Below, one piece after another: positions 1 through 64,000 of a stretch of 64,000 nt of DNA (its first letter is position 1; each line of letters starts with the position of its first letter). This stretch comes from Massilia solisilvae (GTDB taxonomy: Bacteria > Pseudomonadota > Gammaproteobacteria > Burkholderiales > Burkholderiaceae_D). The DNA is taken from contig NZ_JANUGV010000001.1 of the NCBI RefSeq assembly GCF_024753215.1, positions 620,001 to 684,000 of the forward strand, written 5' to 3'. Below the pieces are notes generated by a model, which saw only the letters and a program-made list of their open reading frames with translations, did no database searches and was not told where the DNA came from. The position numbers and the translations under genes are program-made.

Positions 1-403
1 GTTCGGCCTGGGCGGTGGCCGACGCCAGCGCGGCCTCCGCCTTGCCCAGCGCGGCCTTGGCCGAGTTGACTTGCGCCTCGTACGGCTGCGGGTCGATCTG
101 GAACAGCGACTGGCCCTGCTTGACTTCGCTGCCCTCGGTAAACAGGCGCTTGAGCACCACGCCGTTCACGCGCGCGCGCACCTGGGCCACGCGGAACGCG
201 TCCACGCGCGCCGGCAGTTCAGTCTGCAGCGCGACCGGCTGGAACTTGGTGGTGATGACGCCGACTTCGGGCGCCGGCATCTTGCCGCCGGGGGCGCCGG
301 GCGCCGCTTCTTTCTGGCCGCAGGCCGACAGCAGGGTCAGCGCCGCCAGGGTGCTCACGGCAACCCGGGTCAGGGACAGGTGGGAGGAGTTTGCAGAACG
401 CAT
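1..403 (-). CDS. RND efflux periplasmic adaptor subunit (N-terminal part)
   Basis: The gene runs off the left edge, so only about 134 N-terminal residues are visible. It opens with a lipoprotein signal: a hydrophobic stretch followed by a lipobox LLSAC with Cys at residue 28. After a Gly/Pro-rich linker it shows the start of the AcrA/MexA membrane-fusion fold: a beta segment (residues about 45-65), the lipoyl-like half motif GVVLKRLFTEGSEVKQGQ, and IDPQPYEAQV leading into the alpha-hairpin. Proteins of this family bridge an inner-membrane RND pump and an outer-membrane channel to expel drugs, dyes or solvents. It is transcribed away from the TetR gene at 569, the usual arrangement for a repressor-controlled pump. 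The pump and channel genes would lie outside the window. Family call is firm; substrate unknown. Confidence 0.9.
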   Translation of the reverse strand, partial: MRSANSSHLSLTRVAVSTLAALTLLSACGQKEAAPGAPGGKMPAPEVGVITTKFQPVALQTELPARVDAFRVAQVRARVNGVVLKRLFTEGSEVKQGQSLFQIDPQPYEAQVNSAKAALGKAEAALASATAQAE

Positions 404-568
404 TCCTTGTGCTTCCTTCTCTTCTTTGTGGACATCAGCAACAAAACCACCCCGGCGGAACGATCCTTGCTCCGCTACGGCGTCGTCACTGGCTTTTACG
501 AAATTTTGGAGATACTATCACGGATGTATGTTTAATGTTTTCAACCCACCAAAAACCGCGGAGTAGGC
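404..568. promoter_or_regulatory. Divergent efflux/regulator control region
   Basis: This 165-bp gap between the adaptor and the TetR-family gene must hold both promoters. It is clearly more AT-rich than the flanks around 490-550. An imperfect inverted repeat, ATAC (512-515), 10 nt, GTAT (526-529), lies in it, and the right arm ATGTATGT (524-531) resembles the half-site known for AcrR. It is a candidate operator by position and resemblance only. Confidence 0.4.
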
Positions 569-1171
569 ATGGCCCGCAAGACCAAGGAAGAGGCGGCGGC
601 CACCCGTGACCGCATTTTGGATGCTGCAGAGCAGTTGTTTGCGGAACATGGCGTGTCGCGCACGACCTTGCAGCATATCGCAACGGCCGCCGGCGTGACG
701 CGCGGGGCCATATACTGGCACTTCGACGACAAAGTGGCCCTGTTCAACGCGATGCTGGAGCGCGTGATCATGCCGCTCGAGTCGGCTCTGGTCCAGCTGG
801 ACACCGAAGACCCGCTGCGCGATTTGCGCGAGTACATGCTGGCCGGCCTGCGCAAGACGGTGCAGGATGAGCGCGCCCGGCGCGTGTTCGAGATCGCGGC
901 GCTGAAGATGGAATTCGTCGGCGAGCTGGAGGCGGCGCGCGTTCGCCGGCACCAGTGCCTGCAGACGTGGATGGAGCGTTCGGAAGAGCGCATCAAGTGC
1001 GCGGCCGAGCGCGGCGAGTTGCGCGAGGGTGTGGTGCCGCGCGCCGTGGCGCTGACCATGTGGTCGCTGGCGGAGGGCTTGATCCGCAGCTGGCTGTTCG
1101 AGCAGGCGTTCGATTTGGTCGAGGTGGGCACGCAGGCGGTGGATGCGCAGATTAACGGCTTGCGGCGTTGA
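569..1171 (+). CDS. TetR/AcrR-family transcriptional repressor
   Basis: This 200-residue protein has the canonical TetR N-terminal helix-turn-helix: RDRILDAAEQLFAEHGVSR, then TLQHIATAAGVTRGAIYWHF at about residues 32-51, closest in style to AcrR/TtgR/MtrR. The C-terminal helical domain (about 80-200) would bind ligand and dimerise. It is divergent from the efflux adaptor at 1-403, so it most likely represses that pump and is released by the pump's substrates. Its start follows a GGAGTAGG ribosome binding site. Length is typical. The link to the pump is inferred from gene position; the ligand cannot be told from sequence. Confidence 0.9.
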   Translation: MARKTKEEAAATRDRILDAAEQLFAEHGVSRTTLQHIATAAGVTRGAIYWHFDDKVALFNAMLERVIMPLESALVQLDTEDPLRDLREYMLAGLRKTVQDERARRVFEIAALKMEFVGELEAARVRRHQCLQTWMERSEERIKCAAERGELREGVVPRAVALTMWSLAEGLIRSWLFEQAFDLVEVGTQAVDAQINGLRR

Positions 1172-1197
1172 GCTTCAGGCCTGCAGGCGTCAGCTGG

Positions 1198-1269
1198 ACG
1201 CGTGGGCAGGAAACCTGCCCACCCTACGCTGCTTAATGTAGGGTGGGCGGGTCCCCCGCCCACGCGTTC
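1198..1269. repeat. Dispersed palindromic repeat, family A, locus 1 (two units)
   Basis: Two inverted units, ACGCGTGGGCAGG-AAA-CCTGCCCACCC and its reverse complement, separated by about 10 nt. Each unit alone folds into a 9-10 bp hairpin. It fills the gap between the converging ends of the TetR gene and tal, where it could also act as a bidirectional terminator. Confidence 0.85.
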
Positions 1270-1271
1270 GA

Positions 1272-2201
1272 TCAGCGCATCGATTCGATCATCTGCTTGA
1301 GCTTGCCCGAGTCGGCGCAGAACGCGCGGATGCCTTCGGCCAGCTTTTCGGTGGCCATCGCGTCTTCGTTGAGCATGAAGCGGAAGGTCTTTTCGTCCAT
1401 GGCGATCTTTTCGATCGCCGCGCCCGCGTCCGGGCTCAGCTTGCGCTCGACCGCGCCGCTCGCATCGGCCAGCTTTTGCAGCAGGTCAGGCGAAATGGTC
1501 AGCAGGTCGCAGCCGGCCAGTTCCAGGATCTGCGAGGTGTTGCGGAAGCTCGCGCCCATCACTTCGGTCTTGTAGCCGAACTTGCGGTAGTACTGGTAGA
1601 TCCGCTTGACCGACTGCACGCCCGGGTCGTCCGCGCCCTGGTAGTCGATGCCGGTCGACTTCTTGTACCAGTCGTAGATGCGGCCGACGAACGGCGAGAT
1701 CAGCTGCACATTGGCCTGGGCACAGGCGATCGCCTGGCACAGCGAGAACAGCAGCGTCAGGTTGCAGCGGATGCCTTCGCGCTCCAGGATCTCGGCCGCG
1801 CGGATGCCTTCCCACGTCGATGCGATCTTGATCAGGACGCGCTTGCGGTCGATGCCCGCTTCTTCATACAGCGCGATCAGCTCGCGGCCCTTGGCGACCG
1901 TCGCTTCCGTATCGAAGGACAGGGCGGCGTCGATTTCGGTCGAGACCCGGCCCGGCACGTACTTGAGGATCTCGGTGCCGAACGCGATCAGCAGGCGGTC
2001 GATGATCTCGCCGGTCGAGGCTTTCGGGAAGTCGGCGATGGTTTTTTCGAGCAGCGGGCGGTACTCCGGCTTTTGCACGGCCTTCAGGATCAGCGACGGG
2101 TTGGTGGTCGCATCCTGCGGCGCATAGGCCTTGATCGACTGGAAGTCGCCAGTGTCGGCGACGACGGTGGTGTACTGCTTCAGTTGTTCGAGCTGGTTCA
2201 T
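1272..2201 (-). CDS. tal: Transaldolase
   Basis: Transaldolase moves a dihydroxyacetone unit between sugar phosphates in the non-oxidative pentose phosphate pathway (cytoplasm). The 309-residue protein is TalB-type in length and sequence. The Schiff-base lysine is Lys125 in [10 protein letters not shown], and Asp16 in VVADTGDF matches the conserved catalytic aspartate. The TNPSL segment (33-37) and the signature [18 protein letters not shown] are present. It is followed upstream by the fRMsr gene on the same strand (27-bp gap), but the two have no obvious functional link. It belongs with zwf, rpiA, edd and eda in this window's sugar-phosphate set. No HexR-like site was seen in front of it. 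Confidence 0.97.
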
Positions 2202-2228
2202 GTGCGTGGTCTGTTAGGGATGGTCGGA

Positions 2229-2726
2229 TCAGCAATCGGTCGCGTCGAGGAAGGCCTTCAGCATCGCTTCCAGGCCGGCGCGGTCTTCCTCGGTAAAGCG
2301 GTTCAGGGTCGGGCTGTCGATGTCGAACACACCGATCACCTTGCCGTTCTTGACCAGGGGGATCACGATCTCGGCGTTGGATGCGGAATCGCAGGCGATG
2401 TGGCCGGGGAAGGCATGCACGTCCGCCACGACGATGGTGCGCCGCTCGGCCGCCGCGGTGCCGCACACGCCGCGCCCGAACGGGATGCGGGCGCACGCCG
2501 GCTTGCCCTGGAACGGGCCGACCAGCAGGTCCTGCTCGCGGCCGTTCTTGCCCGGGACGGTCAGGTAGAAGCCGGCCCAGTTCAGGTCCGCCAGGGTGTC
2601 GTAGACGAGCGCGGAAAACTGCGAGGCGTTGGCGACCAGCGAGGTCTCACCTTCAAGGACGCTGGTGACCTGGCGTACCAGCAGGTCGTAATCGGGGCGG
2701 GTGCTGCGTTCTGGGGAGATGTGCAT
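2229..2726 (-). CDS. msrC: Free methionine-(R)-sulfoxide reductase, GAF domain
   Basis: This 165-residue protein is a single GAF domain of the fRMsr family, which reduces free methionine-R-sulfoxide using thioredoxin. The family core GPFQGKPACARIPFGRGVCG is present, with the expected three cysteines at residues 78, 88 and 112 (the last in IACDSASNAEIVIP). That cysteine set separates fRMsr from sensory GAF proteins. A fourth Cys ends the protein. Role: repair of oxidised methionine pools in the cytoplasm. It stands between tal and a transglutaminase-like gene, all on the minus strand with short gaps, but no shared regulation is visible. Confidence 0.92.
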   Translation of the reverse strand: MHISPERSTRPDYDLLVRQVTSVLEGETSLVANASQFSALVYDTLADLNWAGFYLTVPGKNGREQDLLVGPFQGKPACARIPFGRGVCGTAAAERRTIVVADVHAFPGHIACDSASNAEIVIPLVKNGKVIGVFDIDSPTLNRFTEEDRAGLEAMLKAFLDATDC

Positions 2727-2759
2727 GTTCGGATATCGGACGAGCGCTTGTAAAACACG

Positions 2760-3350
2760 CTATTTTACAGGCAGCTCCGCAAGCTCGACGTCCGGCAGAT
2801 TGGCGAGCACCTGGTCAAAGGTGTCGTAGCGCTCGAGAACCTCGACCACGACCGGAAGCGGCTCGGCCCAGATTTCGGGCAGGTCCCGTTCGTGCGGCTC
2901 GCTGATCGAAAAGGCGAGGGCCTCGCGCGGAGGCGTAAACCGGGCATCCACGCCGGGCTTGTTGCCGCGCGCGTCGAGCCGGTACCAGCCTTCATCCTTG
3001 AGGTAGACGGCATTCAGGCCATGCAGGCAGTACGGCGCGCCGCTGTCTCCCGTCGACAGGCGCTGGTAGCACAGGCCTGTCGGAACGCCGTTCGCCCTGA
3101 GCAAAGCCGCGAGCAAATGGCTTTTTGCATAGCAGTAGCCGGTCCGGAACCGCAACACATCGGACGCCTTGCAGGTCACGGGATTGCGTTTGAAATCGAC
3201 GCTGTGCTCGATCTCGTCCCGAACGAACTCGAAGCACGCGCGCACGAGGTCGGATTCAGAGCCGGCAGACGCCTTCAGGCGACGGGCAACCGACAGCACT
3301 TCCGGGTTGTCGAAGTCGATGTACCTGCTCGAGGAAAGGTAACGGCGCAT
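2760..3350 (-). CDS. Transglutaminase-like cysteine protease domain protein
   Basis: The 196-residue protein carries the transglutaminase/papain-like core found in many bacterial proteins of unknown substrate. The catalytic triad is visible: Cys73 in FRTGYCYAKSHLLAALLRA, His110 in CLHGLNAVYL, and Asp126 in WYRLDARGN. No signal peptide is seen, so it is probably cytoplasmic. Such proteins can act as peptidases, amidases or cross-linking enzymes. The family is certain, the substrate is not. It diverges from the aldo-keto reductase at 3441. Confidence 0.85.
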   Translation of the reverse strand: MRRYLSSSRYIDFDNPEVLSVARRLKASAGSESDLVRACFEFVRDEIEHSVDFKRNPVTCKASDVLRFRTGYCYAKSHLLAALLRANGVPTGLCYQRLSTGDSGAPYCLHGLNAVYLKDEGWYRLDARGNKPGVDARFTPPREALAFSISEPHERDLPEIWAEPLPVVVEVLERYDTFDQVLANLPDVELAELPVK

Positions 3351-3440
3351 GTGCTACGCTGGATGGTCAATAAAGCATCAACTTTATCACGCAGGCGTCG
3401 GCTTGGCGGGGCAGGCCACCCGATGAGTAAAGGAGCAGAT

Positions 3441-4274
3441 ATGCGTACCACGAAACTTCCCGCAGGCGTGGAGGTGCCGGTGCTAGGCATCGGCACCTGG
3501 CGCATGGGCGAGCAGCCCGAAAGGCGCCGCCACGAGCTTGAAGCCCTGGTCTGCGCACTCGACAACGGGATGAGCCTGATCGATACCGCCGAGATGTACG
3601 GCGACGGCGCCGCCGAGGAGCTGGTTGGGGAGGCGCTCGCAGGACGCCGGCGGCAAGCGTTCATCGTCAGCAAGGTGCTTCCGCACCATGCCTCGGCCAA
3701 GGGGACGATCGCGGCATGCGAAGCGAGCCTCAAGCGCATGGCGACCGACTACATCGACCTGTACCTGCTGCATTGGCGCGGGGGCGTGCCTTTGGCCGAG
3801 ACCGTCGATGCGCTGGAGCGCCTGGCCAGCGACGGCAAGATCCGCTACTGGGGCGTGAGCAATTTCGATACCGGCGACATGGAGGAACTGCTTGCCTTGC
3901 CGGGCGGGCGCAAGGTCCAGACCAACCAGGTGCTCTACAACCTGATGCGGCGCGGGATCGAGTTCGACCTGCTGCCGTGGAGCAGGCAGCACGCGATGCC
4001 GGTGATGGCGTATTCTCCGCTGGAGCAAGGCGTGCTGTTGGGCCAGGCAGAGGTGCTGCGGCTCGCGGACGAATATTCGACCACGCCGGCCCAGATCGCC
4101 CTTGCCTGGGTTTTGCGCGACGAACAGGTGATCGCGATACCGAAGGCCGGCACGCCGCGCCACGTCAGGCAGGCGCGCGCGGCGCTCGACCTGCGCCTGT
4201 CCCCGATCGACCTGCAAGCGCTTGACCGGGCGTTTCCGCCGCCGCGCCGCAAGGTGCCGCTGGAAATGATCTAG
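3441..4274 (+). CDS. Aldo/keto reductase
   Basis: A 277-residue NADPH-dependent oxidoreductase of the AKR superfamily. The catalytic tetrad is in place: Asp48 and Tyr53 (LIDTAEMYGDG), Lys78 (IVSKVLP) and His111 (YLLHWRG). The C-terminal cofactor loop includes IAIPKAGTPRHVRQ. Members reduce aldehydes and ketones; the exact substrate is not predictable. ATG at 3441 is chosen because AGGAG (3431-3435) stands 5 nt upstream; ATG 3423 is in frame but lacks such a site. It converges on hexR with a 42-bp gap. Confidence 0.92.
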   Translation: MRTTKLPAGVEVPVLGIGTWRMGEQPERRRHELEALVCALDNGMSLIDTAEMYGDGAAEELVGEALAGRRRQAFIVSKVLPHHASAKGTIAACEASLKRMATDYIDLYLLHWRGGVPLAETVDALERLASDGKIRYWGVSNFDTGDMEELLALPGGRKVQTNQVLYNLMRRGIEFDLLPWSRQHAMPVMAYSPLEQGVLLGQAEVLRLADEYSTTPAQIALAWVLRDEQVIAIPKAGTPRHVRQARAALDLRLSPIDLQALDRAFPPPRRKVPLEMI

Positions 4275-4316
4275 CCGCCGGCTCAGGACTGCACCCGCGC
4301 ATGCAGAGGTGGCGGG

Positions 4317-5171
4317 CTATCCGATGAAGGAATCGAACTGCATGTCGAATTCCTGCAGCGCCTTCTGGGCGTTCTGCATCTTCTTGCGAAATTCCGGGCC
4401 GCGCTGCAGGGCCAGGCCCACGGCCAGCACGTCGATCACGACCAGGTAAGCAAGGCGCGCCGAGATCGGCGTGTAGGGGTCGATCGCAAACACGAGGTCG
4501 ATCGGGATGAGTACCGTGGCCATGTCCGCCAGCGGCGTGCCCGAGGGCGCCAGCACGATCACGTCCGCGCCCGCGCGGCGCGCCAGCTTGGCCGAGCGCA
4601 CCAGCGCCGGGTTGTTGCCGCGCTGCGAAATCGCCACCACCGCGTCGCCCTCGTGCACCAGCGCCGCGGCGATCGAGTGGATCGCGGGGTCGGTGTAGGC
4701 CACCGTCGGCACGCCCGAGCGGAAGAACTTGTGCTGCGCATCGGCCGCGACAAAGCCCGAGGTGCCCTGGCCGTAGAACTCGATCTTGTTGGCGCGCGAA
4801 AGGATGTCGAGCGCTTTCTGGATGGTCTCGGGGTTCAGGTTGTTGCGCAGGTCGAGCAGGGTGTTGATCGAACGGCTGCAGATCTTGTTGACGAGATCGG
4901 AGGCCAGGTCGTCCTGCGCCGGCTGGTCGGTGGCGCCGGGCAGCGCGAGCGCGAGCCCCTGCGCCAGCTTGAGTTTGAACTCGTGCCAGCCTTCGTAGCC
5001 GAGGGTGCGGCAAAAGCGCACCACGGTCGGCTCGGACACCTGTGCGCTCTTGGCCAGCGCGGTGATGTTCTGGCTGACGGTGGCCGCTGGATTGTCCAGC
5101 ACCGCCAGCGCCACCTTGCGTTCGGAGCGCGACAGCGAGTCGAGCTGGGTGCGGATTGAATCGAGCAGCAC
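4317..5171 (-). CDS. hexR: HexR-type RpiR-family transcriptional regulator
   Basis: This 284-residue protein has the RpiR layout: an N-terminal HTH_6 domain (about 1-77, with LAKSAQVSEPTVVRFCRTLGY) and a C-terminal SIS sugar-isomerase domain (about 125-255) that binds phosphosugars. In Pseudomonas and Shewanella, HexR binds 2-keto-3-deoxy-6-phosphogluconate and controls zwf, edd, eda and related genes. Here it lies 16 bp downstream of zwf on the same strand, so zwf-hexR is an operon. Four matching palindromes in front of zwf, pgi and edd are its likely operators, which would also make it autoregulated. Assignment as HexR rather than another RpiR protein rests on that context and on sequence style. 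Confidence 0.92.
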   Translation of the reverse strand: MLLDSIRTQLDSLSRSERKVALAVLDNPAATVSQNITALAKSAQVSEPTVVRFCRTLGYEGWHEFKLKLAQGLALALPGATDQPAQDDLASDLVNKICSRSINTLLDLRNNLNPETIQKALDILSRANKIEFYGQGTSGFVAADAQHKFFRSGVPTVAYTDPAIHSIAAALVHEGDAVVAISQRGNNPALVRSAKLARRAGADVIVLAPSGTPLADMATVLIPIDLVFAIDPYTPISARLAYLVVIDVLAVGLALQRGPEFRKKMQNAQKALQEFDMQFDSFIG

Positions 5172-5187
5172 GATCTGTTCCTCGCCC

Positions 5188-6657
5188 TTAGTCTTCCGGC
5201 AGCGCTTCTTCGCGCCACTGCAGCCCGTCGCGCCCGATCAGTGCCGACGACGCGGCCGGACCCCAGGTGCCGGAGGCATAGGGCAGGGGCGAATTGTCGT
5301 CCTGTTCCCAGTGGTTGAGGATCGGCTCGACCCATTCCCATGCCGCTTCCAGTTCGTCGCCGCGCATGAACAGCGTGAGCTGGCCGCGCAGCACGTCCAG
5401 CAGCAGGCGCTCGTAGGCTTCCATGCGCGGGGCCTTGAACTGCTCGCGGAAGTCCAGCTCGAGCTCGGCCTGCTTCAGGCGCATGCTGTCGCCCGGCGTC
5501 TTGGCCATCAGGTTCAGCGACAGGCCTTCGTCCGGCTGCAGGCGAATCACCAGGCTGTTGGGCTGGAAGGTGGACGTGGGCTGGTGGAAGATCGAATGCG
5601 GGATCTGCTTGAAGCGCACCACGATCTCTGCCAGGCGGTCGGCCATGCGCTTGCCGGTGCGCAGGTAGAACGGCACGCCGGCCCAGCGCCAGGTGTCGAT
5701 TTCGGCCTTGAGGGCGACGAAGGTCTCGGTCCTGGAATGCTTGGGCGCGTCCGGCTCCTCGCGGTAGCCCGGCACCGGCTTGCCATCGACGTAGCCGGCG
5801 CGGTACTGGCCGCGCACGATGTTCTGCGCCAGCGTGGTCGGGGTGAAGCGCTTGAGCGAGCGCAGCACCTGCAGCTTGGAGTCGCGCACCGCGTCCGGCG
5901 AGATCGAGGTCGGCGGCTCCATGGCGACGATACACAGCAGCTGCAGCAGGTGGTTCTGCAGCATGTCGCGCAGCGCGCCCGAGGTGTCGTAGTAGCCCAG
6001 GCGGTTGCCCACGCCGATCTTCTCGGCGATGGTGATCTGCACGTCGCTGATCCATTCGCGGCGCCACAGCGGCTCGAACAGGATGTTCCCGAAGCGCAGG
6101 GCCAACAGGTTCTGCACCGTTTCCTTGCCCAGATAGTGGTCGATCCGGTAGATCTGTTGCTCGGCAAAGACCTTGCCCACTTCGGCGTTGATGCGCTTGG
6201 CCGACGCGAGGTCGCGCCCGAGCGGCTTTTCCAGCACCACGCGCGAGTTCGGCGTGGCCAGCCCGGTCGCCTTCAGGTTGTCGCAGATCTGGGCGAACAG
6301 CGAGGGCGGGGTTGCCAGGTAGTACACGCGCGTGATCGCCGGGTCGCGGCGCAGCGCCTCAACCAGGGCGCCATAGCTGGCTACGTCGGTCGCGTTCACC
6401 GACACGTACACCAGGCGCTGCAGGAAGCGCTCCCAGTGCTCGTCGGTCGGGGTTTCCTTGATGTGCGGCTTCGAGCTCGTTTCCACCGTTTGCAGGAACT
6501 GCTCCTGCGACCATTCGGCGCGGCCCACGCAGATGATGCGGGCCGTCTCCGGCAGGTCCTTGCAGTAGTCGCGCGCGTACATCGCGGGCAGCAGCTTGCG
6601 CATTGCAAGGTCGCCGCTGCCGCCGAACAGAACGAGGTCGAAATCGTTGAGAGCCAT
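5188..6657 (-). CDS. zwf: Glucose-6-phosphate 1-dehydrogenase
   Basis: Oxidises glucose-6-phosphate to 6-phosphogluconolactone with NAD(P)+, the entry to both the Entner-Doudoroff and pentose phosphate routes. From ATG 6657 it is 489 residues, the usual length. Landmarks: a nucleotide-binding loop GGSGDLA (12-18; the commoner form is GASGDLA), the coenzyme motif EKPLG (143-147) and the active-site signature RIDHYLGKE (171-179). Earlier in-frame starts (ATG 6690, TTG 6726) are possible, but MALNDFDLVLFGG is where homology begins, and the promoter at 6698-6726 leaves a short leader before 6657. First gene of zwf-hexR. No pgl gene accompanies it. Confidence 0.96.
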   Translation of the reverse strand: MALNDFDLVLFGGSGDLAMRKLLPAMYARDYCKDLPETARIICVGRAEWSQEQFLQTVETSSKPHIKETPTDEHWERFLQRLVYVSVNATDVASYGALVEALRRDPAITRVYYLATPPSLFAQICDNLKATGLATPNSRVVLEKPLGRDLASAKRINAEVGKVFAEQQIYRIDHYLGKETVQNLLALRFGNILFEPLWRREWISDVQITIAEKIGVGNRLGYYDTSGALRDMLQNHLLQLLCIVAMEPPTSISPDAVRDSKLQVLRSLKRFTPTTLAQNIVRGQYRAGYVDGKPVPGYREEPDAPKHSRTETFVALKAEIDTWRWAGVPFYLRTGKRMADRLAEIVVRFKQIPHSIFHQPTSTFQPNSLVIRLQPDEGLSLNLMAKTPGDSMRLKQAELELDFREQFKAPRMEAYERLLLDVLRGQLTLFMRGDELEAAWEWVEPILNHWEQDDNSPLPYASGTWGPAASSALIGRDGLQWREEALPED

Positions 6658-6690
6658 GGGTAGTCGATCGCAAAGTGGGAGTGGTCGCAT

Positions 6691-6740
6691 GGATGTAAAT
6701 TTACTACGCAAATGTGGAGTTTGCAAGAAAATTTACTACG
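6691..6740 (-). promoter_or_regulatory. zwf-hexR promoter with two HexR-like operators
   Basis: Reading the minus strand, TTGCAA (6726-6721), 17 nt, TAAATT (6703-6698) makes a good sigma-70 promoter with a start near 6691. Two 18-bp sites match the palindrome TGTAGTAAATTTACTACA: 6691-6708 (14/18) covers the -10, and 6723-6740 (13/18) abuts and overlaps the -35. Binding there would block RNA polymerase. Identity with HexR operators is inferred from the gene set and motif. Confidence 0.75.
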
Positions 6741-6803
6741 GCGGGCGCGAGCCTGAATGGCTATGGTGCCATATTGATTTGCCAGAGGTCGCGCGAAGCG
6801 CGA

Positions 6804-7076
6804 TCAAGGCCACTGTTGGGACGTGTGAAGCACGCGGACGATCCGGATTGCACCGCCGGAAAGCGTGTAGATCAGCAAGTAGTGGCGCGCGACAACGTGT
6901 TCGTGTGTCCCTGCCATGCGCCCAGCGCGCCCGATGTGAGGAAAAGTTGAAACCAGTGTTGCGGCTCTCGCAATCTCATGATCGAACGCGATCGCGGCGC
7001 TGTGGTTGTTTGCGGCAATAAATTGAAAGATGGCGCGTCGGTCCCCCTTCGCCTCCGGTGACCAGATGACGCGCAC
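6804..7076 (-). CDS. ParE/RelE-type toxin of a type II toxin-antitoxin module
   Basis: A 90-residue protein with the ParE/RelE fold signature: start MRVIWSPEAKGDRRAIFQFIA, a central helix with DHEIARAATLVSTFPHIGRAGR, and the C-terminal strand pair HYLLIYTLSGGAIRIVRVLHTSQQWP. ParE-like toxins poison gyrase; RelE-like ones cut mRNA. The IGRxGR and VLHxxQxWP patterns fit the ParE side better. It starts 2 nt after the end of the antitoxin gene at 7079, the standard translationally linked order (antitoxin first). The module lies inside the sugar-catabolism cluster, between zwf and the pgi operon. Confidence 0.9.
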   Translation of the reverse strand: MRVIWSPEAKGDRRAIFQFIAANNHSAAIAFDHEIARAATLVSTFPHIGRAGRMAGTHEHVVARHYLLIYTLSGGAIRIVRVLHTSQQWP

Positions 7077-7078
7077 GA

Positions 7079-7363
7079 TTATCGGGTGCCACCCTGTCTT
7101 CGTTCCATCTCGTCGCGTAGAGCCTTAAATTCAGCTTCCACTTCTTCGCCGGGAATACCTTCACCTGCCGCGAGCGAGTCCAGTCCGGCCTGTACTTGCC
7201 GCTGAAACCACGCGTTATATTCAGGATCACTGTCGCTTTCGACGAAATCCCGAACCAGGTGTGGCAGCAGTTCCTCGGCGCTGCAGTGTCGCTCGCGCGC
7301 GAGCGCGACGAATTGCTGCTTGAGCTTTTCGTCGATTTCAAAAGTGATGGTAGTAATAGCCAT
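7079..7363 (-). CDS. Antitoxin of the ParE-type module
   Basis: A 94-residue acidic protein paired with the toxin at 6804-7076. The N-terminal part (MAITTITFEIDEKLKQQFVALARERHC) has the beta-strand/helix pattern of a ribbon-helix-helix DNA-binding antitoxin. The rest is helical and charged (VESDSDPEYNAWFQRQV..., GEEVEAEFKALRDEMERR), as expected for the toxin-wrapping tail. It would bind its own promoter and neutralise the toxin. The family name cannot be fixed from sequence alone. The promoter should lie in 7364-7540. Confidence 0.85.
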   Translation of the reverse strand: MAITTITFEIDEKLKQQFVALARERHCSAEELLPHLVRDFVESDSDPEYNAWFQRQVQAGLDSLAAGEGIPGEEVEAEFKALRDEMERRQGGTR

Positions 7364-7540
7364 GTCGGTCCCAAATGATCGGGCCAGTGTAGCACCGCCA
7401 GCGCGGCGCCCACAGCGCGCGACATTGAGCCAGGCCGTGCATATGTCCGAAACAATCCATTACAAACTCATCAATTCTCCATCGTCGCGTCCGGTATAGT
7501 TGGCGCGCCTGATCTACCAACATTCTCGAAGGGAATTCCG

Positions 7541-8278
7541 ATGAGGTATGCCGCGCTGCTCGCACTGTTGCTTGCCAATGCCGCCTGGGCGAACGGGCTG
7601 GACGATCTGCGCTCCGGGCTGTCGACCTTGCAGGGGCAGGGAACGCTGCGCGGCACGTTCGAAGCGAAGCAGTCCGAGCGCGACCTCGACGGCAAGAAGC
7701 CGCCGCAAAGCGCGCACGCCTCGGCCCAAGTGGAAGAGGATGCGGGCACCCTGCAGATACGATGGGACCGCGCCACGCTCAAGCGCGCCGCCGACGAGGC
7801 CAGCCCGCCAAACGGCGCCAGGCGCAACGAAGCGCTGTCCACGCTGGTCGGCACATCGTCCGCGCTGCGTATCGCCAACCTGGTCAATTACGCGCCTGCC
7901 TTCGTGCGCGCGCTCGACGGCGCGCAGTTCAAGTCGGAGCGGGCCGATACCTACCAGGGCAAGCCGGTGCGGCTGCTGGAGCTGTCGCTGGTGGAGCGCG
8001 GCCCGGACGAAGAGCAGATCAAGATGAAGGAGAGCACCCACATCGCGCAGGTCTGGCTGGGCGCGGACAACGTGCCGCTGGCGGCCACCATCACCCACAA
8101 GCGCCGCGCCAAGGTGATGGTGTTCCTGTCGTTCGAGCAGCAGGCCAGGGAGGACTTCGTGTTCAGCGTGGTGGCCAACCGCCTGGTGGTGCTCAAGCGC
8201 GACGAGCAGGGCACGGCGAAAGGCTTCGGCAACGATACGCAGTATCACAACACCTACAGTTTCGCGCCGAAGGCGTGA
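7541..8278 (+). CDS. Secreted protein of unknown function, possible LolA-like fold
   Basis: A 245-residue protein with a cleavable signal peptide (MRYAALLALLLANAAWANG, cut after AWA). The mature part is rich in beta-strand patterns, with phrases such as GTLRGTFEAKQSE, KPVRLLELSLVERG and AQVWLGADNVPLAATITHK that recall the lipoprotein-carrier/outer-membrane sorting fold, but no diagnostic motif is present. It is a periplasmic protein of unknown role. The ribosome binding site is GAAGGGAA. TATAGT at 7495-7500 could be its -10. It converges on the SMP-30 gene with a 3-bp gap. Confidence 0.8.
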   Translation: MRYAALLALLLANAAWANGLDDLRSGLSTLQGQGTLRGTFEAKQSERDLDGKKPPQSAHASAQVEEDAGTLQIRWDRATLKRAADEASPPNGARRNEALSTLVGTSSALRIANLVNYAPAFVRALDGAQFKSERADTYQGKPVRLLELSLVERGPDEEQIKMKESTHIAQVWLGADNVPLAATITHKRRAKVMVFLSFEQQAREDFVFSVVANRLVVLKRDEQGTAKGFGNDTQYHNTYSFAPKA

Positions 8279-8281
8279 CCA

Positions 8282-9166
8282 TCAGGGCAGGTAGGCCGGT
8301 TCAGCCTTGCCGGGAACGTCCACCCGCAGCGCGAGCAGGCGGCCGGTCAGCGGGTACTGCGCACGTTCTTCGGCCGGCCGATGGTGGCTGGCGCTGGTGA
8401 CGTACAGCGTCTTCAGGTCATCGCCGCCGAAGGCGATCATGGTCGGGCAGCGCAGCGGCAGGTTCACTTCGCGCAGCAGCTTGCCGTTGGGGGCAAAGCA
8501 CAGTACGCGGGCGCCTTCGAACATGGCGCACCAGTAGTTGCCTTCGCTGTCCACGGCCGCCCCGTCCGGGCGGCCGCCGTAGTCCGGCGCGCCCTTGTTG
8601 GTCGCGAACTGGTGGAAAACCTGCTTGTTGGACGCGATGCCTGTGGCCGGATCGAAATCGTAGCGATCGATGCGGTGCGTGGCGGTGTCGGCGTGGTACA
8701 TGTGGCGGCCATCGGGCGAAAAGCCCAGCCCGTTCGAGTTCTTCATCGTGCCGGGCCACTGCTGGCGCAAGCGGCCACGTTCGAGCACGTACATCGCGGC
8801 GGCCTCGCCTTGTTCGTCGCGCCCGCCGATCCAGAACCGGCCCGCGGGATCGACACGGCCGTCGTTAAAGCGCATCTTCGCCGTCTCGTAGGGCGCCTGT
8901 GCCATCGGCGTGACCGCGCCGCTCACGGTATCCAGGTGGACCAGGCCCGCACGCAGCGCGACGACCAGCCCGCCGCGCTCATGGATCGCAAGCGCCGAGG
9001 GCTCGCTGTCCATCTTCCATGAGACGTGCGCGCCGCTGGCCGGATCGAGCCGGTGCACTGCAAAGCCGTCGATATCGACCCAGTACAGCCGGTGCTCGCC
9101 GTGGTGCCACAGCGGGCATTCGCCGACCTGCATCGGCTGGTCGAACGCGACGCGGATATCGTCCAT
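8282..9166 (-). CDS. SMP-30/gluconolactonase-family lactonase
   Basis: A 294-residue six-bladed beta-propeller of the SMP-30/regucalcin family, which hydrolyses sugar lactones using a bound metal. The metal ligands of the family are all visible: Glu16 (GECPLW), Asn145 (NSNGLGFS) and Asp201 (RPDGAAVD), with Asn101 (RFNDGRVDPAGRFWIGG) in the substrate pocket. Translation starts at ATG 9166 behind a GAGGGGGG stretch. It lies 11 bp after pgi on the same strand, so it is probably co-transcribed with it under HexR control. Given that zwf here lacks a pgl partner, this enzyme might open 6-phosphogluconolactone or gluconolactone; that is inference. Confidence 0.88.
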   Translation of the reverse strand: MDDIRVAFDQPMQVGECPLWHHGEHRLYWVDIDGFAVHRLDPASGAHVSWKMDSEPSALAIHERGGLVVALRAGLVHLDTVSGAVTPMAQAPYETAKMRFNDGRVDPAGRFWIGGRDEQGEAAAMYVLERGRLRQQWPGTMKNSNGLGFSPDGRHMYHADTATHRIDRYDFDPATGIASNKQVFHQFATNKGAPDYGGRPDGAAVDSEGNYWCAMFEGARVLCFAPNGKLLREVNLPLRCPTMIAFGGDDLKTLYVTSASHHRPAEERAQYPLTGRLLALRVDVPGKAEPAYLP

Positions 9167-9177
9167 GCGCGCCCCCC

Positions 9178-10815
9178 TCAGATGGCGGCGCGGGCGCGCG
9201 CGATCAGGCCGTTGGTCGAGCTGTCGTGCAGCGCCGGCTGCGGTTCGCCCGCCAGCTCGGCCTCGATCTTCTTGGCCAGCACCTTGCCCAGTTCGACGCC
9301 CCACTGGTCGAAACTGTTCACGTCCCACAGCACCCCCTGCACAAAGGTCTTGTGCTCGTACAGCGCGATCAGCGCGCCGAGCGAGGCCGGGTTCAGGTAC
9401 TCCATCAGGATCGTGTTGCTGGGCCGGTTGCCGGGAAAGGTCTTGTGCGGCACCAGCCGCTCGATCTCGGCCAGCGGCAGGCCTTGCAGGTCGCGGCGCA
9501 CCTCGTCCGGCGTCTTCCCCTTCATGAACGCTTCCGATTGCGCAAAGCAGTTGGCCAGCAGGGCAGTGTGGTGATGGCGCAGTTCGTGCGACGGGGAGAG
9601 CGCGGCGATGAAGTCGATCGGCGTCACGTCCGTCCCCTGGTGCAGCATCTGGAAGTAGGCGTGCTGGCCGTTGGTGCCGGGCTCGCCCCAGATCGCCGGG
9701 CAGGTCGGCGTGTCCACCGGCGCGCCGTCGCGCGTGACGCGCTTGCCATTGCTCTCCATCTCGAGCTGCTGCAGGTAGGCCGGAAAGCGCGCCAGGTCCT
9801 GATGGTAGGGCGCGATGGTGACCGACGGGCAGCCGAGGAACTGGCGGTTCCAAAAACCGATCAAGCCAAGCAGCACCGGCATGTTCTGCTCGATTGGCGC
9901 GCTGCGGAAGTGCTCGTCCATTGCGTGCGCGCCGGCGAGAAAGTCGCTGAAGTAACCAAAGCCCACGCACAGCGCGACCGGCAGGCCGATCGCCGACCAC
10001 ACCGAGTAGCGCCCGCCGACCCAGTCCCAGAACGGGAACATGTTGGCCGGGTCGATGCCGAAGTCCTTCACGGCCTCGGTATTGGTCGAGACGGCGACGA
10101 AGTGGCGCGGCAGCGCGCTCTCCGGCGCCCGCTCGACGAACCAGCGGCGCGCGGTCTGCGCGTTCATCATGGTCTCGGCAGTGGTGAAGGTCTTGGACGC
10201 GACGATGAACAGCGTGGTCTCCGGGTCCAGCCGTTCGAGCGCGGCCTCGATGTCATGCCCGTCCACGTTGGAGACGAAGTGCATGGCCAGGCGCGGATGG
10301 GCAAACGGGCGCAGCGCCAGGCACGCCATTTTCGGCCCCAGGTCCGAGCCACCGATGCCGATGTTGACCACGTCGGTGATCGGCTTGCCGGTGTGGCCGA
10401 GCCACTCGCCGCTACGCACGGCATTGGTGAAGGCCTTGATCCGGTCGAGCACCGCGTGCACGTCGGCGATCACGTCCTGGCCGTCGACGACCAGTTTGGC
10501 CTCGCGCGGCGCGCGCAGGGCGGTGTGCAGCACGGCGCGGTGTTCGGTGTTGTTGATCTTCTCGCCGGCGAACATGGCGTCGCGGCGCTGCTCCACGCCG
10601 CGCTCGCGCGCCAGCGCGGCCAGCAGTTCAAGCGTGCGCCCGTCAAGGCGATTTTTTGAATAGTCTAGGAACAGGCCGGCCGCCTCCAGCGACATGCGTT
10701 CGAAGCGCTGCGGATCGGCAGCGAACAGGCTGCGCATCTGCCAGTCTTCAGCTTCAATGGCGTGGGTTTCGAGGGCCTGGAAGCTGGCGCTGCTGGTCAG
10801 GGAAGGCTCGGACAT
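9178..10815 (-). CDS. pgi: Glucose-6-phosphate isomerase
   Basis: Interconverts glucose-6-phosphate and fructose-6-phosphate. From ATG 10815 it is 545 residues, close to the E. coli enzyme (549). Visible signatures: [12 protein letters not shown] in the sugar-phosphate site, [10 protein letters not shown], and the C-terminal PGI signature [18 protein letters not shown]. An in-frame ATG at 10839 would add eight residues; neither has a clear Shine-Dalgarno. First gene of a pgi/SMP-30 pair. Because ED users often lack a complete upper glycolysis, Pgi may run toward glucose-6-phosphate here to cycle fructose-6-phosphate into the ED route. Confidence 0.96.
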
Positions 10816-10856
10816 GGCGTTGGCAAAATATGTTGTCATCAAGTGCAGATTAGCGA

Positions 10857-10888
10857 ATCATACAGGAATTGCGCGTAAATTCACTACA
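10857..10888 (-). promoter_or_regulatory. pgi promoter region with HexR-like operator
   Basis: An 18-bp site at 10871-10888 matches the palindrome TGTAGTAAATTTACTACA at 13 of 18 positions, with the better half (CACTACA) identical to the other sites. On the minus strand GTGAAT (10884-10879), 16 nt, TATGAT (10862-10857) is a plausible promoter whose -35 lies within the site. The operator match is convincing beside the zwf and edd sites; the promoter call is weaker. Confidence 0.6.
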
Positions 10889-10932
10889 CTTTGTTGGCAA
10901 CCGCCTGGCGACAACGGCCAGCACGCGCTGGC

Positions 10933-11045
10933 TGAACGCGTGGGCAGCACAGCTGCCCACCCTACGCGGCCGCGCTACGCCCCCGCCGCTAGCAGCGCCG
11001 GCAGCGGCTTGGCGGTAGGGTGGGCAGGTCTCCTGCCCACGCGTC
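10933..11045. repeat. Family A repeat, locus 2 (two units)
   Basis: Units at 10933-10966 and 11015-11045 in opposite orientation, about 48 nt apart. The first unit has stem GTGGGCAGC-ACA-GCTGCCCAC, in which both arms changed together relative to the common GTGGGCAGG/CCTGCCCAC form. Confidence 0.85.
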
Positions 11046-11080
11046 CACCGGGCGTTTGAAAATCCATATCCGCAAAAAAG

Positions 11081-11098
11081 TGTAGTAAAATTTCAGTA
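11081..11098 (+). promoter_or_regulatory. HexR-like operator of edd-eda
   Basis: TGTAGTAAAATTTCAGTA matches the palindrome TGTAGTAAATTTACTACA at 13 of 18 positions, with the left half perfect over nine bases. It ends 23 nt before the edd start codon. A -10-like TAAAAT (11086-11091) lies within it, so occupancy should block edd transcription. Confidence 0.7.
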
Positions 11099-11121
11099 AC
11101 CCCACACTCAAGGAATCCATC

Positions 11122-13037
<1,916 letters not shown>

Positions 13038-13041
<4 letters not shown>

Positions 13042-13670
13042 CTACCATGAACCTGCTTGACATCATGCGTTCGGCGACCGTGATCCCGGTGATCGCGATC
13101 GACGACCCTGCCACCGCGGTGCCGCTGGCGCGCGCGCTGGTGGCGGGCGGCATCCGCGTGCTCGAGGTGACCCTGCGCACCGCGCACGGCCTGGACGCGA
13201 TCCGCGCCATGAGCCAGGTTGAAGGCGCGATCGTCGGCGTGGGCACGCTGACCCAGCCCGAGGAATTCGCGGCCGCGCGCGACGCCGGCGCCGTGTTCGG
13301 CGTGTCGCCGGGCCTGACTCCAGCGCTGATCGAGGCTGCAAAGAAGAGCGGCCTGCCGCTGCTGCCGGGCGTGATGACCCCGTCCGAAGTGATGGCCGCG
13401 CGCGAAGCGGGCTTCCGCCAGCTCAAGCTGTTCCCGGCCGTGCCGGCGGGCGGCGTGGGCATGCTCAGCGCCATTGCCGGCCCGCTGCCGGACGTGACCT
13501 TCTGCCCGACCGGCGGCATCTCGATCGACACCGCGCCGCAGTTCCTGAAGCTGAAGAACGTGGCCTGCGTGGGCGGCTCGTGGCTCACGCCCAAGGATGC
13601 GATCAAGGCCGGCGACTGGGGCCTGATCACCGACCTGGCCAGGGCCGCCGCCGCGCTGAGCGCCGCGTAA
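13038..13670 (+). CDS. eda: KDPG aldolase
   Basis: Splits 2-keto-3-deoxy-6-phosphogluconate into pyruvate and glyceraldehyde-3-phosphate. The 210-residue class I aldolase shows the general-base Glu43 (RVLEVTLRT) and the Schiff-base Lys130 (FRQLKLFPA). The phosphate-binding segments GVGTL and PTGGIS are present. It starts inside the last codons of edd (ATGA overlap), guaranteeing balanced synthesis of the two ED enzymes. Confidence 0.97.
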
Positions 13671-13671
13671 C

Positions 13672-14241
13672 GTGCAACGCCGCGCGCGGGGCATGACGCC
13701 TGGCGAAATCGCGATGGTGTCGCTGCTGTTCGGCGACGCCATCGACTGCGCGCGGGTGCGCGTGCACAACCGTCCCTATCTGCCGTTCGGCCTGCAGCCG
13801 CGCAACTGCGCCATGACGCCCAACGGCAGCATCTACTTCCACCATTCCTGCTACCTGCCCGATTACGCGCTGGCGGACCTGCCGGCCAGGCACTGGTTCA
13901 TGCACGAGATGGTGCACGTTTGGCAGCACCAGCTGGGCTATCCGGTGCGCCTGCGCGGCGCGCTGCGCATCGGCTTGTCGTACCGCTATGCGCTACGCGA
14001 GGGCGCCACGCTTGCCGACTACAACATGGAAGCGCAGGGCGAGCTGCTGGCCGACTACTTCGTGCTCAAGCACCTGCGCAAGCCCGAGGCGATGAGCCAG
14101 CCGGAATACGCGGGCAGCCTGGCGCTGTACGAGCGCGTGCTGGCGCATTTCCTGCGCGACCCGGCCAGCCCGGCCAATCTCCACCGCGGCACTGCGGCGC
14201 GGCTGCTACGCAGACCGCATGAGCTTGCGAATAATCAATAA
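13672..14241 (+). CDS. HEMVH-motif zinc-peptidase-like protein
   Basis: A protein of up to 189 residues beginning at GTG 13672, one base after eda; ATG 13693 ([18 protein letters not shown]) is an equally good start. The core is [22 protein letters not shown], an HExxH metal motif followed by a WQHQ extension seen in Rhs/Vgr-associated and DUF4157-like proteins. Glu residues in [21 protein letters not shown] could supply the third ligand. No signal peptide. No Rhs, Vgr or type VI gene is nearby. It may be read through from edd-eda. Function unknown; peptidase activity is inference. Confidence 0.75.
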
Positions 14242-14303
14242 CTTCCGGGCGGCAACACCTTACGCTAGACGTCGATCCTGATTCGTCTTCCCAAGGTTGC
14301 CGC

Positions 14304-14801
14304 ATGAAATTCCCGTTCGCCGCCTGTCCCCTCCTGCTGCTTGCCGTGCATACGCCAGAGGCACAGGCACGCACCGGCGAAGCGGAGGTACGCGCGCACG
14401 CCAATGGCGAGCCGTGCTTTACGATCTCCGAGCGTGAGGAGCGGCGCTTCGGCTCGCCCAATTTCGACAGCATTGTGGTGAGCGACCCGCTGGCAAAGAA
14501 GCCGGTGCTGTGGCGCATGGCGATGCCGCGCGAGCGCACCTTCCCGGTCCGGTACAGCATGTGCATTCCGTACGGCGGCCGGGTGCAGGCGCTGCCGCAG
14601 ACGAGCGCCGTCGCGCTGGAGGGGGGGCGCGTGTACCGGGTGCGGATCGAGGCGCGCGCCGCGCGCGGCAGCGTGGCCGGCGCCTACGAGGCGCGCTTTT
14701 GCCTGGCGCGCCAGCACGACGGCAAGCTGCTCGTGCACCACATCGGCGCGGACGACCATGAGGGACGCCGCTTGTATGGTTGCCTGCCGCCGCTGGATTG
14801 A
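14304..14801 (+). CDS. Exported protein of unknown function
   Basis: A 165-residue protein with a signal peptide ([22 protein letters not shown]). The mature part has several cysteines ([35 protein letters not shown]) that could form two disulfides, implying a periplasmic location, and a predicted beta-rich fold. The pattern faintly recalls short periplasmic proteins described as candidate type VI immunity proteins, but nothing nearby supports such a role. It converges on the TPR gene at 14803. Confidence 0.7.
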
Positions 14802-14802
14802 A

Positions 14803-15780
14803 TCAGCGCAGGGCCTTGAGCTGGGCCTGCGCGTCGGAACGGAACTTGACCGGCAGGGCAGTGTGGGCCACCAGCGCCTTGTCGAACTCGGACGCCGCGC
14901 GCGCCTTGTCACCCATCGACAGCGCCGCGTGGGCAATGCGGTAGTGCGTGCTGGACAGCTCCGTGACCGCCAGCGCCTGTTCGAAGGCGGCGATGGCCTC
15001 GCGGTAGCGCCCTTGCTCCTGCTGCAGGCGGCCCAGGCCGTACAGCCCGGCCTCGCTGTCCGGGTAGCGCTTCTGCACCAGGTTGAAGATGCGCTCGCTG
15101 TCGGCGTACTTCTTGTTTTGCAGGTAGTTGTGCCCCAACGCGGTCAGCAGGTCGCGCTGCCGGTCCGCCACCACGTCGTCGTTGCCCGGCTGGACCGCAA
15201 GCAGCACGGACTCGGCCTTGGCGAGCTGGCCGTCGGCGATGTCGATCTGGGCCAGCATCAATTGGCTGGCCGGCGCGCTGACCGCGGCAGTCTGTTTGGC
15301 CAGGTCCTGCGCCTTGTCCTTGCCGCCGCCGACGATGCCGGGCGCCGCGTTGTAGTACTCCAGCAGCGAGAAGCGCGCCTGGATGTTGCGCGGCTCCAGT
15401 TCGATCGCCTTCTTGAATGCGTCGCGTACGGTGCCGGCGTAGCCGATCGCCGACATCATGCTGGCGTTGGCCGCCTTGGTACCCAGCGCGTTGCCCAGCG
15501 CCAGATGACAGGCCGCCGCCTGCGGCCGGGCCGCCACGCATTGTTCGCCCACTTTCACGGCCTCATCGACGCGCAGGACGCCGCTGGAACCGAGGATGGC
15601 GTTGACCTTGGCCAGCATCGCGTCGGGGTTGGCGGGGTCGCGCGCGAGCGTGGCATTGGCCAGCTTTTCGGCTTCGATGAATTTTTTGGCACGCAGCAGC
15701 GGGGCGTATTCGGTGGCGGCGCCGGCATACGCGCTGGCGACCAGGCCCAGGACAAGGGCGATGATGGAGCGTTTTTTCAT
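14803..15780 (-). CDS. Exported tetratricopeptide-repeat protein
   Basis: A 325-residue protein starting at ATG 15780 with a signal peptide ([21 protein letters not shown]). The rest is a chain of TPR-type helical pairs: early repeats around [32 protein letters not shown] and [16 protein letters not shown], and clear ones at the end ([79 protein letters not shown]). TPR proteins are interaction scaffolds; its partner in the periplasm is unknown. It diverges from rpiA with a 168-bp gap. Confidence 0.85.
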
Positions 15781-15914
15781 GTAGTTGTGTTGGTCCGGAT
15801 GGTTGAAGTCAAATGGTCCGGTGCGGCGCAAGGGCCCACCGGGCATGGATCAGTTTCGCCTCTTTTTGCATTTCTGGCAATGACTGCTTTCGCTGAAGGT
15901 GGTGCCCGATCCGC

Positions 15915-15920
15915 TACAAT
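15915..15920 (+). promoter_or_regulatory. Candidate -10 element of rpiA
   Basis: TACAAT at 15915-15920 lies 28 nt before the rpiA ATG. No convincing -35 stands 16-18 nt upstream, so this is a single-element call. Confidence 0.35.
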
Positions 15921-15948
15921 GGCGCATTCTTTTTCTCATTCGGACATC

Positions 15949-16620
15949 ATGACTCAGGACGAACTCAAACAGGCGGTGGCGCGCGCGGCCATCGATTACG
16001 TGGTTGACGGCGAAATCATCGGCGTGGGCACGGGCTCGACGGCGAACTTCTTCATCGACGAGCTGGGCAAAATCAAGGACCGCATCAAGGGCGCGGTAGC
16101 GTCGTCCGAGGCGACTGCGACGCGCCTGCGCGGCCACGGCATCCACGTGTACGACCTGAACGATGTGGCGTCGATTTCCGTGTACGTCGATGGCGCGGAC
16201 GAGATCGACGCGGCGGGTGCGATGATCAAGGGCGGCGGCGCTGCGCTCACGCGCGAAAAGATCGTGGCCTCGGTGTCGGGCAAGTTCGTGTGCATCGCCG
16301 ACGGCTCCAAGCTGGTGCAGGTGCTGGGCAAGTTCCCGCTGCCGGTCGAGGTGGTGCCGATGGCGGGCCAGGCCGTGATGCGCAAGCTCACCCAGCTGGG
16401 CGGCAAGCCGGCCCTGCGCATCAAGGACGGCGAGCCTGTCGTGACCGACAACGGTGGCCACATCCTGGACGTGGCAGGGCTGTCGATCACCGACCCGGCG
16501 GGGCTGGAGTCGCAGATCAACCAGATCCCGGGCGTGATCACCGTCGGCCTGTTCGCGCAGCGCGGCGCCGATGTGTGCCTGCTGGGGACCAGCGAAGGCG
16601 TGAAGACGCTGACCTTCTGA
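15949..16620 (+). CDS. rpiA: Ribose-5-phosphate isomerase A
   Basis: Interconverts ribose-5-phosphate and ribulose-5-phosphate in the pentose phosphate pathway. From ATG 15949 it is 223 residues, the normal RpiA length. Signatures: [12 protein letters not shown] near the N-terminus, VDGADEID with the catalytic acidic residues, and [13 protein letters not shown] carrying the phosphate-contacting lysine. With tal it covers part of the non-oxidative branch in this window. The next gene, a lipoprotein, starts 12 bp later and may be co-transcribed. Confidence 0.97.
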
Positions 16621-16632
16621 CCGGAGGAGACC

Positions 16633-16959
16633 ATGAAACGATTGCTCGTGTTAGCTTGCGTGGTGCTGGGCGGCTGCTCGGCGTTTCACGGCAAGGCCGA
16701 TGCCGATGCGCCGGTGGCCACGGCCAAACCGGCTGCGCCGCAGCTGGTGGCGGAAGGGGTGCCGATCGAGCGCATTCCGTTCCGTGCCGGCGTGTCGTCG
16801 GTGACCGTCGAGAAGATGGCCAGGCACGAGCAATGCACCGGCGGCGAGGGCGCGGGGCTGGTGACCGAGCCGGGGCCGGTGGAGGTCTATCGCATGCAGT
16901 GCGAGAACGGCAAGGTGTTCATGGCACGCTGCGAGTTGAGGCAGTGCTCGCGGATGTGA
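16633..16959 (+). CDS. Small putative lipoprotein
   Basis: A 108-residue protein with a lipoprotein signal peptide (MKRLLVLACVVLGGCSAF; lipobox LGGC, Cys15). After an Ala/Pro-rich linker (about 18-40), the globular part contains RIPFRAGVSSVTVEKMARHEQC and ends MQCENGKVFMARCELRQCSRM, with four cysteines likely disulfide-bonded in the periplasm. GGAGG stands just upstream of ATG. No family recognised; possibly an envelope protein co-expressed with rpiA. Confidence 0.75.
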   Translation: MKRLLVLACVVLGGCSAFHGKADADAPVATAKPAAPQLVAEGVPIERIPFRAGVSSVTVEKMARHEQCTGGEGAGLVTEPGPVEVYRMQCENGKVFMARCELRQCSRM

Positions 16960-17004
16960 GAACTGGTGGGATAAACGGTAGTGCGACATCCACCACTTAC
17001 TCAT

Positions 17005-17124
17005 GCACGTCGTCCCCGCGCAAGCGGGGACCCATAGACCGCTCGGGCTATCGCGCACGCAGCGCATAGGCACACTCAGCATGGGTCCCCGCCAAGGGGG
17101 GCGCCGAGCCCGGGGACGACGTGC
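17005..17124. repeat. Dispersed element, family B, locus 1 (complete)
   Basis: A 120-bp element bounded by perfect 14-bp inverted ends, GCACGTCGTCCCCG and CGGGGACGACGTGC. Inside each end is a second palindrome (CCCCGC..GCGGGG at the left) followed by GACCCAT / ATGGGTC. It lies between the lipoprotein gene and yggX. No coding capacity, so a miniature non-autonomous element or BIME-like repeat. Confidence 0.8.
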
Positions 17125-17141
17125 AAACGGTAGCGGTGAAT

Positions 17142-17417
17142 TTAGCCGTTGGTCGGCGGCACGTAGCCCGCGGCCTGGTCGGCGCCTTCGCCGAAGAAGT
17201 GCTTTTCCATCTGCGTGGCCAGGTACTTGCGGGCGCGGACGTCGGCCATGTTCAGGCGGTTCTCGTTGATCAGCATCGTCTGGTGCTTGAGCCAGCCCTG
17301 CCAGGCTTCTTTCGATACCGACTCGTAAATGCGCTTACCCAGTTCGCCCGGCACGGGCGGAAAGTCGAGTCCTTCGGCGTCCTTGTTCAGTTTGATGCAG
17401 TGGACGGTACGGGCCAT
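17142..17417 (-). CDS. yggX: Probable Fe(2+)-trafficking protein YggX
   Basis: A 91-residue protein matching YggX end to end: [21 protein letters not shown] with the conserved Cys7, [34 protein letters not shown], and a [12 protein letters not shown] tail. YggX protects iron-sulfur proteins from oxidative damage and helps iron supply in the cytoplasm. It lies 36 bp downstream of argA on the same strand, so the two are probably co-transcribed. The last about 15 residues are extra relative to the core family. Confidence 0.95.
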
Positions 17418-17453
17418 GTTGTTTGCTCCTGATTCCTGTTCGTGAATATGTGA

Positions 17454-18767
17454 TTATAGTGGCTTGACCAGCACCTGCGACTTGCGCTGCCAGTTATACA
17501 TGTGCTGGCGGTCCTTGGGCAGGTCATCCACTGTGGCGGTGACGAAGCCGCGCTTCTTGAACCAGTGCGAGGTGCGGGTGGTGAGCACGAACAGCTTGTT
17601 CATGCCCGCCGCGCGCGCCCGGTTCTCCATGTGCTTGAGGATGCGCTCGCCGTCGCCCTGCGCCTGCGCGTCGGGGCTCACGGTCAGGCATGCCATTTCG
17701 GCCATCTTCGATTCCGGGAACGGGTACAGCGCCGCGCAGCCGAAGATCACGCCGTCGTGCTCGATCACCGAGAACTGGTCGATCTCGCGTTCGATCAGCT
17801 CGCGGCCACGCTTGACCAGCGTGCCGTCGGCCTCCAGCGGTTCGATCAGCTTGATAATGCCGCCAACGTCCTCAATTGTGGCCTGGCGCAGGCTTTCGAG
17901 GTTCTCGTGGCTGATCATGGTGCCCACGCCGTCGTGCGTGAACAGTTCCAGCAGCGCCGAGCCGTCCATCTGGTAGGGCACGATGTGGGCGCGGTCCACG
18001 CCGGCGTTGCAGGCCTTGATCGCGTGCTGCAGGTAGAACGCCGAGTCGGCCGGCAAAAAGCCTGCCTGCAGCACGGCCTCGGCCTGGTGCGAGGACAGCT
18101 CGCGCAGCTCGACGCCGGCGGCGTCCTTCATCATCGGGGTCTCGCTGATGAAGATGAGTTTGTCGGCGTGCAGGGCGATCGCGGCCGATGCGGCCACGTC
18201 TTCCATGGTCAGGTTGAACACTTCGCCGGTGGGCGAAAAGCCAAGCGGCGAGAGCAGCACCAGGCTGTTTTCGGTGGCCAGGATCGGGTGGATGGTCTCG
18301 GCCGCGATCTTGCGCGTCACGCCGGTGAGCTCGAAGTCCACGCCGTCGATCACGCCAAGCGGACGCGCGGTGACGAAGTTACCTGAGATGATGCGAATGC
18401 CGGCGTGCGCCATCGGCGTGTTCGGCAGGCCCTGGCTGAAGGCGGCCTCGATGTCCAGGCGCAGTTCGCCGGCGGCCTCCTTGGCGCATTCGAGCGCGGC
18501 GCCGTCGGTGACGCGGATGCCGTTGTGGAAGCGCCCTTCGACGTTGCGCAGCGCGAGCTGTTCGGCCACCTGCGGGCGCGAGCCGTGCACGATGACGACT
18601 TTGATGCCGAGCGCGACCAGCAACGACAGGTCGTGCGCGAGCACCGGCAGGGCGCCGGAGTGCACCAGCTCACCAGGGAAGGCAACGACGAAGGTCTTGC
18701 CGCGGAAGGCGTGGACGTAAGGCGCGACGGAACGCAGCCACTGGACGAATTGGATCGAGTTTTCCAT
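17454..18767 (-). CDS. argA: Amino-acid N-acetyltransferase (N-acetylglutamate synthase)
   Basis: Acetylates glutamate with acetyl-CoA, the first step of arginine biosynthesis. The 437-residue protein has the two-domain ArgA plan: an N-terminal amino-acid-kinase-like domain (about 1-285, with KVVIVHGSRPQVAEQL) that carries arginine feedback regulation in this family, and a C-terminal GNAT domain (about 290-437, with ACLTVSPDAQAQGDGERILKH as the acetyl-CoA loop). ATG 18767 is chosen because homology starts there. A much longer frame continues upstream against hrpA but is not coding. Divergent from hrpA with a 54-bp gap. Confidence 0.95.
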   Translation of the reverse strand: MENSIQFVQWLRSVAPYVHAFRGKTFVVAFPGELVHSGALPVLAHDLSLLVALGIKVVIVHGSRPQVAEQLALRNVEGRFHNGIRVTDGAALECAKEAAGELRLDIEAAFSQGLPNTPMAHAGIRIISGNFVTARPLGVIDGVDFELTGVTRKIAAETIHPILATENSLVLLSPLGFSPTGEVFNLTMEDVAASAAIALHADKLIFISETPMMKDAAGVELRELSSHQAEAVLQAGFLPADSAFYLQHAIKACNAGVDRAHIVPYQMDGSALLELFTHDGVGTMISHENLESLRQATIEDVGGIIKLIEPLEADGTLVKRGRELIEREIDQFSVIEHDGVIFGCAALYPFPESKMAEMACLTVSPDAQAQGDGERILKHMENRARAAGMNKLFVLTTRTSHWFKKRGFVTATVDDLPKDRQHMYNWQRKSQVLVKPL

Positions 18768-18821
18768 TTGCCGAATTATAATTCGCTGCGCGTTTTGCGC
18801 ACTAAATACCTGCAAAAAACA

Positions 18822-21800
18822 ATGTCTGAACAGAGTAACAAGCCTTCGCCCCCGGCGGCGCGCGCGTTTTCGCCTGATTCCAAGGTCCCGGACCGGCGAC
18901 AAAAGAGCGCCGGCGGAGACGCACGCGCATCGCAAAACGAAGGCGGCGAGGCGCGCCGCGCGCCGCGGCCGGAACGGCGCCAGGACCAGCCGCGCCGCGA
19001 GCAGGCAAGTGTTGGCAAAAAAGCCGTCGTTCCCGCGCAGGGCTCGGCGCCCCCCCGAGGAACCCATGCTGAGCCGGCAGGCAAGCGGCCTATGGATTCC
19101 CGACTGCGCGGGAATGATGGGTCTCTTTTGGCACAGAGGTCCGAGTTCCGCAATCCGCTGCCGCCGATTGCCTTCCCCGAGGAGCTGCCGGTATCGGGCC
19201 GGCGCGCGGAGATCGCCAAGGCGGTGCGGGAGAATCAGGTCGTGATCGTGTCCGGCGAGACTGGCTCGGGCAAGACCACGCAGCTGCCCAAGATCTGCCT
19301 TGAACTGGGCCGCGGCAGCAAAGGCCTGATCGGTCACACGCAGCCGCGCCGCATTGCGGCATCCTCCACCGCCAAGCGCATCGCGCACGAACTGGGCTCG
19401 CCGCTGGGCGAGCATGTCGGCTTCAAGGTGCGTTTCACGGACACGCTGCAGAAGGGCGCCTCGGTCAAGCTGATGACCGACGGTATCCTGCTGGCCGAGA
19501 CGCAGACTGACCCGCTGCTCAAGGCCTACGACACGATCATCATCGACGAGGCGCACGAGCGCAGCCTGAACATCGATTTTTTGCTCGGGTACCTGAAACA
19601 GATCCTGCCGCGCCGGCCGGACCTGAAGGTGATCATCACGTCCGCGACCATCGACGCGGACCGCTTTGCGCGCCACTTCGGCACAGCCGACAAGCCCGCA
19701 CCGGTGATCGAGGTCTCGGGCCGCCTGTACAAGGTCGAGGTGCGCTACCGCCCGGTGGAGAGCGAGGTCGTGTCGCCGCCCGGCACCGACCCGAACAAGG
19801 TAACCAAGGCACAGGCGGCGCGCGACAAGCGCGACCTGATCGACGCGGTGGTGGACGGCGTGGACGAACTGGCGCGCATCGGCCAGGGCGACGTGCTGGT
19901 GTTCCTGCCCGGCGAGCGCGAGATCCGCGACTGCGCCGAGGCGCTGCGCAAGCACCATCCGCCGCACGTGGAGATCCTGCCGCTGTTCGCGCGCCTGTCG
20001 GTGGAAGAGCAGGACCGCGTGTTCCGCACCACGAACGCGCGCCGCATCGTGCTGGCGACGAACGTGGCCGAGACTTCGCTCACGGTGCCGGGCATTCGCT
20101 ACGTGGTGGACTCGGGCCTGGCGCGCGTGAAGCGCTACAGCTTCCGCAACAAGGTCGAGCAGCTGCAGGTGGAGCCGATTTCGCAGGCCGCCGCCAACCA
20201 GCGCGCCGGCCGCTGCGGCCGCGTGGCCGACGGCGTGTGCATTCGCCTGTACGACGAGGAGGACTTCAAGCAGCGTCCGAAATTCTCGGACCCGGAGATT
20301 TTGCGCTCGTCGCTGGCGGCGGTCATCCTGCGCATGAAGTCGCTGCATCTGACCGACGTCGAGAGTTTCCTGTTCATCGAACCGCCGCAGGGCCGCGCGA
20401 TCGCGGACGGCTACCAGCTGCTGCAGGAAGTGGGCGCGGTCGACGAGTTCAACCAGTTGACACCACTGGGCCGCAAGCTGGCCAAGCTGCCGCTCGATCC
20501 GCGCGTGGGCCGCATGATCCTGGCTGCATTGGATAACGCCTGCCTGACCGAGATGCTGGTGGTGGCTTCCGCGCTGTCCGTGCAGGACCCGCGCGACCGC
20601 CCGATCGAGTACCAGCAGCAGGCCGACGAGAAGCACAAGAAATTCGCCGACGAGAAGAGCGAGTTCCTGTCGTACCTGAAGATCTGGCGCTGGTTCGAGC
20701 AGGCGATCGAGCACAAGAAGAGCAACCGCCAGTTGCAGGACACCTGCCGCGAGAACTTCCTGTCGCAGCTGCGCCTGCGCGAGTGGCGCGACGTGCACTC
20801 GCAGCTGGTCACCATCGTCAAGGAGCAGGGCTGGCGCATGAACGAGTCGCCCGCCACCTACGACCAGCTGCACATGGCGCTGCTCACGGGCCTGTTGGGG
20901 AACATCGGCTTCAAGGGCGAGGACGAGCAGGGCGGGCAGTACCTGGGCGCGCGCGGCATCAAGTTCCACATCTGGCCGGGCTCGTCGCTGTCGAAGAAGC
21001 CGGGCAAGTGGGTGATGGCTGCCGAGCTGGTCGAGACCACGCGCCTGTACGCGCGCACGATCGCGCAGATCCAGCCCGAGTGGGTGGAGAAGATCGGCGC
21101 GCACCTGCTGAAAAAATCGTGGGGCGAGCCGCGCTGGGAAAAGCGCCCGGCGCAGGTGACCGCGAGCGAGCGCGCCACGCTGTACGGCATCGTGGTGTAC
21201 AGCCAGCGCCGCATCAACTACGCGCTGCACAACCCGGCCGAGGCACGCGAGATATTCATCCGCGACGCGCTGGTGGCGGGCGATTACGACACGCGCGCGG
21301 CCTTCTTCGCCCACAACCACAAGCTGGTGCGCGAAATCGAGAACCTCGAGCACAAGTCGCGCCGCCAGGACGTGCTGGTGGACGACCAGTTGATCTACGC
21401 CTTCTACGACAAGGAGATCCCGGCATCGGTGGTGAACGGCGCCGGATTCGAGAAGTGGTACAAGGACGCGGCGCACGACAATCCCAAGCTCCTGTTCCTG
21501 AACCGGGAAGAGCTGATGCGGCACGAGGCGGCGGGCGTGACCACCGAGCTGTTCCCGAAGACGATGAACGTCACGGGCATCGAGATGGGCCTCTCATACC
21601 ATTTCGAACCCGGCAGCGTGCGCGATGGCGTGACGCTCACGGTGCCGCTGTTCGCGCTCAACCAGATCCCGCGCGAGCGCGCGGACTGGCTGGTGCCGGG
21701 CATGCTGAAGGAGAAGGTACACCTGTTGCTCAAATCGCTGCCGCAGAAGCTGCGCCGCCATTGCGTACCGCTGCCCGATTTCGCGGCGCGCTTCGTGGAC

Positions 21801-22994
21801 CGGATCACGGATGCGGGCGCGTTCGGGCGCGGCGACCTGATCGACGTGCTGATCGCGGACGTGCGCGCGCAGACCGGTGTGCAGGTGCTCACGGGCGACT
21901 TCAAGCTCGAGACGCTGCCGGCACACCTGTCGATGAATTTCAAGGTGGTGGACGAGCACGGCCGCCAGCTGGACATGGGCCGCAACCTGGCGACCCTGCA
22001 GGCCGAGCTGGGCGGGCAGGCGCGCAAAAGCTTCCAGAAGATGGCCGAGGCGGCGCCCGCGCCGGCCGCGGCAGCCAGACCGCAGGCAGGGGCAGCACCC
22101 GCGGCCAAACAGAAGGCCGCCGCCGCACCCGAGCCGGCGGTGAGCCAGCACACCAACATCACGACCTGGAACTTTGGCGAGTTGCCGGAGCTGCTGGAGA
22201 TCAGCCAGGGCAAGCTCACGCTGATCGGCTTTCCCGCGCTGGTGGACAAGAAGACGCACTGCGACCTGGAAGTGTTCGACGACCCGAACGTGGCCGCGCG
22301 CACGCACCGCATTGGCCTGCGCCGCCTGTTCGCCCTGCAGTTCAAGGAGCAGCTCAAGTTCGCCGAGAAGAACATCCCCGGCCTGCAGCAGATGGGCATG
22401 CAGTTCATGTCGGTGGGCAGCCCGGACGAGCTGCGCGACCAGATCGTGAACAAGGCCATCGACATCGCCTGCCTGCAGGATCCGCTGCCGATCGACGAAG
22501 GCTCGTTCAACAAGCGCAAGGACGAAGGGAAGGGGCGCCTGGGCCTCTTGATCAACGAGATCGCGCGGCTGGTGGGACAGATCCTGCAGGAGTTCTACGT
22601 GCTGCCGAAGAAGCTGCAAAGCCTGCCGCAGCAGGTGTCGAGCGACATCCAGTCGCAATTGCAGGCTCTGGTGCACAAGCGTTTCATCGACGAGAACGAG
22701 TACAGCCAGCTGGCGCACTTCCCGCGCTACCTGAAGGCGATCAATGTGCGTATCGAGAAGTTGCGCGGTAATCCCGCGCGCGACGCGCAGCTGATGGCGG
22801 AGTGGCAGAACGCGGCCACCCAGTTCCAGCGGACCTCGCGCAACCAGCCGCTGAAGAACCTGGACCCGCGCATGGTCGAGTTCCGCTGGCTGCTGGAGGA
22901 ACTGCGCGTGTCGCTGTTCGCGCAGGAGCTGCGCACGCCGATGCCGGTGTCGGCCAAGCGGCTGCAGAAGGTGTGGGAGTCGATGCTGCGCTGA
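18822..22994 (+). CDS. hrpA: ATP-dependent RNA helicase HrpA (DEAH box)
   Basis: A 1390-residue DEAH-box helicase, longer than E. coli HrpA (1300). Walker A is GETGSGKTT (about 145-153), and the DEAH motif begins at residue 241 (IIIDEAHERS). SAT (ITSATID) and QRAGRCGR in motif VI are present, followed by the HA2/OB-type region and the HrpA C-terminal DUF3418. HrpA works on stalled ribosomes and mRNA. Two oddities: residues 68-100 are translated from a family B dispersed repeat (19025-19120), and an Ala/Pro-rich linker (about 1078-1110) interrupts the C-terminal part. Both are in likely disordered segments and keep the frame open. Confidence 0.95.
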   Translation: MSEQSNKPSPPAARAFSPDSKVPDRRQKSAGGDARASQNEGGEARRAPRPERRQDQPRREQASVGKKAVVPAQGSAPPRGTHAEPAGKRPMDSRLRGNDGSLLAQRSEFRNPLPPIAFPEELPVSGRRAEIAKAVRENQVVIVSGETGSGKTTQLPKICLELGRGSKGLIGHTQPRRIAASSTAKRIAHELGSPLGEHVGFKVRFTDTLQKGASVKLMTDGILLAETQTDPLLKAYDTIIIDEAHERSLNIDFLLGYLKQILPRRPDLKVIITSATIDADRFARHFGTADKPAPVIEVSGRLYKVEVRYRPVESEVVSPPGTDPNKVTKAQAARDKRDLIDAVVDGVDELARIGQGDVLVFLPGEREIRDCAEALRKHHPPHVEILPLFARLSVEEQDRVFRTTNARRIVLATNVAETSLTVPGIRYVVDSGLARVKRYSFRNKVEQLQVEPISQAAANQRAGRCGRVADGVCIRLYDEEDFKQRPKFSDPEILRSSLAAVILRMKSLHLTDVESFLFIEPPQGRAIADGYQLLQEVGAVDEFNQLTPLGRKLAKLPLDPRVGRMILAALDNACLTEMLVVASALSVQDPRDRPIEYQQQADEKHKKFADEKSEFLSYLKIWRWFEQAIEHKKSNRQLQDTCRENFLSQLRLREWRDVHSQLVTIVKEQGWRMNESPATYDQLHMALLTGLLGNIGFKGEDEQGGQYLGARGIKFHIWPGSSLSKKPGKWVMAAELVETTRLYARTIAQIQPEWVEKIGAHLLKKSWGEPRWEKRPAQVTASERATLYGIVVYSQRRINYALHNPAEAREIFIRDALVAGDYDTRAAFFAHNHKLVREIENLEHKSRRQDVLVDDQLIYAFYDKEIPASVVNGAGFEKWYKDAAHDNPKLLFLNREELMRHEAAGVTTELFPKTMNVTGIEMGLSYHFEPGSVRDGVTLTVPLFALNQIPRERADWLVPGMLKEKVHLLLKSLPQKLRRHCVPLPDFAARFVDRITDAGAFGRGDLIDVLIADVRAQTGVQVLTGDFKLETLPAHLSMNFKVVDEHGRQLDMGRNLATLQAELGGQARKSFQKMAEAAPAPAAAARPQAGAAPAAKQKAAAAPEPAVSQHTNITTWNFGELPELLEISQGKLTLIGFPALVDKKTHCDLEVFDDPNVAARTHRIGLRRLFALQFKEQLKFAEKNIPGLQQMGMQFMSVGSPDELRDQIVNKAIDIACLQDPLPIDEGSFNKRKDEGKGRLGLLINEIARLVGQILQEFYVLPKKLQSLPQQVSSDIQSQLQALVHKRFIDENEYSQLAHFPRYLKAINVRIEKLRGNPARDAQLMAEWQNAATQFQRTSRNQPLKNLDPRMVEFRWLLEELRVSLFAQELRTPMPVSAKRLQKVWESMLR
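19025..19120. repeat. Family B-like repeat inside the hrpA reading frame
   Basis: Inverted ends TCGTTCCCGCGCAG (19027-19040) and CTGCGCGGGAATGA (19104-19117) differ at one paired position. The inner parts carry GAACCCATGCTGAGCC and CTATGGATTCCCG. The segment is translated in frame as hrpA residues 68-100 (ending MDSRLRGNDG), a peptide typical of such repeats when read through. Confidence 0.75.
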
Positions 22995-23017
22995 TGACGG
23001 GCTGCGCTGGCGCTGGT

Positions 23018-23052
23018 TGAACGCGTGGGCAGGAAGACCTGCCCACCCTACG
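23018..23052. repeat. Family A repeat, locus 3 (single unit)
   Basis: One unit, TGAACGCGTGGGCAGG through CCTGCCCACCCTACG, just after hrpA. It is the only single-unit locus and could serve as the terminator hairpin between hrpA and the converging PRC-barrel gene. Confidence 0.8.
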
Positions 23053-23107
23053 CACGCGATGGTGTTTTGCGTTCAGGCGCCTTGTGGAGCGCCGATACGC
23101 CGGCAGC

Positions 23108-23752
23108 CTAGAGATCGCTGCCGCCGGTGCGGTCCTTGGTCCCGCGCATGCCGCCGCCGGAAGTGGAGCCAAGGTCGCTGCTCGACCCGATGCTGCTGGA
23201 ACCGGCGCCGCCCAGGCTGGAGCTGCCCGCACCCGTGGTGGAAGAGCTGCCTGCCATGCCCGCGCCCATGCCGGCGCCGGCACCGGCGCCACCCATGCCG
23301 CTGACCATGCCGCCCATCGCCACGCCCGGGCCCATGCTCGGCCCGCCTGCGCGGTGCGGATCGGTGCCGTAGAAGCTGTGGATCTGGTTGGCCCAGGTGA
23401 TGTCGCTCATGTCGGGCCACGCATCGGGGTTGAAGCCGGGCGCGGTTTTCAGGCGCTCCTTGTCGATGTTGAGCACGAAGCGCTTGTTGACGGTGTCCAG
23501 GTGCAGTGCCTGCCACGGCACGGCAAACAGCTTTTCGCCCATGCCGAGGAAGCCGCCGAACGCCAGCACCGCATAGGCGACCTGGCCGGTGCCCATGTCG
23601 AGCATGATTTCCTTGATGTCCCCAAGGCTCTCGTCGTTGCCATTGACAACGTCGTCGCCGATGAGGGTGTCCGCGCCCATCAGCGCCGGACCGGGGCCGG
23701 CGCTGGTTTTGTCTTTGTACATCCCATACTTGTCACGATCGATATAGCTCAT
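23108..23752 (-). CDS. PRC-barrel domain protein with Gly/Ser/Met-rich tail
   Basis: A 214-residue protein. Residues about 25-105 form a PRC-barrel (GADTLIGDDVVNGNDESLGDIKEIMLDMGTGQVAYAVLAFGGFLGMGEKLFAVPWQAL), a fold found in photosynthetic reaction-centre H subunits, RimM and many stress proteins. The last 75 residues are low complexity: Met/Gly/Ala repeats (MGGMVSGMGGAGAG...) then Ser/Thr/Gly runs. ATG 23752 follows AGGAG. No signal peptide. Such proteins are common in Oxalobacteraceae; function unknown. The tail is likely disordered. Confidence 0.85.
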   Translation of the reverse strand: MSYIDRDKYGMYKDKTSAGPGPALMGADTLIGDDVVNGNDESLGDIKEIMLDMGTGQVAYAVLAFGGFLGMGEKLFAVPWQALHLDTVNKRFVLNIDKERLKTAPGFNPDAWPDMSDITWANQIHSFYGTDPHRAGGPSMGPGVAMGGMVSGMGGAGAGAGMGAGMAGSSSTTGAGSSSLGGAGSSSIGSSSDLGSTSGGGMRGTKDRTGGSDL

Positions 23753-24000
23753 GTCGTATCTCCTGGTGATGAAACTGCGGGCAAGCCGGTTGTGCAGCCG
23801 GCACAGGTTAGAGGCCAGGACGGTGGCACGTTTGAGGTGCATCAATCGTGCCGGGACGGCCGCCGCCTCTCGGAAATTTCGGTGACTCTCCACACGCCCG
23901 TCGGCGAAGTACTGTTGTGTTATCGCCAAATGAGCGGCAGCGCACAGAGCAGGGATTGCGTGATAGCTATGCTGAAAAGGAAATCTTGGAGGCTATCAAC

Positions 24001-24120
24001 ATGTTCGTCACCCCGCGCTGCAACTACGCCGGCCCGCGTGGCCAGCTGATCCCGACCCGCTCGTTTGCTTTCCTGGTCGCACGCCTGGGCGGCCTGCTGT
24101 TCGGGTGGTTGCGACGCTGA
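24001..24120 (+). CDS. Possible small basic protein (39 residues)
   Basis: ATG 24001 is preceded by a strong GGAGG (23988-23992) at 8-nt spacing. The frame encodes 39 residues: a polar start with Cys and Pro/Gly (MFVTPRCNYAGPRGQ), then a short hydrophobic amphipathic segment (SFAFLVARLGGLLFGW) and LRR. That could be a membrane-associated peptide. No family recognised. The 248-bp gap before it, after the PRC-barrel start, holds its presumed promoter. Coding is likely from the ribosome binding site but unproven. Confidence 0.45.
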   Translation: MFVTPRCNYAGPRGQLIPTRSFAFLVARLGGLLFGWLRR

Positions 24121-24210
24121 GCGCATGCCAGCGCAAACGTCGATACTAGTCCTGATCGCGGATCGGCGGCGTACGGTTCGATGCGAGCGCCGGGATGGCC
24201 GGCAGCGGGA

Positions 24211-24624
24211 CTAGGCGGCCGGGCCGTGGGCCAGCAGTGCGGCGGAGAAGGCGCCGAAGTCGTCGAGGCCGCGCTTGATGATGGTGACCAGGGCCGGTAG
24301 CGGGGCGGCCTGGTAGTCCCACTCGGCGCGGCAGAATTCGCCGGTGCGCTTGAGGTCTTCGGCCAGCGCGGGATCGACCAGGCCGCGCTCGGCCAGCAGG
24401 GTGATCACCGCGCGCTCGTCCTTGGCAAGCACGCCATTGTTGCCGAGAATGTAGTCGCCCATCTCGACTGCCGCTTCCCACGCCCGGATGATGTTGAGGG
24501 TGGCCGCGTCCTGGCGCGTCACGTCGGCCGAGAAGGTGGTCGGATCCTTTTCGTATTCGTCGCGCGCGCGCTTGCAGCAGCGTTCGATGGTGCCAGCCTT
24601 GCTTGTCAGTACCTCGTCGGCCAT
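24211..24624 (-). CDS. HepT-like (DUF86) HEPN protein with lost catalytic motif
   Basis: A 137-residue all-helical protein that follows the HepT/DUF86 pattern along its length: TSKAGTIERCCKRARDEY, RQDAATLNIIRAWEAAVEMGDYIL, KDERAVITLLAERGLVDPALAEDLKRTGEF, and a final helix TIIKRGLDDFGAFSAALL. HepT toxins are RNases with an RX4HXY motif. Here the corresponding segment is FCRAEWDY, so the catalytic Arg and His are replaced by Phe and Trp while the Tyr is kept. No MntA nucleotidyltransferase gene is adjacent. It is therefore probably not a working toxin. Family placement is by motif order, not a search. Confidence 0.75.
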   Translation of the reverse strand: MADEVLTSKAGTIERCCKRARDEYEKDPTTFSADVTRQDAATLNIIRAWEAAVEMGDYILGNNGVLAKDERAVITLLAERGLVDPALAEDLKRTGEFCRAEWDYQAAPLPALVTIIKRGLDDFGAFSAALLAHGPAA

Positions 24625-24652
24625 GGGTATCCTCCGGTTGTGCTTGGATCGG

Positions 24653-25894
24653 CTAGAGCAGGAAAAGTGCCGCTGCGACGATAGTGGGGACCAGTGCGCC
24701 CAGGAACAAGCCCACTGCCCCGATCGATTCGTCGTCAAAGCCGTTGCGCAACAGGGCCACGCCGGCCGGGTTGGGCGCGTTGGCGATCACGGTCAGGCCG
24801 CCGCCGCCGACTGCGCCGGCCACCAGCATGTACTTGGCGTGGTCGGACAGCCCGACGATCAGCGAGCCGAGGTAGGTGAGGGCGGCGTTGTCGGTGATCG
24901 CGGTCAGGCCCAGCGCGCCGAAGAACAGCTCGGTGGGGCCAAGGCTGGACACGATCGGCTGCAGCCACCACTGCTGCATGCCGCCGAGCACGACCAGTCC
25001 GGCCAAGAAAAAGCCAACCAGCAATCCTTCCTTCAGGATCAGCGGGTCCTGGTAGCGTTCGTACGCCTTGGTAAAGCCGAGGAACAGCATGAACAGGCCG
25101 AGAAACACGACCGGATGGTGGGCGAACTTGACCACCGCGGCCAGGAATGCGAGATGGATCAGCGAGACCGTCAGCGGCACCGTGTGGTCCTCGGCGGGCG
25201 GCGCGCTGGCCAGGTGCTTGCGCATCAAGAGCGCCACGCCGGTCGCGTTGATGGCGACCGCGAGCGCCGCACGCCAGCCGATGTGCGCGGCCATGAACGC
25301 GGTATCCCAGCCCCAGTTGGCGGCCACCATCAGCACCGGCGGCGCGGCGTAGGCGGTGAGGGTGCCGCCGATCGAGACGTTGACGAACAACACGCCGAGC
25401 GCGGCGTACTTGATCCACTCCGGCATGCCGGGACGGAACACGATCGGCGCCAGCATCAGGGCGGCGAGCGTCATCGCGGCCGGCTCGGTGATGAGCGAAC
25501 CGGCCAGCGGCACCAGCGCCAGCCCCAGCCAGGCCAGCGCCAGTTCGGTGCGCACCGGCGCCAGGTGCGCGATGGTGCGCAACAGGGTGCGCACCGCATC
25601 GAGCACGGGGCGCGAGGCTGCCACCACCATGACCACGAACACGAACAGCGGCTCGGCGTACTGGCGCGATTCGGCGTAAGCGGTGGCGGCCTGGCCGCCT
25701 TCGACCAGCGCCATGGCCACCAGCAGCACGAAGGCCCAGAAGCCGAACACGATCTCCACCTCGCCCAGCAGGTGGAACAAGCCGGCGTGGCGCGGATGGC
25801 GGTCCGCCAGTTGCTCGAAGGCCTTGGTGCTGAACGTGTGTACCAGGGCCAGGCCGAACACGACGGCGCTGATGAGCTGGATCGGGGTGGTCAT
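24653..25894 (-). CDS. Putative Na+/H+ antiporter-like integral membrane protein
   Basis: A 413-residue protein with about eleven hydrophobic segments, for example LISAVVFGLALVHTF, FWAFVLLVAMALV, PLFVFVVMVVAA, YAALGVLFVNVSIGGTLTAYAAPPVLMVAA and SIGAVGLFLGALVPTIVAAALFLL. The phrases ITEPAAMTLAALML and ITDNAALTYLGSLIVGL are typical of the putative Na+/H+ antiporter (Na_H_antiport_3) and ion-transporter superfamily folds. It would sit in the inner membrane and exchange cations. ATG 25894 follows GGGAGG. Transport activity is by family only. Confidence 0.8.
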   Translation of the reverse strand: MTTPIQLISAVVFGLALVHTFSTKAFEQLADRHPRHAGLFHLLGEVEIVFGFWAFVLLVAMALVEGGQAATAYAESRQYAEPLFVFVVMVVAASRPVLDAVRTLLRTIAHLAPVRTELALAWLGLALVPLAGSLITEPAAMTLAALMLAPIVFRPGMPEWIKYAALGVLFVNVSIGGTLTAYAAPPVLMVAANWGWDTAFMAAHIGWRAALAVAINATGVALLMRKHLASAPPAEDHTVPLTVSLIHLAFLAAVVKFAHHPVVFLGLFMLFLGFTKAYERYQDPLILKEGLLVGFFLAGLVVLGGMQQWWLQPIVSSLGPTELFFGALGLTAITDNAALTYLGSLIVGLSDHAKYMLVAGAVGGGGLTVIANAPNPAGVALLRNGFDDESIGAVGLFLGALVPTIVAAALFLL

Positions 25895-26072
25895 GCGCGC
25901 TGCCTCCCGCATGGCCGGGAGAGGACGGGAAAACGGTGGAACTTATTTTTCATCGGTGAGTCTGGTCAACAAGGCAAGCCATTATCCACCTTTTCGCCGG
26001 GCGGGCGGATTTTCCGCCGGCACGTCGCGCACGAAACACGATAGCTCTTGCCAAAAACGGGCTCGCCGGGTA

Positions 26073-26088
26073 CTGTATGTTTATACAG
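26073..26088 (+). promoter_or_regulatory. LexA box of imuA-imuB
   Basis: CTGTATGTTTATACAG is a perfect CTGT-N8-ACAG SOS box, 21 nt before the imuA ATG. The surrounding TACTGT...ACAGTAGTT is repeated almost exactly in front of dnaE2 (43212-43232). Confidence 0.92.
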
Positions 26089-26109
26089 TAGTTATTCACT
26101 CATCCCGCC

Positions 26110-26817
26110 ATGAACAGTTCCGAATCCATCGCCGCGCCGGAGGCTTTGCACCCGTCGCTCTGGCGCGCTTCGCAGCTCGCGCAGGCCGACACGCGCTGCG
26201 TCGATACCGGTCACCCGGCCCTGTCGGCGCAGCTGCCCGGCGGCGGCTGGCCCTCCGGCACACTGGTCGACCTGTTGGTGCAGCAACCCGGCATTGGCGA
26301 AATTCGCCTGCTCAAGCCGGCGCTGGCCCGGGTCGCCGAGCGCCGCATCGTGCTCCTGGCGCCGCCGCACGCACCGCAAGCCCTGGCGCTGGCCGCGCTG
26401 GGCCTGGCGCCGTCGCAGCTCGTCTGGATACGCGCCAGCCGCAGTGCGGACGCGCTGTGGGCGGCCGAGCAGGTGCTCAAGAGCGGCAGCTGCGGCGCGT
26501 TGCTGCTCTGGCAGCAGCATGCGCGTGGCGAAAGCCTGCGCCGACTGCACCTGGCGGCCCAAAGCGGCGAAACCCTGTTCTTCCTGTTCCGGCCGCTGGC
26601 CGCGGCGCAGGACGCATCGCCCGCGCCGCTGCGGCTGGCCTTGCGCCCGGCCGCCGGCGGCATCGACATCGGCTTCGTCAAACGCCGGGGACCGCAGCGC
26701 GACGCGCCGCTGTTCCTGCCACTCACCCCTTCCTTGCTGCAGCGTCATGCGACTCTGGATCGGCCTTTGCCTGCCCCAGCTCCCGCTCGAGGTCTTCAGC
26801 CCGCACTGGTCGGCTGA
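26110..26817 (+). CDS. imuA: SOS mutasome protein ImuA
   Basis: A 235-residue RecA/SulA-like protein of the ImuA family. Visible features: LWRASQLAQADTRCVDTGHPALSAQLPGGGWPSGTLVDLLVQQPGIGEIRLLKPAL, the typical opening, and a central beta strand CGALLLWQQ. ImuA works with ImuB and the polymerase DnaE2 in error-prone translesion synthesis after DNA damage. It is under the LexA box at 26073 and its 3' end overlaps the imuB start by 71 bp, so the pair is coupled. Confidence 0.92.
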   Translation: MNSSESIAAPEALHPSLWRASQLAQADTRCVDTGHPALSAQLPGGGWPSGTLVDLLVQQPGIGEIRLLKPALARVAERRIVLLAPPHAPQALALAALGLAPSQLVWIRASRSADALWAAEQVLKSGSCGALLLWQQHARGESLRRLHLAAQSGETLFFLFRPLAAAQDASPAPLRLALRPAAGGIDIGFVKRRGPQRDAPLFLPLTPSLLQRHATLDRPLPAPAPARGLQPALVG

Positions 26818-28228
26818 CGCCGGCAGCGTCGTGCTCGAGCAGGAGCGCGTGCTGGCGGCGTCGCCCGCGGCGCGTGCGGCCGGGGTGCAAATCGGCATGC
26901 GGCGCGGCGGCGTGCTGATGCTCGAACCCGATGCGCGCCTGCACGAGCGCGATCCCGCGCGCGAGGCCGAGGCGCTGAACGCGGTGGCGCTGGCGCTGTT
27001 GCAGTACACCCCGCTCGTCACGCTGGCCGAGGAGGCCACGCTGCTGATGGACATTGGCGCCAGCCTGCGCCTGTTCGGCGGCATCCGCAGGCTGTGCAGC
27101 CGGGTGCGCGCCAACCTGCGCGCGCTCGGCTTCACTGGCCACTTGTCGTGCGCGCCCACCGCGCGCGGCGCCTGGCTGCTGGCGCGGCGCCGGGCCGGGC
27201 GCGCGCTCAAGATGGCATCGCTGGTGCGGCGGCTGGACCGGCTGCCGGCGTCCACGCCGCCGCCGGCGCGCCCCTTTGCCGGCTGGTTCGAGGGCATTGG
27301 CTGCTTCACGCTGGGCGACATGCGGCGCCTGCCGCGTCCCGGCCTGCAGCGGCGCTGCGGGCGGCCGCTGCTTGACCTGCTGGATGCGGCTTACGGCGCG
27401 CTGCCCGAGCTGTTCGAATGGATCGAGCCGCCCGAAACCTTCCACGCGCGCCTGGAGCTGTTCGACCGCATCGAGCATGCCGACGCGCTGCTGACGGGTG
27501 CGCACCGGCTGGTGCTGCAGCTGACCGGCTGGCTGTGCGCGCGCCAGCTCGCTGTCGAGCGCATCACGCTCAATCTCGCGCACGAGCGGGGCAGGGTGGC
27601 GCGAGCGCCCACGCCGATCGAGATCGCGCTGGCCGAGCCCACCTGGCGCGACGAGCACCTGGTGCGCCTGCTCAAGGAACGGCTGGCCAAGACGGTGCTC
27701 GATGCGCCGGTGATCGGGTTGGGCCTGCAGGCGTTGCAATTGCAGGCGATGGCGCCGCCGTCCGAGTCGCTGTTTCCCGAACCGGGCGGCACCGAGGAAG
27801 ACCGCAACCGCGTGTTCGAACTGCTGGTGGCGCGGCTGGGGGCGGACAACGTGCTGCAGGCCGCGCCGCAGGCCGACTACCGGCCCGAGCTGGCCAACGC
27901 CTGGGTGCCGGTGCAGCAGAAGATCCGCGCATCGGCGCGCGCGGCGCAGATGCCGCCGGATGTGCAGAGTCTGCCGCGTCCGGTTTGGCTGCTGGCCAAG
28001 CCGATCGCGCTGTTGATGCGCGACCATCGGCCGTTCTACGGCTCGCCGCTCAAGATGGCGTCGAACCCCGAGCGGATCGAGGCGGGCTGGTGGAGCGAAT
28101 CGCAAACGCGCGACTACTTCATCGCCGAAGGGCAGGACCACGCGCTGTACTGGGTGTACCGCGAGCGCATCGTCGGATCAGGCGAGGATGCCGAGCCGCG
28201 CTGGTTCCTGCATGGCTTGTTTGGGTGA
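26747..28228 (+). CDS. imuB: Y-family polymerase-like protein ImuB
   Basis: A 493-residue Y-family protein that serves as the beta-clamp-binding hub of the mutasome. The N-terminal palm begins LWIGLCLPQLPLEVF, where active polymerases have a metal-binding Asp (DMD motif), so the catalytic site is degenerate as usual for ImuB. TLLMDIGASLRLFGG and the little-finger region (LELFDRIEHADALL onward) follow. ATG 26747 lies inside imuA in another frame. The C-terminal WLLAKPIAL and the tail match the family. It probably cannot polymerise and recruits DnaE2 (43279). Confidence 0.92.
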   Translation: MRLWIGLCLPQLPLEVFSPHWSADAGSVVLEQERVLAASPAARAAGVQIGMRRGGVLMLEPDARLHERDPAREAEALNAVALALLQYTPLVTLAEEATLLMDIGASLRLFGGIRRLCSRVRANLRALGFTGHLSCAPTARGAWLLARRRAGRALKMASLVRRLDRLPASTPPPARPFAGWFEGIGCFTLGDMRRLPRPGLQRRCGRPLLDLLDAAYGALPELFEWIEPPETFHARLELFDRIEHADALLTGAHRLVLQLTGWLCARQLAVERITLNLAHERGRVARAPTPIEIALAEPTWRDEHLVRLLKERLAKTVLDAPVIGLGLQALQLQAMAPPSESLFPEPGGTEEDRNRVFELLVARLGADNVLQAAPQADYRPELANAWVPVQQKIRASARAAQMPPDVQSLPRPVWLLAKPIALLMRDHRPFYGSPLKMASNPERIEAGWWSESQTRDYFIAEGQDHALYWVYRERIVGSGEDAEPRWFLHGLFG

Positions 28229-28294
28229 TGGCCGGACGGCGTCCGTAGGATGCGCTCTCGAGCCCACGGGTTGGCAGCCGGCATGTGGAGCGCC

Positions 28295-28427
28295 CCGTGG
28301 GCACAAGTGCCCACCCTACGTGTTGCGCATCCCGGCTATCCGGCGCTGTCTGAACGCGTGGGCAGAATCTGCCCACCCTACACGAGACGCCACGGTAGGG
28401 TGGGCAGGTTTCCTGCCCACGCGTTCA
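28295..28427. repeat. Family A repeat, locus 4 (three units)
   Basis: Three units at about 28295-28320, 28351-28381 and 28395-28427. The first has the changed stem GTGGGCAC-AA-GTGCCCAC, where both arms vary together. The cluster lies between the converging imuB and M61 peptidase genes in a 206-bp gap. Confidence 0.85.
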
Positions 28428-28434
28428 ACGGTGC

Positions 28435-30348
28435 TTACTTCACCGGCGCAAAGATCGATTCGAGCCGATCCTTCGTCCCCGCCACGCGCTCCAGGCGCGG
28501 ATAGCGCAAGCCCTCGTAGTACTCCAGCTTGATGGTCCTGAAGTTGTTGCCTTTCTTGACCAAGAGCTCGATCGGCTTGTGCGACGCCTTCGCTTCGCGC
28601 ACCGCGGCCTTCAGCACCTCGCCCTTGTAGGCGCGGTTGTTGACCGCCACGATGCTGGTGTTGGCCGCCAGCCCCGCGCGGAAACCCACGCCGTCCCATA
28701 CCACGCTGCGGATGCTGCCATCCTGTCCCACCGAGAATCCAAGGGAGTAGCTGAAGTCCGTCGCCTTGCTGCGCTCGTCCGCGCTCTTGAGGTAGTCGGT
28801 CGGCGTGTCGGTGTACACCAGCTTCCAGCCGGCGCGGGCCAGGCCGTCCAGCGGCGCGCCAGGGCCGTGCCCGTCCAGCCGCGCGCGCAGGAAGCTTGCC
28901 CAGTCGTACGGCTGCACCTTGTTCAGGGTCGCAACCACATCGTCGAAGGTATAGAACGCCGGCAGGTAGCTGCCGTCGTTGATGCCGTAGAAGGCGCGCG
29001 CGAAGTCGTCCAGTGAACGCTTCTCGCCCGACATCTCGCGCAGTTTGGTGTCCACGTCGAGCCAGATCAGCTGGCCTTCCGAGTAGTAGTCCTCGCTGCG
29101 CTGCCAGTTGCCCCAGCCGATCGGACGGCGGCCGTTGATGATCGGGTCGTTGACCGTGTCCTGCATCGCGCGCCAGTCGCGGCCCTTGACGTTGTCGTAG
29201 CGTGCAGCGGTGGCGGCCAGGGCGTCGCGCGCGCCCGCCTGCGAGAACAAGCCCGAGCGCGCGGCCAGCACGTTGCCCCAGTACTGGGTCTGGCCTTCGT
29301 ACACCCACAGCAGGCTGTTCTGCAGCGGCGTGTTGAAGTTGGGGACGTCCTGTCCGGCCGGCCGGCGGAACTTGCCGTTCCACGAGTGCGTGTACTCGTG
29401 CGGCAGCAGGTCGCGGCCCGCCTCGCCCTTGTTCCATTCGGTGAAGTAGCCGGGCTTGACGCCGTTCTCGCTCGACTGGTGATGCTCGCGGCCGATGCCG
29501 CCGAATTCGTCCGACAGCGCAAACAGGAAATCGTAGTGGTCGTAGTGGTGCGAACCAAACAGTTTCGCGGCCTGCTGCACCATTGCGCGGTGCACCGCCA
29601 CCTGCTCGGGCTTGGCTTCCAGTGCCTCCGGATTGTCGGCCACGATGTTCAGCGTCACCGGCACCTTGGCGCCCGGCGCCAGATCGATGCGCTTGAAGTA
29701 GCGGCCGGCGAACAGCGGCGAGTCGATCAGCGTTTCCAGGTCGGTCGGCTTGAAGCGTACTTCGTTGCCCTTGCGCTCCGCGGTCTCCAGCGCCGTGCCG
29801 TACTGCCAGCCTTCGGGCAGTGCCAGGTTGGCTTGCACCGTGACGCGCCGCGCCACGTAGCCGGCCGGGTACAGCGTCACCGACGGCCACTGCACGCCAA
29901 GCATCTCGTCGGTCATCGTGATGCGGCCCTGATTGCCCTCGAGCGGCGACAGGTACTGGTACTCGGCTTCGAGCGTGTTCGCGCCCTGCGGCACGTTGAC
30001 GTGGAAGGCAAACACCTGCACCGGATCGCGCGTCCACTCGACCGGCTTGCCGTTGGCGCTGAACTTGAGTCCGGCCAGCTGCGTGAGCGGGCCGCTCGGG
30101 CCGTGGTTCCCCGGCAGCCACTGCGGGTACAGCAAGGTTAGCGGACCCGGCTGCACCGGAATGCTCATGCGTACGCGAAAGATCTGCTGTGACAGGTCGG
30201 TGGCATCGACGGTCAGGCATATGGTACCGGGGTAGGCCGAGTTTCCGACCGCGGGAACGTCGGCGTGGGCCGGAAGTGCAAGCGCCAGGGCAAGCGCCAG
30301 CGCGGACGCCGTACGAGCGGCGAGCGGGAAACGGATGTGTGCGGGCAT
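28435..30348 (-). CDS. M61-family metallopeptidase (glycyl aminopeptidase type)
   Basis: A 637-residue exported peptidase starting at ATG 30348 with a long Ala/Leu signal peptide ending PAHA. The zinc motif is H317-E318-Y-T-H321 (LLPHEYTHSWNGKFRRP), with the third ligand Glu in LLWVYEGQTQYWG. The N-terminal beta domain carries PQWLPGNHGPSGP, typical of M61. The C-terminal region (about 530-620, with GSIRSVVWDGVGFRAGLAANTSIVAVNNRAYKG) is a PDZ-like domain. It probably trims peptides in the periplasm. A second M61 protein is encoded at 40577-42385. Confidence 0.92.
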   Translation of the reverse strand: MPAHIRFPLAARTASALALALALALPAHADVPAVGNSAYPGTICLTVDATDLSQQIFRVRMSIPVQPGPLTLLYPQWLPGNHGPSGPLTQLAGLKFSANGKPVEWTRDPVQVFAFHVNVPQGANTLEAEYQYLSPLEGNQGRITMTDEMLGVQWPSVTLYPAGYVARRVTVQANLALPEGWQYGTALETAERKGNEVRFKPTDLETLIDSPLFAGRYFKRIDLAPGAKVPVTLNIVADNPEALEAKPEQVAVHRAMVQQAAKLFGSHHYDHYDFLFALSDEFGGIGREHHQSSENGVKPGYFTEWNKGEAGRDLLPHEYTHSWNGKFRRPAGQDVPNFNTPLQNSLLWVYEGQTQYWGNVLAARSGLFSQAGARDALAATAARYDNVKGRDWRAMQDTVNDPIINGRRPIGWGNWQRSEDYYSEGQLIWLDVDTKLREMSGEKRSLDDFARAFYGINDGSYLPAFYTFDDVVATLNKVQPYDWASFLRARLDGHGPGAPLDGLARAGWKLVYTDTPTDYLKSADERSKATDFSYSLGFSVGQDGSIRSVVWDGVGFRAGLAANTSIVAVNNRAYKGEVLKAAVREAKASHKPIELLVKKGNNFRTIKLEYYEGLRYPRLERVAGTKDRLESIFAPVK

Positions 30349-30491
30349 GTTTGTCAGTGAAAAATGAGCGTCGGGAAAACCGGTGGGACCGGCAGCCGGG
30401 GAGTGTAGCACCGCCCGTCAACAGCAAATGCTGCAGGGAACGGATGCAAACAAAATTCCAAACCAAGCCTTAAAAACCGTATTTCGTACGC

Positions 30492-30518
30492 CTTGAAAAC
30501 CCATCGGCATGCCATTAG
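30492..30518 (+). promoter_or_regulatory. Sigma-32 (RpoH)-type promoter of hsp20
   Basis: CTTGAAA (30492-30498), 12 nt, GCCATTAG (30511-30518) resembles the heat-shock consensus CTTGAAA-N11-16-CCCCATNT. It would start transcription near 30525, giving a leader of about 60 nt. The -35 is perfect; the -10 is approximate. Confidence 0.65.
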
Positions 30519-30524
30519 ATTGGG

Positions 30525-30589
30525 TACATCGGATGCTCAATGAGGTCCGACAACATATATCGCTTAACTTTAAAAGGATATTTATCATG
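30525..30589 (+). ncRNA. ROSE-like RNA thermometer in the hsp20 leader
   Basis: The leader's last hairpin pairs ATATCGCTT (30557-30565) with AAGGATAT (30574-30581): eight base pairs with a single bulged G at 30562, opposite the Shine-Dalgarno AAGGA (30574-30578), and an 8-nt loop. UCGCU in the left arm matches the conserved UYGCU of ROSE elements, whose bulged G makes the helix melt with heat. A second hairpin, TCGGA (30529-30533) with TCCGA (30546-30550), precedes it. Heat should free the ribosome site. Confidence 0.75.
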
Positions 30590-31048
30590 CGTACTTTCGA
30601 CCTTACTCCCCTGTACCGTTCCGCTATCGGTTTCGATCGTCTGGCCAGCCTGCTCGAGCAGCGCGCGGAAGCCCCGAGCTATCCGCCGTACAACATCGAG
30701 CTGGTGAGCGAAGACCAGTACCGCATCGTGATGGCACTGGCAGGCTTCAGCCGCGACGAAGTGGAAATCGTCACCGAGCGCGACACCCTGGCCGTGACTG
30801 GCCGCAAGCGCAAGGACGATACCCAGAAAACCTTCCTGCACCGTGGCATCGCTGCGCGCGACTTCGAACAGCGCTTCCAGCTGGCCAACCATGTGAAGGT
30901 CACCACCGCTTCGTTCGACAATGGCATGCTGACCATCGAACTGGTGCGCGAAGTGCCGGAGGCATTCAAGCCGCGCAAGATCCAGATCGCGGACGGCAAC
31001 GGCAATACCCACAACGTCGAGGCGCTGGAACAACGCCAGGCCGCCTAA
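30587..31048 (+). CDS. Small heat-shock protein, Hsp20/IbpA type
   Basis: A 153-residue chaperone that holds unfolding proteins. The start MRTFDLTPLYRSAIGFDRLASLLEQ is the IbpA-type N-arm, followed by the alpha-crystallin domain (about 35-130): YPPYNIELVSEDQYRIVMALAGFSRDEVEIVTERDTLAVTGRK and FDNGMLTIELVREVPEAFKPRKIQI, the latter matching the conserved GxLxI region. ATG 30587 follows AAAAGGA. Heat control is indicated at two levels, the RpoH-like promoter and the ROSE-like hairpin just upstream. A terminator hairpin follows at 31074. Confidence 0.95.
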   Translation: MRTFDLTPLYRSAIGFDRLASLLEQRAEAPSYPPYNIELVSEDQYRIVMALAGFSRDEVEIVTERDTLAVTGRKRKDDTQKTFLHRGIAARDFEQRFQLANHVKVTTASFDNGMLTIELVREVPEAFKPRKIQIADGNGNTHNVEALEQRQAA

Positions 31049-31073
31049 GACAAGACGGGCAGTAAGCTGAAAG

Positions 31074-31097
31074 AGGGCGCCTTCGGGCGCCCTTGTT
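31074..31097 (+). terminator. Terminator hairpin after hsp20
   Basis: AGGGCGCC-TTCG-GGCGCCCT (31074-31093) is a perfect 8-bp stem with a stable UUCG-type loop, followed by a short TTGTT. The U-tract is weak but position, 26 nt after the stop codon, fits a Rho-independent terminator. Confidence 0.75.
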
Positions 31098-31203
31098 GCG
31101 TCTGGGATGCGCGGTGCGCATGCACCGCATGCGCAGAATTCGTTTGTACGGCAAGGCAACAGGTCATAGACTCAGCTACCGGCATTTCCTTGACGAGTCC
31201 ATC

Positions 31204-31815
31204 ATGACCGACACCCCCACGCTCCAGTTCTGGTTCGAGTTCGGCAGCAACTACAGCTATCTTTCCGTGATGCGCATCGAGGCGCTGGCCAAGGCGGCCG
31301 GCGTGCGCGTGCAATGGCGGCCTTTTTTGTTGGGGCCGATCTTCAAGGAGCTGGGATGGTCCACGTCGCCTTTCGTGCTGCAGAAAGAGAAGGGCGAATA
31401 CGCGTGGAAGGACGTGGCGCGCCAGGCCAGCAAGTATGGCTTGCCGTTCCGGCGCCCTTCGGTGTTCCCGCGCGTGGCGCTGCTGCCGCTGCGGGTTGCG
31501 GTCTTGGGTAGCGACAGCGACTGGATGGTGCCGTTCTGCGAGCGCGTGATGCTGCAGAACTGGCGCGACGACCTCGAGATCAACGAGGAGGTCAACGTGC
31601 TGGCCGCGCTCGAGGGACTGGTGGACGACCCGCGCGCGGTACTGGCTGCCGCGCTGACCGACGAGAACAAGCGGCGCCTGCGCGAGAACACCGAGCAGGC
31701 GCGCGCGCGCGGCATCTTTGGCGCGCCCAGCTTTTTCGTTGGCGACGAGCTGTTCTGGGGGAACGACAGGCTCGAGGACGCACTCGCTTTCGCACGGCAG
31801 GCGCACGCGTCCTGA
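31204..31815 (+). CDS. DsbA-fold 2-hydroxychromene-2-carboxylate isomerase family protein
   Basis: A 203-residue protein of the DsbA/kappa-GST superfamily. LQFWFEFGSNYSYLSVMRIEALAKAAG at the start and IFGAPSFFVGDELFWGNDRLEDAL at the end are the family's hallmarks; the Ser/Asn of SNYSY replaces the CxxC of oxidoreductases and interacts with glutathione. HCCA isomerases act in naphthalene degradation, but many members are general glutathione-dependent enzymes, and no aromatic-degradation genes are near. No signal peptide, so cytoplasmic. Substrate uncertain. Confidence 0.88.
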   Translation: MTDTPTLQFWFEFGSNYSYLSVMRIEALAKAAGVRVQWRPFLLGPIFKELGWSTSPFVLQKEKGEYAWKDVARQASKYGLPFRRPSVFPRVALLPLRVAVLGSDSDWMVPFCERVMLQNWRDDLEINEEVNVLAALEGLVDDPRAVLAAALTDENKRRLRENTEQARARGIFGAPSFFVGDELFWGNDRLEDALAFARQAHAS

Positions 31816-31853
31816 CCGAGCGGCTGGCGGGCCATCAAGACCCGTCTCCCCGT

Positions 31854-32765
31854 TTATTCGCGCACGAGGGCCGCTTCGTCGCGTATCCAGCGCATCACAT
31901 GCACCACTTCGGGCGCGGGCTCGGGGTGGGCGTGCAGCAGCCAGTAGGCGTAATCGGTGGTCGGGCCGGGCCTGGGGGCGGAAATGGCGCGCAGCCGCCC
32001 GTCGGCCAGCATCGCCGCCACCAGCGGCCGGCGCCCGAGCGCAATCCCCTGGCCGGCCACGGCGGCGTGCACCAGCTGGTCGTACTGGTTAAACCGCAGC
32101 ACCGCCTTGGGCCGCACTTCGTCCCAGCCCTGGCTGGCGAACCACTCGCCCCATTGCAGCCACGGCCGGTAGGGGCCATCAAACTGCAGCAGCGTGTGGT
32201 GCTCGAGATCGGCCGGGCTGGCCAGCGCCTTCACGCGCAAGGACGGATGGGCCACCGGCAACACCGACTCCCCGAACAGGTACTCAGCTCCCCTGGGCAT
32301 GGCCTCGCGCGCGCCGTAGCGGATCGCCAGGTCGATGCCTTCGGCGGCCAGGTCCACCGCGCGGTCGTTGGCGGACACGCGCACTTCGATGTCCGGGTGC
32401 GCCTGCAGGAAGGCGCCGAGCCGTTCGATCAGCCACAGCCCGGTCAGGCCGGCGGTCGAGGTCAGGGTCACCAGCCGGCGCCCGGACGGGCCTTTCACCG
32501 CGTGGATCACATCCTGCAACTGGGCCAGCGCGCCATCGGCTGCGCGGAACAGGCGCTCGCCCTCGGGCGTGAAGGCGATCGAACGGTAGCCGCGCACCAG
32601 CAGCTTGACCCCGAGCGCGTCTTCCAGCGCCTGCACCTGCCGGCTGACCGCCGATTGGGTGAGGCATAGGTCGCGCGCGGCGAGCGTGACGCTCATGCGC
32701 CGGCCAACGGCGACAAAGCCGCGCACCAGGTCGAGGGAAGGGAGGCGTACGAGTGGTAGTGACAT
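31854..32765 (-). CDS. LysR-family transcriptional regulator (GcvA-like)
   Basis: A 303-residue LysR regulator. The winged HTH is at about 15-60 (VAVGRRMSVTLAARDLCLTQSAVSRQVQALEDALG), and the C-terminal effector domain (about 95-300) resembles the GcvA/AmpR group (GLWLIERLGAFLQAHPDIEVRVSANDRAVDLAAEGIDLAIRYG). It diverges from an MFS transporter at 32889 with a 123-bp gap, so it most likely controls that gene. No clear T-N11-A site could be singled out. Effector unknown. Confidence 0.9.
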   Translation of the reverse strand: MSLPLVRLPSLDLVRGFVAVGRRMSVTLAARDLCLTQSAVSRQVQALEDALGVKLLVRGYRSIAFTPEGERLFRAADGALAQLQDVIHAVKGPSGRRLVTLTSTAGLTGLWLIERLGAFLQAHPDIEVRVSANDRAVDLAAEGIDLAIRYGAREAMPRGAEYLFGESVLPVAHPSLRVKALASPADLEHHTLLQFDGPYRPWLQWGEWFASQGWDEVRPKAVLRFNQYDQLVHAAVAGQGIALGRRPLVAAMLADGRLRAISAPRPGPTTDYAYWLLHAHPEPAPEVVHVMRWIRDEAALVRE

Positions 32766-32888
32766 GTCAGTGACGCATGCGAAGTTGACGGGAATATCCG
32801 TTGATCGGCTCAGCAGAAGGCAGTTTAATCGACACCGGCGGCGATGCAAACATCGCCATGTATTCATCACCGGAATGTGAGGCGCGAA

Positions 32889-34106
32889 ATGTCGAGTGGA
32901 CGGAAAATGGTTTGGCTGGGCCATCCCTGGGTGGTCGTGACGGCGGGCGGGCTGGTGCTCGGGCTGGCGATGGGAGTGCGGCACGCGCAGGGCCTGTTCC
33001 TGCTGCCTGTTACGCTGGAGCGCGGCTGGTCGCGCGAGGCCTTCGGGTTCGCCCTCGCGGTGCAGAACCTGGCATGGGGGCTGGCCCAGCCGTTCACCGG
33101 CATGCTGGCCGACCGCTTCGGGGCGCGGCTGGTGGTGGTGTGCGGCCTGCTGTGCTACGGCGCGGGGCTGATCCTGATGGCGCAAGCGCCCACGGTGGCT
33201 GCGTTCACGCTGTCGGCGGGGCTGTGCATCGGCGTGGCGCTGTCGGGCACGGCCTTCGGTGTCGTGTATGGCGCCCTGAGCCGGCTGGTGGCGCCCGAGC
33301 GGCGCAGCTGGGCCTTGGGGATGGCCGGGGCAATCGGCGGCATGGGCCAGTTCCTGCTGGTGCCGGTCACGCAGGGCCTGACCAGTACGCTCGGCTGGGC
33401 CGGCGCGCTGGGTGTGCTGGGCATCGTGTGCGCGCTGATGCTGCCGTGCGCGCTGCCGCTGCGCGAGCGCACGGGCGGCGCCGAAAAGGCACGCCAGACC
33501 CTGGGCGCGGCGCTGCGCGAGGCGTTCGCGCACCGCGGCTTCTGGCTGCTGAACCTGGGCTTTTTCGCTTGCGGTTTCCAGCTCGCGTTCATCGCTTCGC
33601 ACCTGCCAGCCTACCTGGCGGACAAGCAGCTGCCGGGCAATGCCGGCGTCACCGGGCTGGCCATCATCGCGCTGGCCAACGTGGCCGGGACCTATGTGTT
33701 CGGCTGGCTCGGCGGCTTCCAGCGGCGCAAGCATGTGCTCGCGGCCCTGTACCTGGCACGTGCGCTGGCCATGGCCGCCTTCGTGCTGCTGCCGCTGACC
33801 ACCTGGACCTTGTACGCGTTCTGCGCGGTGATGGGCTTCCTGTGGCTGGGCACGGTGCCGTTGACCAATGGGCTGGTGTCGCAGGTGTTTGGTGTGCAGT
33901 ACATCGCCACCCTGTTCGGCTTTGTGTTTTTCGGGCACCAGCTGGGCGCGTTCTTCGGCGTGTGGCTGGGCGGGAAGGTGTTCGACGCCACCCATTCCTA
34001 CCAGCTGGTGTGGACCATCAGCGTGGCTCTGGGCGTGATCGCGGCCCTGCTGCACTACCGGATCGACGACGAGCCGGTCGAGCGCGTGCGGCTGGCGCTG
34101 GCATGA
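32889..34106 (+). CDS. Major facilitator superfamily transporter
   Basis: A 405-residue inner-membrane protein with twelve predicted helices. The MFS loop motif is visible as GMLADRFGARLVVVCG between helices 2 and 3. The pattern (LGLAMGVRHAQGLFLLPVTLERGWSREAFGFALAVQNLAWGLAQPF) is that of the OxlT/monocarboxylate-type group. ATG 32889 follows GAGG. It is probably controlled by the divergent LysR regulator and its last codons overlap a tiny reading frame at 34103. Substrate not predictable. Confidence 0.92.
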   Translation: MSSGRKMVWLGHPWVVVTAGGLVLGLAMGVRHAQGLFLLPVTLERGWSREAFGFALAVQNLAWGLAQPFTGMLADRFGARLVVVCGLLCYGAGLILMAQAPTVAAFTLSAGLCIGVALSGTAFGVVYGALSRLVAPERRSWALGMAGAIGGMGQFLLVPVTQGLTSTLGWAGALGVLGIVCALMLPCALPLRERTGGAEKARQTLGAALREAFAHRGFWLLNLGFFACGFQLAFIASHLPAYLADKQLPGNAGVTGLAIIALANVAGTYVFGWLGGFQRRKHVLAALYLARALAMAAFVLLPLTTWTLYAFCAVMGFLWLGTVPLTNGLVSQVFGVQYIATLFGFVFFGHQLGAFFGVWLGGKVFDATHSYQLVWTISVALGVIAALLHYRIDDEPVERVRLALA

Positions 34107-34225
34107 AGGCGCTGCGCCTGCTGCTGGCGCTGGTGCTCGCTGCAGTGCTGGCGGCCGGTTTCAACGCCTGGCTGCGGCCGGACAACGCGCTGGCCGTGGT
34201 GTCGGCGCTGTCGTTTTGCGGGTGA
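34103..34225 (+). CDS. Possible small single-helix membrane protein (40 residues)
   Basis: ATG 34103 overlaps the stop codon of the MFS gene (ATGA), a classic coupling arrangement. The frame gives 40 residues: MKALRLLLALVLAAVLAAGF is a positive-start transmembrane helix, then NAWLRPDNALAVVSALSFCG. It could be an accessory peptide of the transporter or a chance frame. No family recognised. The coupling and the charge/hydrophobic pattern favour a real gene. Confidence 0.5.
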   Translation: MKALRLLLALVLAAVLAAGFNAWLRPDNALAVVSALSFCG

Positions 34226-34346
34226 GGGGAGTGGTGCGATGCGAGGCGGCCTTAGCTTAAGCATGGTTTAAGGCTGGTGTCGCAATATGGTAGCCATCGT
34301 AGCTGAAGTCACCAACCATTATCTCTTCCAAAACAGGAGCACGTAC

Positions 34347-35864
34347 ATGCAAAACGAAGGTGCAGTCACTGCCATCACCGCAAAACGTCTCACGCTGGCG
34401 CTGTGCGCGGCTGGCGTCATTGGCGGGGCGGTGGGCGCAATCGCAGTCAATCACAATAACGCCATGGCCGAAGCGGCGGCTGCGGCTGCGGCGCCGGCTG
34501 CCGTGGCGCCCAGTGTGGGCCCGGCCGACCCGCAGGTGGCGCTGCCGGACTTCACTTCCATCGTGAAGCGCAACGGCCCGGCGGTGGTCAACATCCGGGT
34601 TGTTGGCGGCACCAAGACCGGCATGCGCCGCCGCCAGATGCCCGACATCGACGAGGACGATCCGTTCTTCGACTTTTTCCGCCAGTTCGGCGTGCCCGGC
34701 ATGCCGCGCGGCGGCCAGCGCGGCGGCCAGACCCCGATGATGATGGGCGAGGGCTCGGGCTTCATCGTCAGCCCGGACGGCGTCATTCTGACCAATGCGC
34801 ACGTGGTGCGCGACGCCGACGAAGTCACCGTCAAGCTGCAGGACCGCCGCGAGTACCGCGCCAAGGTTCTCGGCTCGGACCCCAAGACCGACGTCGCGGT
34901 GCTCAAGATCGACGGGAAGAACCTGCCGGTGGTCCCGCTCGGTAACACCCGCAACCTGCAGGTGGGCGAGTGGGTCATGGCGATCGGTTCGCCGTATGGG
35001 CTGGAGAGCACCGTCACCGCCGGCGTGGTCAGCGCCAAGGGCCGCACCATCGACAACGGCGGGGTGCAGTTCATCCAGACCGACGTTGCGGTCAATCCCG
35101 GCAACTCGGGCGGCCCGCTGTTCAACACGCGCGGCGAAGTGGTGGGCATCAACTCGCAGATCTTCAGCCAGAGCGGCGGCTACCAGGGCCTGTCGTTCTC
35201 GATCCCGATCGACGTGGCGGTGCGCATCAAGGACCAGATCGTCGCCCACGGCAAGGTGCAGCACGCCAAGCTGGGCGTGACGGTGCAGGAAGTGGACCAG
35301 GGCCTGGTCGATTCGTTCAAGCTCGATACGGTCGAGGGCGCGCTGGTGTCGAACGTCGAGCGCAATGGCCCCGGCGAGAAGGCGGGCCTGAAGACGGGCG
35401 ACATCATCCGCAAGCTGAACGGCCAGCCGATCATCGCATCGGGCGACCTGCCGGCGATGCTGTCCACCGCGCGGCCGGGCGAAAAGGCGGCGCTGGAAGT
35501 CTGGCGCGACGGGAAGGTCGTGCAGCTCAATGCGACCCTGGGCAATGCCGACAGCAAGGCCGATCGCGCCGAGCAGATGGCCAGCACCGCCGACAACGGC
35601 GCCAAGCTGGGCCTGGCGTTGCGCCCGCTCGACCCGATGGAGCGCCGCGAGTCGGGCCTGCCGTCGGGCCTGGTGATCGAGGACGCACAGGGCGCGGCGG
35701 CGTTCGCCGGCGTGCGCCGCGGCGACGTGCTCCTGTCGGTCAACGGCAAGCCTGTCTCGTCTGTTGACCAGGTACGCGACCTGGTAGGCAAAGCCTCCAA
35801 GTCCGTGGCCTTGCTGATCCAGCGCGGGGATGACAAAATCTTCATCCCGGTGCGGATCGGTTAA
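34347..35864 (+). CDS. Do-like periplasmic serine protease (DegP/MucD type)
   Basis: A 505-residue HtrA-family protease/chaperone. The catalytic triad is His152 (LTNAHVV), Asp182 (KTDVAVLKI) and Ser254 (NPGNSGGPLFN). Two PDZ domains follow (about 310-400 and 420-500). The N-terminus has a hydrophobic segment (TLALCAAGVIGGAVGAIAV) acting as a signal or anchor. The Met/Gly-rich loop after PFFDFFRQFGVPGMPRGG is family-like. ATG 34347 follows CAGGAGC. It degrades misfolded envelope proteins. The two-component genes follow at 35912, suggesting an envelope-stress unit. Confidence 0.93.
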   Translation: MQNEGAVTAITAKRLTLALCAAGVIGGAVGAIAVNHNNAMAEAAAAAAAPAAVAPSVGPADPQVALPDFTSIVKRNGPAVVNIRVVGGTKTGMRRRQMPDIDEDDPFFDFFRQFGVPGMPRGGQRGGQTPMMMGEGSGFIVSPDGVILTNAHVVRDADEVTVKLQDRREYRAKVLGSDPKTDVAVLKIDGKNLPVVPLGNTRNLQVGEWVMAIGSPYGLESTVTAGVVSAKGRTIDNGGVQFIQTDVAVNPGNSGGPLFNTRGEVVGINSQIFSQSGGYQGLSFSIPIDVAVRIKDQIVAHGKVQHAKLGVTVQEVDQGLVDSFKLDTVEGALVSNVERNGPGEKAGLKTGDIIRKLNGQPIIASGDLPAMLSTARPGEKAALEVWRDGKVVQLNATLGNADSKADRAEQMASTADNGAKLGLALRPLDPMERRESGLPSGLVIEDAQGAAAFAGVRRGDVLLSVNGKPVSSVDQVRDLVGKASKSVALLIQRGDDKIFIPVRIG

Positions 35865-35911
35865 GGATCGTAGCGTCCACGACCAGCACTGTTCAAGAAC
35901 GGGGGCGTTTG

Positions 35912-36574
35912 ATGCGGCTGCTGCTGGTGGAAGACGATACGATGATCGGCGAAGTAGTGCTCGACCTGCTCAGGGCCGAGCACTACGCCGTCGATTGGGT
36001 CAAGGACGGCGAAATGGCCGACACGGCCCTGATGCAGAACCAGAACTACGACCTGGTGCTGCTGGACCTGGGCCTGCCGCGCAAGGACGGCCTGGACGTG
36101 CTGCGCGCCATGCGCGCGCGCAAGGACAGAACGCCGGTGCTGGTGGCCACCGCGCGCGACGCGGTGTCGCAGCGCATTGCGGGGCTCGATGCGGGCGCGG
36201 ACGACTACGTCCTCAAACCCTACGATCTGGAAGAGCTGCTGGCGCGCATCCGCGCGCTGCTGCGGCGTGCCGCAGGGCGTGCCGAGCCGGTCTTCGAATA
36301 CAAGAACATCTCCGTCAATCCGGCCACGCGTGAAGTCTCGGTGGACGGCCAGCAGGTCGCGCTGTCGGCGCGCGAGTGGGCCGTGCTCGAGGCGCTGGTG
36401 GCGCGGCCGGGCGCGGTGCTGTCGCGCGCGCAGCTGGAGGAAAAGCTGTACAGCTGGCGCGACGAAGTGTCCAGCAACGCGGTGGAGGTGTACATCCACG
36501 GCCTGCGCAAGAAGCTGGGCAGTGACCTGATCCAGAACGTGCGCGGGGTGGGCTACATGGTGCCCAAGGCATGA
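35912..36574 (+). CDS. OmpR-family response regulator (QseB/TctD-like)
   Basis: A 220-residue regulator. The receiver domain has the acidic pocket Glu7-Asp8-Asp9, phospho-acceptor Asp52 (LLDLGLPRKDG) and Lys102 (LKPYD). The C-terminal winged-helix DNA-binding domain (about 125-220) ends SSNAVEVYIHGLRKKLGSDLIQNVRGVGYMV. The first ATG is 35912; a TTG one codon earlier is less likely. It overlaps the sensor kinase gene by 4 nt. Target genes unknown; the Deg protease upstream is a candidate. Confidence 0.93.
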   Translation: MRLLLVEDDTMIGEVVLDLLRAEHYAVDWVKDGEMADTALMQNQNYDLVLLDLGLPRKDGLDVLRAMRARKDRTPVLVATARDAVSQRIAGLDAGADDYVLKPYDLEELLARIRALLRRAAGRAEPVFEYKNISVNPATREVSVDGQQVALSAREWAVLEALVARPGAVLSRAQLEEKLYSWRDEVSSNAVEVYIHGLRKKLGSDLIQNVRGVGYMVPKA

Positions 36575-37911
36575 AGCGGGTAAGGAAGGTCACGCATTCG
36601 CTGCGCGGGCGCCTGCTGTGGTACCTGCTGGCGGCGATCACCATCGCTGCGGTGGCGCAGGCGTCGATCGCCTACCGCACCGCGCTGCGCGACGCCGACC
36701 AGATCTTCGACTACCACATGCAGCAAATGGCGCTGTCGCTGCGCTCGAACACGCCGCTGGCCACCAACGGCCCGGCGCCCGGTTACACCGACCCCAGCGC
36801 GGAATCGGACGACCTGGTGGTGCAGGTGTGGACACCGGACGGGGTGCAGGTGTTCCACAGCGTGTCGCGCGCGCGCCTGCCACAGCGCGCGGTGCTGGGC
36901 TTTTCCAACGTGCGTGCCAACGGCACCATCTATCGCGTGTTCTCGATCCAGACCAACAACCAGACGGTGCAGGTGGCGCAGGACCTGTCGGTGCGCAGCA
37001 ACATGGCGCGCAACCTGGCGCTGCGCACGCTGGGGCCGATCGCGGTGATGATGCCGATCCTGATGCTGGTGGTGTGGTGGGTCATCAGCGGCTCGCTCGA
37101 GCCGGTGGACCGGGTGCGCTCGCAGGTGGCGTCGCGCCAGGCGGACGATTTGTCGCCGGTGTCGGAGAATGGCTTGCCGGACGAGGTGCAGCCGCTGGTG
37201 CGCGAGCTGAACCTGCTGTTTTCGCGCGTGCGCACGGCGTTCGACGCGCAGCAGCATTTCGTGGCCGACGCCGCGCACGAGCTGCGCACGCCGCTGGCCG
37301 CGCTCAAGCTGCAGGCGCAGAGCCTGGAGCGCGCCGACAATCCCGAGGCACGCAAGGTGGCGGTGGCGCGGCTTACGGCCGGCATCGACCGCGCGACGCG
37401 ATTGGTGGAGCAACTGCTGGTGCTGGCGCGGCAGGAGGCCAGCGCCACGGCCGGCGCGATCAGGCAGGACGTGGACCTGGCCGAACTGGCGCGGCGCAGC
37501 GTGGCCGACCTGGCAGCGGCGGCGCAGGCCAAGGGCGTGGACCTCGGCGTGCAGCGTGCCGATGCGGTGCGCGTGCAGGGACAGCCGGATGCGCTCACCA
37601 TCCTGCTGCGCAACCTGGTCGAGAACGCGGTCAAGTACACGCCGCAAGGCGGCACGGTCGATATTTCTGTGCGCGGGGAGAGCGGTGGCGCGGTGCTGGT
37701 GGTCGAGGACAGCGGGCCGGGCATTGCGCCGGAGGAGCGCGAGCGGGTGTTCGACCGCTTCTACCGGATCGCCGGCAGCGAGGCGCAGGGCAGTGGGTTG
37801 GGGCTGGCGATCATCAAGTCGATCGCGGAGCGGCATGGGGCCAGGCTGGAGCTGGGGCAGTCCGAGCGGCTGGGGGGATTGGCGGCGACGGTGACGTTTC
37901 CTGTGGCGTGA
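36571..37911 (+). CDS. Sensor histidine kinase (QseC/TctE-like)
   Basis: A 446-residue membrane kinase, partner of the preceding response regulator. TM1 is about 15-35 (LLWYLLAAITIAAVAQASIAY), a periplasmic sensor region of the 2CSK type follows (about 36-155), then TM2 at about 156-175 (AVMMPILMLVVWWVISG). The HisKA phospho-acceptor is His236 (VADAAHELRTPLAALKLQ). The ATPase domain shows NLVENAVKYTP, DSGPGIAPEER and GSGLGLAIIKS. Stimulus unknown. Confidence 0.93.
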   Translation: MKRVRKVTHSLRGRLLWYLLAAITIAAVAQASIAYRTALRDADQIFDYHMQQMALSLRSNTPLATNGPAPGYTDPSAESDDLVVQVWTPDGVQVFHSVSRARLPQRAVLGFSNVRANGTIYRVFSIQTNNQTVQVAQDLSVRSNMARNLALRTLGPIAVMMPILMLVVWWVISGSLEPVDRVRSQVASRQADDLSPVSENGLPDEVQPLVRELNLLFSRVRTAFDAQQHFVADAAHELRTPLAALKLQAQSLERADNPEARKVAVARLTAGIDRATRLVEQLLVLARQEASATAGAIRQDVDLAELARRSVADLAAAAQAKGVDLGVQRADAVRVQGQPDALTILLRNLVENAVKYTPQGGTVDISVRGESGGAVLVVEDSGPGIAPEERERVFDRFYRIAGSEAQGSGLGLAIIKSIAERHGARLELGQSERLGGLAATVTFPVA

Positions 37912-37914
37912 TTC

Positions 37915-37998
37915 GTAGGGTGGGCGGGTCTCCCGCCCACGCGTTCAGGCAAAGCGTGCCGTGCTGAACGCGTGGGCAGGAAACCTGCCCACCCTACG
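37915..37998. repeat. Family A repeat, locus 5 (two units)
   Basis: Two inverted units (37915-37947 and 37964-37998) fill the 96-bp gap between the converging sensor kinase and TonB receptor genes. One unit has the GTGGGCGGG/CCCGCCCAC form of the stem. Confidence 0.85.
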
Positions 37999-38007
37999 TC
38001 CGGCGCG

Positions 38008-40404
38008 TCAGAACTTGTGCGACAGGCGCGCGAAGTACGAGGCGCCGTTCAGGCCGAACTGCACGCTTTCATACTTGAACCCGTTGTCGGTTTCGTCCGG
38101 GTTCTGCACGGTCGGGTGCACGTTGAAGATGTTGGTGCCGCCGACCGTCAGGCGGGTCTTGTCGGTGAACGACCAGGTGAACGCCAGGTCGGCCGAGGTC
38201 TTGGACGCGTAGTGCTGGTTCGGCACCGGCGGACCGGAGAACGTGCCCAGCGTCTGCGGGCCGAAGTGGATCACCTTGAAGTCGGTTTCCAGGCGCCCCA
38301 GCGTGTAGTCGAAGTCGAGCGTGGCCTTGTGGCGCGGGCCGCCCTGTTCGATGAACAGGCGCTCGCGCTCGGACAGCAGCACGTCCTCGTAGCCCTTGAG
38401 CGAGGCCGGTGCATGCACGCCGGTCACTTCGGTCTTCCCGATGTTCATCGCCAGGTAGGTGTTCAGCTTGCCCTCGCCGAGGGTTGCGCGGTTCGACACC
38501 GTCAGGTCCAGGCCCTGGGTGCGGGTGTCCACCGAGTTGACGAAGAACTGCGCCTGGCCTACGCCCAGCGCCGACAGGGTGGCGCCCAGGGCAGGGTAGT
38601 TGTCGGCGTCGAAGCGGCCCGACAGCACGATGCGACCGTCGATGTTGATGCGGTACAGGTCGGCGGTAATCGAGGTGGCGGTGGTCGGCGACCAGGTCAT
38701 GCCCGCGGTGTAGCTCTTCGATTTCTCTTCATGCAGCTTGGGGATGCCGGCCGCGTTGGCGACCTTGCCGCCGTTCGGTGCCAGCACCACGTCCATCGGC
38801 ACGCCGCTGATGAAGTCGGTGAAGGTGGACGAGAAGTAGGCCTGCTGCAGCGACGGCGCACGGAAGCCGGTGCTGGCCGAGGCGCGCAGCAGCACCCCGT
38901 CGGCGGCCTTGAAGGCGCCGGCCAGCTTGCCAGTGACGGTCGAGCCGAAGTCGGAGAAGTGCTCGTAGCGCACCGCCGTCTGCAGCTTGAAGCGCTGGGT
39001 CACGTCGGTCTCGACGTCGATGTAGGCGGCCTGGCTGTGGCGGTTGCGGTTGGTGGCGTCGCCCGGCTGGAAGCCCGGGAAGCCCTGGCTGCCGGCGTTG
39101 CCGCCCACGCCCACGCCGTCGGCGTCGATGTACGAGCCCGGTTCGCCGGCGAAGATCTGGTAGTTCTCTTTGCGGTACTCGAAGCCGAACGCCGCGTTCA
39201 TCCCTTGCAGCACGCCCGGATAGAAGCGGCTGAAGTCGGCGTTGGTGGTGAGCTGGCGGAACGCGAAGCCGCCGGCGTCGAACGCGTTCGGGCTGATGCC
39301 CTTGCCGCCCTTGGACAGGTCGAGGTTGGCGATCGAGGCGTTGAGCGTATGCGTGATGTCGTAGCGCATGCGGTTCGAGCCGTAGGTCTGCGACAGGTCC
39401 ATGTGCCAGTCGTCGCCGATGGTGCTGCGGTAGCCGAAGGTGGCGTAGCGGTCGTTGATGGTGCCGTTGATGAAGGGGACGAAGCCGTCCGGGTACATGG
39501 CGGCCGAGTTGCGCGACGGGATGTCGTCCGAGCCGATGCCGCCGCGCGCCCACGCGCCGGACGAGGCGTCGCGGTCTTGCGCGCCGGCGGTCAGGTAGAA
39601 CTTGCCGGGGCCGGCAGGGAATTCGCCGTTCAGGTACACGGTCTGGTTCTTGACCTGGGTGTCGCCGATGATGCGCGGGTTGCCCGCTTCGGCCCGGTTG
39701 GAGCGGCCGCGGTTGGCGTATTCGCCGGTGATGCCCAGCACGCCGTCGGCCATCGCCACGCCGCAGTAGGCCGAGGCCAGATAGTTCTTGCCGTCGTGCT
39801 TGGAGTATTCGCCGGCGCCGAGGATGGTTTCGCAGCCCAGGCTCTTCTTCAGTTCGATGTTCAGCACGCCGGCGATCGCGTCCGAGCCGTATTGCGCGGC
39901 GGCGCCGTCGCGCAGCACCTGCACGTCCTTGATGGCCAGCAGCGGGATCGCGTTCATGTCGGTGCCGGTGTTGCCGCGGTTGCGCGCGCCGAACAGGTTC
40001 ACCAGCGCGACCGTGTGGCGGCGCTTGCCGTTGACGAGCACCAGGGTCTGGTCCGAGCCCAGGCCGCGCAGGGCGGCCGAGTCCACCAGGTCGGCGCCGT
40101 CGGCGCCGGTCTGGCGCGTCGAGTTAAACGACGGCGAGATGTAGGTCAGGCTCTGGGCCAGGTCGAACTGGCCGCCTTGTTCCGCCACCTTGGTGAGCGG
40201 GATGAAATCGACCGGGACCGGGGTTTCGGTGCTCGAGGCGTTGCCGACGCGGCGCGAGCCGACCACGCTGACGGTCGGAACGACGTCGGCGCGGACTTGG
40301 GCTTCGCCCGTCTGGGCTTGGGCGGACGGGGCAAGCGCGGCGAGCGCGGCACCGCCGTAGAGGGCAGCAAGGACTGCCTGGCGTAGTTGCTTGGGTTGGG
40401 ACAC
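38008..40404 (-). CDS. TonB-dependent outer-membrane receptor
   Basis: A 798-residue beta-barrel receptor. It has a signal peptide ending SAQAQ, then a TonB-box-like PTVSVVGSRR, a plug domain (about 50-175) with ALRGLGSDQTLVLVNGKRRH and VQVLRDGAAAQYGSDAIAGVLNIELKK, and a barrel ending in the aromatic ARLSHKF typical of outer-membrane insertion. The start is GTG 40404, only about 3 nt after GGAGGT, which is close spacing. It imports a nutrient such as a siderophore, cobamide or glycan; no neighbour indicates which. It converges on the two-component genes. Confidence 0.92.
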   Translation of the reverse strand: MSQPKQLRQAVLAALYGGAALAALAPSAQAQTGEAQVRADVVPTVSVVGSRRVGNASSTETPVPVDFIPLTKVAEQGGQFDLAQSLTYISPSFNSTRQTGADGADLVDSAALRGLGSDQTLVLVNGKRRHTVALVNLFGARNRGNTGTDMNAIPLLAIKDVQVLRDGAAAQYGSDAIAGVLNIELKKSLGCETILGAGEYSKHDGKNYLASAYCGVAMADGVLGITGEYANRGRSNRAEAGNPRIIGDTQVKNQTVYLNGEFPAGPGKFYLTAGAQDRDASSGAWARGGIGSDDIPSRNSAAMYPDGFVPFINGTINDRYATFGYRSTIGDDWHMDLSQTYGSNRMRYDITHTLNASIANLDLSKGGKGISPNAFDAGGFAFRQLTTNADFSRFYPGVLQGMNAAFGFEYRKENYQIFAGEPGSYIDADGVGVGGNAGSQGFPGFQPGDATNRNRHSQAAYIDVETDVTQRFKLQTAVRYEHFSDFGSTVTGKLAGAFKAADGVLLRASASTGFRAPSLQQAYFSSTFTDFISGVPMDVVLAPNGGKVANAAGIPKLHEEKSKSYTAGMTWSPTTATSITADLYRINIDGRIVLSGRFDADNYPALGATLSALGVGQAQFFVNSVDTRTQGLDLTVSNRATLGEGKLNTYLAMNIGKTEVTGVHAPASLKGYEDVLLSERERLFIEQGGPRHKATLDFDYTLGRLETDFKVIHFGPQTLGTFSGPPVPNQHYASKTSADLAFTWSFTDKTRLTVGGTNIFNVHPTVQNPDETDNGFKYESVQFGLNGASYFARLSHKF

Positions 40405-40484
40405 GGCACCTCCATTAGTAATGACGCCATGTTAGCCAACATTTATCTTGCAGCAAGCAAAGTGTGGAAAGCAAGCAACAGATT

Positions 40485-40569
40485 GTAGGGTGGGCGGGTT
40501 TCCCGCCCACGCGTTCAATCAGCGCATGTTCTGTTTGGACGCGTGGGCAGGAGACCTGCCCACCCTACC
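40485..40569. repeat. Family A repeat, locus 6 (two units)
   Basis: Units at 40485-40517 and 40538-40569 in opposite orientation, upstream of the TonB receptor and downstream of the second M61 gene. One stem is GTGGGCGGG-TTT-CCCGCCCAC, the other GTGGGCAGG-AGA-CCTGCCCAC. Confidence 0.85.
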
Positions 40570-40576
40570 GATGTGA

Positions 40577-42385
40577 CTATTTCTTTTCGTCCTTCGGCCA
40601 CGCCACCCCCAGCCAGGCCGCGTTCAGGGCTTTCTGGTCGGTCGTCGGCTTGTCGAACGCCTTGATCCTGGCTTTGCCCTTGGGCTGCAGCACCGGGTTC
40701 AGGTCCAGTTCGCGCAGCTCGTCGCGGCGGAACAGGTGCACTTTGAACGGGCCGGCTTTGGCCAGCGACAGCTTGTCGCCCAGGTCCTTCGCGCTCACGC
40801 GCAGCCCGTTGACCGCCACCAGCGTGTCGCCGGCCACCACGCCGGCCTTCCATGCCGGGCTGTCGCGCTCGACCTCGGTCACCAGCGCCGGGTCGCTGCC
40901 GTCCTTCACGCGCCAGCCGGCCCACCATTCCTGCTTGTCCTCGGCGTCCTTGGGCACGTCCACCAGGTAGCGCTCGCCCACCGTTTGCAGCAGCGTCTCG
41001 AACGGGATCTCGGCCTTGCCATCGACGTACTGGCTCCACCAGCCGCTCCAGTCCTGGCCGCTCACCTGCCTGAGCGCGGCCTTGATGTGGGCCGCGTCGT
41101 AGCCGCCCTGCGCCACCGAGTGCTGCTCGAACAGGATGCGATGCACGTCTTCCAGGCCCTTGGCCCCCTTGGTTTGCCGGCGCAGTTCCAGGTCCATTGC
41201 CAGGCCCAGCAGCTGGCCCTTGTTGTAGATGTTGACCTGGGCGTTGCGCGCGCGCTCGCCGCCCTGGGCGATCCATTCGTCAAAGCTCGCTTCGCTGGCG
41301 CTTTGCTGGAAGCGGCCCGGCTGGTGCAGGTAGTCGTCGATTTCCTTGGCGAAGCTTTCCATGAATTCGTCGCGCTTTTGCAGCCCGGCGCGCAGCGTGA
41401 TCAGCTCTTCGAAGTAGGAGGTGTTGCCCTCGGCGACCCACAGCAAGGGGTTGTAGTTCTCGCGCTGGTAATCGTAGGGCACCATTTCCTTGGGCCGGTA
41501 GGCTTTCACGTTCCAGGTGTGGAAGAACTCGTGCGCGGCGGTGTTCAGGAAGCCGAGGTAGTCCTTGCGCTTGTGGAACATCCAGCGCGGGCGCTGGATC
41601 ACGGTCGAGTTGATGTGCTCGGTCGCGCCGCCGACGCCGTCGGTCGCATGCACGATGAACAGGTAGCGTTGCTGGAACGGGTACTTGCCGCCGTACAGCT
41701 GGCCGGTCTGGTGCACAATTTTGTTCAGGTCGGCCACCATCTGCTTGCTGTCATAGTTGCCGCGGCCCCAGATGGCGACGTCGATCTGCTTGCCGTCCAC
41801 GTGCGAGGTGTAGAACTCGTGGATACCGGTCTCGATCGGCGAGTCGATCAGCACGTCGTAGTTGGGCGCCACAAAACAGTGGGCGCCGCAGGCGCCGTTG
41901 TCCATGCCCGAGCGCGACTGCCAGCCGGCCGGCACGTCCAGCTTCACGGCCACCGGTTGCTGGCGGTAGGCGTCGGCGTACACGAACACGCCCGAGGCAT
42001 CGAGGTAGGCGTGGGTGTCGTCGATGTGGCGGGTGCGCTCGCCCAGCACGTTGGCGTACAGCTCGTACACCACGGTGACCTTGTCGCCGGGGCGGGTCTG
42101 CACGCGCCAGGTGCCCTTGTCGGTTTTGGCGACCGGCAGCTCCTCGCCCTTGTCGTTGACGGCCTTGAACTGGCGCACGCCGTTGGCCAGGTTCAGGATC
42201 TGGTAGCGGCCGGTGCGCCAGTTCGGCATGTGCACGTCCAGCGTGCTGCTTGTGGCGGCCGGGAAGCTGGCGCGCACCTCGGCCAGGTGCTGGGCGGCGT
42301 TGGCGATGCGCAGCTGGTAATCGACGTCGGCATGGGCAGCGCCGAACAGCAGGGACAGGCAGGAGGCGAGGAGGGCTCGTTTCAT
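40577..42385 (-). CDS. M61-family metallopeptidase with PDZ domain
   Basis: A 602-residue exported peptidase, the second M61 member here. The signal peptide is MKRALLASCLSLLFGAAHA. The zinc site is H285-E-F-F-H289 (TAAHEFFHTWNVKAYRP), with Glu in LLWVAEGNTSYFEEL. A C-terminal PDZ domain (about 480-570) contains AWKAGVVAGDTLVAVNGLRVSAKDLG. It shares architecture but not close sequence with the protein at 28435-30348; substrate specificities probably differ. Periplasmic. It precedes the TonB receptor on the same strand after a 172-bp gap holding repeats. Confidence 0.92.
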   Translation of the reverse strand: MKRALLASCLSLLFGAAHADVDYQLRIANAAQHLAEVRASFPAATSSTLDVHMPNWRTGRYQILNLANGVRQFKAVNDKGEELPVAKTDKGTWRVQTRPGDKVTVVYELYANVLGERTRHIDDTHAYLDASGVFVYADAYRQQPVAVKLDVPAGWQSRSGMDNGACGAHCFVAPNYDVLIDSPIETGIHEFYTSHVDGKQIDVAIWGRGNYDSKQMVADLNKIVHQTGQLYGGKYPFQQRYLFIVHATDGVGGATEHINSTVIQRPRWMFHKRKDYLGFLNTAAHEFFHTWNVKAYRPKEMVPYDYQRENYNPLLWVAEGNTSYFEELITLRAGLQKRDEFMESFAKEIDDYLHQPGRFQQSASEASFDEWIAQGGERARNAQVNIYNKGQLLGLAMDLELRRQTKGAKGLEDVHRILFEQHSVAQGGYDAAHIKAALRQVSGQDWSGWWSQYVDGKAEIPFETLLQTVGERYLVDVPKDAEDKQEWWAGWRVKDGSDPALVTEVERDSPAWKAGVVAGDTLVAVNGLRVSAKDLGDKLSLAKAGPFKVHLFRRDELRELDLNPVLQPKGKARIKAFDKPTTDQKALNAAWLGVAWPKDEKK

Positions 42386-42423
42386 GTATGCGCTCTGGGA
42401 AAGTTAAGTTGCGAAAGTGTAAC

Positions 42424-43194
42424 TCAGGCCGGCTCGGCTGCGCCGCCGACGAGCACGGCGTGGCCTTCGAGGCGGGTGCGGATCAGGCAGTCGCGGCCGG
42501 TGGCGCGGCCCTGCAGCAGCTCGATGCCATGGCCGAGCAGGGTGGTCAGGGCGCCGGCCGCCACGCCGGTGGCACTGTCTTCGAGCAGCGGGTCGAGGTG
42601 GTTGAAGTTGCGGCCCTCGTAGCGGCCGTCGGCGCGCCGGCACCAGGCGTAGATGCCGTTCACGCCGTTGGCCTTGCCCCAGGCGGTGATCGCGGCCAGG
42701 TCCGGCTGCAGGGCGTGGAGGACGGCTTCGTCGGCCACTTCCACCAGCAGCTTGGGGCTGCCGACCGAGGCCACGCGCGCGCTGCTGGCCGGGGTGAAGC
42801 CGGGCGTGCGCAGCAGGGTGGCCAGGTCGGGCAGGGCCGGCTGCGGGGCGGCCTGCGCGTCCAGGCGCACGAAGTAGCCGTCGCCATCGCGCGACAGCAG
42901 CAGGCGCTGGCCCTGCATCGCGGTGGCGACGGTCAGGGGCTGGTCCGCCAGCAGCACGCGCGCGGCAGCCAGCGTGGCGTGCAGGCACAGGGGACTGCGC
43001 GTGTGCGGATACTGGTAGTCGAGCGTGGCGGCCACGCCCGGTTCGGCAGGCGCGTCGATGAAGACGCAGGTGGTGGCGCGCTCGCGCGCGAAGGCGGCGC
43101 GCGCCTCCTGGCCGGCCGGGCCGTCCTCGATCACCAGCGCCGGGTTGCCGGCGCCCGGCGCCGCGCCAAAGCATGTCAGTTCGTGTATCCGCAT
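42424..43194 (-). CDS. PhzF-family protein lacking the conserved Glu
   Basis: A 256-residue protein with the PhzF/diaminopimelate-epimerase-like two-lobe fold: MRIHELTCFGAAPGAGNPALVI at the start, SPLCLHATLAAARVLL in lobe one, NFNHLDPLLEDSATGVAAGALTTLL in lobe two. In PhzF isomerases a Glu in an SETTF-like segment is the acid/base; here the segment reads ATTCVF with Thr41 at that place, and CGHAT is CLHAT. So the isomerase chemistry may be lost or changed. It diverges from dnaE2 and shares its LexA-box region. Confidence 0.82.
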   Translation of the reverse strand: MRIHELTCFGAAPGAGNPALVIEDGPAGQEARAAFARERATTCVFIDAPAEPGVAATLDYQYPHTRSPLCLHATLAAARVLLADQPLTVATAMQGQRLLLSRDGDGYFVRLDAQAAPQPALPDLATLLRTPGFTPASSARVASVGSPKLLVEVADEAVLHALQPDLAAITAWGKANGVNGIYAWCRRADGRYEGRNFNHLDPLLEDSATGVAAGALTTLLGHGIELLQGRATGRDCLIRTRLEGHAVLVGGAAEPA

Positions 43195-43213
43195 CGTTCC
43201 CCCTTCGGTTATA

Positions 43214-43229
43214 CTGTGTTTTTATACAG
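43214..43229 (+). promoter_or_regulatory. LexA box between phzF-like gene and dnaE2
   Basis: CTGTGTTTTTATACAG is a perfect CTGT-N8-ACAG SOS box, 49 nt before the dnaE2 start and 19 nt before the start of the divergent PhzF-family gene. Its flanks (TA before, TAGTT after) repeat those of the imuA box. Confidence 0.92.
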
Positions 43230-43278
43230 TAGTTTTATTCTCTGCAGAAATTTTAACGTTTTTGCAGCTTGCGTTCCG

Positions 43279-46200
43279 ATGACTCCCCCGATTGCCGGCC
43301 TGCCCGCCTATGCGGAGCTGTTCTGCCTGTCCAATTTCTCGTTCCTGCAGGGCGCGTCCCATGCCGAGGAGCTGGTGGCGCGCGCAGTGCGGCTGGGTTA
43401 CCACGCGCTGGCGCTGACCGACGAATGCTCGCTGGCCGGCGTGGTGCGCGCCCATGCCGAGGCCAAGCGCGCCGCTCTGCCGTTCATCGTCGGCGCGCAC
43501 TTTCACCTGGAGGGCGGGCCTTCGCTGGTGCTGCTGGCGCAGAACCGCAACGGTTACGGCAACCTGTCCGAACTCATCACGCTCGGGCGCACGCGCAGCG
43601 AGAAGGGCACCTACCTGCTCACGCCCGACGATATCGCCAATCCCGGCGCCGGATTCGGGCACCTGAAGGGCATGCCCGACTGCCTGGCGATCCTGCTGCC
43701 GGCCTATCCGGCGCACGAGGCGCAGCACGTGGACCGCCTGCACGCGCAGGCGGCGTGGATGGCGGCCCAGTTCCCGGGGCGCGCGTGGATCGGGCTGAAC
43801 CTGCTGCACCGCGCGTTCGACGACGCGCACCGCATGGCGCTGGAGGAGGTGGGCTGGCAGCACCAGCTGCCGCTGGTGGCGGTGGGCCACGTGGTGATGC
43901 ACGTGCGTTCAAGGAAGCCCTTGCAGGACACGCTGACCGCGACCCGGCTCGGCAAGCCGGTGGCCGAGTGCGGCTATGGCCTGGCGCAGAACGCCGAGCA
44001 GCACCTGCGCGCGCGCCTGCGCCTGGCCAACATCTACCCGCGCGCGGCGCTGGAAGAAACGCTGCGCATCGCCGGCCTGTGCACGTTTTCGCTCGACGAG
44101 CTGCGCTACGAATACCCGAACGAGGTGGTGCCGGCGGGCGAGACCGCAGCCAGCTTTTTGCGCCGCGAGACCTACATCGGCGCGCACCGCCGCTTTCGCG
44201 AAGGGATCCCGGCCAAGGTGCAGGCCCAGGTCGAGCACGAGCTGCAGCTCATCGCCGAAATGGGCTACGAGCATTACTTTCTGACGGTGTACGACATCGT
44301 GCGCTTCGCGCGCTCGAACAACATCCTGTGCCAGGGGCGCGGCTCGGCCGCCAATTCGGCGGTGTGCTATTGCCTGGGCATCACCGAGGTGGACCCGGCG
44401 CGCGCCAACCTGCTGTTCGAGCGCTTCATCTCCAAAGAGCGCAACGAGCCGCCCGACATCGACGTCGACTTCGAGCACCAGCGGCGCGAGGAGGTGATCC
44501 AGTACATCTACAACAAGTACGGGCGCACCCGCGCGGCGCTGGCGGCGGTGGTGATCAGCTACCGGCCCAAGAGCGCGCTGCGCGACGCCGGGCGCGCGCT
44601 GGGCATCGACCTGGCGATCGTGGAAAAGGTGAGCAAGACCCACCACTGGTTCGACAGCCGCGCCGACCTGCTCAACCGCCTGGCCGAGGCCGGGCTCGAC
44701 CCCGAGGCGCCGGCCTCGCAACAGTGGGCCACGCTGGCCAACCAGCTGCTCGGCTTTCCGCGCCACCTGTCGCAGCACCCGGGCGGGTTCGTGATCGCGC
44801 AGGGCAAGCTGTCGCGCCTGGTGCCGATCGAGAACGCGACCATGATCGACCGCAGCGTGATCCAGTGGGACAAGGACGACCTGGAGGAGCTGGGCCTGAT
44901 GAAGGTGGACGTGCTGGCGCTGGGCATGCTGTCGATGCTGCGCCGCGCGCTCGAGCTGGTCAGTCAGCGCCACGGCACGGTGTTCGAGATGCAGGACATC
45001 CCGCCGGACGACGCCGCCACCTACGACATGATCTGCGCGGCCGACACGGTGGGCGTGTTCCAGATCGAGTCGCGCGCGCAGATGAGCATGCTGCCGCGGA
45101 TGCTGCCGCGCCGCTTCTACGACCTGGTGATCGAGGTGGCGGTGGTGCGCCCCGGCCCGATCCAGGGCGGCATGGTGCACCCCTACCTGCGCCGGCGCCA
45201 GGGGCTGGAGCCGGTGCATTACCCGAGCGAGGAAATGAAGCTGGCGCTGGAGCGCACCCTGGGCGTGCCGATCTTCCAGGAGCAGGTGATGCAGGTGGCG
45301 ATCCTGGGCGCCGGGTTTTCGCCGGGCGAGGCGGACCAGCTGCGGCGCGCGATGGCGGCCTGGAAGCGCAAGGGCGGGCTCGAAAAATACTACGACCGCA
45401 TCGTGCGCGGCATGCTCGAACGCGGCTATGAGCTCGCGTTCGCCGAGGCCATCTTCAGCCAGATCCAGGGCTTTGGCGAATACGGCTTTCCCGAGTCGCA
45501 CGCGGCCAGCTTTGCCTTGCTGGCCTACGCCAGCGCCTGGATCAAGTGCCACGAGCCGTCCGCGTTCCTGTGCGCGCTGCTCAACAGCCAGCCGATGGGG
45601 TTCTACAGCCCGTCGCAGCTGGTGCAGGACGCCAGGCGCCACGGCATCGAGGTGCGGCCGGTGGACGTGACCATCAGCGGCTGGGAATCGGCGCTGGAAG
45701 AGATTGCCGACGTGGCGGGTGGGACGCAGCCGGCGGTGCGGCTCGGGCTCGCATTGGTGCGCGGGATGAGCAAGGAGGCGGCGCTGGCCATCGAGGAAGC
45801 GCGCGCGATCCGGCCGTTCGACAGCGTGGCCGACCTGGCGCGGCGCGCGCACCTGGACCGCGCCGACCTGCAGGTGCTGGCCGCCTCCAACGCGCTCAAG
45901 CCGCTGGCCGGGCACCGGCGCGAAGCGCTGTGGCAGGCGGTGGGCGCGGTGCCGGACAAGGACCTGCTGCGCCCGGCCGCGCCACGCGAGGAGACGCCGG
46001 TGCTGCCCGCGCCGTCCGAGGGCGACGAGATCGTGGGCGACTACCGCGCGCAGGGACTCACGTTGGGGCGGCACCCGCTGGCGCTGCTGCGGCCGCACCT
46101 GCTGGCGCGGCGCTTCATGCCCGCATCCACGCTGATGGACTACCAGGACGGCCAGCTGGCGCGCGCCTGCGGCATCGTCACGGTGCGCCAGCGGCCCGGC

Positions 46201-46434
46201 ACCGCCAAGGGCGTGCTGTTCATGACGCTGGAGGACGAGACCGGCAACGTGAACCTGATCGTCTGGCCCGACCTGGTGGAAAAGCAGCGGCGCGAGGTGC
46301 TGAACGCGCCGTTGCTGGGGGTGTATGGCATCTGGCAGCGGCAGGGCGAGGTGCGGCACCTGGTGGCGCGGCGGCTGGTGGACATGTCGGCGCTGCTGGG
46401 GCGGCTGGATACGCGCAGCCGCGATTTTTGCTGA
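43279..46434 (+). CDS. dnaE2: Error-prone DNA polymerase DnaE2 (ImuC)
   Basis: A 1051-residue C-family polymerase, the catalytic part of the ImuA-ImuB-DnaE2 mutasome. The PHP domain begins YAELFCLSNFSFLQGASHAEELV, and the palm motifs include GRGSAANSAVCYCLGITEVDPA and PDIDVDFEHQRREEVIQYIY, the latter with catalytic aspartates. The C-terminal OB domain contains GTAKGVLFMTLEDETGNVNLIVWPD. The DnaE2 length and compact C-terminus separate it from replicative DnaE (about 1160). It is induced through LexA (43214) and lies 15 kb from imuA-imuB. Confidence 0.95.
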   Translation: MTPPIAGLPAYAELFCLSNFSFLQGASHAEELVARAVRLGYHALALTDECSLAGVVRAHAEAKRAALPFIVGAHFHLEGGPSLVLLAQNRNGYGNLSELITLGRTRSEKGTYLLTPDDIANPGAGFGHLKGMPDCLAILLPAYPAHEAQHVDRLHAQAAWMAAQFPGRAWIGLNLLHRAFDDAHRMALEEVGWQHQLPLVAVGHVVMHVRSRKPLQDTLTATRLGKPVAECGYGLAQNAEQHLRARLRLANIYPRAALEETLRIAGLCTFSLDELRYEYPNEVVPAGETAASFLRRETYIGAHRRFREGIPAKVQAQVEHELQLIAEMGYEHYFLTVYDIVRFARSNNILCQGRGSAANSAVCYCLGITEVDPARANLLFERFISKERNEPPDIDVDFEHQRREEVIQYIYNKYGRTRAALAAVVISYRPKSALRDAGRALGIDLAIVEKVSKTHHWFDSRADLLNRLAEAGLDPEAPASQQWATLANQLLGFPRHLSQHPGGFVIAQGKLSRLVPIENATMIDRSVIQWDKDDLEELGLMKVDVLALGMLSMLRRALELVSQRHGTVFEMQDIPPDDAATYDMICAADTVGVFQIESRAQMSMLPRMLPRRFYDLVIEVAVVRPGPIQGGMVHPYLRRRQGLEPVHYPSEEMKLALERTLGVPIFQEQVMQVAILGAGFSPGEADQLRRAMAAWKRKGGLEKYYDRIVRGMLERGYELAFAEAIFSQIQGFGEYGFPESHAASFALLAYASAWIKCHEPSAFLCALLNSQPMGFYSPSQLVQDARRHGIEVRPVDVTISGWESALEEIADVAGGTQPAVRLGLALVRGMSKEAALAIEEARAIRPFDSVADLARRAHLDRADLQVLAASNALKPLAGHRREALWQAVGAVPDKDLLRPAAPREETPVLPAPSEGDEIVGDYRAQGLTLGRHPLALLRPHLLARRFMPASTLMDYQDGQLARACGIVTVRQRPGTAKGVLFMTLEDETGNVNLIVWPDLVEKQRREVLNAPLLGVYGIWQRQGEVRHLVARRLVDMSALLGRLDTRSRDFC

Positions 46435-46447
46435 CGGGTGGCGCCGG

Positions 46448-47500
46448 TCAGCGGCCCTGCGCCGAGAGCAGCCGCTCGATGCGCTCGGCGCTGGACGGAT
46501 GGCTGGCCGTGTATTCGAGGCTCTTCGACAGCCAGCGCGGCATGCTGCGCGTCGCCCGTGCGCGCGGTGTGTTTTCCAGCTCGTAGAACAGGTCGGCCAG
46601 CGGTTCGGTCGGCATGCCCTGCGCATGCAGCGCCTTGATGGCGTACAGGTCGGCCTCGGTCTCCATCGCGCGCGAATAGCTCGTCTTCATCAGCACCGCC
46701 GGCACGCCCGCAACGGCGGCGCTGAAGTCGCCGAACAGCGCCGCCGACAAGGCCGCGGTGAGCGACGTACGCGCGAGCGTACGGGCGCTGTGGCGCTGCT
46801 CGATGTGCCCGATCTCGTGCGCCAGCACGCCGGCCAGCTGCGCGGTTTCGCCGCTGCCGAAGTCGGCCCGCTTGCCGAGGATGAGCTTGACCATGTCGTC
46901 GGTGAGCACGATGGTCCCGTCCGGAAGCGCGAGCGCGTTCGCGCCCAGCGCGCGCGAGCTGCGCACCAGCAGGCGGATCGGCACGCGTGGATGCGGCGGC
47001 ATTACCCGCGCCATCACGTTGTCGATGGCGGCAAGGCGCTGGTCGGAGAACCGCGATTGCGTCAGGATCTGCTGCCTTTCCAGGCTCGCCAGCACGCTCT
47101 TGCCCATGCTGGCGTCCACGCTTGCAGGCAGGCGCGCCGCGATCATCTCGGTGGCCGCCGGCAGGCCCCACAGCAGGGTCGCGGCCAGCACCAGCAACAG
47201 CAGCACCAGCGCGGCCAGCGCCGCCGGCCAGCGGGCCTGCCACCGCACCACCGGCGTCGCGCGGTAGCCGAGCGCGCCCGCAAGCTCGGCGTGCGCCGCG
47301 CCGGTCACCTCGCAGCGTGCGCCGTCGCTGAAGTACACCACGGCCGGCGCACCGGCGAACGGCTCGGCCAGCCGTGCCTGTCCGCTGGGGTAGATCCGCG
47401 CTATCCCAGGGCCCGCCACCACGACCGTGCCGGCGCTGGTTTCAAGTTCGACCCGGTGCATGCGGGCGCTCTGGCCATCGAAGTAGATCGCGCTGGTCAT
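46448..47500 (-). CDS. M48-family membrane metalloprotease
   Basis: A 350-residue protease with zinc motif H228-E-I-G-H232 (LAGVLAHEIGHIEQRHSARTLAR) and a second Glu in RAMETEADLYAIKALH. One transmembrane helix lies at about 83-105 (AALAALVLLLLVLAATLLWGL), preceded by a small N-terminal cytoplasmic domain (1-80) that starts MTSAIYFDGQSARMHRV. The catalytic part is like M48/BepA. It starts 7 bp after the YjgN gene ends; this DUF898-M48 pairing is seen in other proteobacteria and suggests the two work together in the membrane. Confidence 0.9.
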   Translation of the reverse strand: MTSAIYFDGQSARMHRVELETSAGTVVVAGPGIARIYPSGQARLAEPFAGAPAVVYFSDGARCEVTGAAHAELAGALGYRATPVVRWQARWPAALAALVLLLLVLAATLLWGLPAATEMIAARLPASVDASMGKSVLASLERQQILTQSRFSDQRLAAIDNVMARVMPPHPRVPIRLLVRSSRALGANALALPDGTIVLTDDMVKLILGKRADFGSGETAQLAGVLAHEIGHIEQRHSARTLARTSLTAALSAALFGDFSAAVAGVPAVLMKTSYSRAMETEADLYAIKALHAQGMPTEPLADLFYELENTPRARATRSMPRWLSKSLEYTASHPSSAERIERLLSAQGR

Positions 47501-47507
47501 CGATGCC

Positions 47508-48677
47508 TCACCACGAAATGTCCACGCCAATGAAGTCGGCCGCGCCGTCGCCGGCAGCGCCGGCCTGGCGCGGCGCGGCGCCGCCCAGCACCTCATCGAA
47601 TTCGCCCTGCACCTGGACCGACAAATGCTCGGCGCGGTAGCGATACACGTTGACGACGGCAAATGGCCTGTACAGGCCGAGCGTAAGCAGCGTCAGCAGG
47701 ACATTGACCGCCTGCAGCCGCAGCATCCCCCATGCCTTCATGCTTGACTCGATGCGCACACCCGCGAACGAGGTGCTCGACCAGACAAGGTTGTTGATGC
47801 GCACGTGCATGTAAGGCGCGGCTGCCAGGAACACGACATAGCCGCCGAGCGCTCCGCTAATCACGGTAAGGACCCAGTTCCCGGCCCCGCTCATCATGGC
47901 GGCCTTGCTCAGGTGGGTCACGCCCAGCCGTGCTGCGGTCGAAATCACCAGGGTGATGACGACCCCGAGCACAATCCACAGCGCGCACATGAGGTATGGC
48001 CCGTAGAACTTCCATGGGCGCACCCCGTAGCGCGCCTGCTGGTCGCCGTACAGGATGTTCGCGTGCTGGTAACGCTTCATCCTGCCGTGCATGAGCGGCC
48101 AGCCGAGGTACAGGAGCATGACGGCAGCGGCAAGCCGGCTTCTCGGATCCATGGCCAGCAGCGCGCCCGGCAGCAGCACGGTCAGCGCCGGCGGCAGGTA
48201 GGCCAGGTAGGCGCCGCGCACGCTGCCGCCAAATCCGAACGGCAGGCCACGGTAGGCAGTGTTGGACAGCCTGAACCTGAGCGCCGAATGCATCAGGAAC
48301 GGCAGCCAGAGAATCAGGGCTGCGGCGAAGCCAGCGCCGACCGCGAGCGAAAACCCGAACGCGTATTGGTAGCCGAGTAGCAGGGCCACGGCGATCAGGC
48401 GCCCCTTGAGGATGGACTTCGGGTCGCCGGTGAAGTCGAAGCAAGCGCCGGCCAGTTGGGTATTGCGATAGAAGTACTGCAACCTGCGCACCTTCGCCCA
48501 CGCCGAATAGATGCCGAGCGTGGCCACCGTCAGCAGCAGGTTGACGATCCAGATGCGGAAGTACTCGTTGCCGCTGCCGGTAAAAGCCAGCGCCAGCCGC
48601 CGGGGTTCCGGCAGGGCGGGCTCCTCAGGTTGCGGCTGCATCGCAGTCTCGGCGCCTGTCTCCTGTAGGTTATGCAT
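47508..48677 (-). CDS. YjgN-family (DUF898) membrane protein
   Basis: A protein of up to 389 residues (ATG 48677; ATG 48641, MQPQPEEPALPEP, is an alternative). It has about six to eight hydrophobic helices and the YjgN landmarks FTGSGNEYFRIWIVNLLLTVATLGIYSAWAKVRRLQYFYRNTQLAG and, repeated later, MLRLQAVNVLLTLLTLGLYRPFAVVNVYRYRAEHL. The internal duplication (FRIW...LGIYSAWAKVR and ...LGLYRPFAVVNVYR) is part of the family. Function unknown; first gene of the operon with the M48 protease. Confidence 0.88.
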   Translation of the reverse strand: MHNLQETGAETAMQPQPEEPALPEPRRLALAFTGSGNEYFRIWIVNLLLTVATLGIYSAWAKVRRLQYFYRNTQLAGACFDFTGDPKSILKGRLIAVALLLGYQYAFGFSLAVGAGFAAALILWLPFLMHSALRFRLSNTAYRGLPFGFGGSVRGAYLAYLPPALTVLLPGALLAMDPRSRLAAAVMLLYLGWPLMHGRMKRYQHANILYGDQQARYGVRPWKFYGPYLMCALWIVLGVVITLVISTAARLGVTHLSKAAMMSGAGNWVLTVISGALGGYVVFLAAAPYMHVRINNLVWSSTSFAGVRIESSMKAWGMLRLQAVNVLLTLLTLGLYRPFAVVNVYRYRAEHLSVQVQGEFDEVLGGAAPRQAGAAGDGAADFIGVDISW

Positions 48678-48989
48678 GATGCGTAAGGGCTTTCTGGGCA
48701 GTGGGCGAAACCGCAAGTCTAACGTGCAGGCCACCGGGTTTGTTATTCTTGCTACCCTTTTTTTGGACAGTCGTTCTCCCGGCCAGCAGTGGCCGGCGCC
48801 GCCGGACGAGCGCACCGCCCGGGGGGGCCGCGCGCGCCTTCGGCCGGGTCGGGGGAATCGCCGCCAGACCACTGGCGCATCGTGTCTCTTTTCGCGTTCT
48901 CGTTCTGTCTCTTTTTGTCGATTTTGAACTCATCGCTGAGATGAGACTCAAATCGACAGGAAGAGACAAAACGAGAAAGGAAAAAGAGA
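48678..48989. other. Divergent gap with giant inverted repeat
   Basis: This 312-bp gap between the YjgN gene and the RAMA-like gene holds the promoters of both. Its right part contains most of a 129-nt inverted repeat (48873-49001). The left part is GC-rich and unremarkable apart from a CCGGCCAGCAGTGGCCGG palindrome near 48780-48797. No further gene is seen. Confidence 0.7.
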
Positions 48990-49001
48990 ATGGATGCGCC
49001 A
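48873..49001 (+). repeat. 129-nt in-register inverted repeat over a translation start
   Basis: Arms 48873-48934 and 48940-49001 pair without a single gap around loop GCTGA (48935-48939): every pair sums to 97874. I count 49 Watson-Crick pairs of 62, in blocks of 9 (TGGCGCATC/GATGCGCCA), 8 (TCTCTTTT/AAAAGAGA), 8 (TTCTCGTT/AACGAGAA), 8 (TGTCTCTT/AAGAGACA), 8 (GTCGATTT/AAATCGAC) and 6 (CTCATC/GATGAG). The AGGA ribosome site (48978-48981) lies in one internal loop, the start codon (48990-48992) in another. Confidence 0.93.
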
Positions 49002-49601
49002 TCCGAGTTCCTGGCCCCCACCCACGCGCTGCGCCGCCTTGCCGCCTTTCTCAAGGAAAAGGGCAGCAAACTGTCCACTTCCGACGCCGCCACCATGGCC
49101 ATCAACCAGTGGATCGCATGCGAGCGCGGCCAATTCACGTCGCTCGCGCCCACGCCCACGCGCGGCTATCAATGGAAGACGTTGTTTTTGCCCGAGGGTA
49201 CTGAACTTCGCGCAACAATGAATGGCGAAACGGCCTATGCCCGGGTGGAAGGCGACGACCTGCGCTACCGCGGGCGCGCGGTGTCGCCACGCCAAATGCT
49301 GCTCGACCTGGGTGGCAAGGGCCGCAACGCCTGGCGCGAGGTCTGGGTGCTGCTGCCAGGCGAGCGCAAGTGGCAGCCGGCCTCGCGCCTGCGCCGGGTG
49401 GCAGAAGGCGAGGCGCCTGCGCGTTTGGTGTCGCCGGCCGAAGCGATGTCGGCCGCTGCGGCATGCATGTCCGAAACCCTGAAGACAGCGCTGGCCCTGG
49501 TCGAGCAAGCCAACCAGCAAGCCTTGCCCGCTTTCGAGCGCCGCACTTCTCCGCAGCGCCGCGCCAGCGACGCGCTGGGCGACGACGTGCCGTTGGACTA
49601 G
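48990..49601 (+). CDS. Uncharacterised protein with RAMA-like domain
   Basis: A 203-residue cytoplasmic protein. Residues about 8-45 are helical ([30 protein letters not shown]). Residues about 58-135 ([66 protein letters not shown]) resemble the small RAMA/DUF4357-like domain found with restriction and DNA-modification proteins. The C-terminal third is Ala-rich helix then a charged tail. The ribosome site AAAGGA (48976-48981) and ATG sit inside a large hairpin, so translation may be structurally controlled. Domain call is by resemblance. Confidence 0.75.
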
Positions 49602-51199
49602 GCGGGCAGCGCGAGCGCCACCGTGCGCGCCGGCGGCGCGACCGGCCTTGCCCCCAGGTCCAGCTTGAACACGCCAACCGCCTGCGCCAGGCTGTCTGCC
49701 TGTTCCTGCATCGAGGTTGCCGCGGCCGCCGCTTCCTCCACCAATGCCGCATTTTGCTGGGTCGCCTGGTCCATCTGCCCGATCGCCTGGTTGACCTGCT
49801 CGATACCGCTGGTCTGCTCCTGGCTGGCGCTGGTGATCTCGGCCATGATGTCGGTCACGCGGGCGATGCTGGTCACCACCTGTTCCATCGTCGCGCCGGC
49901 CTCGTCCACCAGCCGGGTGCCGGTTGCCACCTTGCCCACCGAGTCGTCGATCAGCGCCTTGATCTCCTTGGCCGCCGCCGCCGAACGCTGCGCCAGCGTG
50001 CGCACTTCACCCGCCACCACCGCAAAGCCGCGCCCCTGTTCCCCGGCGCGCGCCGCCTCCACCGCGGCGTTCAGCGCCAGAATGTTGGTCTGGAACGCGA
50101 TGCCATCGATCACGCCGATGATGTCGACAATCTTGCGCGAGGACTCGCTGATCGAGGCCATGGTGGTGGTGACCTGGCTGGCCACGATGCCGCATTCGGT
50201 GGCCACCCGCGACGCTTCGATCGACAGCTGGTTGGCATGGCGCGCATTCTCGGCGTTGTTGCGCACGGTGCCGGTCAGCTCTTCCATCGACGCGGCGGTC
50301 TCTTCCAGCGAGCTGGCCTGCTGCTCGGTGCGGGACGACAGATCCAGGTTGCCGGCGCTGATTTCGGCCGACGCGGTGGCGATCGCGTGGGTGCCGCTAC
50401 GCACCTGCGACACGATCGCCACCAGGCTGTCGTTCATGTGGCCCAGCGCGCGCAGCAAGGCGCCGGTTTCGTCGCCGGTGGCCGCGTCGATGCGGTGGGT
50501 CAGGTCGCCGGCGGCCACGGTCTCGGCCACCTGCACCGCCGTGCGGATCGGTCGCGTGATGCTGCGCGTCAGGAACCAGGCAAACAGCGCGCCCAGCGCC
50601 ACCGCCAGCACCGCCAGGCCCACCACCAACTGCATCCCCAGCGCCTGGTTGTGCTGGTTTTCCTGGGCATGCTGGTCCATGCTGGCGCGCTGCAAGGTCA
50701 CCAGTTCGTCCAGGATCGCCATGTAGTTGTTCGCCGACGGCGTGTATTGCTCCTCGAGCACCTTGACCGCCAGTTCCTGGTTGCCCTCGGTTTTCGCTTT
50801 CATCGCCGCATTCACCGCATCTCGGTAGCGCTTGCGCTCGACCATCATCTTCGCGTACAGCGCCTTTTCCGCATCGGTCGTGATCATCGGCTCGATTTGC
50901 TTGATCAGCTCGGCGGTCTTGCCGGTCGTCATCGCCGCATCGTCCTTGAAATAGGCGACCAGCGACGGGTCGTTGCTCTTGACGATGGCCGCGGTGCGGC
51001 GCACGGCGGTGTAGATGTACTTGTTCCATTCCGCGATCATGCGGTCCTTGGCGATCGGTTGCGCCATCGCCGCCGTCGCCGCGGATGTTTCGTTCATCCG
51101 CCAGAAGGCGACCGCCGCGATCAGGACGGTCATGGCCAGGACCAGCGCAAAACCGATCCCGAGCCGCTTGCCAATATTCAGGTTGGCGAAAAAGCCCAT
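49598..51199 (-). CDS. Methyl-accepting chemotaxis protein
   Basis: A 533-residue chemoreceptor. TM1 is about 10-32 ([23 protein letters not shown]), a four-helix-bundle-type periplasmic domain follows (about 35-188), TM2 is at about 190-212, then HAMP (about 213-265, [28 protein letters not shown]). The signalling domain has the hairpin tip [43 protein letters not shown]. Length and the 4HB ligand domain are of the Tsr/Tar-like betaproteobacterial class. Its stop overlaps the converging RAMA-like gene by 4 nt. Ligand unknown. Confidence 0.95.
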
Positions 51200-54088
<2,889 letters not shown>

Positions 54089-54113
54089 ATGCCAACCCCG
54101 GCCCGCTCCACAC

Positions 54114-54160
54114 GCACGTCGTCCCCGCGCAGGCGGGGACCCATGCTGAGCCTGCGTGCC
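54114..54160. repeat. Family B repeat, locus 3 (left half only)
   Basis: The left end GCACGTCGTCCCCGCGCAG followed by GCGGGGACCCATGCTGAGCC, after kdsA. The right inverted end is missing, so this copy is truncated. GTCCCCGC-GCAG-GCGGGGAC is an 8-bp hairpin that could terminate or attenuate kdsA transcription before eno. Confidence 0.75.
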
Positions 54161-54175
54161 CGCAACGCTTTCTAA

Positions 54176-55480
<1,305 letters not shown>

Positions 55481-55491
55481 GCGACCCAAGG

Positions 55492-55515
55492 ACCGGCCAG
55501 CGCGCGCTGGCCGGT
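55492..55515. promoter_or_regulatory. 24-bp perfect palindrome between eno and ftsB
   Basis: ACCGGCCAGCGC directly followed by its reverse complement GCGCTGGCCGGT, ending on the base before the first possible ftsB start (ATG 55516). As RNA it would form a very stable hairpin with a small terminal loop. Without a U-tract it is not a classic terminator. Confidence 0.8.
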
Positions 55516-55875
55516 ATGCGATCCATGCGCCTGATCACGCTCGCCCTGGTTGCGCTGCTGCTGCTGATCCAGTACCCGCTGTGGCTGGGGAAAGGCGGCT
55601 GGCTGACCGTATCGGACCTGGAAGCGCAGGTCGACGCCATGCGCAAGAAGACCGACGACCTGAAGGCGCGCAACGCCCACCTCGAATCGGAAGTGCGCGA
55701 CCTGAAGGAAGGCACCGGCGCCGTCGAAGAACGCGCCCGCTACGAGCTGGGCATGATCAAGCAGAACGAGATCTTCGTCCAGGTGCTCAAGAAAGGCGAC
55801 AAGAACGCCCCGAGCATGACCCCGCAAAAGCCGCTGCCCGACACCGACAAGAAGGGCAAGCCCCTCGAGGACTGA
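55516..55875 (+). CDS. ftsB: Cell division protein FtsB
   Basis: A 116-119 residue bitopic membrane protein of the divisome, forming a coiled coil with FtsL and FtsQ in septum synthesis. The helix [26 protein letters not shown] spans the membrane, followed by the coiled coil ([32 protein letters not shown]) and the [18 protein letters not shown] segment that marks FtsB. ATG 55525 (MRLIT) is likelier than 55516, which abuts a hairpin. The eno-ftsB neighbourhood is conserved across proteobacteria. The charged C-terminal tail is longer than in E. coli. Confidence 0.93.
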
Positions 55876-55879
55876 CGCC

Positions 55880-56137
55880 GTGGCCGACCCACTCGACACC
55901 CTGGAAGCGATCGCCGTTCACCTGGCCGACGCTTTCGAATCGGGCGACCCGGACGCGATCAAGAAAGCGCTGTCCGACGTCGCCGTATCCCCCGCCGCCG
56001 CCGAACTGGCTGCCGCCGCCGGCTTCCCGCGCCAGCAGCTGAACGACGCGCTGCTGAACGGCGAACTGCCGCTCGACATGACGCTGGCGATCATGAAGGT
56101 GATCGACCTCTACCTGCCCGGCACGCATCACCACTGA
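55880..56137 (+). CDS. Orphan antidote-like HTH protein
   Basis: An 85-residue protein starting at GTG 55880, four bases after ftsB. The pattern DTLEAIAVHLADAFESGDPDAIKKALSDVAVSPAAAELAAAAGFPRQQLNDALLNGELPLDMTLAIMKVIDLYLPG matches the addiction-module antidote (COG3636-type) layout of an N-terminal YLxxAxExGDPxxI helix plus an HTH (AAGFPRQQLNDAL). No toxin gene adjoins it, so it is either solitary or regulates something else. Probably co-transcribed with ftsB. Confidence 0.7.
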   Translation: MADPLDTLEAIAVHLADAFESGDPDAIKKALSDVAVSPAAAELAAAAGFPRQQLNDALLNGELPLDMTLAIMKVIDLYLPGTHHH

Positions 56138-56140
56138 CAC

Positions 56141-56240
56141 GTAGGGTGGGCAGCTCCGCTGCCCACGCGTTCAAGAAGGCCGAGCACGGCCGCTCCCGCA
56201 GCGCGCATCACCGCGTGGGCAGCACAGCCGCCCACCCTGC
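56141..56240. repeat. Family A repeat, locus 7 (two units)
   Basis: Units at 56141-56173 and 56211-56240 in opposite orientation between converging genes. Both have the changed stem GTGGGCAGC/GCTGCCCAC or its partial form, with arms varying together. Confidence 0.85.
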
Positions 56241-56242
56241 GA

Positions 56243-57001
56243 TCAATCGATCAAGGTCTTGACCAGCACCCCCTTCGGCGTGACGCTCTCCTGCCGCACC
56301 ATCACCTGCGAGCCCTTCGCGAACCAGAACTTCGACACCGTCCCCGGCCGGTTGTAATCGGTGGTCAGCACCCAGCACTGAACCGGCCCGGACGGCCCGC
56401 TGATGCTCTCCGACCCGACCACCTTCCACGTGTAGCGCTGCGGCGCCTGCGCGCCGCCCGGATGGTAGAAATTGATGCGGAACTCCTCGCCCTCGGCCAT
56501 CGGCATCGCCTGCAGGAACTCGATATCGGTCTCGAAGTTGAAGGTCGGCTCGGACGACTCGACGACCAGGTCCTTCTGCACGTTGTCCGCCAGCTCCTTC
56601 ATCCCGGTGACGCGGTCCGGCGCAAACAGAAAGCCCTCGACCTTGCGCTTGCCATCGCGCTCGCTGGTGCGCTCATGCGAGATCGGCCGGAAGGTGCCCG
56701 GCTCGAACCAGGAATCGAGCCACAGCGTGTATGGCCCGGGCGCCACGCCGTCCCAGCGCTGGCGTACGCGCAGCATCTCTTTGCCGTCGCGCTGTTCGAA
56801 GCGCACCTCGCGCATCCAGATGTCGATCGGCTTGTTCGACTCGCCATCGCGCAGGTAGCGCAGGTAGCGGTGCACCCCGGGTTTGACCAGCGCAAAGCGC
56901 GGCAGCGGGGCACCGAGGTCGATGTTATGAACGGCTGCGCCGGCATCGAGCATGGCTGCGGCCAGCAAGGCGAGCAGGGCGGACTTGATCGAGGCATGCA
57001 T
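56243..57001 (-). CDS. Exported protein, DUF3108-like
   Basis: A 252-residue protein with a signal peptide (MHASIKSALLALLAAAMLDAGAA). The mature part looks like a periplasmic beta-rich domain of the DUF3108 type: YLRYLRDGESNKPIDIWMREVRFEQRDGKEMLRVRQRW, EPGTFRPISHERTSERDGKRKVEGFLF, YTWKVVGSESI and a final segment VMVRQESVTPKGVLVKTLID. Function unknown. It lies downstream of the thioesterase gene on the same strand, 75 bp apart. Confidence 0.75.
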   Translation of the reverse strand: MHASIKSALLALLAAAMLDAGAAVHNIDLGAPLPRFALVKPGVHRYLRYLRDGESNKPIDIWMREVRFEQRDGKEMLRVRQRWDGVAPGPYTLWLDSWFEPGTFRPISHERTSERDGKRKVEGFLFAPDRVTGMKELADNVQKDLVVESSEPTFNFETDIEFLQAMPMAEGEEFRINFYHPGGAQAPQRYTWKVVGSESISGPSGPVQCWVLTTDYNRPGTVSKFWFAKGSQVMVRQESVTPKGVLVKTLID

Positions 57002-57076
57002 ATGTGTCTTGGCCTTCCCAAAAAATCACATTCTGCCTCACCCGCACCGGCCAGATTGTCTCCAATTGCAACGTCG

Positions 57077-57505
<429 letters not shown>

Positions 57506-57532
57506 GTTGTTGTCCTGGTCCACCCGACGGAT

Positions 57533-58486
57533 TTAATGACGGGTGCCGCTCGCCGGCGCCGTCGCATCGACCGTGCTGCCGCCGGCAAACAGCCGCGCGC
57601 AATCGACCTTGTCGAACGCATAGTGCTTGCCGCAGAAGTCGCAGTTGATCGACAGCGAGCCCAGATCGGCCAGCGCATCATCCACCTCGGCCTGTCCCAG
57701 CATCTTGAGCATGTCGCCGACCTTCTCGCGCGTGCAGCTGCAATGGAACTCGGGATGCGCCGGGTCGAACACGCGCAGCGTCTCTTCCCAGAACAGGCGC
57801 CGCATCAGCGTGGCGATGTCGGTGGCGATCAGCTCATCGCGCTTGAGCGTGCTGGCCAGCGACACCGCGCGGTTCCAGGTCTCGAGGTCTTCCTCTTCGG
57901 TGGCCTGCCGGACCTGGCCTTCCACGTTGCTGTTGCGCGGCAGCTTTTGCAGCAGCAGGCCGCGCGCGACCTTGTCGTCGGCCGCCAGCCACAGCTTGGT
58001 ATCCATCTGCTCCGAGCGCAGCATGTAGTTTTCGATCACGGTCGCCATGTCCTCGCCCACCAGCGGTACGATGCCCTGGTACGGCTGCTGGCCCGGCACC
58101 TTGTCCTGCGGGTCGAGCGTGATCACGAAGCGGCCCTTGCCGTGCGCGTTGAACAGCTGGCTGATCGACGCCTGCTCCGGCACCGCCACATCGGGCGCGA
58201 GCTTGGCGGTGGCGCGCACGCGCAGGGCGGCATCGCACTCGACCACCAGCAGGCGCACCGCGCCGTCGCCGTGGATCTGCATCACGATCGAGCCGTTGAA
58301 CTTCAGGTTGGCCGACAGCAGGGCCGCGGCCGCGACCATCTCGCCCAGTACCGCGCGCACCGCCGGCGGGTAGTTGTGGCGCGCCTGGATCTCTTGCCAG
58401 GCGTTGGAAATCTCCACGAGCTCGCCGCGCACGGCGGCGTTCTCGAAGATGAAGCGTTGCAGGGTGTCCTTGTCTACTGTCGTCAT
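57533..58486 (-). CDS. hslO: Redox-regulated chaperone Hsp33
   Basis: A 317-residue chaperone activated by oxidation. The C-terminal zinc switch has its four cysteines in HCSC and NCDFCGKHY, the standard CxC...CxxC set, held reduced with zinc and released on peroxide plus heat. The N-terminal body has AVRAVLGEMVAAAALLSANLKFNGSIVMQIHGDGAVRLLVVECD, typical of Hsp33. It starts 3 bp after the gamma-carbonic-anhydrase-like gene, so the two are an operon. Confidence 0.96.
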   Translation of the reverse strand: MTTVDKDTLQRFIFENAAVRGELVEISNAWQEIQARHNYPPAVRAVLGEMVAAAALLSANLKFNGSIVMQIHGDGAVRLLVVECDAALRVRATAKLAPDVAVPEQASISQLFNAHGKGRFVITLDPQDKVPGQQPYQGIVPLVGEDMATVIENYMLRSEQMDTKLWLAADDKVARGLLLQKLPRNSNVEGQVRQATEEEDLETWNRAVSLASTLKRDELIATDIATLMRRLFWEETLRVFDPAHPEFHCSCTREKVGDMLKMLGQAEVDDALADLGSLSINCDFCGKHYAFDKVDCARLFAGGSTVDATAPASGTRH

Positions 58487-58489
58487 TGT

Positions 58490-59014
58490 CTATCCGATTT
58501 TCTTGAGCTCCGCCTTGAAGCGCTGGCCGCGCGTCACGTAGTGCGCGGCATTGCTTGACAGGCGTTGCAGGTCTTCTTCCGTGAGCGTGCGCACCACCTT
58601 GGCGGGCGAGCCCAGGATCAGCGAATTGTCCGGGAACTCCTTGCCCTCGGTGACCAGCGCGCCCGCGCCCACCAGGCAGCCCTTGCCGATTTTGGCGCCG
58701 TTGAGCACCACGGCCTGAATGCCGATCAGGGCGCCGTCGCCAATGGTGCAGCCGTGCAGCATGGCCTGGTGGCCCACCGTCACGTTCTTGCCCACCGTCA
58801 GCGGAAAGCCCATGTCGGTATGCATCACCGTGCCTTCCTGGATATTGCTGTTTTCCCCGATCGTGATGCGCTCGTTGTCGCCGCGCACCGTGACCCCGAA
58901 CCAGACCGAGGCATTCGCCTCGACCGTGACCTTGCCGATCAGGTTGGCCGAATCGGCGACAAAGGCCGACGCATCGATCTCGGGGGCATGCTCGCCCAGC
59001 TGGTAAATCGCCAT
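58490..59014 (-). CDS. Gamma carbonic anhydrase family protein
   Basis: A 174-residue left-handed beta-helix (hexapeptide repeat) protein of the YrdA/CaiE-like gamma-carbonic-anhydrase group. Repeats such as [44 protein letters not shown] are plain, and metal-site histidines appear in [17 protein letters not shown]. Members bind zinc; true carbonic anhydrase activity varies. ATG 59014 is the start. First gene of the hslO operon; it diverges from the hydrolase at 59162. Confidence 0.92.
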
Positions 59015-59127
59015 AGGATGTGCTCGCGAAAGGAGAGTTGAAAATATCGCTATTTTACGCCCTCGGGTCCGCCGCCCGTCCGATTGGGGCCAGATGGGGC
59101 TGACCGGCGGGAAATCAACCGCCAGCG

Positions 59128-59133
59128 TATAAT
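59128..59133 (+). promoter_or_regulatory. Candidate -10 of the alpha/beta hydrolase gene
   Basis: TATAAT at 59128-59133 is a perfect -10 element, 28 nt before ATG 59162. No good -35 lies 16-18 nt upstream. Confidence 0.45.
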
Positions 59134-59161
59134 CCGCACGATCGTACTTTTTTATTTTGCC

Positions 59162-60040
59162 ATGAAGCCATCCCGTTCCGATTTCATCACCGTGCGCGGC
59201 CTGTCCACCCACGTGCGCCACTGGGGCCGCGAAGGCGCGCCCAAGCTGTTCATGCTGCATGGCTGGATGGACATGTCCGCCTCGTTCCAGTTCGTCGTTG
59301 ACTGCCTGCAGGGCGACTGGCACGTGATCGCGCCCGACTGGCGCGGTTTTGGCCTGACCCAGCGCGCGGGCACCGACACCTACTGGTTTGCCGACTACGT
59401 GGCCGACCTCGACTTCATCCTCGACCATTACGCGCCGGGCGAGGCTGTGAACCTGCTCGGCCACAGCATGGGCGGCAACGTGGCGGGCATCTACGCCGGC
59501 GCGCGGCCGCAGCGCGTGGGCCGCCTGATTAACCTGGAAGGCTTTGGCCTGCCTGCAACGACGCCGGAGCAGTGGCCGGGGCGGCTTGCCGACTGGCTCG
59601 ACCAGCTGCGCCAGCCGCCGGAGATGCGCGGCTACGCCAGCCTGGCCGAGGTGGCGGCGCGCCTGCAGAAGACCAATCCGCGCCTGCCGCACGAGCGCGC
59701 CGCCTTCCTCGCACAGCACTGGGCGGCGCAGGACGCATCGGGCCAATGGCAGATACTGGGCGACCCGGCCCACAAGCAGCATGGGCCGCTGCTGTACCAC
59801 GTGGACGAGGTGCTGGCCTGCTGGCGGCAGATCACCGCACCGGTGCTGTCGGTGGAGGCGGAAGACACCAACATGTGGCGCTGGATGGGCCCCAAGGAGC
59901 AGGCGCGGGCGGAGGTGGACCGGCGTCTGTCGCACCTGGCCAACGTCAGCCTGCGCATGATGCCGGATGCGGGCCACATGCTGCACCACGACCAGCCGGA
60001 GCTGCTGGCGCGCATGATCGAAGAATTCCTGGCGGCCTGA
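59162..60040 (+). CDS. Alpha/beta hydrolase
   Basis: A 292-residue alpha/beta-hydrolase. The nucleophile elbow is GHSMGG with Ser102; the oxyanion region is [11 protein letters not shown]; the catalytic His is in [11 protein letters not shown]. Asp of [13 protein letters not shown] is a candidate acid. These fit lactonase, esterase or epoxide-hydrolase-like enzymes; substrate is not predictable. No signal peptide. Divergent from the carbonic-anhydrase-like gene. Confidence 0.88.
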
Positions 60041-60055
60041 TTTTCCCCGCCAACC

Positions 60056-60164
60056 GTAGGGTGGGCAGGTTTCCTGCCCACGCGTTCAGCTACCGGCTGC
60101 ATGACCACAATTGCGTCCGCTCGGCCGCAAGTTAAACGCGTGGGCGGGGACCCGCCCACCCTAC
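60056..60164. repeat. Family A repeat, locus 8 (two units)
   Basis: Units at 60056-60088 and 60134-60164 in opposite orientation, between the converging hydrolase and GFA genes. The second has the GTGGGCGGG-GA-CCCGCCCAC stem. Confidence 0.85.
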
Positions 60165-60556
60165 AAATGCCGCGTTTCGGCCGGCGGTGCCTCCCAGACG
60201 TCGTTGCGCCCGTCCAGCCAGCGTACTGGCGCCGTAATCAGTTCCTCCGGCGTGGCATCATCCAGGCACGCGACCGCCACCGCCACGAACTGCCCCATCC
60301 GCGCCGACTCCCCGGTCGAATGGGTGTGAATGCCGCAGCGCGAGCAAAAGTAATGACCGTCGCGCCGGGTGAGGAAGCGGTACTCGCCCAACTGTTCCGT
60401 GCTGCTCAGGCGAAACGCCTCCGGCGCCACCACCGCCGCCCACCAGCGCATCTTGGTGCAGATGGAGCAGTTGCATTTGATCGTCCCGAGGCCCAGATCG
60501 ATGGCCGCCGTGAACCGCACCTCCCCGCAATGGCAACTCCCGTGGTAAGTCTTCAT
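60161..60556 (-). CDS. GFA-family (glutathione-dependent formaldehyde-activating-like) protein
   Basis: A 131-residue zinc-binding protein of the GFA/CENP-V family. The metal cysteines are in GSCHCGEVRF, KCNCSICTK and YFCSRCGIHTHS. Original members add glutathione to formaldehyde, but many have no proven activity. ATG 60556 follows AAGGA. Divergent from the PHP gene with an 86-bp gap. Confidence 0.9.
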   Translation of the reverse strand: MKTYHGSCHCGEVRFTAAIDLGLGTIKCNCSICTKMRWWAAVVAPEAFRLSSTEQLGEYRFLTRRDGHYFCSRCGIHTHSTGESARMGQFVAVAVACLDDATPEELITAPVRWLDGRNDVWEAPPAETRHL

Positions 60557-60630
60557 TCTTGTCCTTTTCTCAAGCCCCGACTGTAGCACCGCCGTAGCGA
60601 GCTCAACAGGTAGCGGTGGCCAATGCAGCG

Positions 60631-60636
60631 TACAAT
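60631..60636 (+). promoter_or_regulatory. Candidate -10 of the PHP gene, implying a leaderless mRNA
   Basis: TACAAT at 60631-60636 lies 6 nt before ATG 60643. A start 7 nt past the -10 would put the first base of the transcript on the start codon. Confidence 0.4.
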
Positions 60637-60642
60637 GGATGC

Positions 60643-61476
60643 ATGATGAAAGTCGACCTGCACTGCCACTCCACCGTCTCCGACGGCCTGCTCGCGCCGG
60701 CCGATGTGGCCGCCTTTGCGCGCAAGGCCGGCGTGGACGTGTGGGCGCTGACCGACCACGACGAAGTCGATGGCATCAAGGCCGCGCGCCAGGCCGCCGG
60801 CGAGCTGGGCATGCGCTTCGTGTCCGGCGTCGAGATCTCGATCACCTGGGCCGGCCAGACGGTGCACATCGTCGGCCTGCACATCGACGAGGACAACGAG
60901 GCGCTGCTCAAGGGCCTGGAGGCAACCCGCAGCGGCCGCGACCGCCGCGGCCACGAGATTTCCGCGCAGCTAGAAAAGGTCGGCATTCACAACGCCTACG
61001 AAGGCGCGCTCAAGTACGTCGGCAATCCCGACCTGATGTCGCGCACCCACTTCGCCCGCTACCTGGTCGAGATCGGCGCCTGCGACTCCACCGCCGACGT
61101 GTTCCGCAAGTACTTGTCTGAAGGCAAGCCAGGTTACGTGCCGCACCGCTGGGCCACGCTGGAGCAGGCCGTCAGCTGGATCCGCGGCGCCGGCGGCATC
61201 CCCGTCATCGCTCACCCGGGCCGCTACAAGTTCGCCCAGGTGGCCGAAGACGCGCTGTTCGACCAGTTCAGGCAGTTGGGCGGCAACGCCATCGAAGTGG
61301 TGACCGGCAGTCACTCGCCGGACCAGTACCAGACCTATGCCGAGGTCGCCCGCCGCTTCGGCTTCCTCGCTTCGCGCGGCACCGATTTCCATGGCCCGGG
61401 CGAAGCGCGGGTGGACTTTGCGCTGCTGCCGCCGCTGCCGCCGGGCCTGACCCCGGTGTGGCACGACTGGTTTTAA
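60643..61476 (+). CDS. rnm: PHP-domain phosphoesterase (RNase AM/YciV type)
   Basis: A 277-residue PHP-family hydrolase similar to E. coli YciV/TrpH, now known as RNase AM, which trims 5' ends of rRNA and removes 3',5'-bisphosphate nucleotides. Metal motifs are DLHCHSTVSDG, LTDHDEVDG, GVEISITW, and HPGRY. ATG 60643 or 60646 (MMKVDLHCH). The gene order PHP then YciO is conserved in other proteobacteria; here htpX lies between them. Confidence 0.88.
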   Translation: MMKVDLHCHSTVSDGLLAPADVAAFARKAGVDVWALTDHDEVDGIKAARQAAGELGMRFVSGVEISITWAGQTVHIVGLHIDEDNEALLKGLEATRSGRDRRGHEISAQLEKVGIHNAYEGALKYVGNPDLMSRTHFARYLVEIGACDSTADVFRKYLSEGKPGYVPHRWATLEQAVSWIRGAGGIPVIAHPGRYKFAQVAEDALFDQFRQLGGNAIEVVTGSHSPDQYQTYAEVARRFGFLASRGTDFHGPGEARVDFALLPPLPPGLTPVWHDWF

Positions 61477-61496
61477 GCCGCGGTTAAGGCTGAGCC

Positions 61497-61525
61497 CTTG
61501 AATTTTCCGGGTGGCAGCCGTATCT
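61497..61525 (+). promoter_or_regulatory. Possible sigma-32-type promoter of htpX
   Basis: CTTGAA (61497-61502), 14 nt, GCCGTATC (61517-61524) resembles the RpoH consensus. It starts just after the PHP gene ends (61476) and 66 nt before the htpX ATG. HtpX is heat-shock-controlled in E. coli. The -10 is only approximate. Confidence 0.4.
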
Positions 61526-61567
61526 TAGCGGCCTGTTAATACCAACCTGGCCCCGGAGGCTGCATCC

Positions 61568-62443
61568 ATGAAGCGCATCATTCTGTTCCTCGCGACCAAC
61601 CTTGCGGTCGTGCTGGTCTTGTCGATCGTCCTGAACGTGCTGGGCATCGGCCGCACCGTCGGGCCGAACAACCTGGGCGCGCTGCTGGTGTTCTCGCTGG
61701 TGGTCGGTTTCACCGGCTCGATCATTTCCCTGCTCATGAGTAAGCCGATGGCCAAGTGGTCGACCGGCGCGCGCGTGATCGAGCAGCCCGCCAACTCGAC
61801 CGAGCTGTGGCTCGTCAACACCGTGCAGGGCCTGGCCCAGCGCGCCGGCATCGGCATGCCCGAAGTGGCGGTGTACGAGGGCGAGCCGAACGCATTTGCC
61901 ACCGGCGCGTTCAAGGATTCGGCGCTGGTGGCCGTGTCCACGGGCCTGCTCACCGGCATGAACCGCGAGGAAGTGGAGGCCGTGCTCGGCCACGAGGTGG
62001 CGCACATCGCCAACGGCGACATGGTCACGCTCACGCTCATCCAGGGCGTGGTCAACACCTTTGTCGTGTTCCTGTCGCGCGTGGTCGGCTTCTTCGTGGA
62101 CCAGGTGCTGCTGCGCGGGAATGACGAGCGCCGCGGCCCGGGCATCGGTTATATGATCAGCGTGTTCGTGTGCGAGATCGTGTTCGGCCTGGTGGCCTCG
62201 ATGATCGTGGCCTGGTTCTCGCGCTACCGCGAGTTCCGCGCCGACGCCGGCTCCGCGCGCCTGTTGAACAGCACCTTGCCGATGCAGCACGCGCTCGCCC
62301 GCCTGGGGCAAATGCACTCGGCCGACCTGCCGCAATCGATGCAGGCGTTCGGCATCGCGGGCGGCGGCAGCGGCTGGGGCGCGCTGTTTGCCAGCCACCC
62401 CCCGCTGGAAGAGCGTATCGCGGCGCTGCAGCAGCTGCGTTAA
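61568..62443 (+). CDS. htpX: Heat-shock membrane protease HtpX
   Basis: A 291-residue M48 membrane protease that clears damaged membrane proteins. Two N-terminal helices ([23 protein letters not shown] and [22 protein letters not shown]), the zinc motif H142-E-V-A-H146 ([13 protein letters not shown]), then two more helices ([22 protein letters not shown] and [17 protein letters not shown]), and the third ligand in [14 protein letters not shown]. It ends with the [14 protein letters not shown] segment of the family. It interrupts the PHP-YciO neighbourhood. Confidence 0.96.
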
Positions 62444-62447
62444 TCTC

Positions 62448-62560
62448 GTAGGGTGGGCAGGTTTTCCTGCCCACGCGTTCGACCAGCGCCATCGCACTGA
62501 TAAGCGAGCGATGACGCGGACTTGAGCTGAACGCGTGGGCAGAAACCTGCCCACCCTACG
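62448..62560. repeat. Family A repeat, locus 9 (two units)
   Basis: Units at 62448-62480 and 62526-62560 in opposite orientation between htpX and the YciO gene, whose start is only 17 nt beyond the second unit. The YciO promoter or leader must include repeat sequence unless it is read through from htpX. Confidence 0.85.
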
Positions 62561-62576
62561 GTAAAGAAGGGTTTGA

Positions 62577-63200
62577 ATGAGCCAGTTTTTCGAGATCCAC
62601 CCCGACAATCCCCAGCCCCGGCTGGTCAAGCAATCCGCGGAGATCATCCGGAGCGGCGGCATCGTCGCCGTGCCCACCGATTCGGCGTACGCACTGGTGT
62701 GCCGGCTGGACGACAAGGCCGCCGTCGAGCGCCTGCGCCGGATCCGTGGCGTGGACGAGAAGCACCACCTGACGCTGCTGTGCCGCGACCTGTCCGAAAT
62801 CGCGCAGTACGCGCGCGTGGACAACCAGCAGTACCGCCTGCTCAAGGCCACCACGCCCGGGCCGTACACGGTGATCCTGGAAGCCACACGCGAAGTGCCG
62901 CGCCGCCTGTCGCACCCGTCGCGCAAGACCATCGGCCTGCGCGTGCCCGAGAACCGCATCCTGCTGGCGCTGCTCGAAGAGCTGGGCGAGCCGGTGATCG
63001 GCACCACGCTGCAGCTGCCCGGCGACGAACACATGCTGTCCGACCCGGACGAGGTGCAGGAGCGCCTGGGCAAGCAGATCGACCTGGTAATCGACGGCGG
63101 CGCCGGCACGCTGGAGCCCACCACCGTCATCGACCTGACCGGGCCGGCGCCCGAGCTGGTGCGCCAGGGCAGGGGCGACGCCGCCGCCTTCGGCCTCTGA
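62577..63200 (+). CDS. YciO/Sua5-family L-threonylcarbamoyladenylate synthase-like protein
   Basis: A 207-residue protein of the YrdC/Sua5/YciO family. KQSAEIIRSGGIVAVPTDSAYALVCRLDDKAAVERLRRIRGVDEKHHLTLLCRDLSEIAQYARV carries the nucleotide-binding KxR..SxxN-like core, and ATTPGPYTVILEATREVPRR is the family's second signature. YciO-type members are close relatives of the tRNA t6A enzyme TsaC but are not always able to replace it. ATG 62577 follows AGAAGG. Upstream are PHP and htpX, downstream an M50 protease. Confidence 0.9.
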   Translation: MSQFFEIHPDNPQPRLVKQSAEIIRSGGIVAVPTDSAYALVCRLDDKAAVERLRRIRGVDEKHHLTLLCRDLSEIAQYARVDNQQYRLLKATTPGPYTVILEATREVPRRLSHPSRKTIGLRVPENRILLALLEELGEPVIGTTLQLPGDEHMLSDPDEVQERLGKQIDLVIDGGAGTLEPTTVIDLTGPAPELVRQGRGDAAAFGL

Positions 63201-63206
63201 GCCAAC

Positions 63207-63311
63207 CGTCGTCCCCGCGGAGGCGGGGACCCATAGACACGCTGTGTAGTCGAAAACTCGCCGCAGGCCGGTGAACTCAGCATGGGTCCCGCCTTCGCGG
63301 GGACGACGTGC
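63207..63311. repeat. Family B repeat, locus 4 (complete)
   Basis: About 105 bp with inverted ends CGTCGTCCCCGCGGAGGCGG and CGCGGGGACGACGTG, and internal GACCCATAGAC / ATGGGTCC, as in locus 1. It lies between the YciO gene and the M50 protease. Confidence 0.75.
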
Positions 63312-63370
63312 GAGGGCCGCCGGCCTGTTCCCCGGCTGCCGCCGCGCCGCCTCTGATAGAATCCCCCTTT

Positions 63371-64000
63371 ATGGATGAACTCATACGCACCATCGCAGTC
63401 TACGCGCTGCCTCTTCTCTTCGCGATCACCCTGCACGAAGCTGCCCACGGATACGTCGCCAATTACTTCGGGGACAAGACCGCCTACGTCGCCGGCCGCG
63501 TGAGCCTGGACCCGTTCAAGCACATCGACCCGGTCGGCACGGTGCTCATGCCGCTGCTGCTGTACTTCATCAGCCACGGCAGCTTCATGTTCGGCTACGC
63601 CAAGCCGGTGCCCGTCAATTTCGGCAACCTGCGCAACCCGCGCAAGCAGTCGGCCTTCGTCGCCATTGCCGGCCCCGGCTCGAACCTGCTGATGGCCCTG
63701 GGCTGGCTGATCGTCGGCCTGGTGGTCGCGGCCTACAGCGGCCCGGACGGCTTCTTGTTCGAAGTCTCGCGCGCCGGCATTCGCATCAACCTGATCTTCT
63801 TCGCGCTGAACCTGGTGCCGATCCCGCCGCTGGACGGCGGCCGCGTGGTCACCAGCATCCTGCCGCCGCGCCTGGGCTACCAGTTCGCGCAGCTCGAACC
63901 GTACGGCTTTTTCATCGTCATGGCGCTGCTCGTGACCCATGTGCTCGACTTCTGGCTGGCCGGCGTGTCGAACCTCGGTTACGGCCTGATCAACCTGATC
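63371..64000 (+). CDS. Site-2 protease family (M50) membrane peptidase, partial
   Basis: The first 210 codons are present; the gene runs off the right edge. The zinc motif H22-E-A-A-H26 (AITLHEAAHGYVA) is in the first helix, and the DG-type motif NLVPIPPLDGGRV marks the second active-site segment. Several transmembrane helices are present (VAIAGPGSNLLMALGWLIVGLVV, FFIVMALLVTHVLDFWLAG). These proteases cut substrates within the membrane. No PDZ domain is visible, as in the short YwhC-like group. In related genomes this gene precedes trpS; that gene would lie past the edge. Confidence 0.92.
   Translation, partial: MDELIRTIAVYALPLLFAITLHEAAHGYVANYFGDKTAYVAGRVSLDPFKHIDPVGTVLMPLLLYFISHGSFMFGYAKPVPVNFGNLRNPRKQSAFVAIAGPGSNLLMALGWLIVGLVVAAYSGPDGFLFEVSRAGIRINLIFFALNLVPIPPLDGGRVVTSILPPRLGYQFAQLEPYGFFIVMALLVTHVLDFWLAGVSNLGYGLINLI

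Follow-up and report, generated by a model that had tools for sequence, protein, structure and literature searches.

The inverted repeat at positions 48873-49001 of the window, the 64,000-nt stretch of Massilia solisilvae DNA analyzed here, is best read as a DNA operator that is probably bound by the protein of the gene family it precedes and used for autoregulation, a reading to which we assign a probability of about 0.6 from sequence comparison. In the proposed mechanism, an ECF (sigmaE-type) promoter would lie between two arrays that mirror each other, each made of about four 10-bp repeats and capped by an outer box; the right array and its box extend across the ribosome site as far as the first codons. 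The binding protein, most likely the gene's own product, would occupy the repeats cooperatively, along one face of the helix and on both sides of the promoter, and once bound would shut the promoter, so that the gene would regulate itself. As the repeat sequence differs among family members, the operators would be largely private, and related palindromes that lack a gene could be either additional targets of these proteins or operators that outlasted their genes. The sequences show the architecture and its conservation, the promoter core with its spacing, the substitution pattern and the gene-less copies; from these we infer the identity of the binding protein, the repression, the start point of transcription and the sigma factor.

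Architecture of the window locus

An inverted-repeat search placed the left arm at 48873-48934 and the right arm at 48940-49001, each of 62 nt, 79% complementary and separated by a 5-nt spacer. Base-by-base pairing found 49 of the 62 arm positions in Watson-Crick pairs, in a single gap-free register. Both results bear out the sequence-only reading, which had claimed 62-nt arms with 49 Watson-Crick pairs and no insertion or deletion. The repeat encloses the AGGA (48978-48981) and the ATG (48990-48992) of a 203-aa gene, and the right arm ends within codon 4. The AGGA and the ATG lie in or adjoin mismatched spots of the arms, in agreement with the claim that the Shine-Dalgarno (SD) sequence and the start codon occupy small internal loops. 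The RNA fold of 48860-49020 that had been proposed as a check proved strongly stable, at -83.7 kcal/mol against -42.8 +/- 4.0 in 200 shuffles (z -10.2), none of which (0/200) was as good.

Each arm is a tandem array of 10-bp repeats, the right arm mirroring the left. The left array (48884-48926, plus strand), defined by sequence, periodicity and a half-site pattern, has units starting at 48884, 48897, 48907 and 48917, a spacing of 13-10-10; the 13-bp step between the outermost repeat and its neighbour in the window is found in the family too. The half-site pattern recovers the 13-10 spacing at 48884-48911 in the left arm and matches the minus strand of the right arm at 48963-48990 with 2 mismatches. 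Outside the arrays, a left outer box read in the sequence, TGGCGCATC (48873-48881), mirrors the first codons of the gene, where the right outer box GATGCGCCA (48993-49001), likewise read in the sequence, lies within the coding start. Between the arrays is a promoter-like core, TTGAAC-N17-CTCAAA (48924-48952, plus strand), of the ECF/sigmaE type, with a -35 GAAC at 48926-48929 and a -10 element at 48947-48952. From the core, transcription would be expected to start near 48960, and the putative 5' leader (48953-48989, plus strand) would consist of the right-arm repeats including the SD sequence. Left of the repeat, the stretch at about 46435-48843, which contains long ORFs on the opposite strand, has no match at the syntenic M. 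agilis locus.

The gene and its protein family

The gene (48990-49601, plus strand; ORF and family alignment) encodes a member of an unnamed family with a conserved GYxWK...RNAW region. Searches of NCBIfam and PHROG placed its product in no family, Pfam gave nothing that reached its cut-off, and solved structures gave it a chance-level match only (E 0.51). The description of the gene as RAMA-like is not supported: a search of its own genome with Pfam RAMA (PF18755) at E<=10 gave two other places and not this gene, and the other Pfam searches of the window protein and the family gave no RAMA match either. A phage or plasmid origin was rejected as well, with no match in phages and one weak match on a Rhizobium plasmid (36% identity over 40% of the protein). 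The family is large and, because the searches made of the open-access literature found no description of it or of the palindrome site, both are regarded as undescribed.

Within the genus, 8 of 62 genomes have homologues, and across the GTDB family a profile search detected members in 81 of 392 genomes, distributed over 11 of 44 genera. The gene family is multi-copy in Massilia, Duganella, Rugamonas and Pseudoduganella; as many as 8 matches were counted in one genome, 8 also being the number of candidates scored in most genomes. A scan of genome contigs yielded 328 relatives, 80 of which, mostly from the same four genera, were kept for locus comparison. The locus is syntenic in three Massilia species, and no neighbour gene family within about 2.4 kb is common to more than 9 of the 80 loci. 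Paralogues in the M. solisilvae genome (G000:C23:101305, C23:124135 and C12:424584) have different upstream sequences, and the C12 match has one TGA within the aligned stretch.

The protein alignment comprised the window protein and 58 others, taken from the 76 locus proteins whose start was defined; L093 and L105 were omitted from the 60 non-redundant sequences proposed. Conserved residues cluster in a GYxWK...FLP...RNAWR...W region, and the N-terminal part appears from the sequence to be helical. Weak ribbon-helix-helix matches (RHH_1 in 2 of 59 members, best E 0.032; PSK_trans_fac in one; CdrS in one) occurred among many noise matches, and no alignment member was shown to pass a Pfam cut-off.

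Conservation of the palindrome across the family

The palindrome was scored from -280 to +60 around the match start and compared with 1085 control stretches from the same loci. It exceeded the 99th percentile of the controls in 50 of 80 family loci and the 95th in 57, and is therefore not the local accident that the sequence-only reading had weighed. That reading had named orthologues without the left arm as its refutation, and this was found in part: 30 of the 80 loci fall below the 99% threshold, among them the syntenic M. terrae gene (L037), where arm complementarity is weak. L037 nevertheless keeps the core and the 10-bp repeats, as expected if the repeats matter more than the pairing.

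The repeats themselves are widespread. The best period was 10 in 70 of 79 loci, and identity at lag 10 was 0.48 in the left arm and 0.52 in the right, compared with about 0.30 at lags 9 and 11. Paired substitutions, which had been suggested as a test between relatives, were found as covariation of the arms between loci. In 78 loci unselected for pairing, the two arms of a locus resembled each other as reverse complements with a score of 0.44, against 0.167 between loci and a permutation maximum of 0.237, whereas similarity in direct orientation was 0.008; 22 loci exceeded the 95th percentile of cross pairs. The outer boxes behave in the same way, the first codons being mirrored far upstream in a sequence that varies between loci and matches within a locus. 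Their score was 7.85 for own pairs against 5.29 for cross pairs, a difference reached in 0 of 2000 permutations (79 loci, unselected for pairing). The 95th percentile of cross pairs was exceeded by 39 of the 79 loci and the 99th by 9. A further own-versus-cross test by zone used only 28 loci, picked for good pairing and register, and its own values are consequently biased upward; the outer-box and arm-similarity tests are the versions without selection for pairing. The loci are related, and non-redundant subsets were used only in the core column profile, the per-position pairing, the periodicity analysis and the zone test.

These data bear on a neutral or mobile origin, in which the palindrome would be an inverted duplication or MITE-like insertion, its symmetry would come from template switching and the gene-less copies would be relics. 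Template switching can keep palindromes symmetric, and the gene-less copies do include likely relics of lost genes. However, the locus is syntenic in three Massilia species, the promoter core and its spacing are conserved, and the left arms copy the SD sequence and the T of the ATG no more than chance (15%). Copies in the same genome are only 71-74% alike over 117-123 nt and not near-identical; given this and the synteny, a mobile element or MITE was rejected. We consider a neutral or mobile origin highly unlikely overall.

The promoter-like core

A GAAC-N17/18-GTC-like core was present in 78 of 81 loci, with a spacing of 17 in 73 and of 18 in 5 although ten spacings were allowed. The same scoring found it on the opposite strand in 5 of 80 loci and in 156 of 1323 other stretches (12%) at any spacing, 23 of them at spacing 17. 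Among 54 non-redundant loci with spacing 17, the T, the C and the last A of the -10 element were invariant, the penultimate A was conserved at 98% and the spacer was near random; this conservation is partly by selection, as a locus entered the profile only if it had GAAC and agreed with GTCTAA at 4 or more of the 6 positions. At the first -10 base, where 87% of loci have G, the window has C. From the -10 element to the start codon there are 37 nt in the window, and the family clusters at 37-38 and 46-49 nt when the start is set by rule as the first in-frame start codon after the core. The palindrome register, near -25, -14, -4, +5 or +16 in the 50 loci and thus about one repeat apart, shifts like the start-codon distance in steps of about 10 bp.

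The consensus of ECF/sigmaE promoters is GGAACTT-N15/16-GTCTAA, and we take the family core to be such a promoter. It shares with them the GAAC and GTC(T/C/A)AA elements and the 17 bp between GAAC and GTC, and differs from them in sitting inside a repeat palindrome. By this consensus, as generally known, the loci possess the fixed-spacing GAAC/GTC core of an ECF-dependent gene, and the M. solisilvae genome carries an rpoE gene (G000:C1:1215430). Genome-wide, the core pattern gave 15 matches against 16 in a reversed control and is uninformative alone; one own-genome match near rpoE resembles a terminator and was left uncounted. By eye, the sequence GAACTT-N16-TCTTAA immediately before rpoE (L163, from 1558) resembles the family core and is a possible sigmaE autopromoter.

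DNA operator or RNA structure

The stability of the predicted fold invites the interpretation that translation is under the control of an RNA hairpin. The hairpin could be a switch, or it could block read-through: transcripts from upstream would fold back and hide the start codon while those from the central promoter, lacking the left arm, would be translated. The position of the core is compatible with the second form, as it would leave the gene's own transcripts free of the hairpin, and the covariation of the outer boxes with the codons favors an RNA device as well. The same covariation counts against the operator reading to some extent, since a simple operator has no obvious need of it. Precedents, as commonly described, are the fold-back inhibition of IS10/IS50 transposase and the T4 lysozyme hairpin, where the promoter is likewise inside the repeat and the start codon in the right arm.

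The substitution pattern and the periodicity in the window family do not fit such a device. In 53 palindromes scoring at least 15, drawn from 84 stretches of which one is gene-less, mismatches comprised 156 G.U, 160 A.C and 387 others. Since selection on a sense-strand RNA should favor G.U, the near equality of G.U and A.C argues against an RNA stem, and the preference for G.U over A.C expected of an RNA thermometer, riboswitch or translational hairpin was absent. Pairing per position was followed in 41 non-redundant loci selected for a palindrome score of at least 15, with 28-37 pairs at each position. It was lowest around the SD sequence (36-59% at -11 to -8) and at the T of the ATG (15%, 33 loci), so these initiation signals are the unpaired spots of the would-be hairpin, and it reached 85-97% at most positions from +5 to +12, with 72% at +9. 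Within the repeat zone, pairing has a component of about 10 bp (p 0.0036 when anchored on the -10 element, 0.027 when anchored on the start), along with a 5-bp component that is about as strong or stronger. Because the core lies between the arms, the gene's own transcript would begin in the right arm and lack the left one, and the long ORF upstream of the window repeat is on the opposite strand. Palindromes also persist without gene and core, an argument that is weakened by the start codons some of them keep, and slow decay could account for the persistence.

Taken together, the substitution pattern and the periodicity are better accounted for by a protein that touches the DNA along one face of the helix than by an RNA stem. 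The sequence-only reading had offered a selected structure controlling translation as one of its explanations: the non-accidental nature of the repeat, the covariation of its arms and the unpaired SD sequence and ATG stand, whereas an mRNA structure that controls translation is poorly supported, given the position of the core, the lack of a G.U excess and the 10-bp periodicity. We therefore rate translational control by an RNA hairpin as quite unlikely.

For the preferred operator, further evidence comes from the proteins. Repeat similarity tracks protein similarity (59 proteins), with Mantel correlations of 0.41 for the N-terminal and 0.54 for the C-terminal region; in partial Mantel tests the C-terminal value is 0.40 and the N-terminal value 0.14, the latter within the permutation range (maximum 0.18). 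An N-terminal domain as the sole determinant of specificity was rejected on this basis. As the C-terminal region tracks the repeats better, recognition may lie there, and the idea of a ribbon-helix-helix protein is weak. The known autoregulatory ribbon-helix-helix operators, such as the MetJ met boxes, the omega heptads and the CopG operator, nevertheless resemble the present site in having tandem short repeats over their own promoter and in the cooperative binding that would be expected here. They differ from it in the 10-bp unit, the long mirrored arms and the ECF-type promoter of the window family.

Palindromes without a gene

Contig 26 of the M. solisilvae genome holds a related palindrome without a family gene, between genes that we take from their translations to be LysR-like and large oxidoreductase-like. 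M. agilis, in which one family gene was detected, has it at the equivalent position (97% identity over 3.2 kb). This palindrome (L032, 4109-4295, on contig 26; L165, 1493-1694) is longer than the window repeat, shares its repeats and lacks the promoter core.

Two pattern searches were made over the 392 genomes. Inverted repeat-unit pairs matched in 14 genomes, 12 of them gene-positive, against 21 genomes with 1 gene-positive in the reversed control; the half-site pattern matched in 36, 33 of them gene-positive, with 4 genomes in the reversed control. Fisher p values, from hand counts set against the genome list of the profile search, were 2e-7 and 2e-22, respectively, and the enrichment is partly circular, because the pattern was built from family operators and many matches are those operators. 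An early half-site pattern was mis-spaced, matched nothing, the window included, and was discarded. Inspection of 41 loci, some overlapping, showed the core in all 29 with a family match (29/29). Among the 12 without one, L195 has the core, L194 is cut by the contig end with a core-like stretch in the matched sequence, and 10 lack the core; L202 and L215 of these 10 are in gene-negative genomes and non-palindromic by eye, L213 is half-lost, and L210 and L183 are one site. L195 (about 1360-1660), with an intact core and no family gene found downstream, has the appearance of a recent gene loss.

Ten hand-picked gene-less palindromes, none with a core (0/10) and one (L189, score 14.4) under the 99% threshold, contain 515 Watson-Crick, 31 G.U, 35 A.C and 86 other pairs. 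Their arm identity peaks at lag 10 (0.45) and lag 23 (0.41), which is the 13-10 spacing seen at genes. Beside eight gene-less sites no gene remnant was found, apart from a discounted 35-residue match (E 0.007). The contig 26 site and its M. agilis counterpart have a minus-strand ATG at the equivalent place, with first residues MKAPLA compared with MNAPLA of L016; L178 and L217 keep a family-like start by eye, and L189 has ACG in place of the ATG, while a start search found no start codon at the equivalent place in L183, L190, L209, L176, L166 and L189. Given the retained ATG and family-like starts, some gene-less sites look like operators of lost genes, and some, perhaps most, of these palindromes are probably operators left after gene loss. 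When compared with 10 gene loci, only 1 of 6 gene-less sites matched the gene repeats of its own genome best, a point against the operator reading; for 2 others the top place was shared by the window gene and the orthologue of that gene in M. agilis, and 3 did not match their own best.

The shared layout of the gene-less palindromes also bears on a chromosomal centromere-like or nucleoid-organizing site, on which family proteins would build a higher-order complex, gene regulation being secondary. Rough ORF calls put 5 of 9 sites between convergent genes (L183, L190, L166, L176 and L217; 4 of 8 if the place of L166 and L217 is counted once), 3 in tandem (contig 26, L178 and L189) and 1 between divergent genes (L209), contig 26 and its counterpart being counted once. 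The shared place of L166 and L217 supports such a role, since its flanks are 84-90% identical in the two species and both sites are palindromic, with changed arms. At several gene-less sites, however, a family-type start is intact or almost intact, which fits operators whose genes were lost. In addition, no neighbour gene recurs in more than 9 of the 80 loci, a relative lacks about 100 bp of one site, and the family is patchy, in 8 of 62 genomes of the genus. L209 and L213 occupy the same chromosomal place in two species, L209 being a full palindrome and L213 lacking about 100 bp. On balance, a centromere-like or nucleoid-organizing function is decidedly improbable.

It is also unlikely, in our estimate, that the palindrome rather than the gene is the primary object. 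On that account it would represent a new class of chromosomal DNA site in Oxalobacteraceae, with mirrored 10-bp arrays and outer boxes, each site serving one member of a multi-copy family and assembling a nucleoprotein complex for segregation, a domain boundary or the sensing of DNA modification. Such sites would be retained after gene loss, often between convergent genes, and at a gene would straddle the promoter and start codon, the amount of complex setting the gene's own expression.

Relation to known sites and implications

The ParR-parC systems of plasmid R1 and its relatives, as described in PMC9426499, have 10- or 11-bp repeats bound by a protein typically of the ribbon-helix-helix family; in R1 parC ten direct repeats flank the par promoter, and the repeats differ between relatives. 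The likeness of 10-bp repeats flanking a promoter, a point in favor of a centromere-like site, is that the window-family site too has helically phased repeats on both sides of its own promoter, which is here a promoter by consensus only. The differences are several. All R1 repeats are direct, whereas the arms here are alike only as reverse complements (0.44 vs 0.008), and outer boxes close the arrays and overlap start codons. The family gene stands alone, in that no neighbour family that could supply a ParM-like partner is common to more than 9 of 80 loci within about 2.4 kb, and the fold typical of ParR-parC proteins is only weakly hinted for it. Judged by this comparison, the site is in design closest to R1 parC, and would be a variant of repeat-based operator or centromere-like sites and not a member of the class.

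The case is a caution that even an outstanding RNA hairpin prediction can mark a DNA operator, and it prompts one to ask why palindromes without a gene keep their symmetry. With a DNA target that is predictable and differs between paralogues, the co-evolution of protein and site becomes testable in this family from sequence alone, and its members could supply an orthogonal set of operators.
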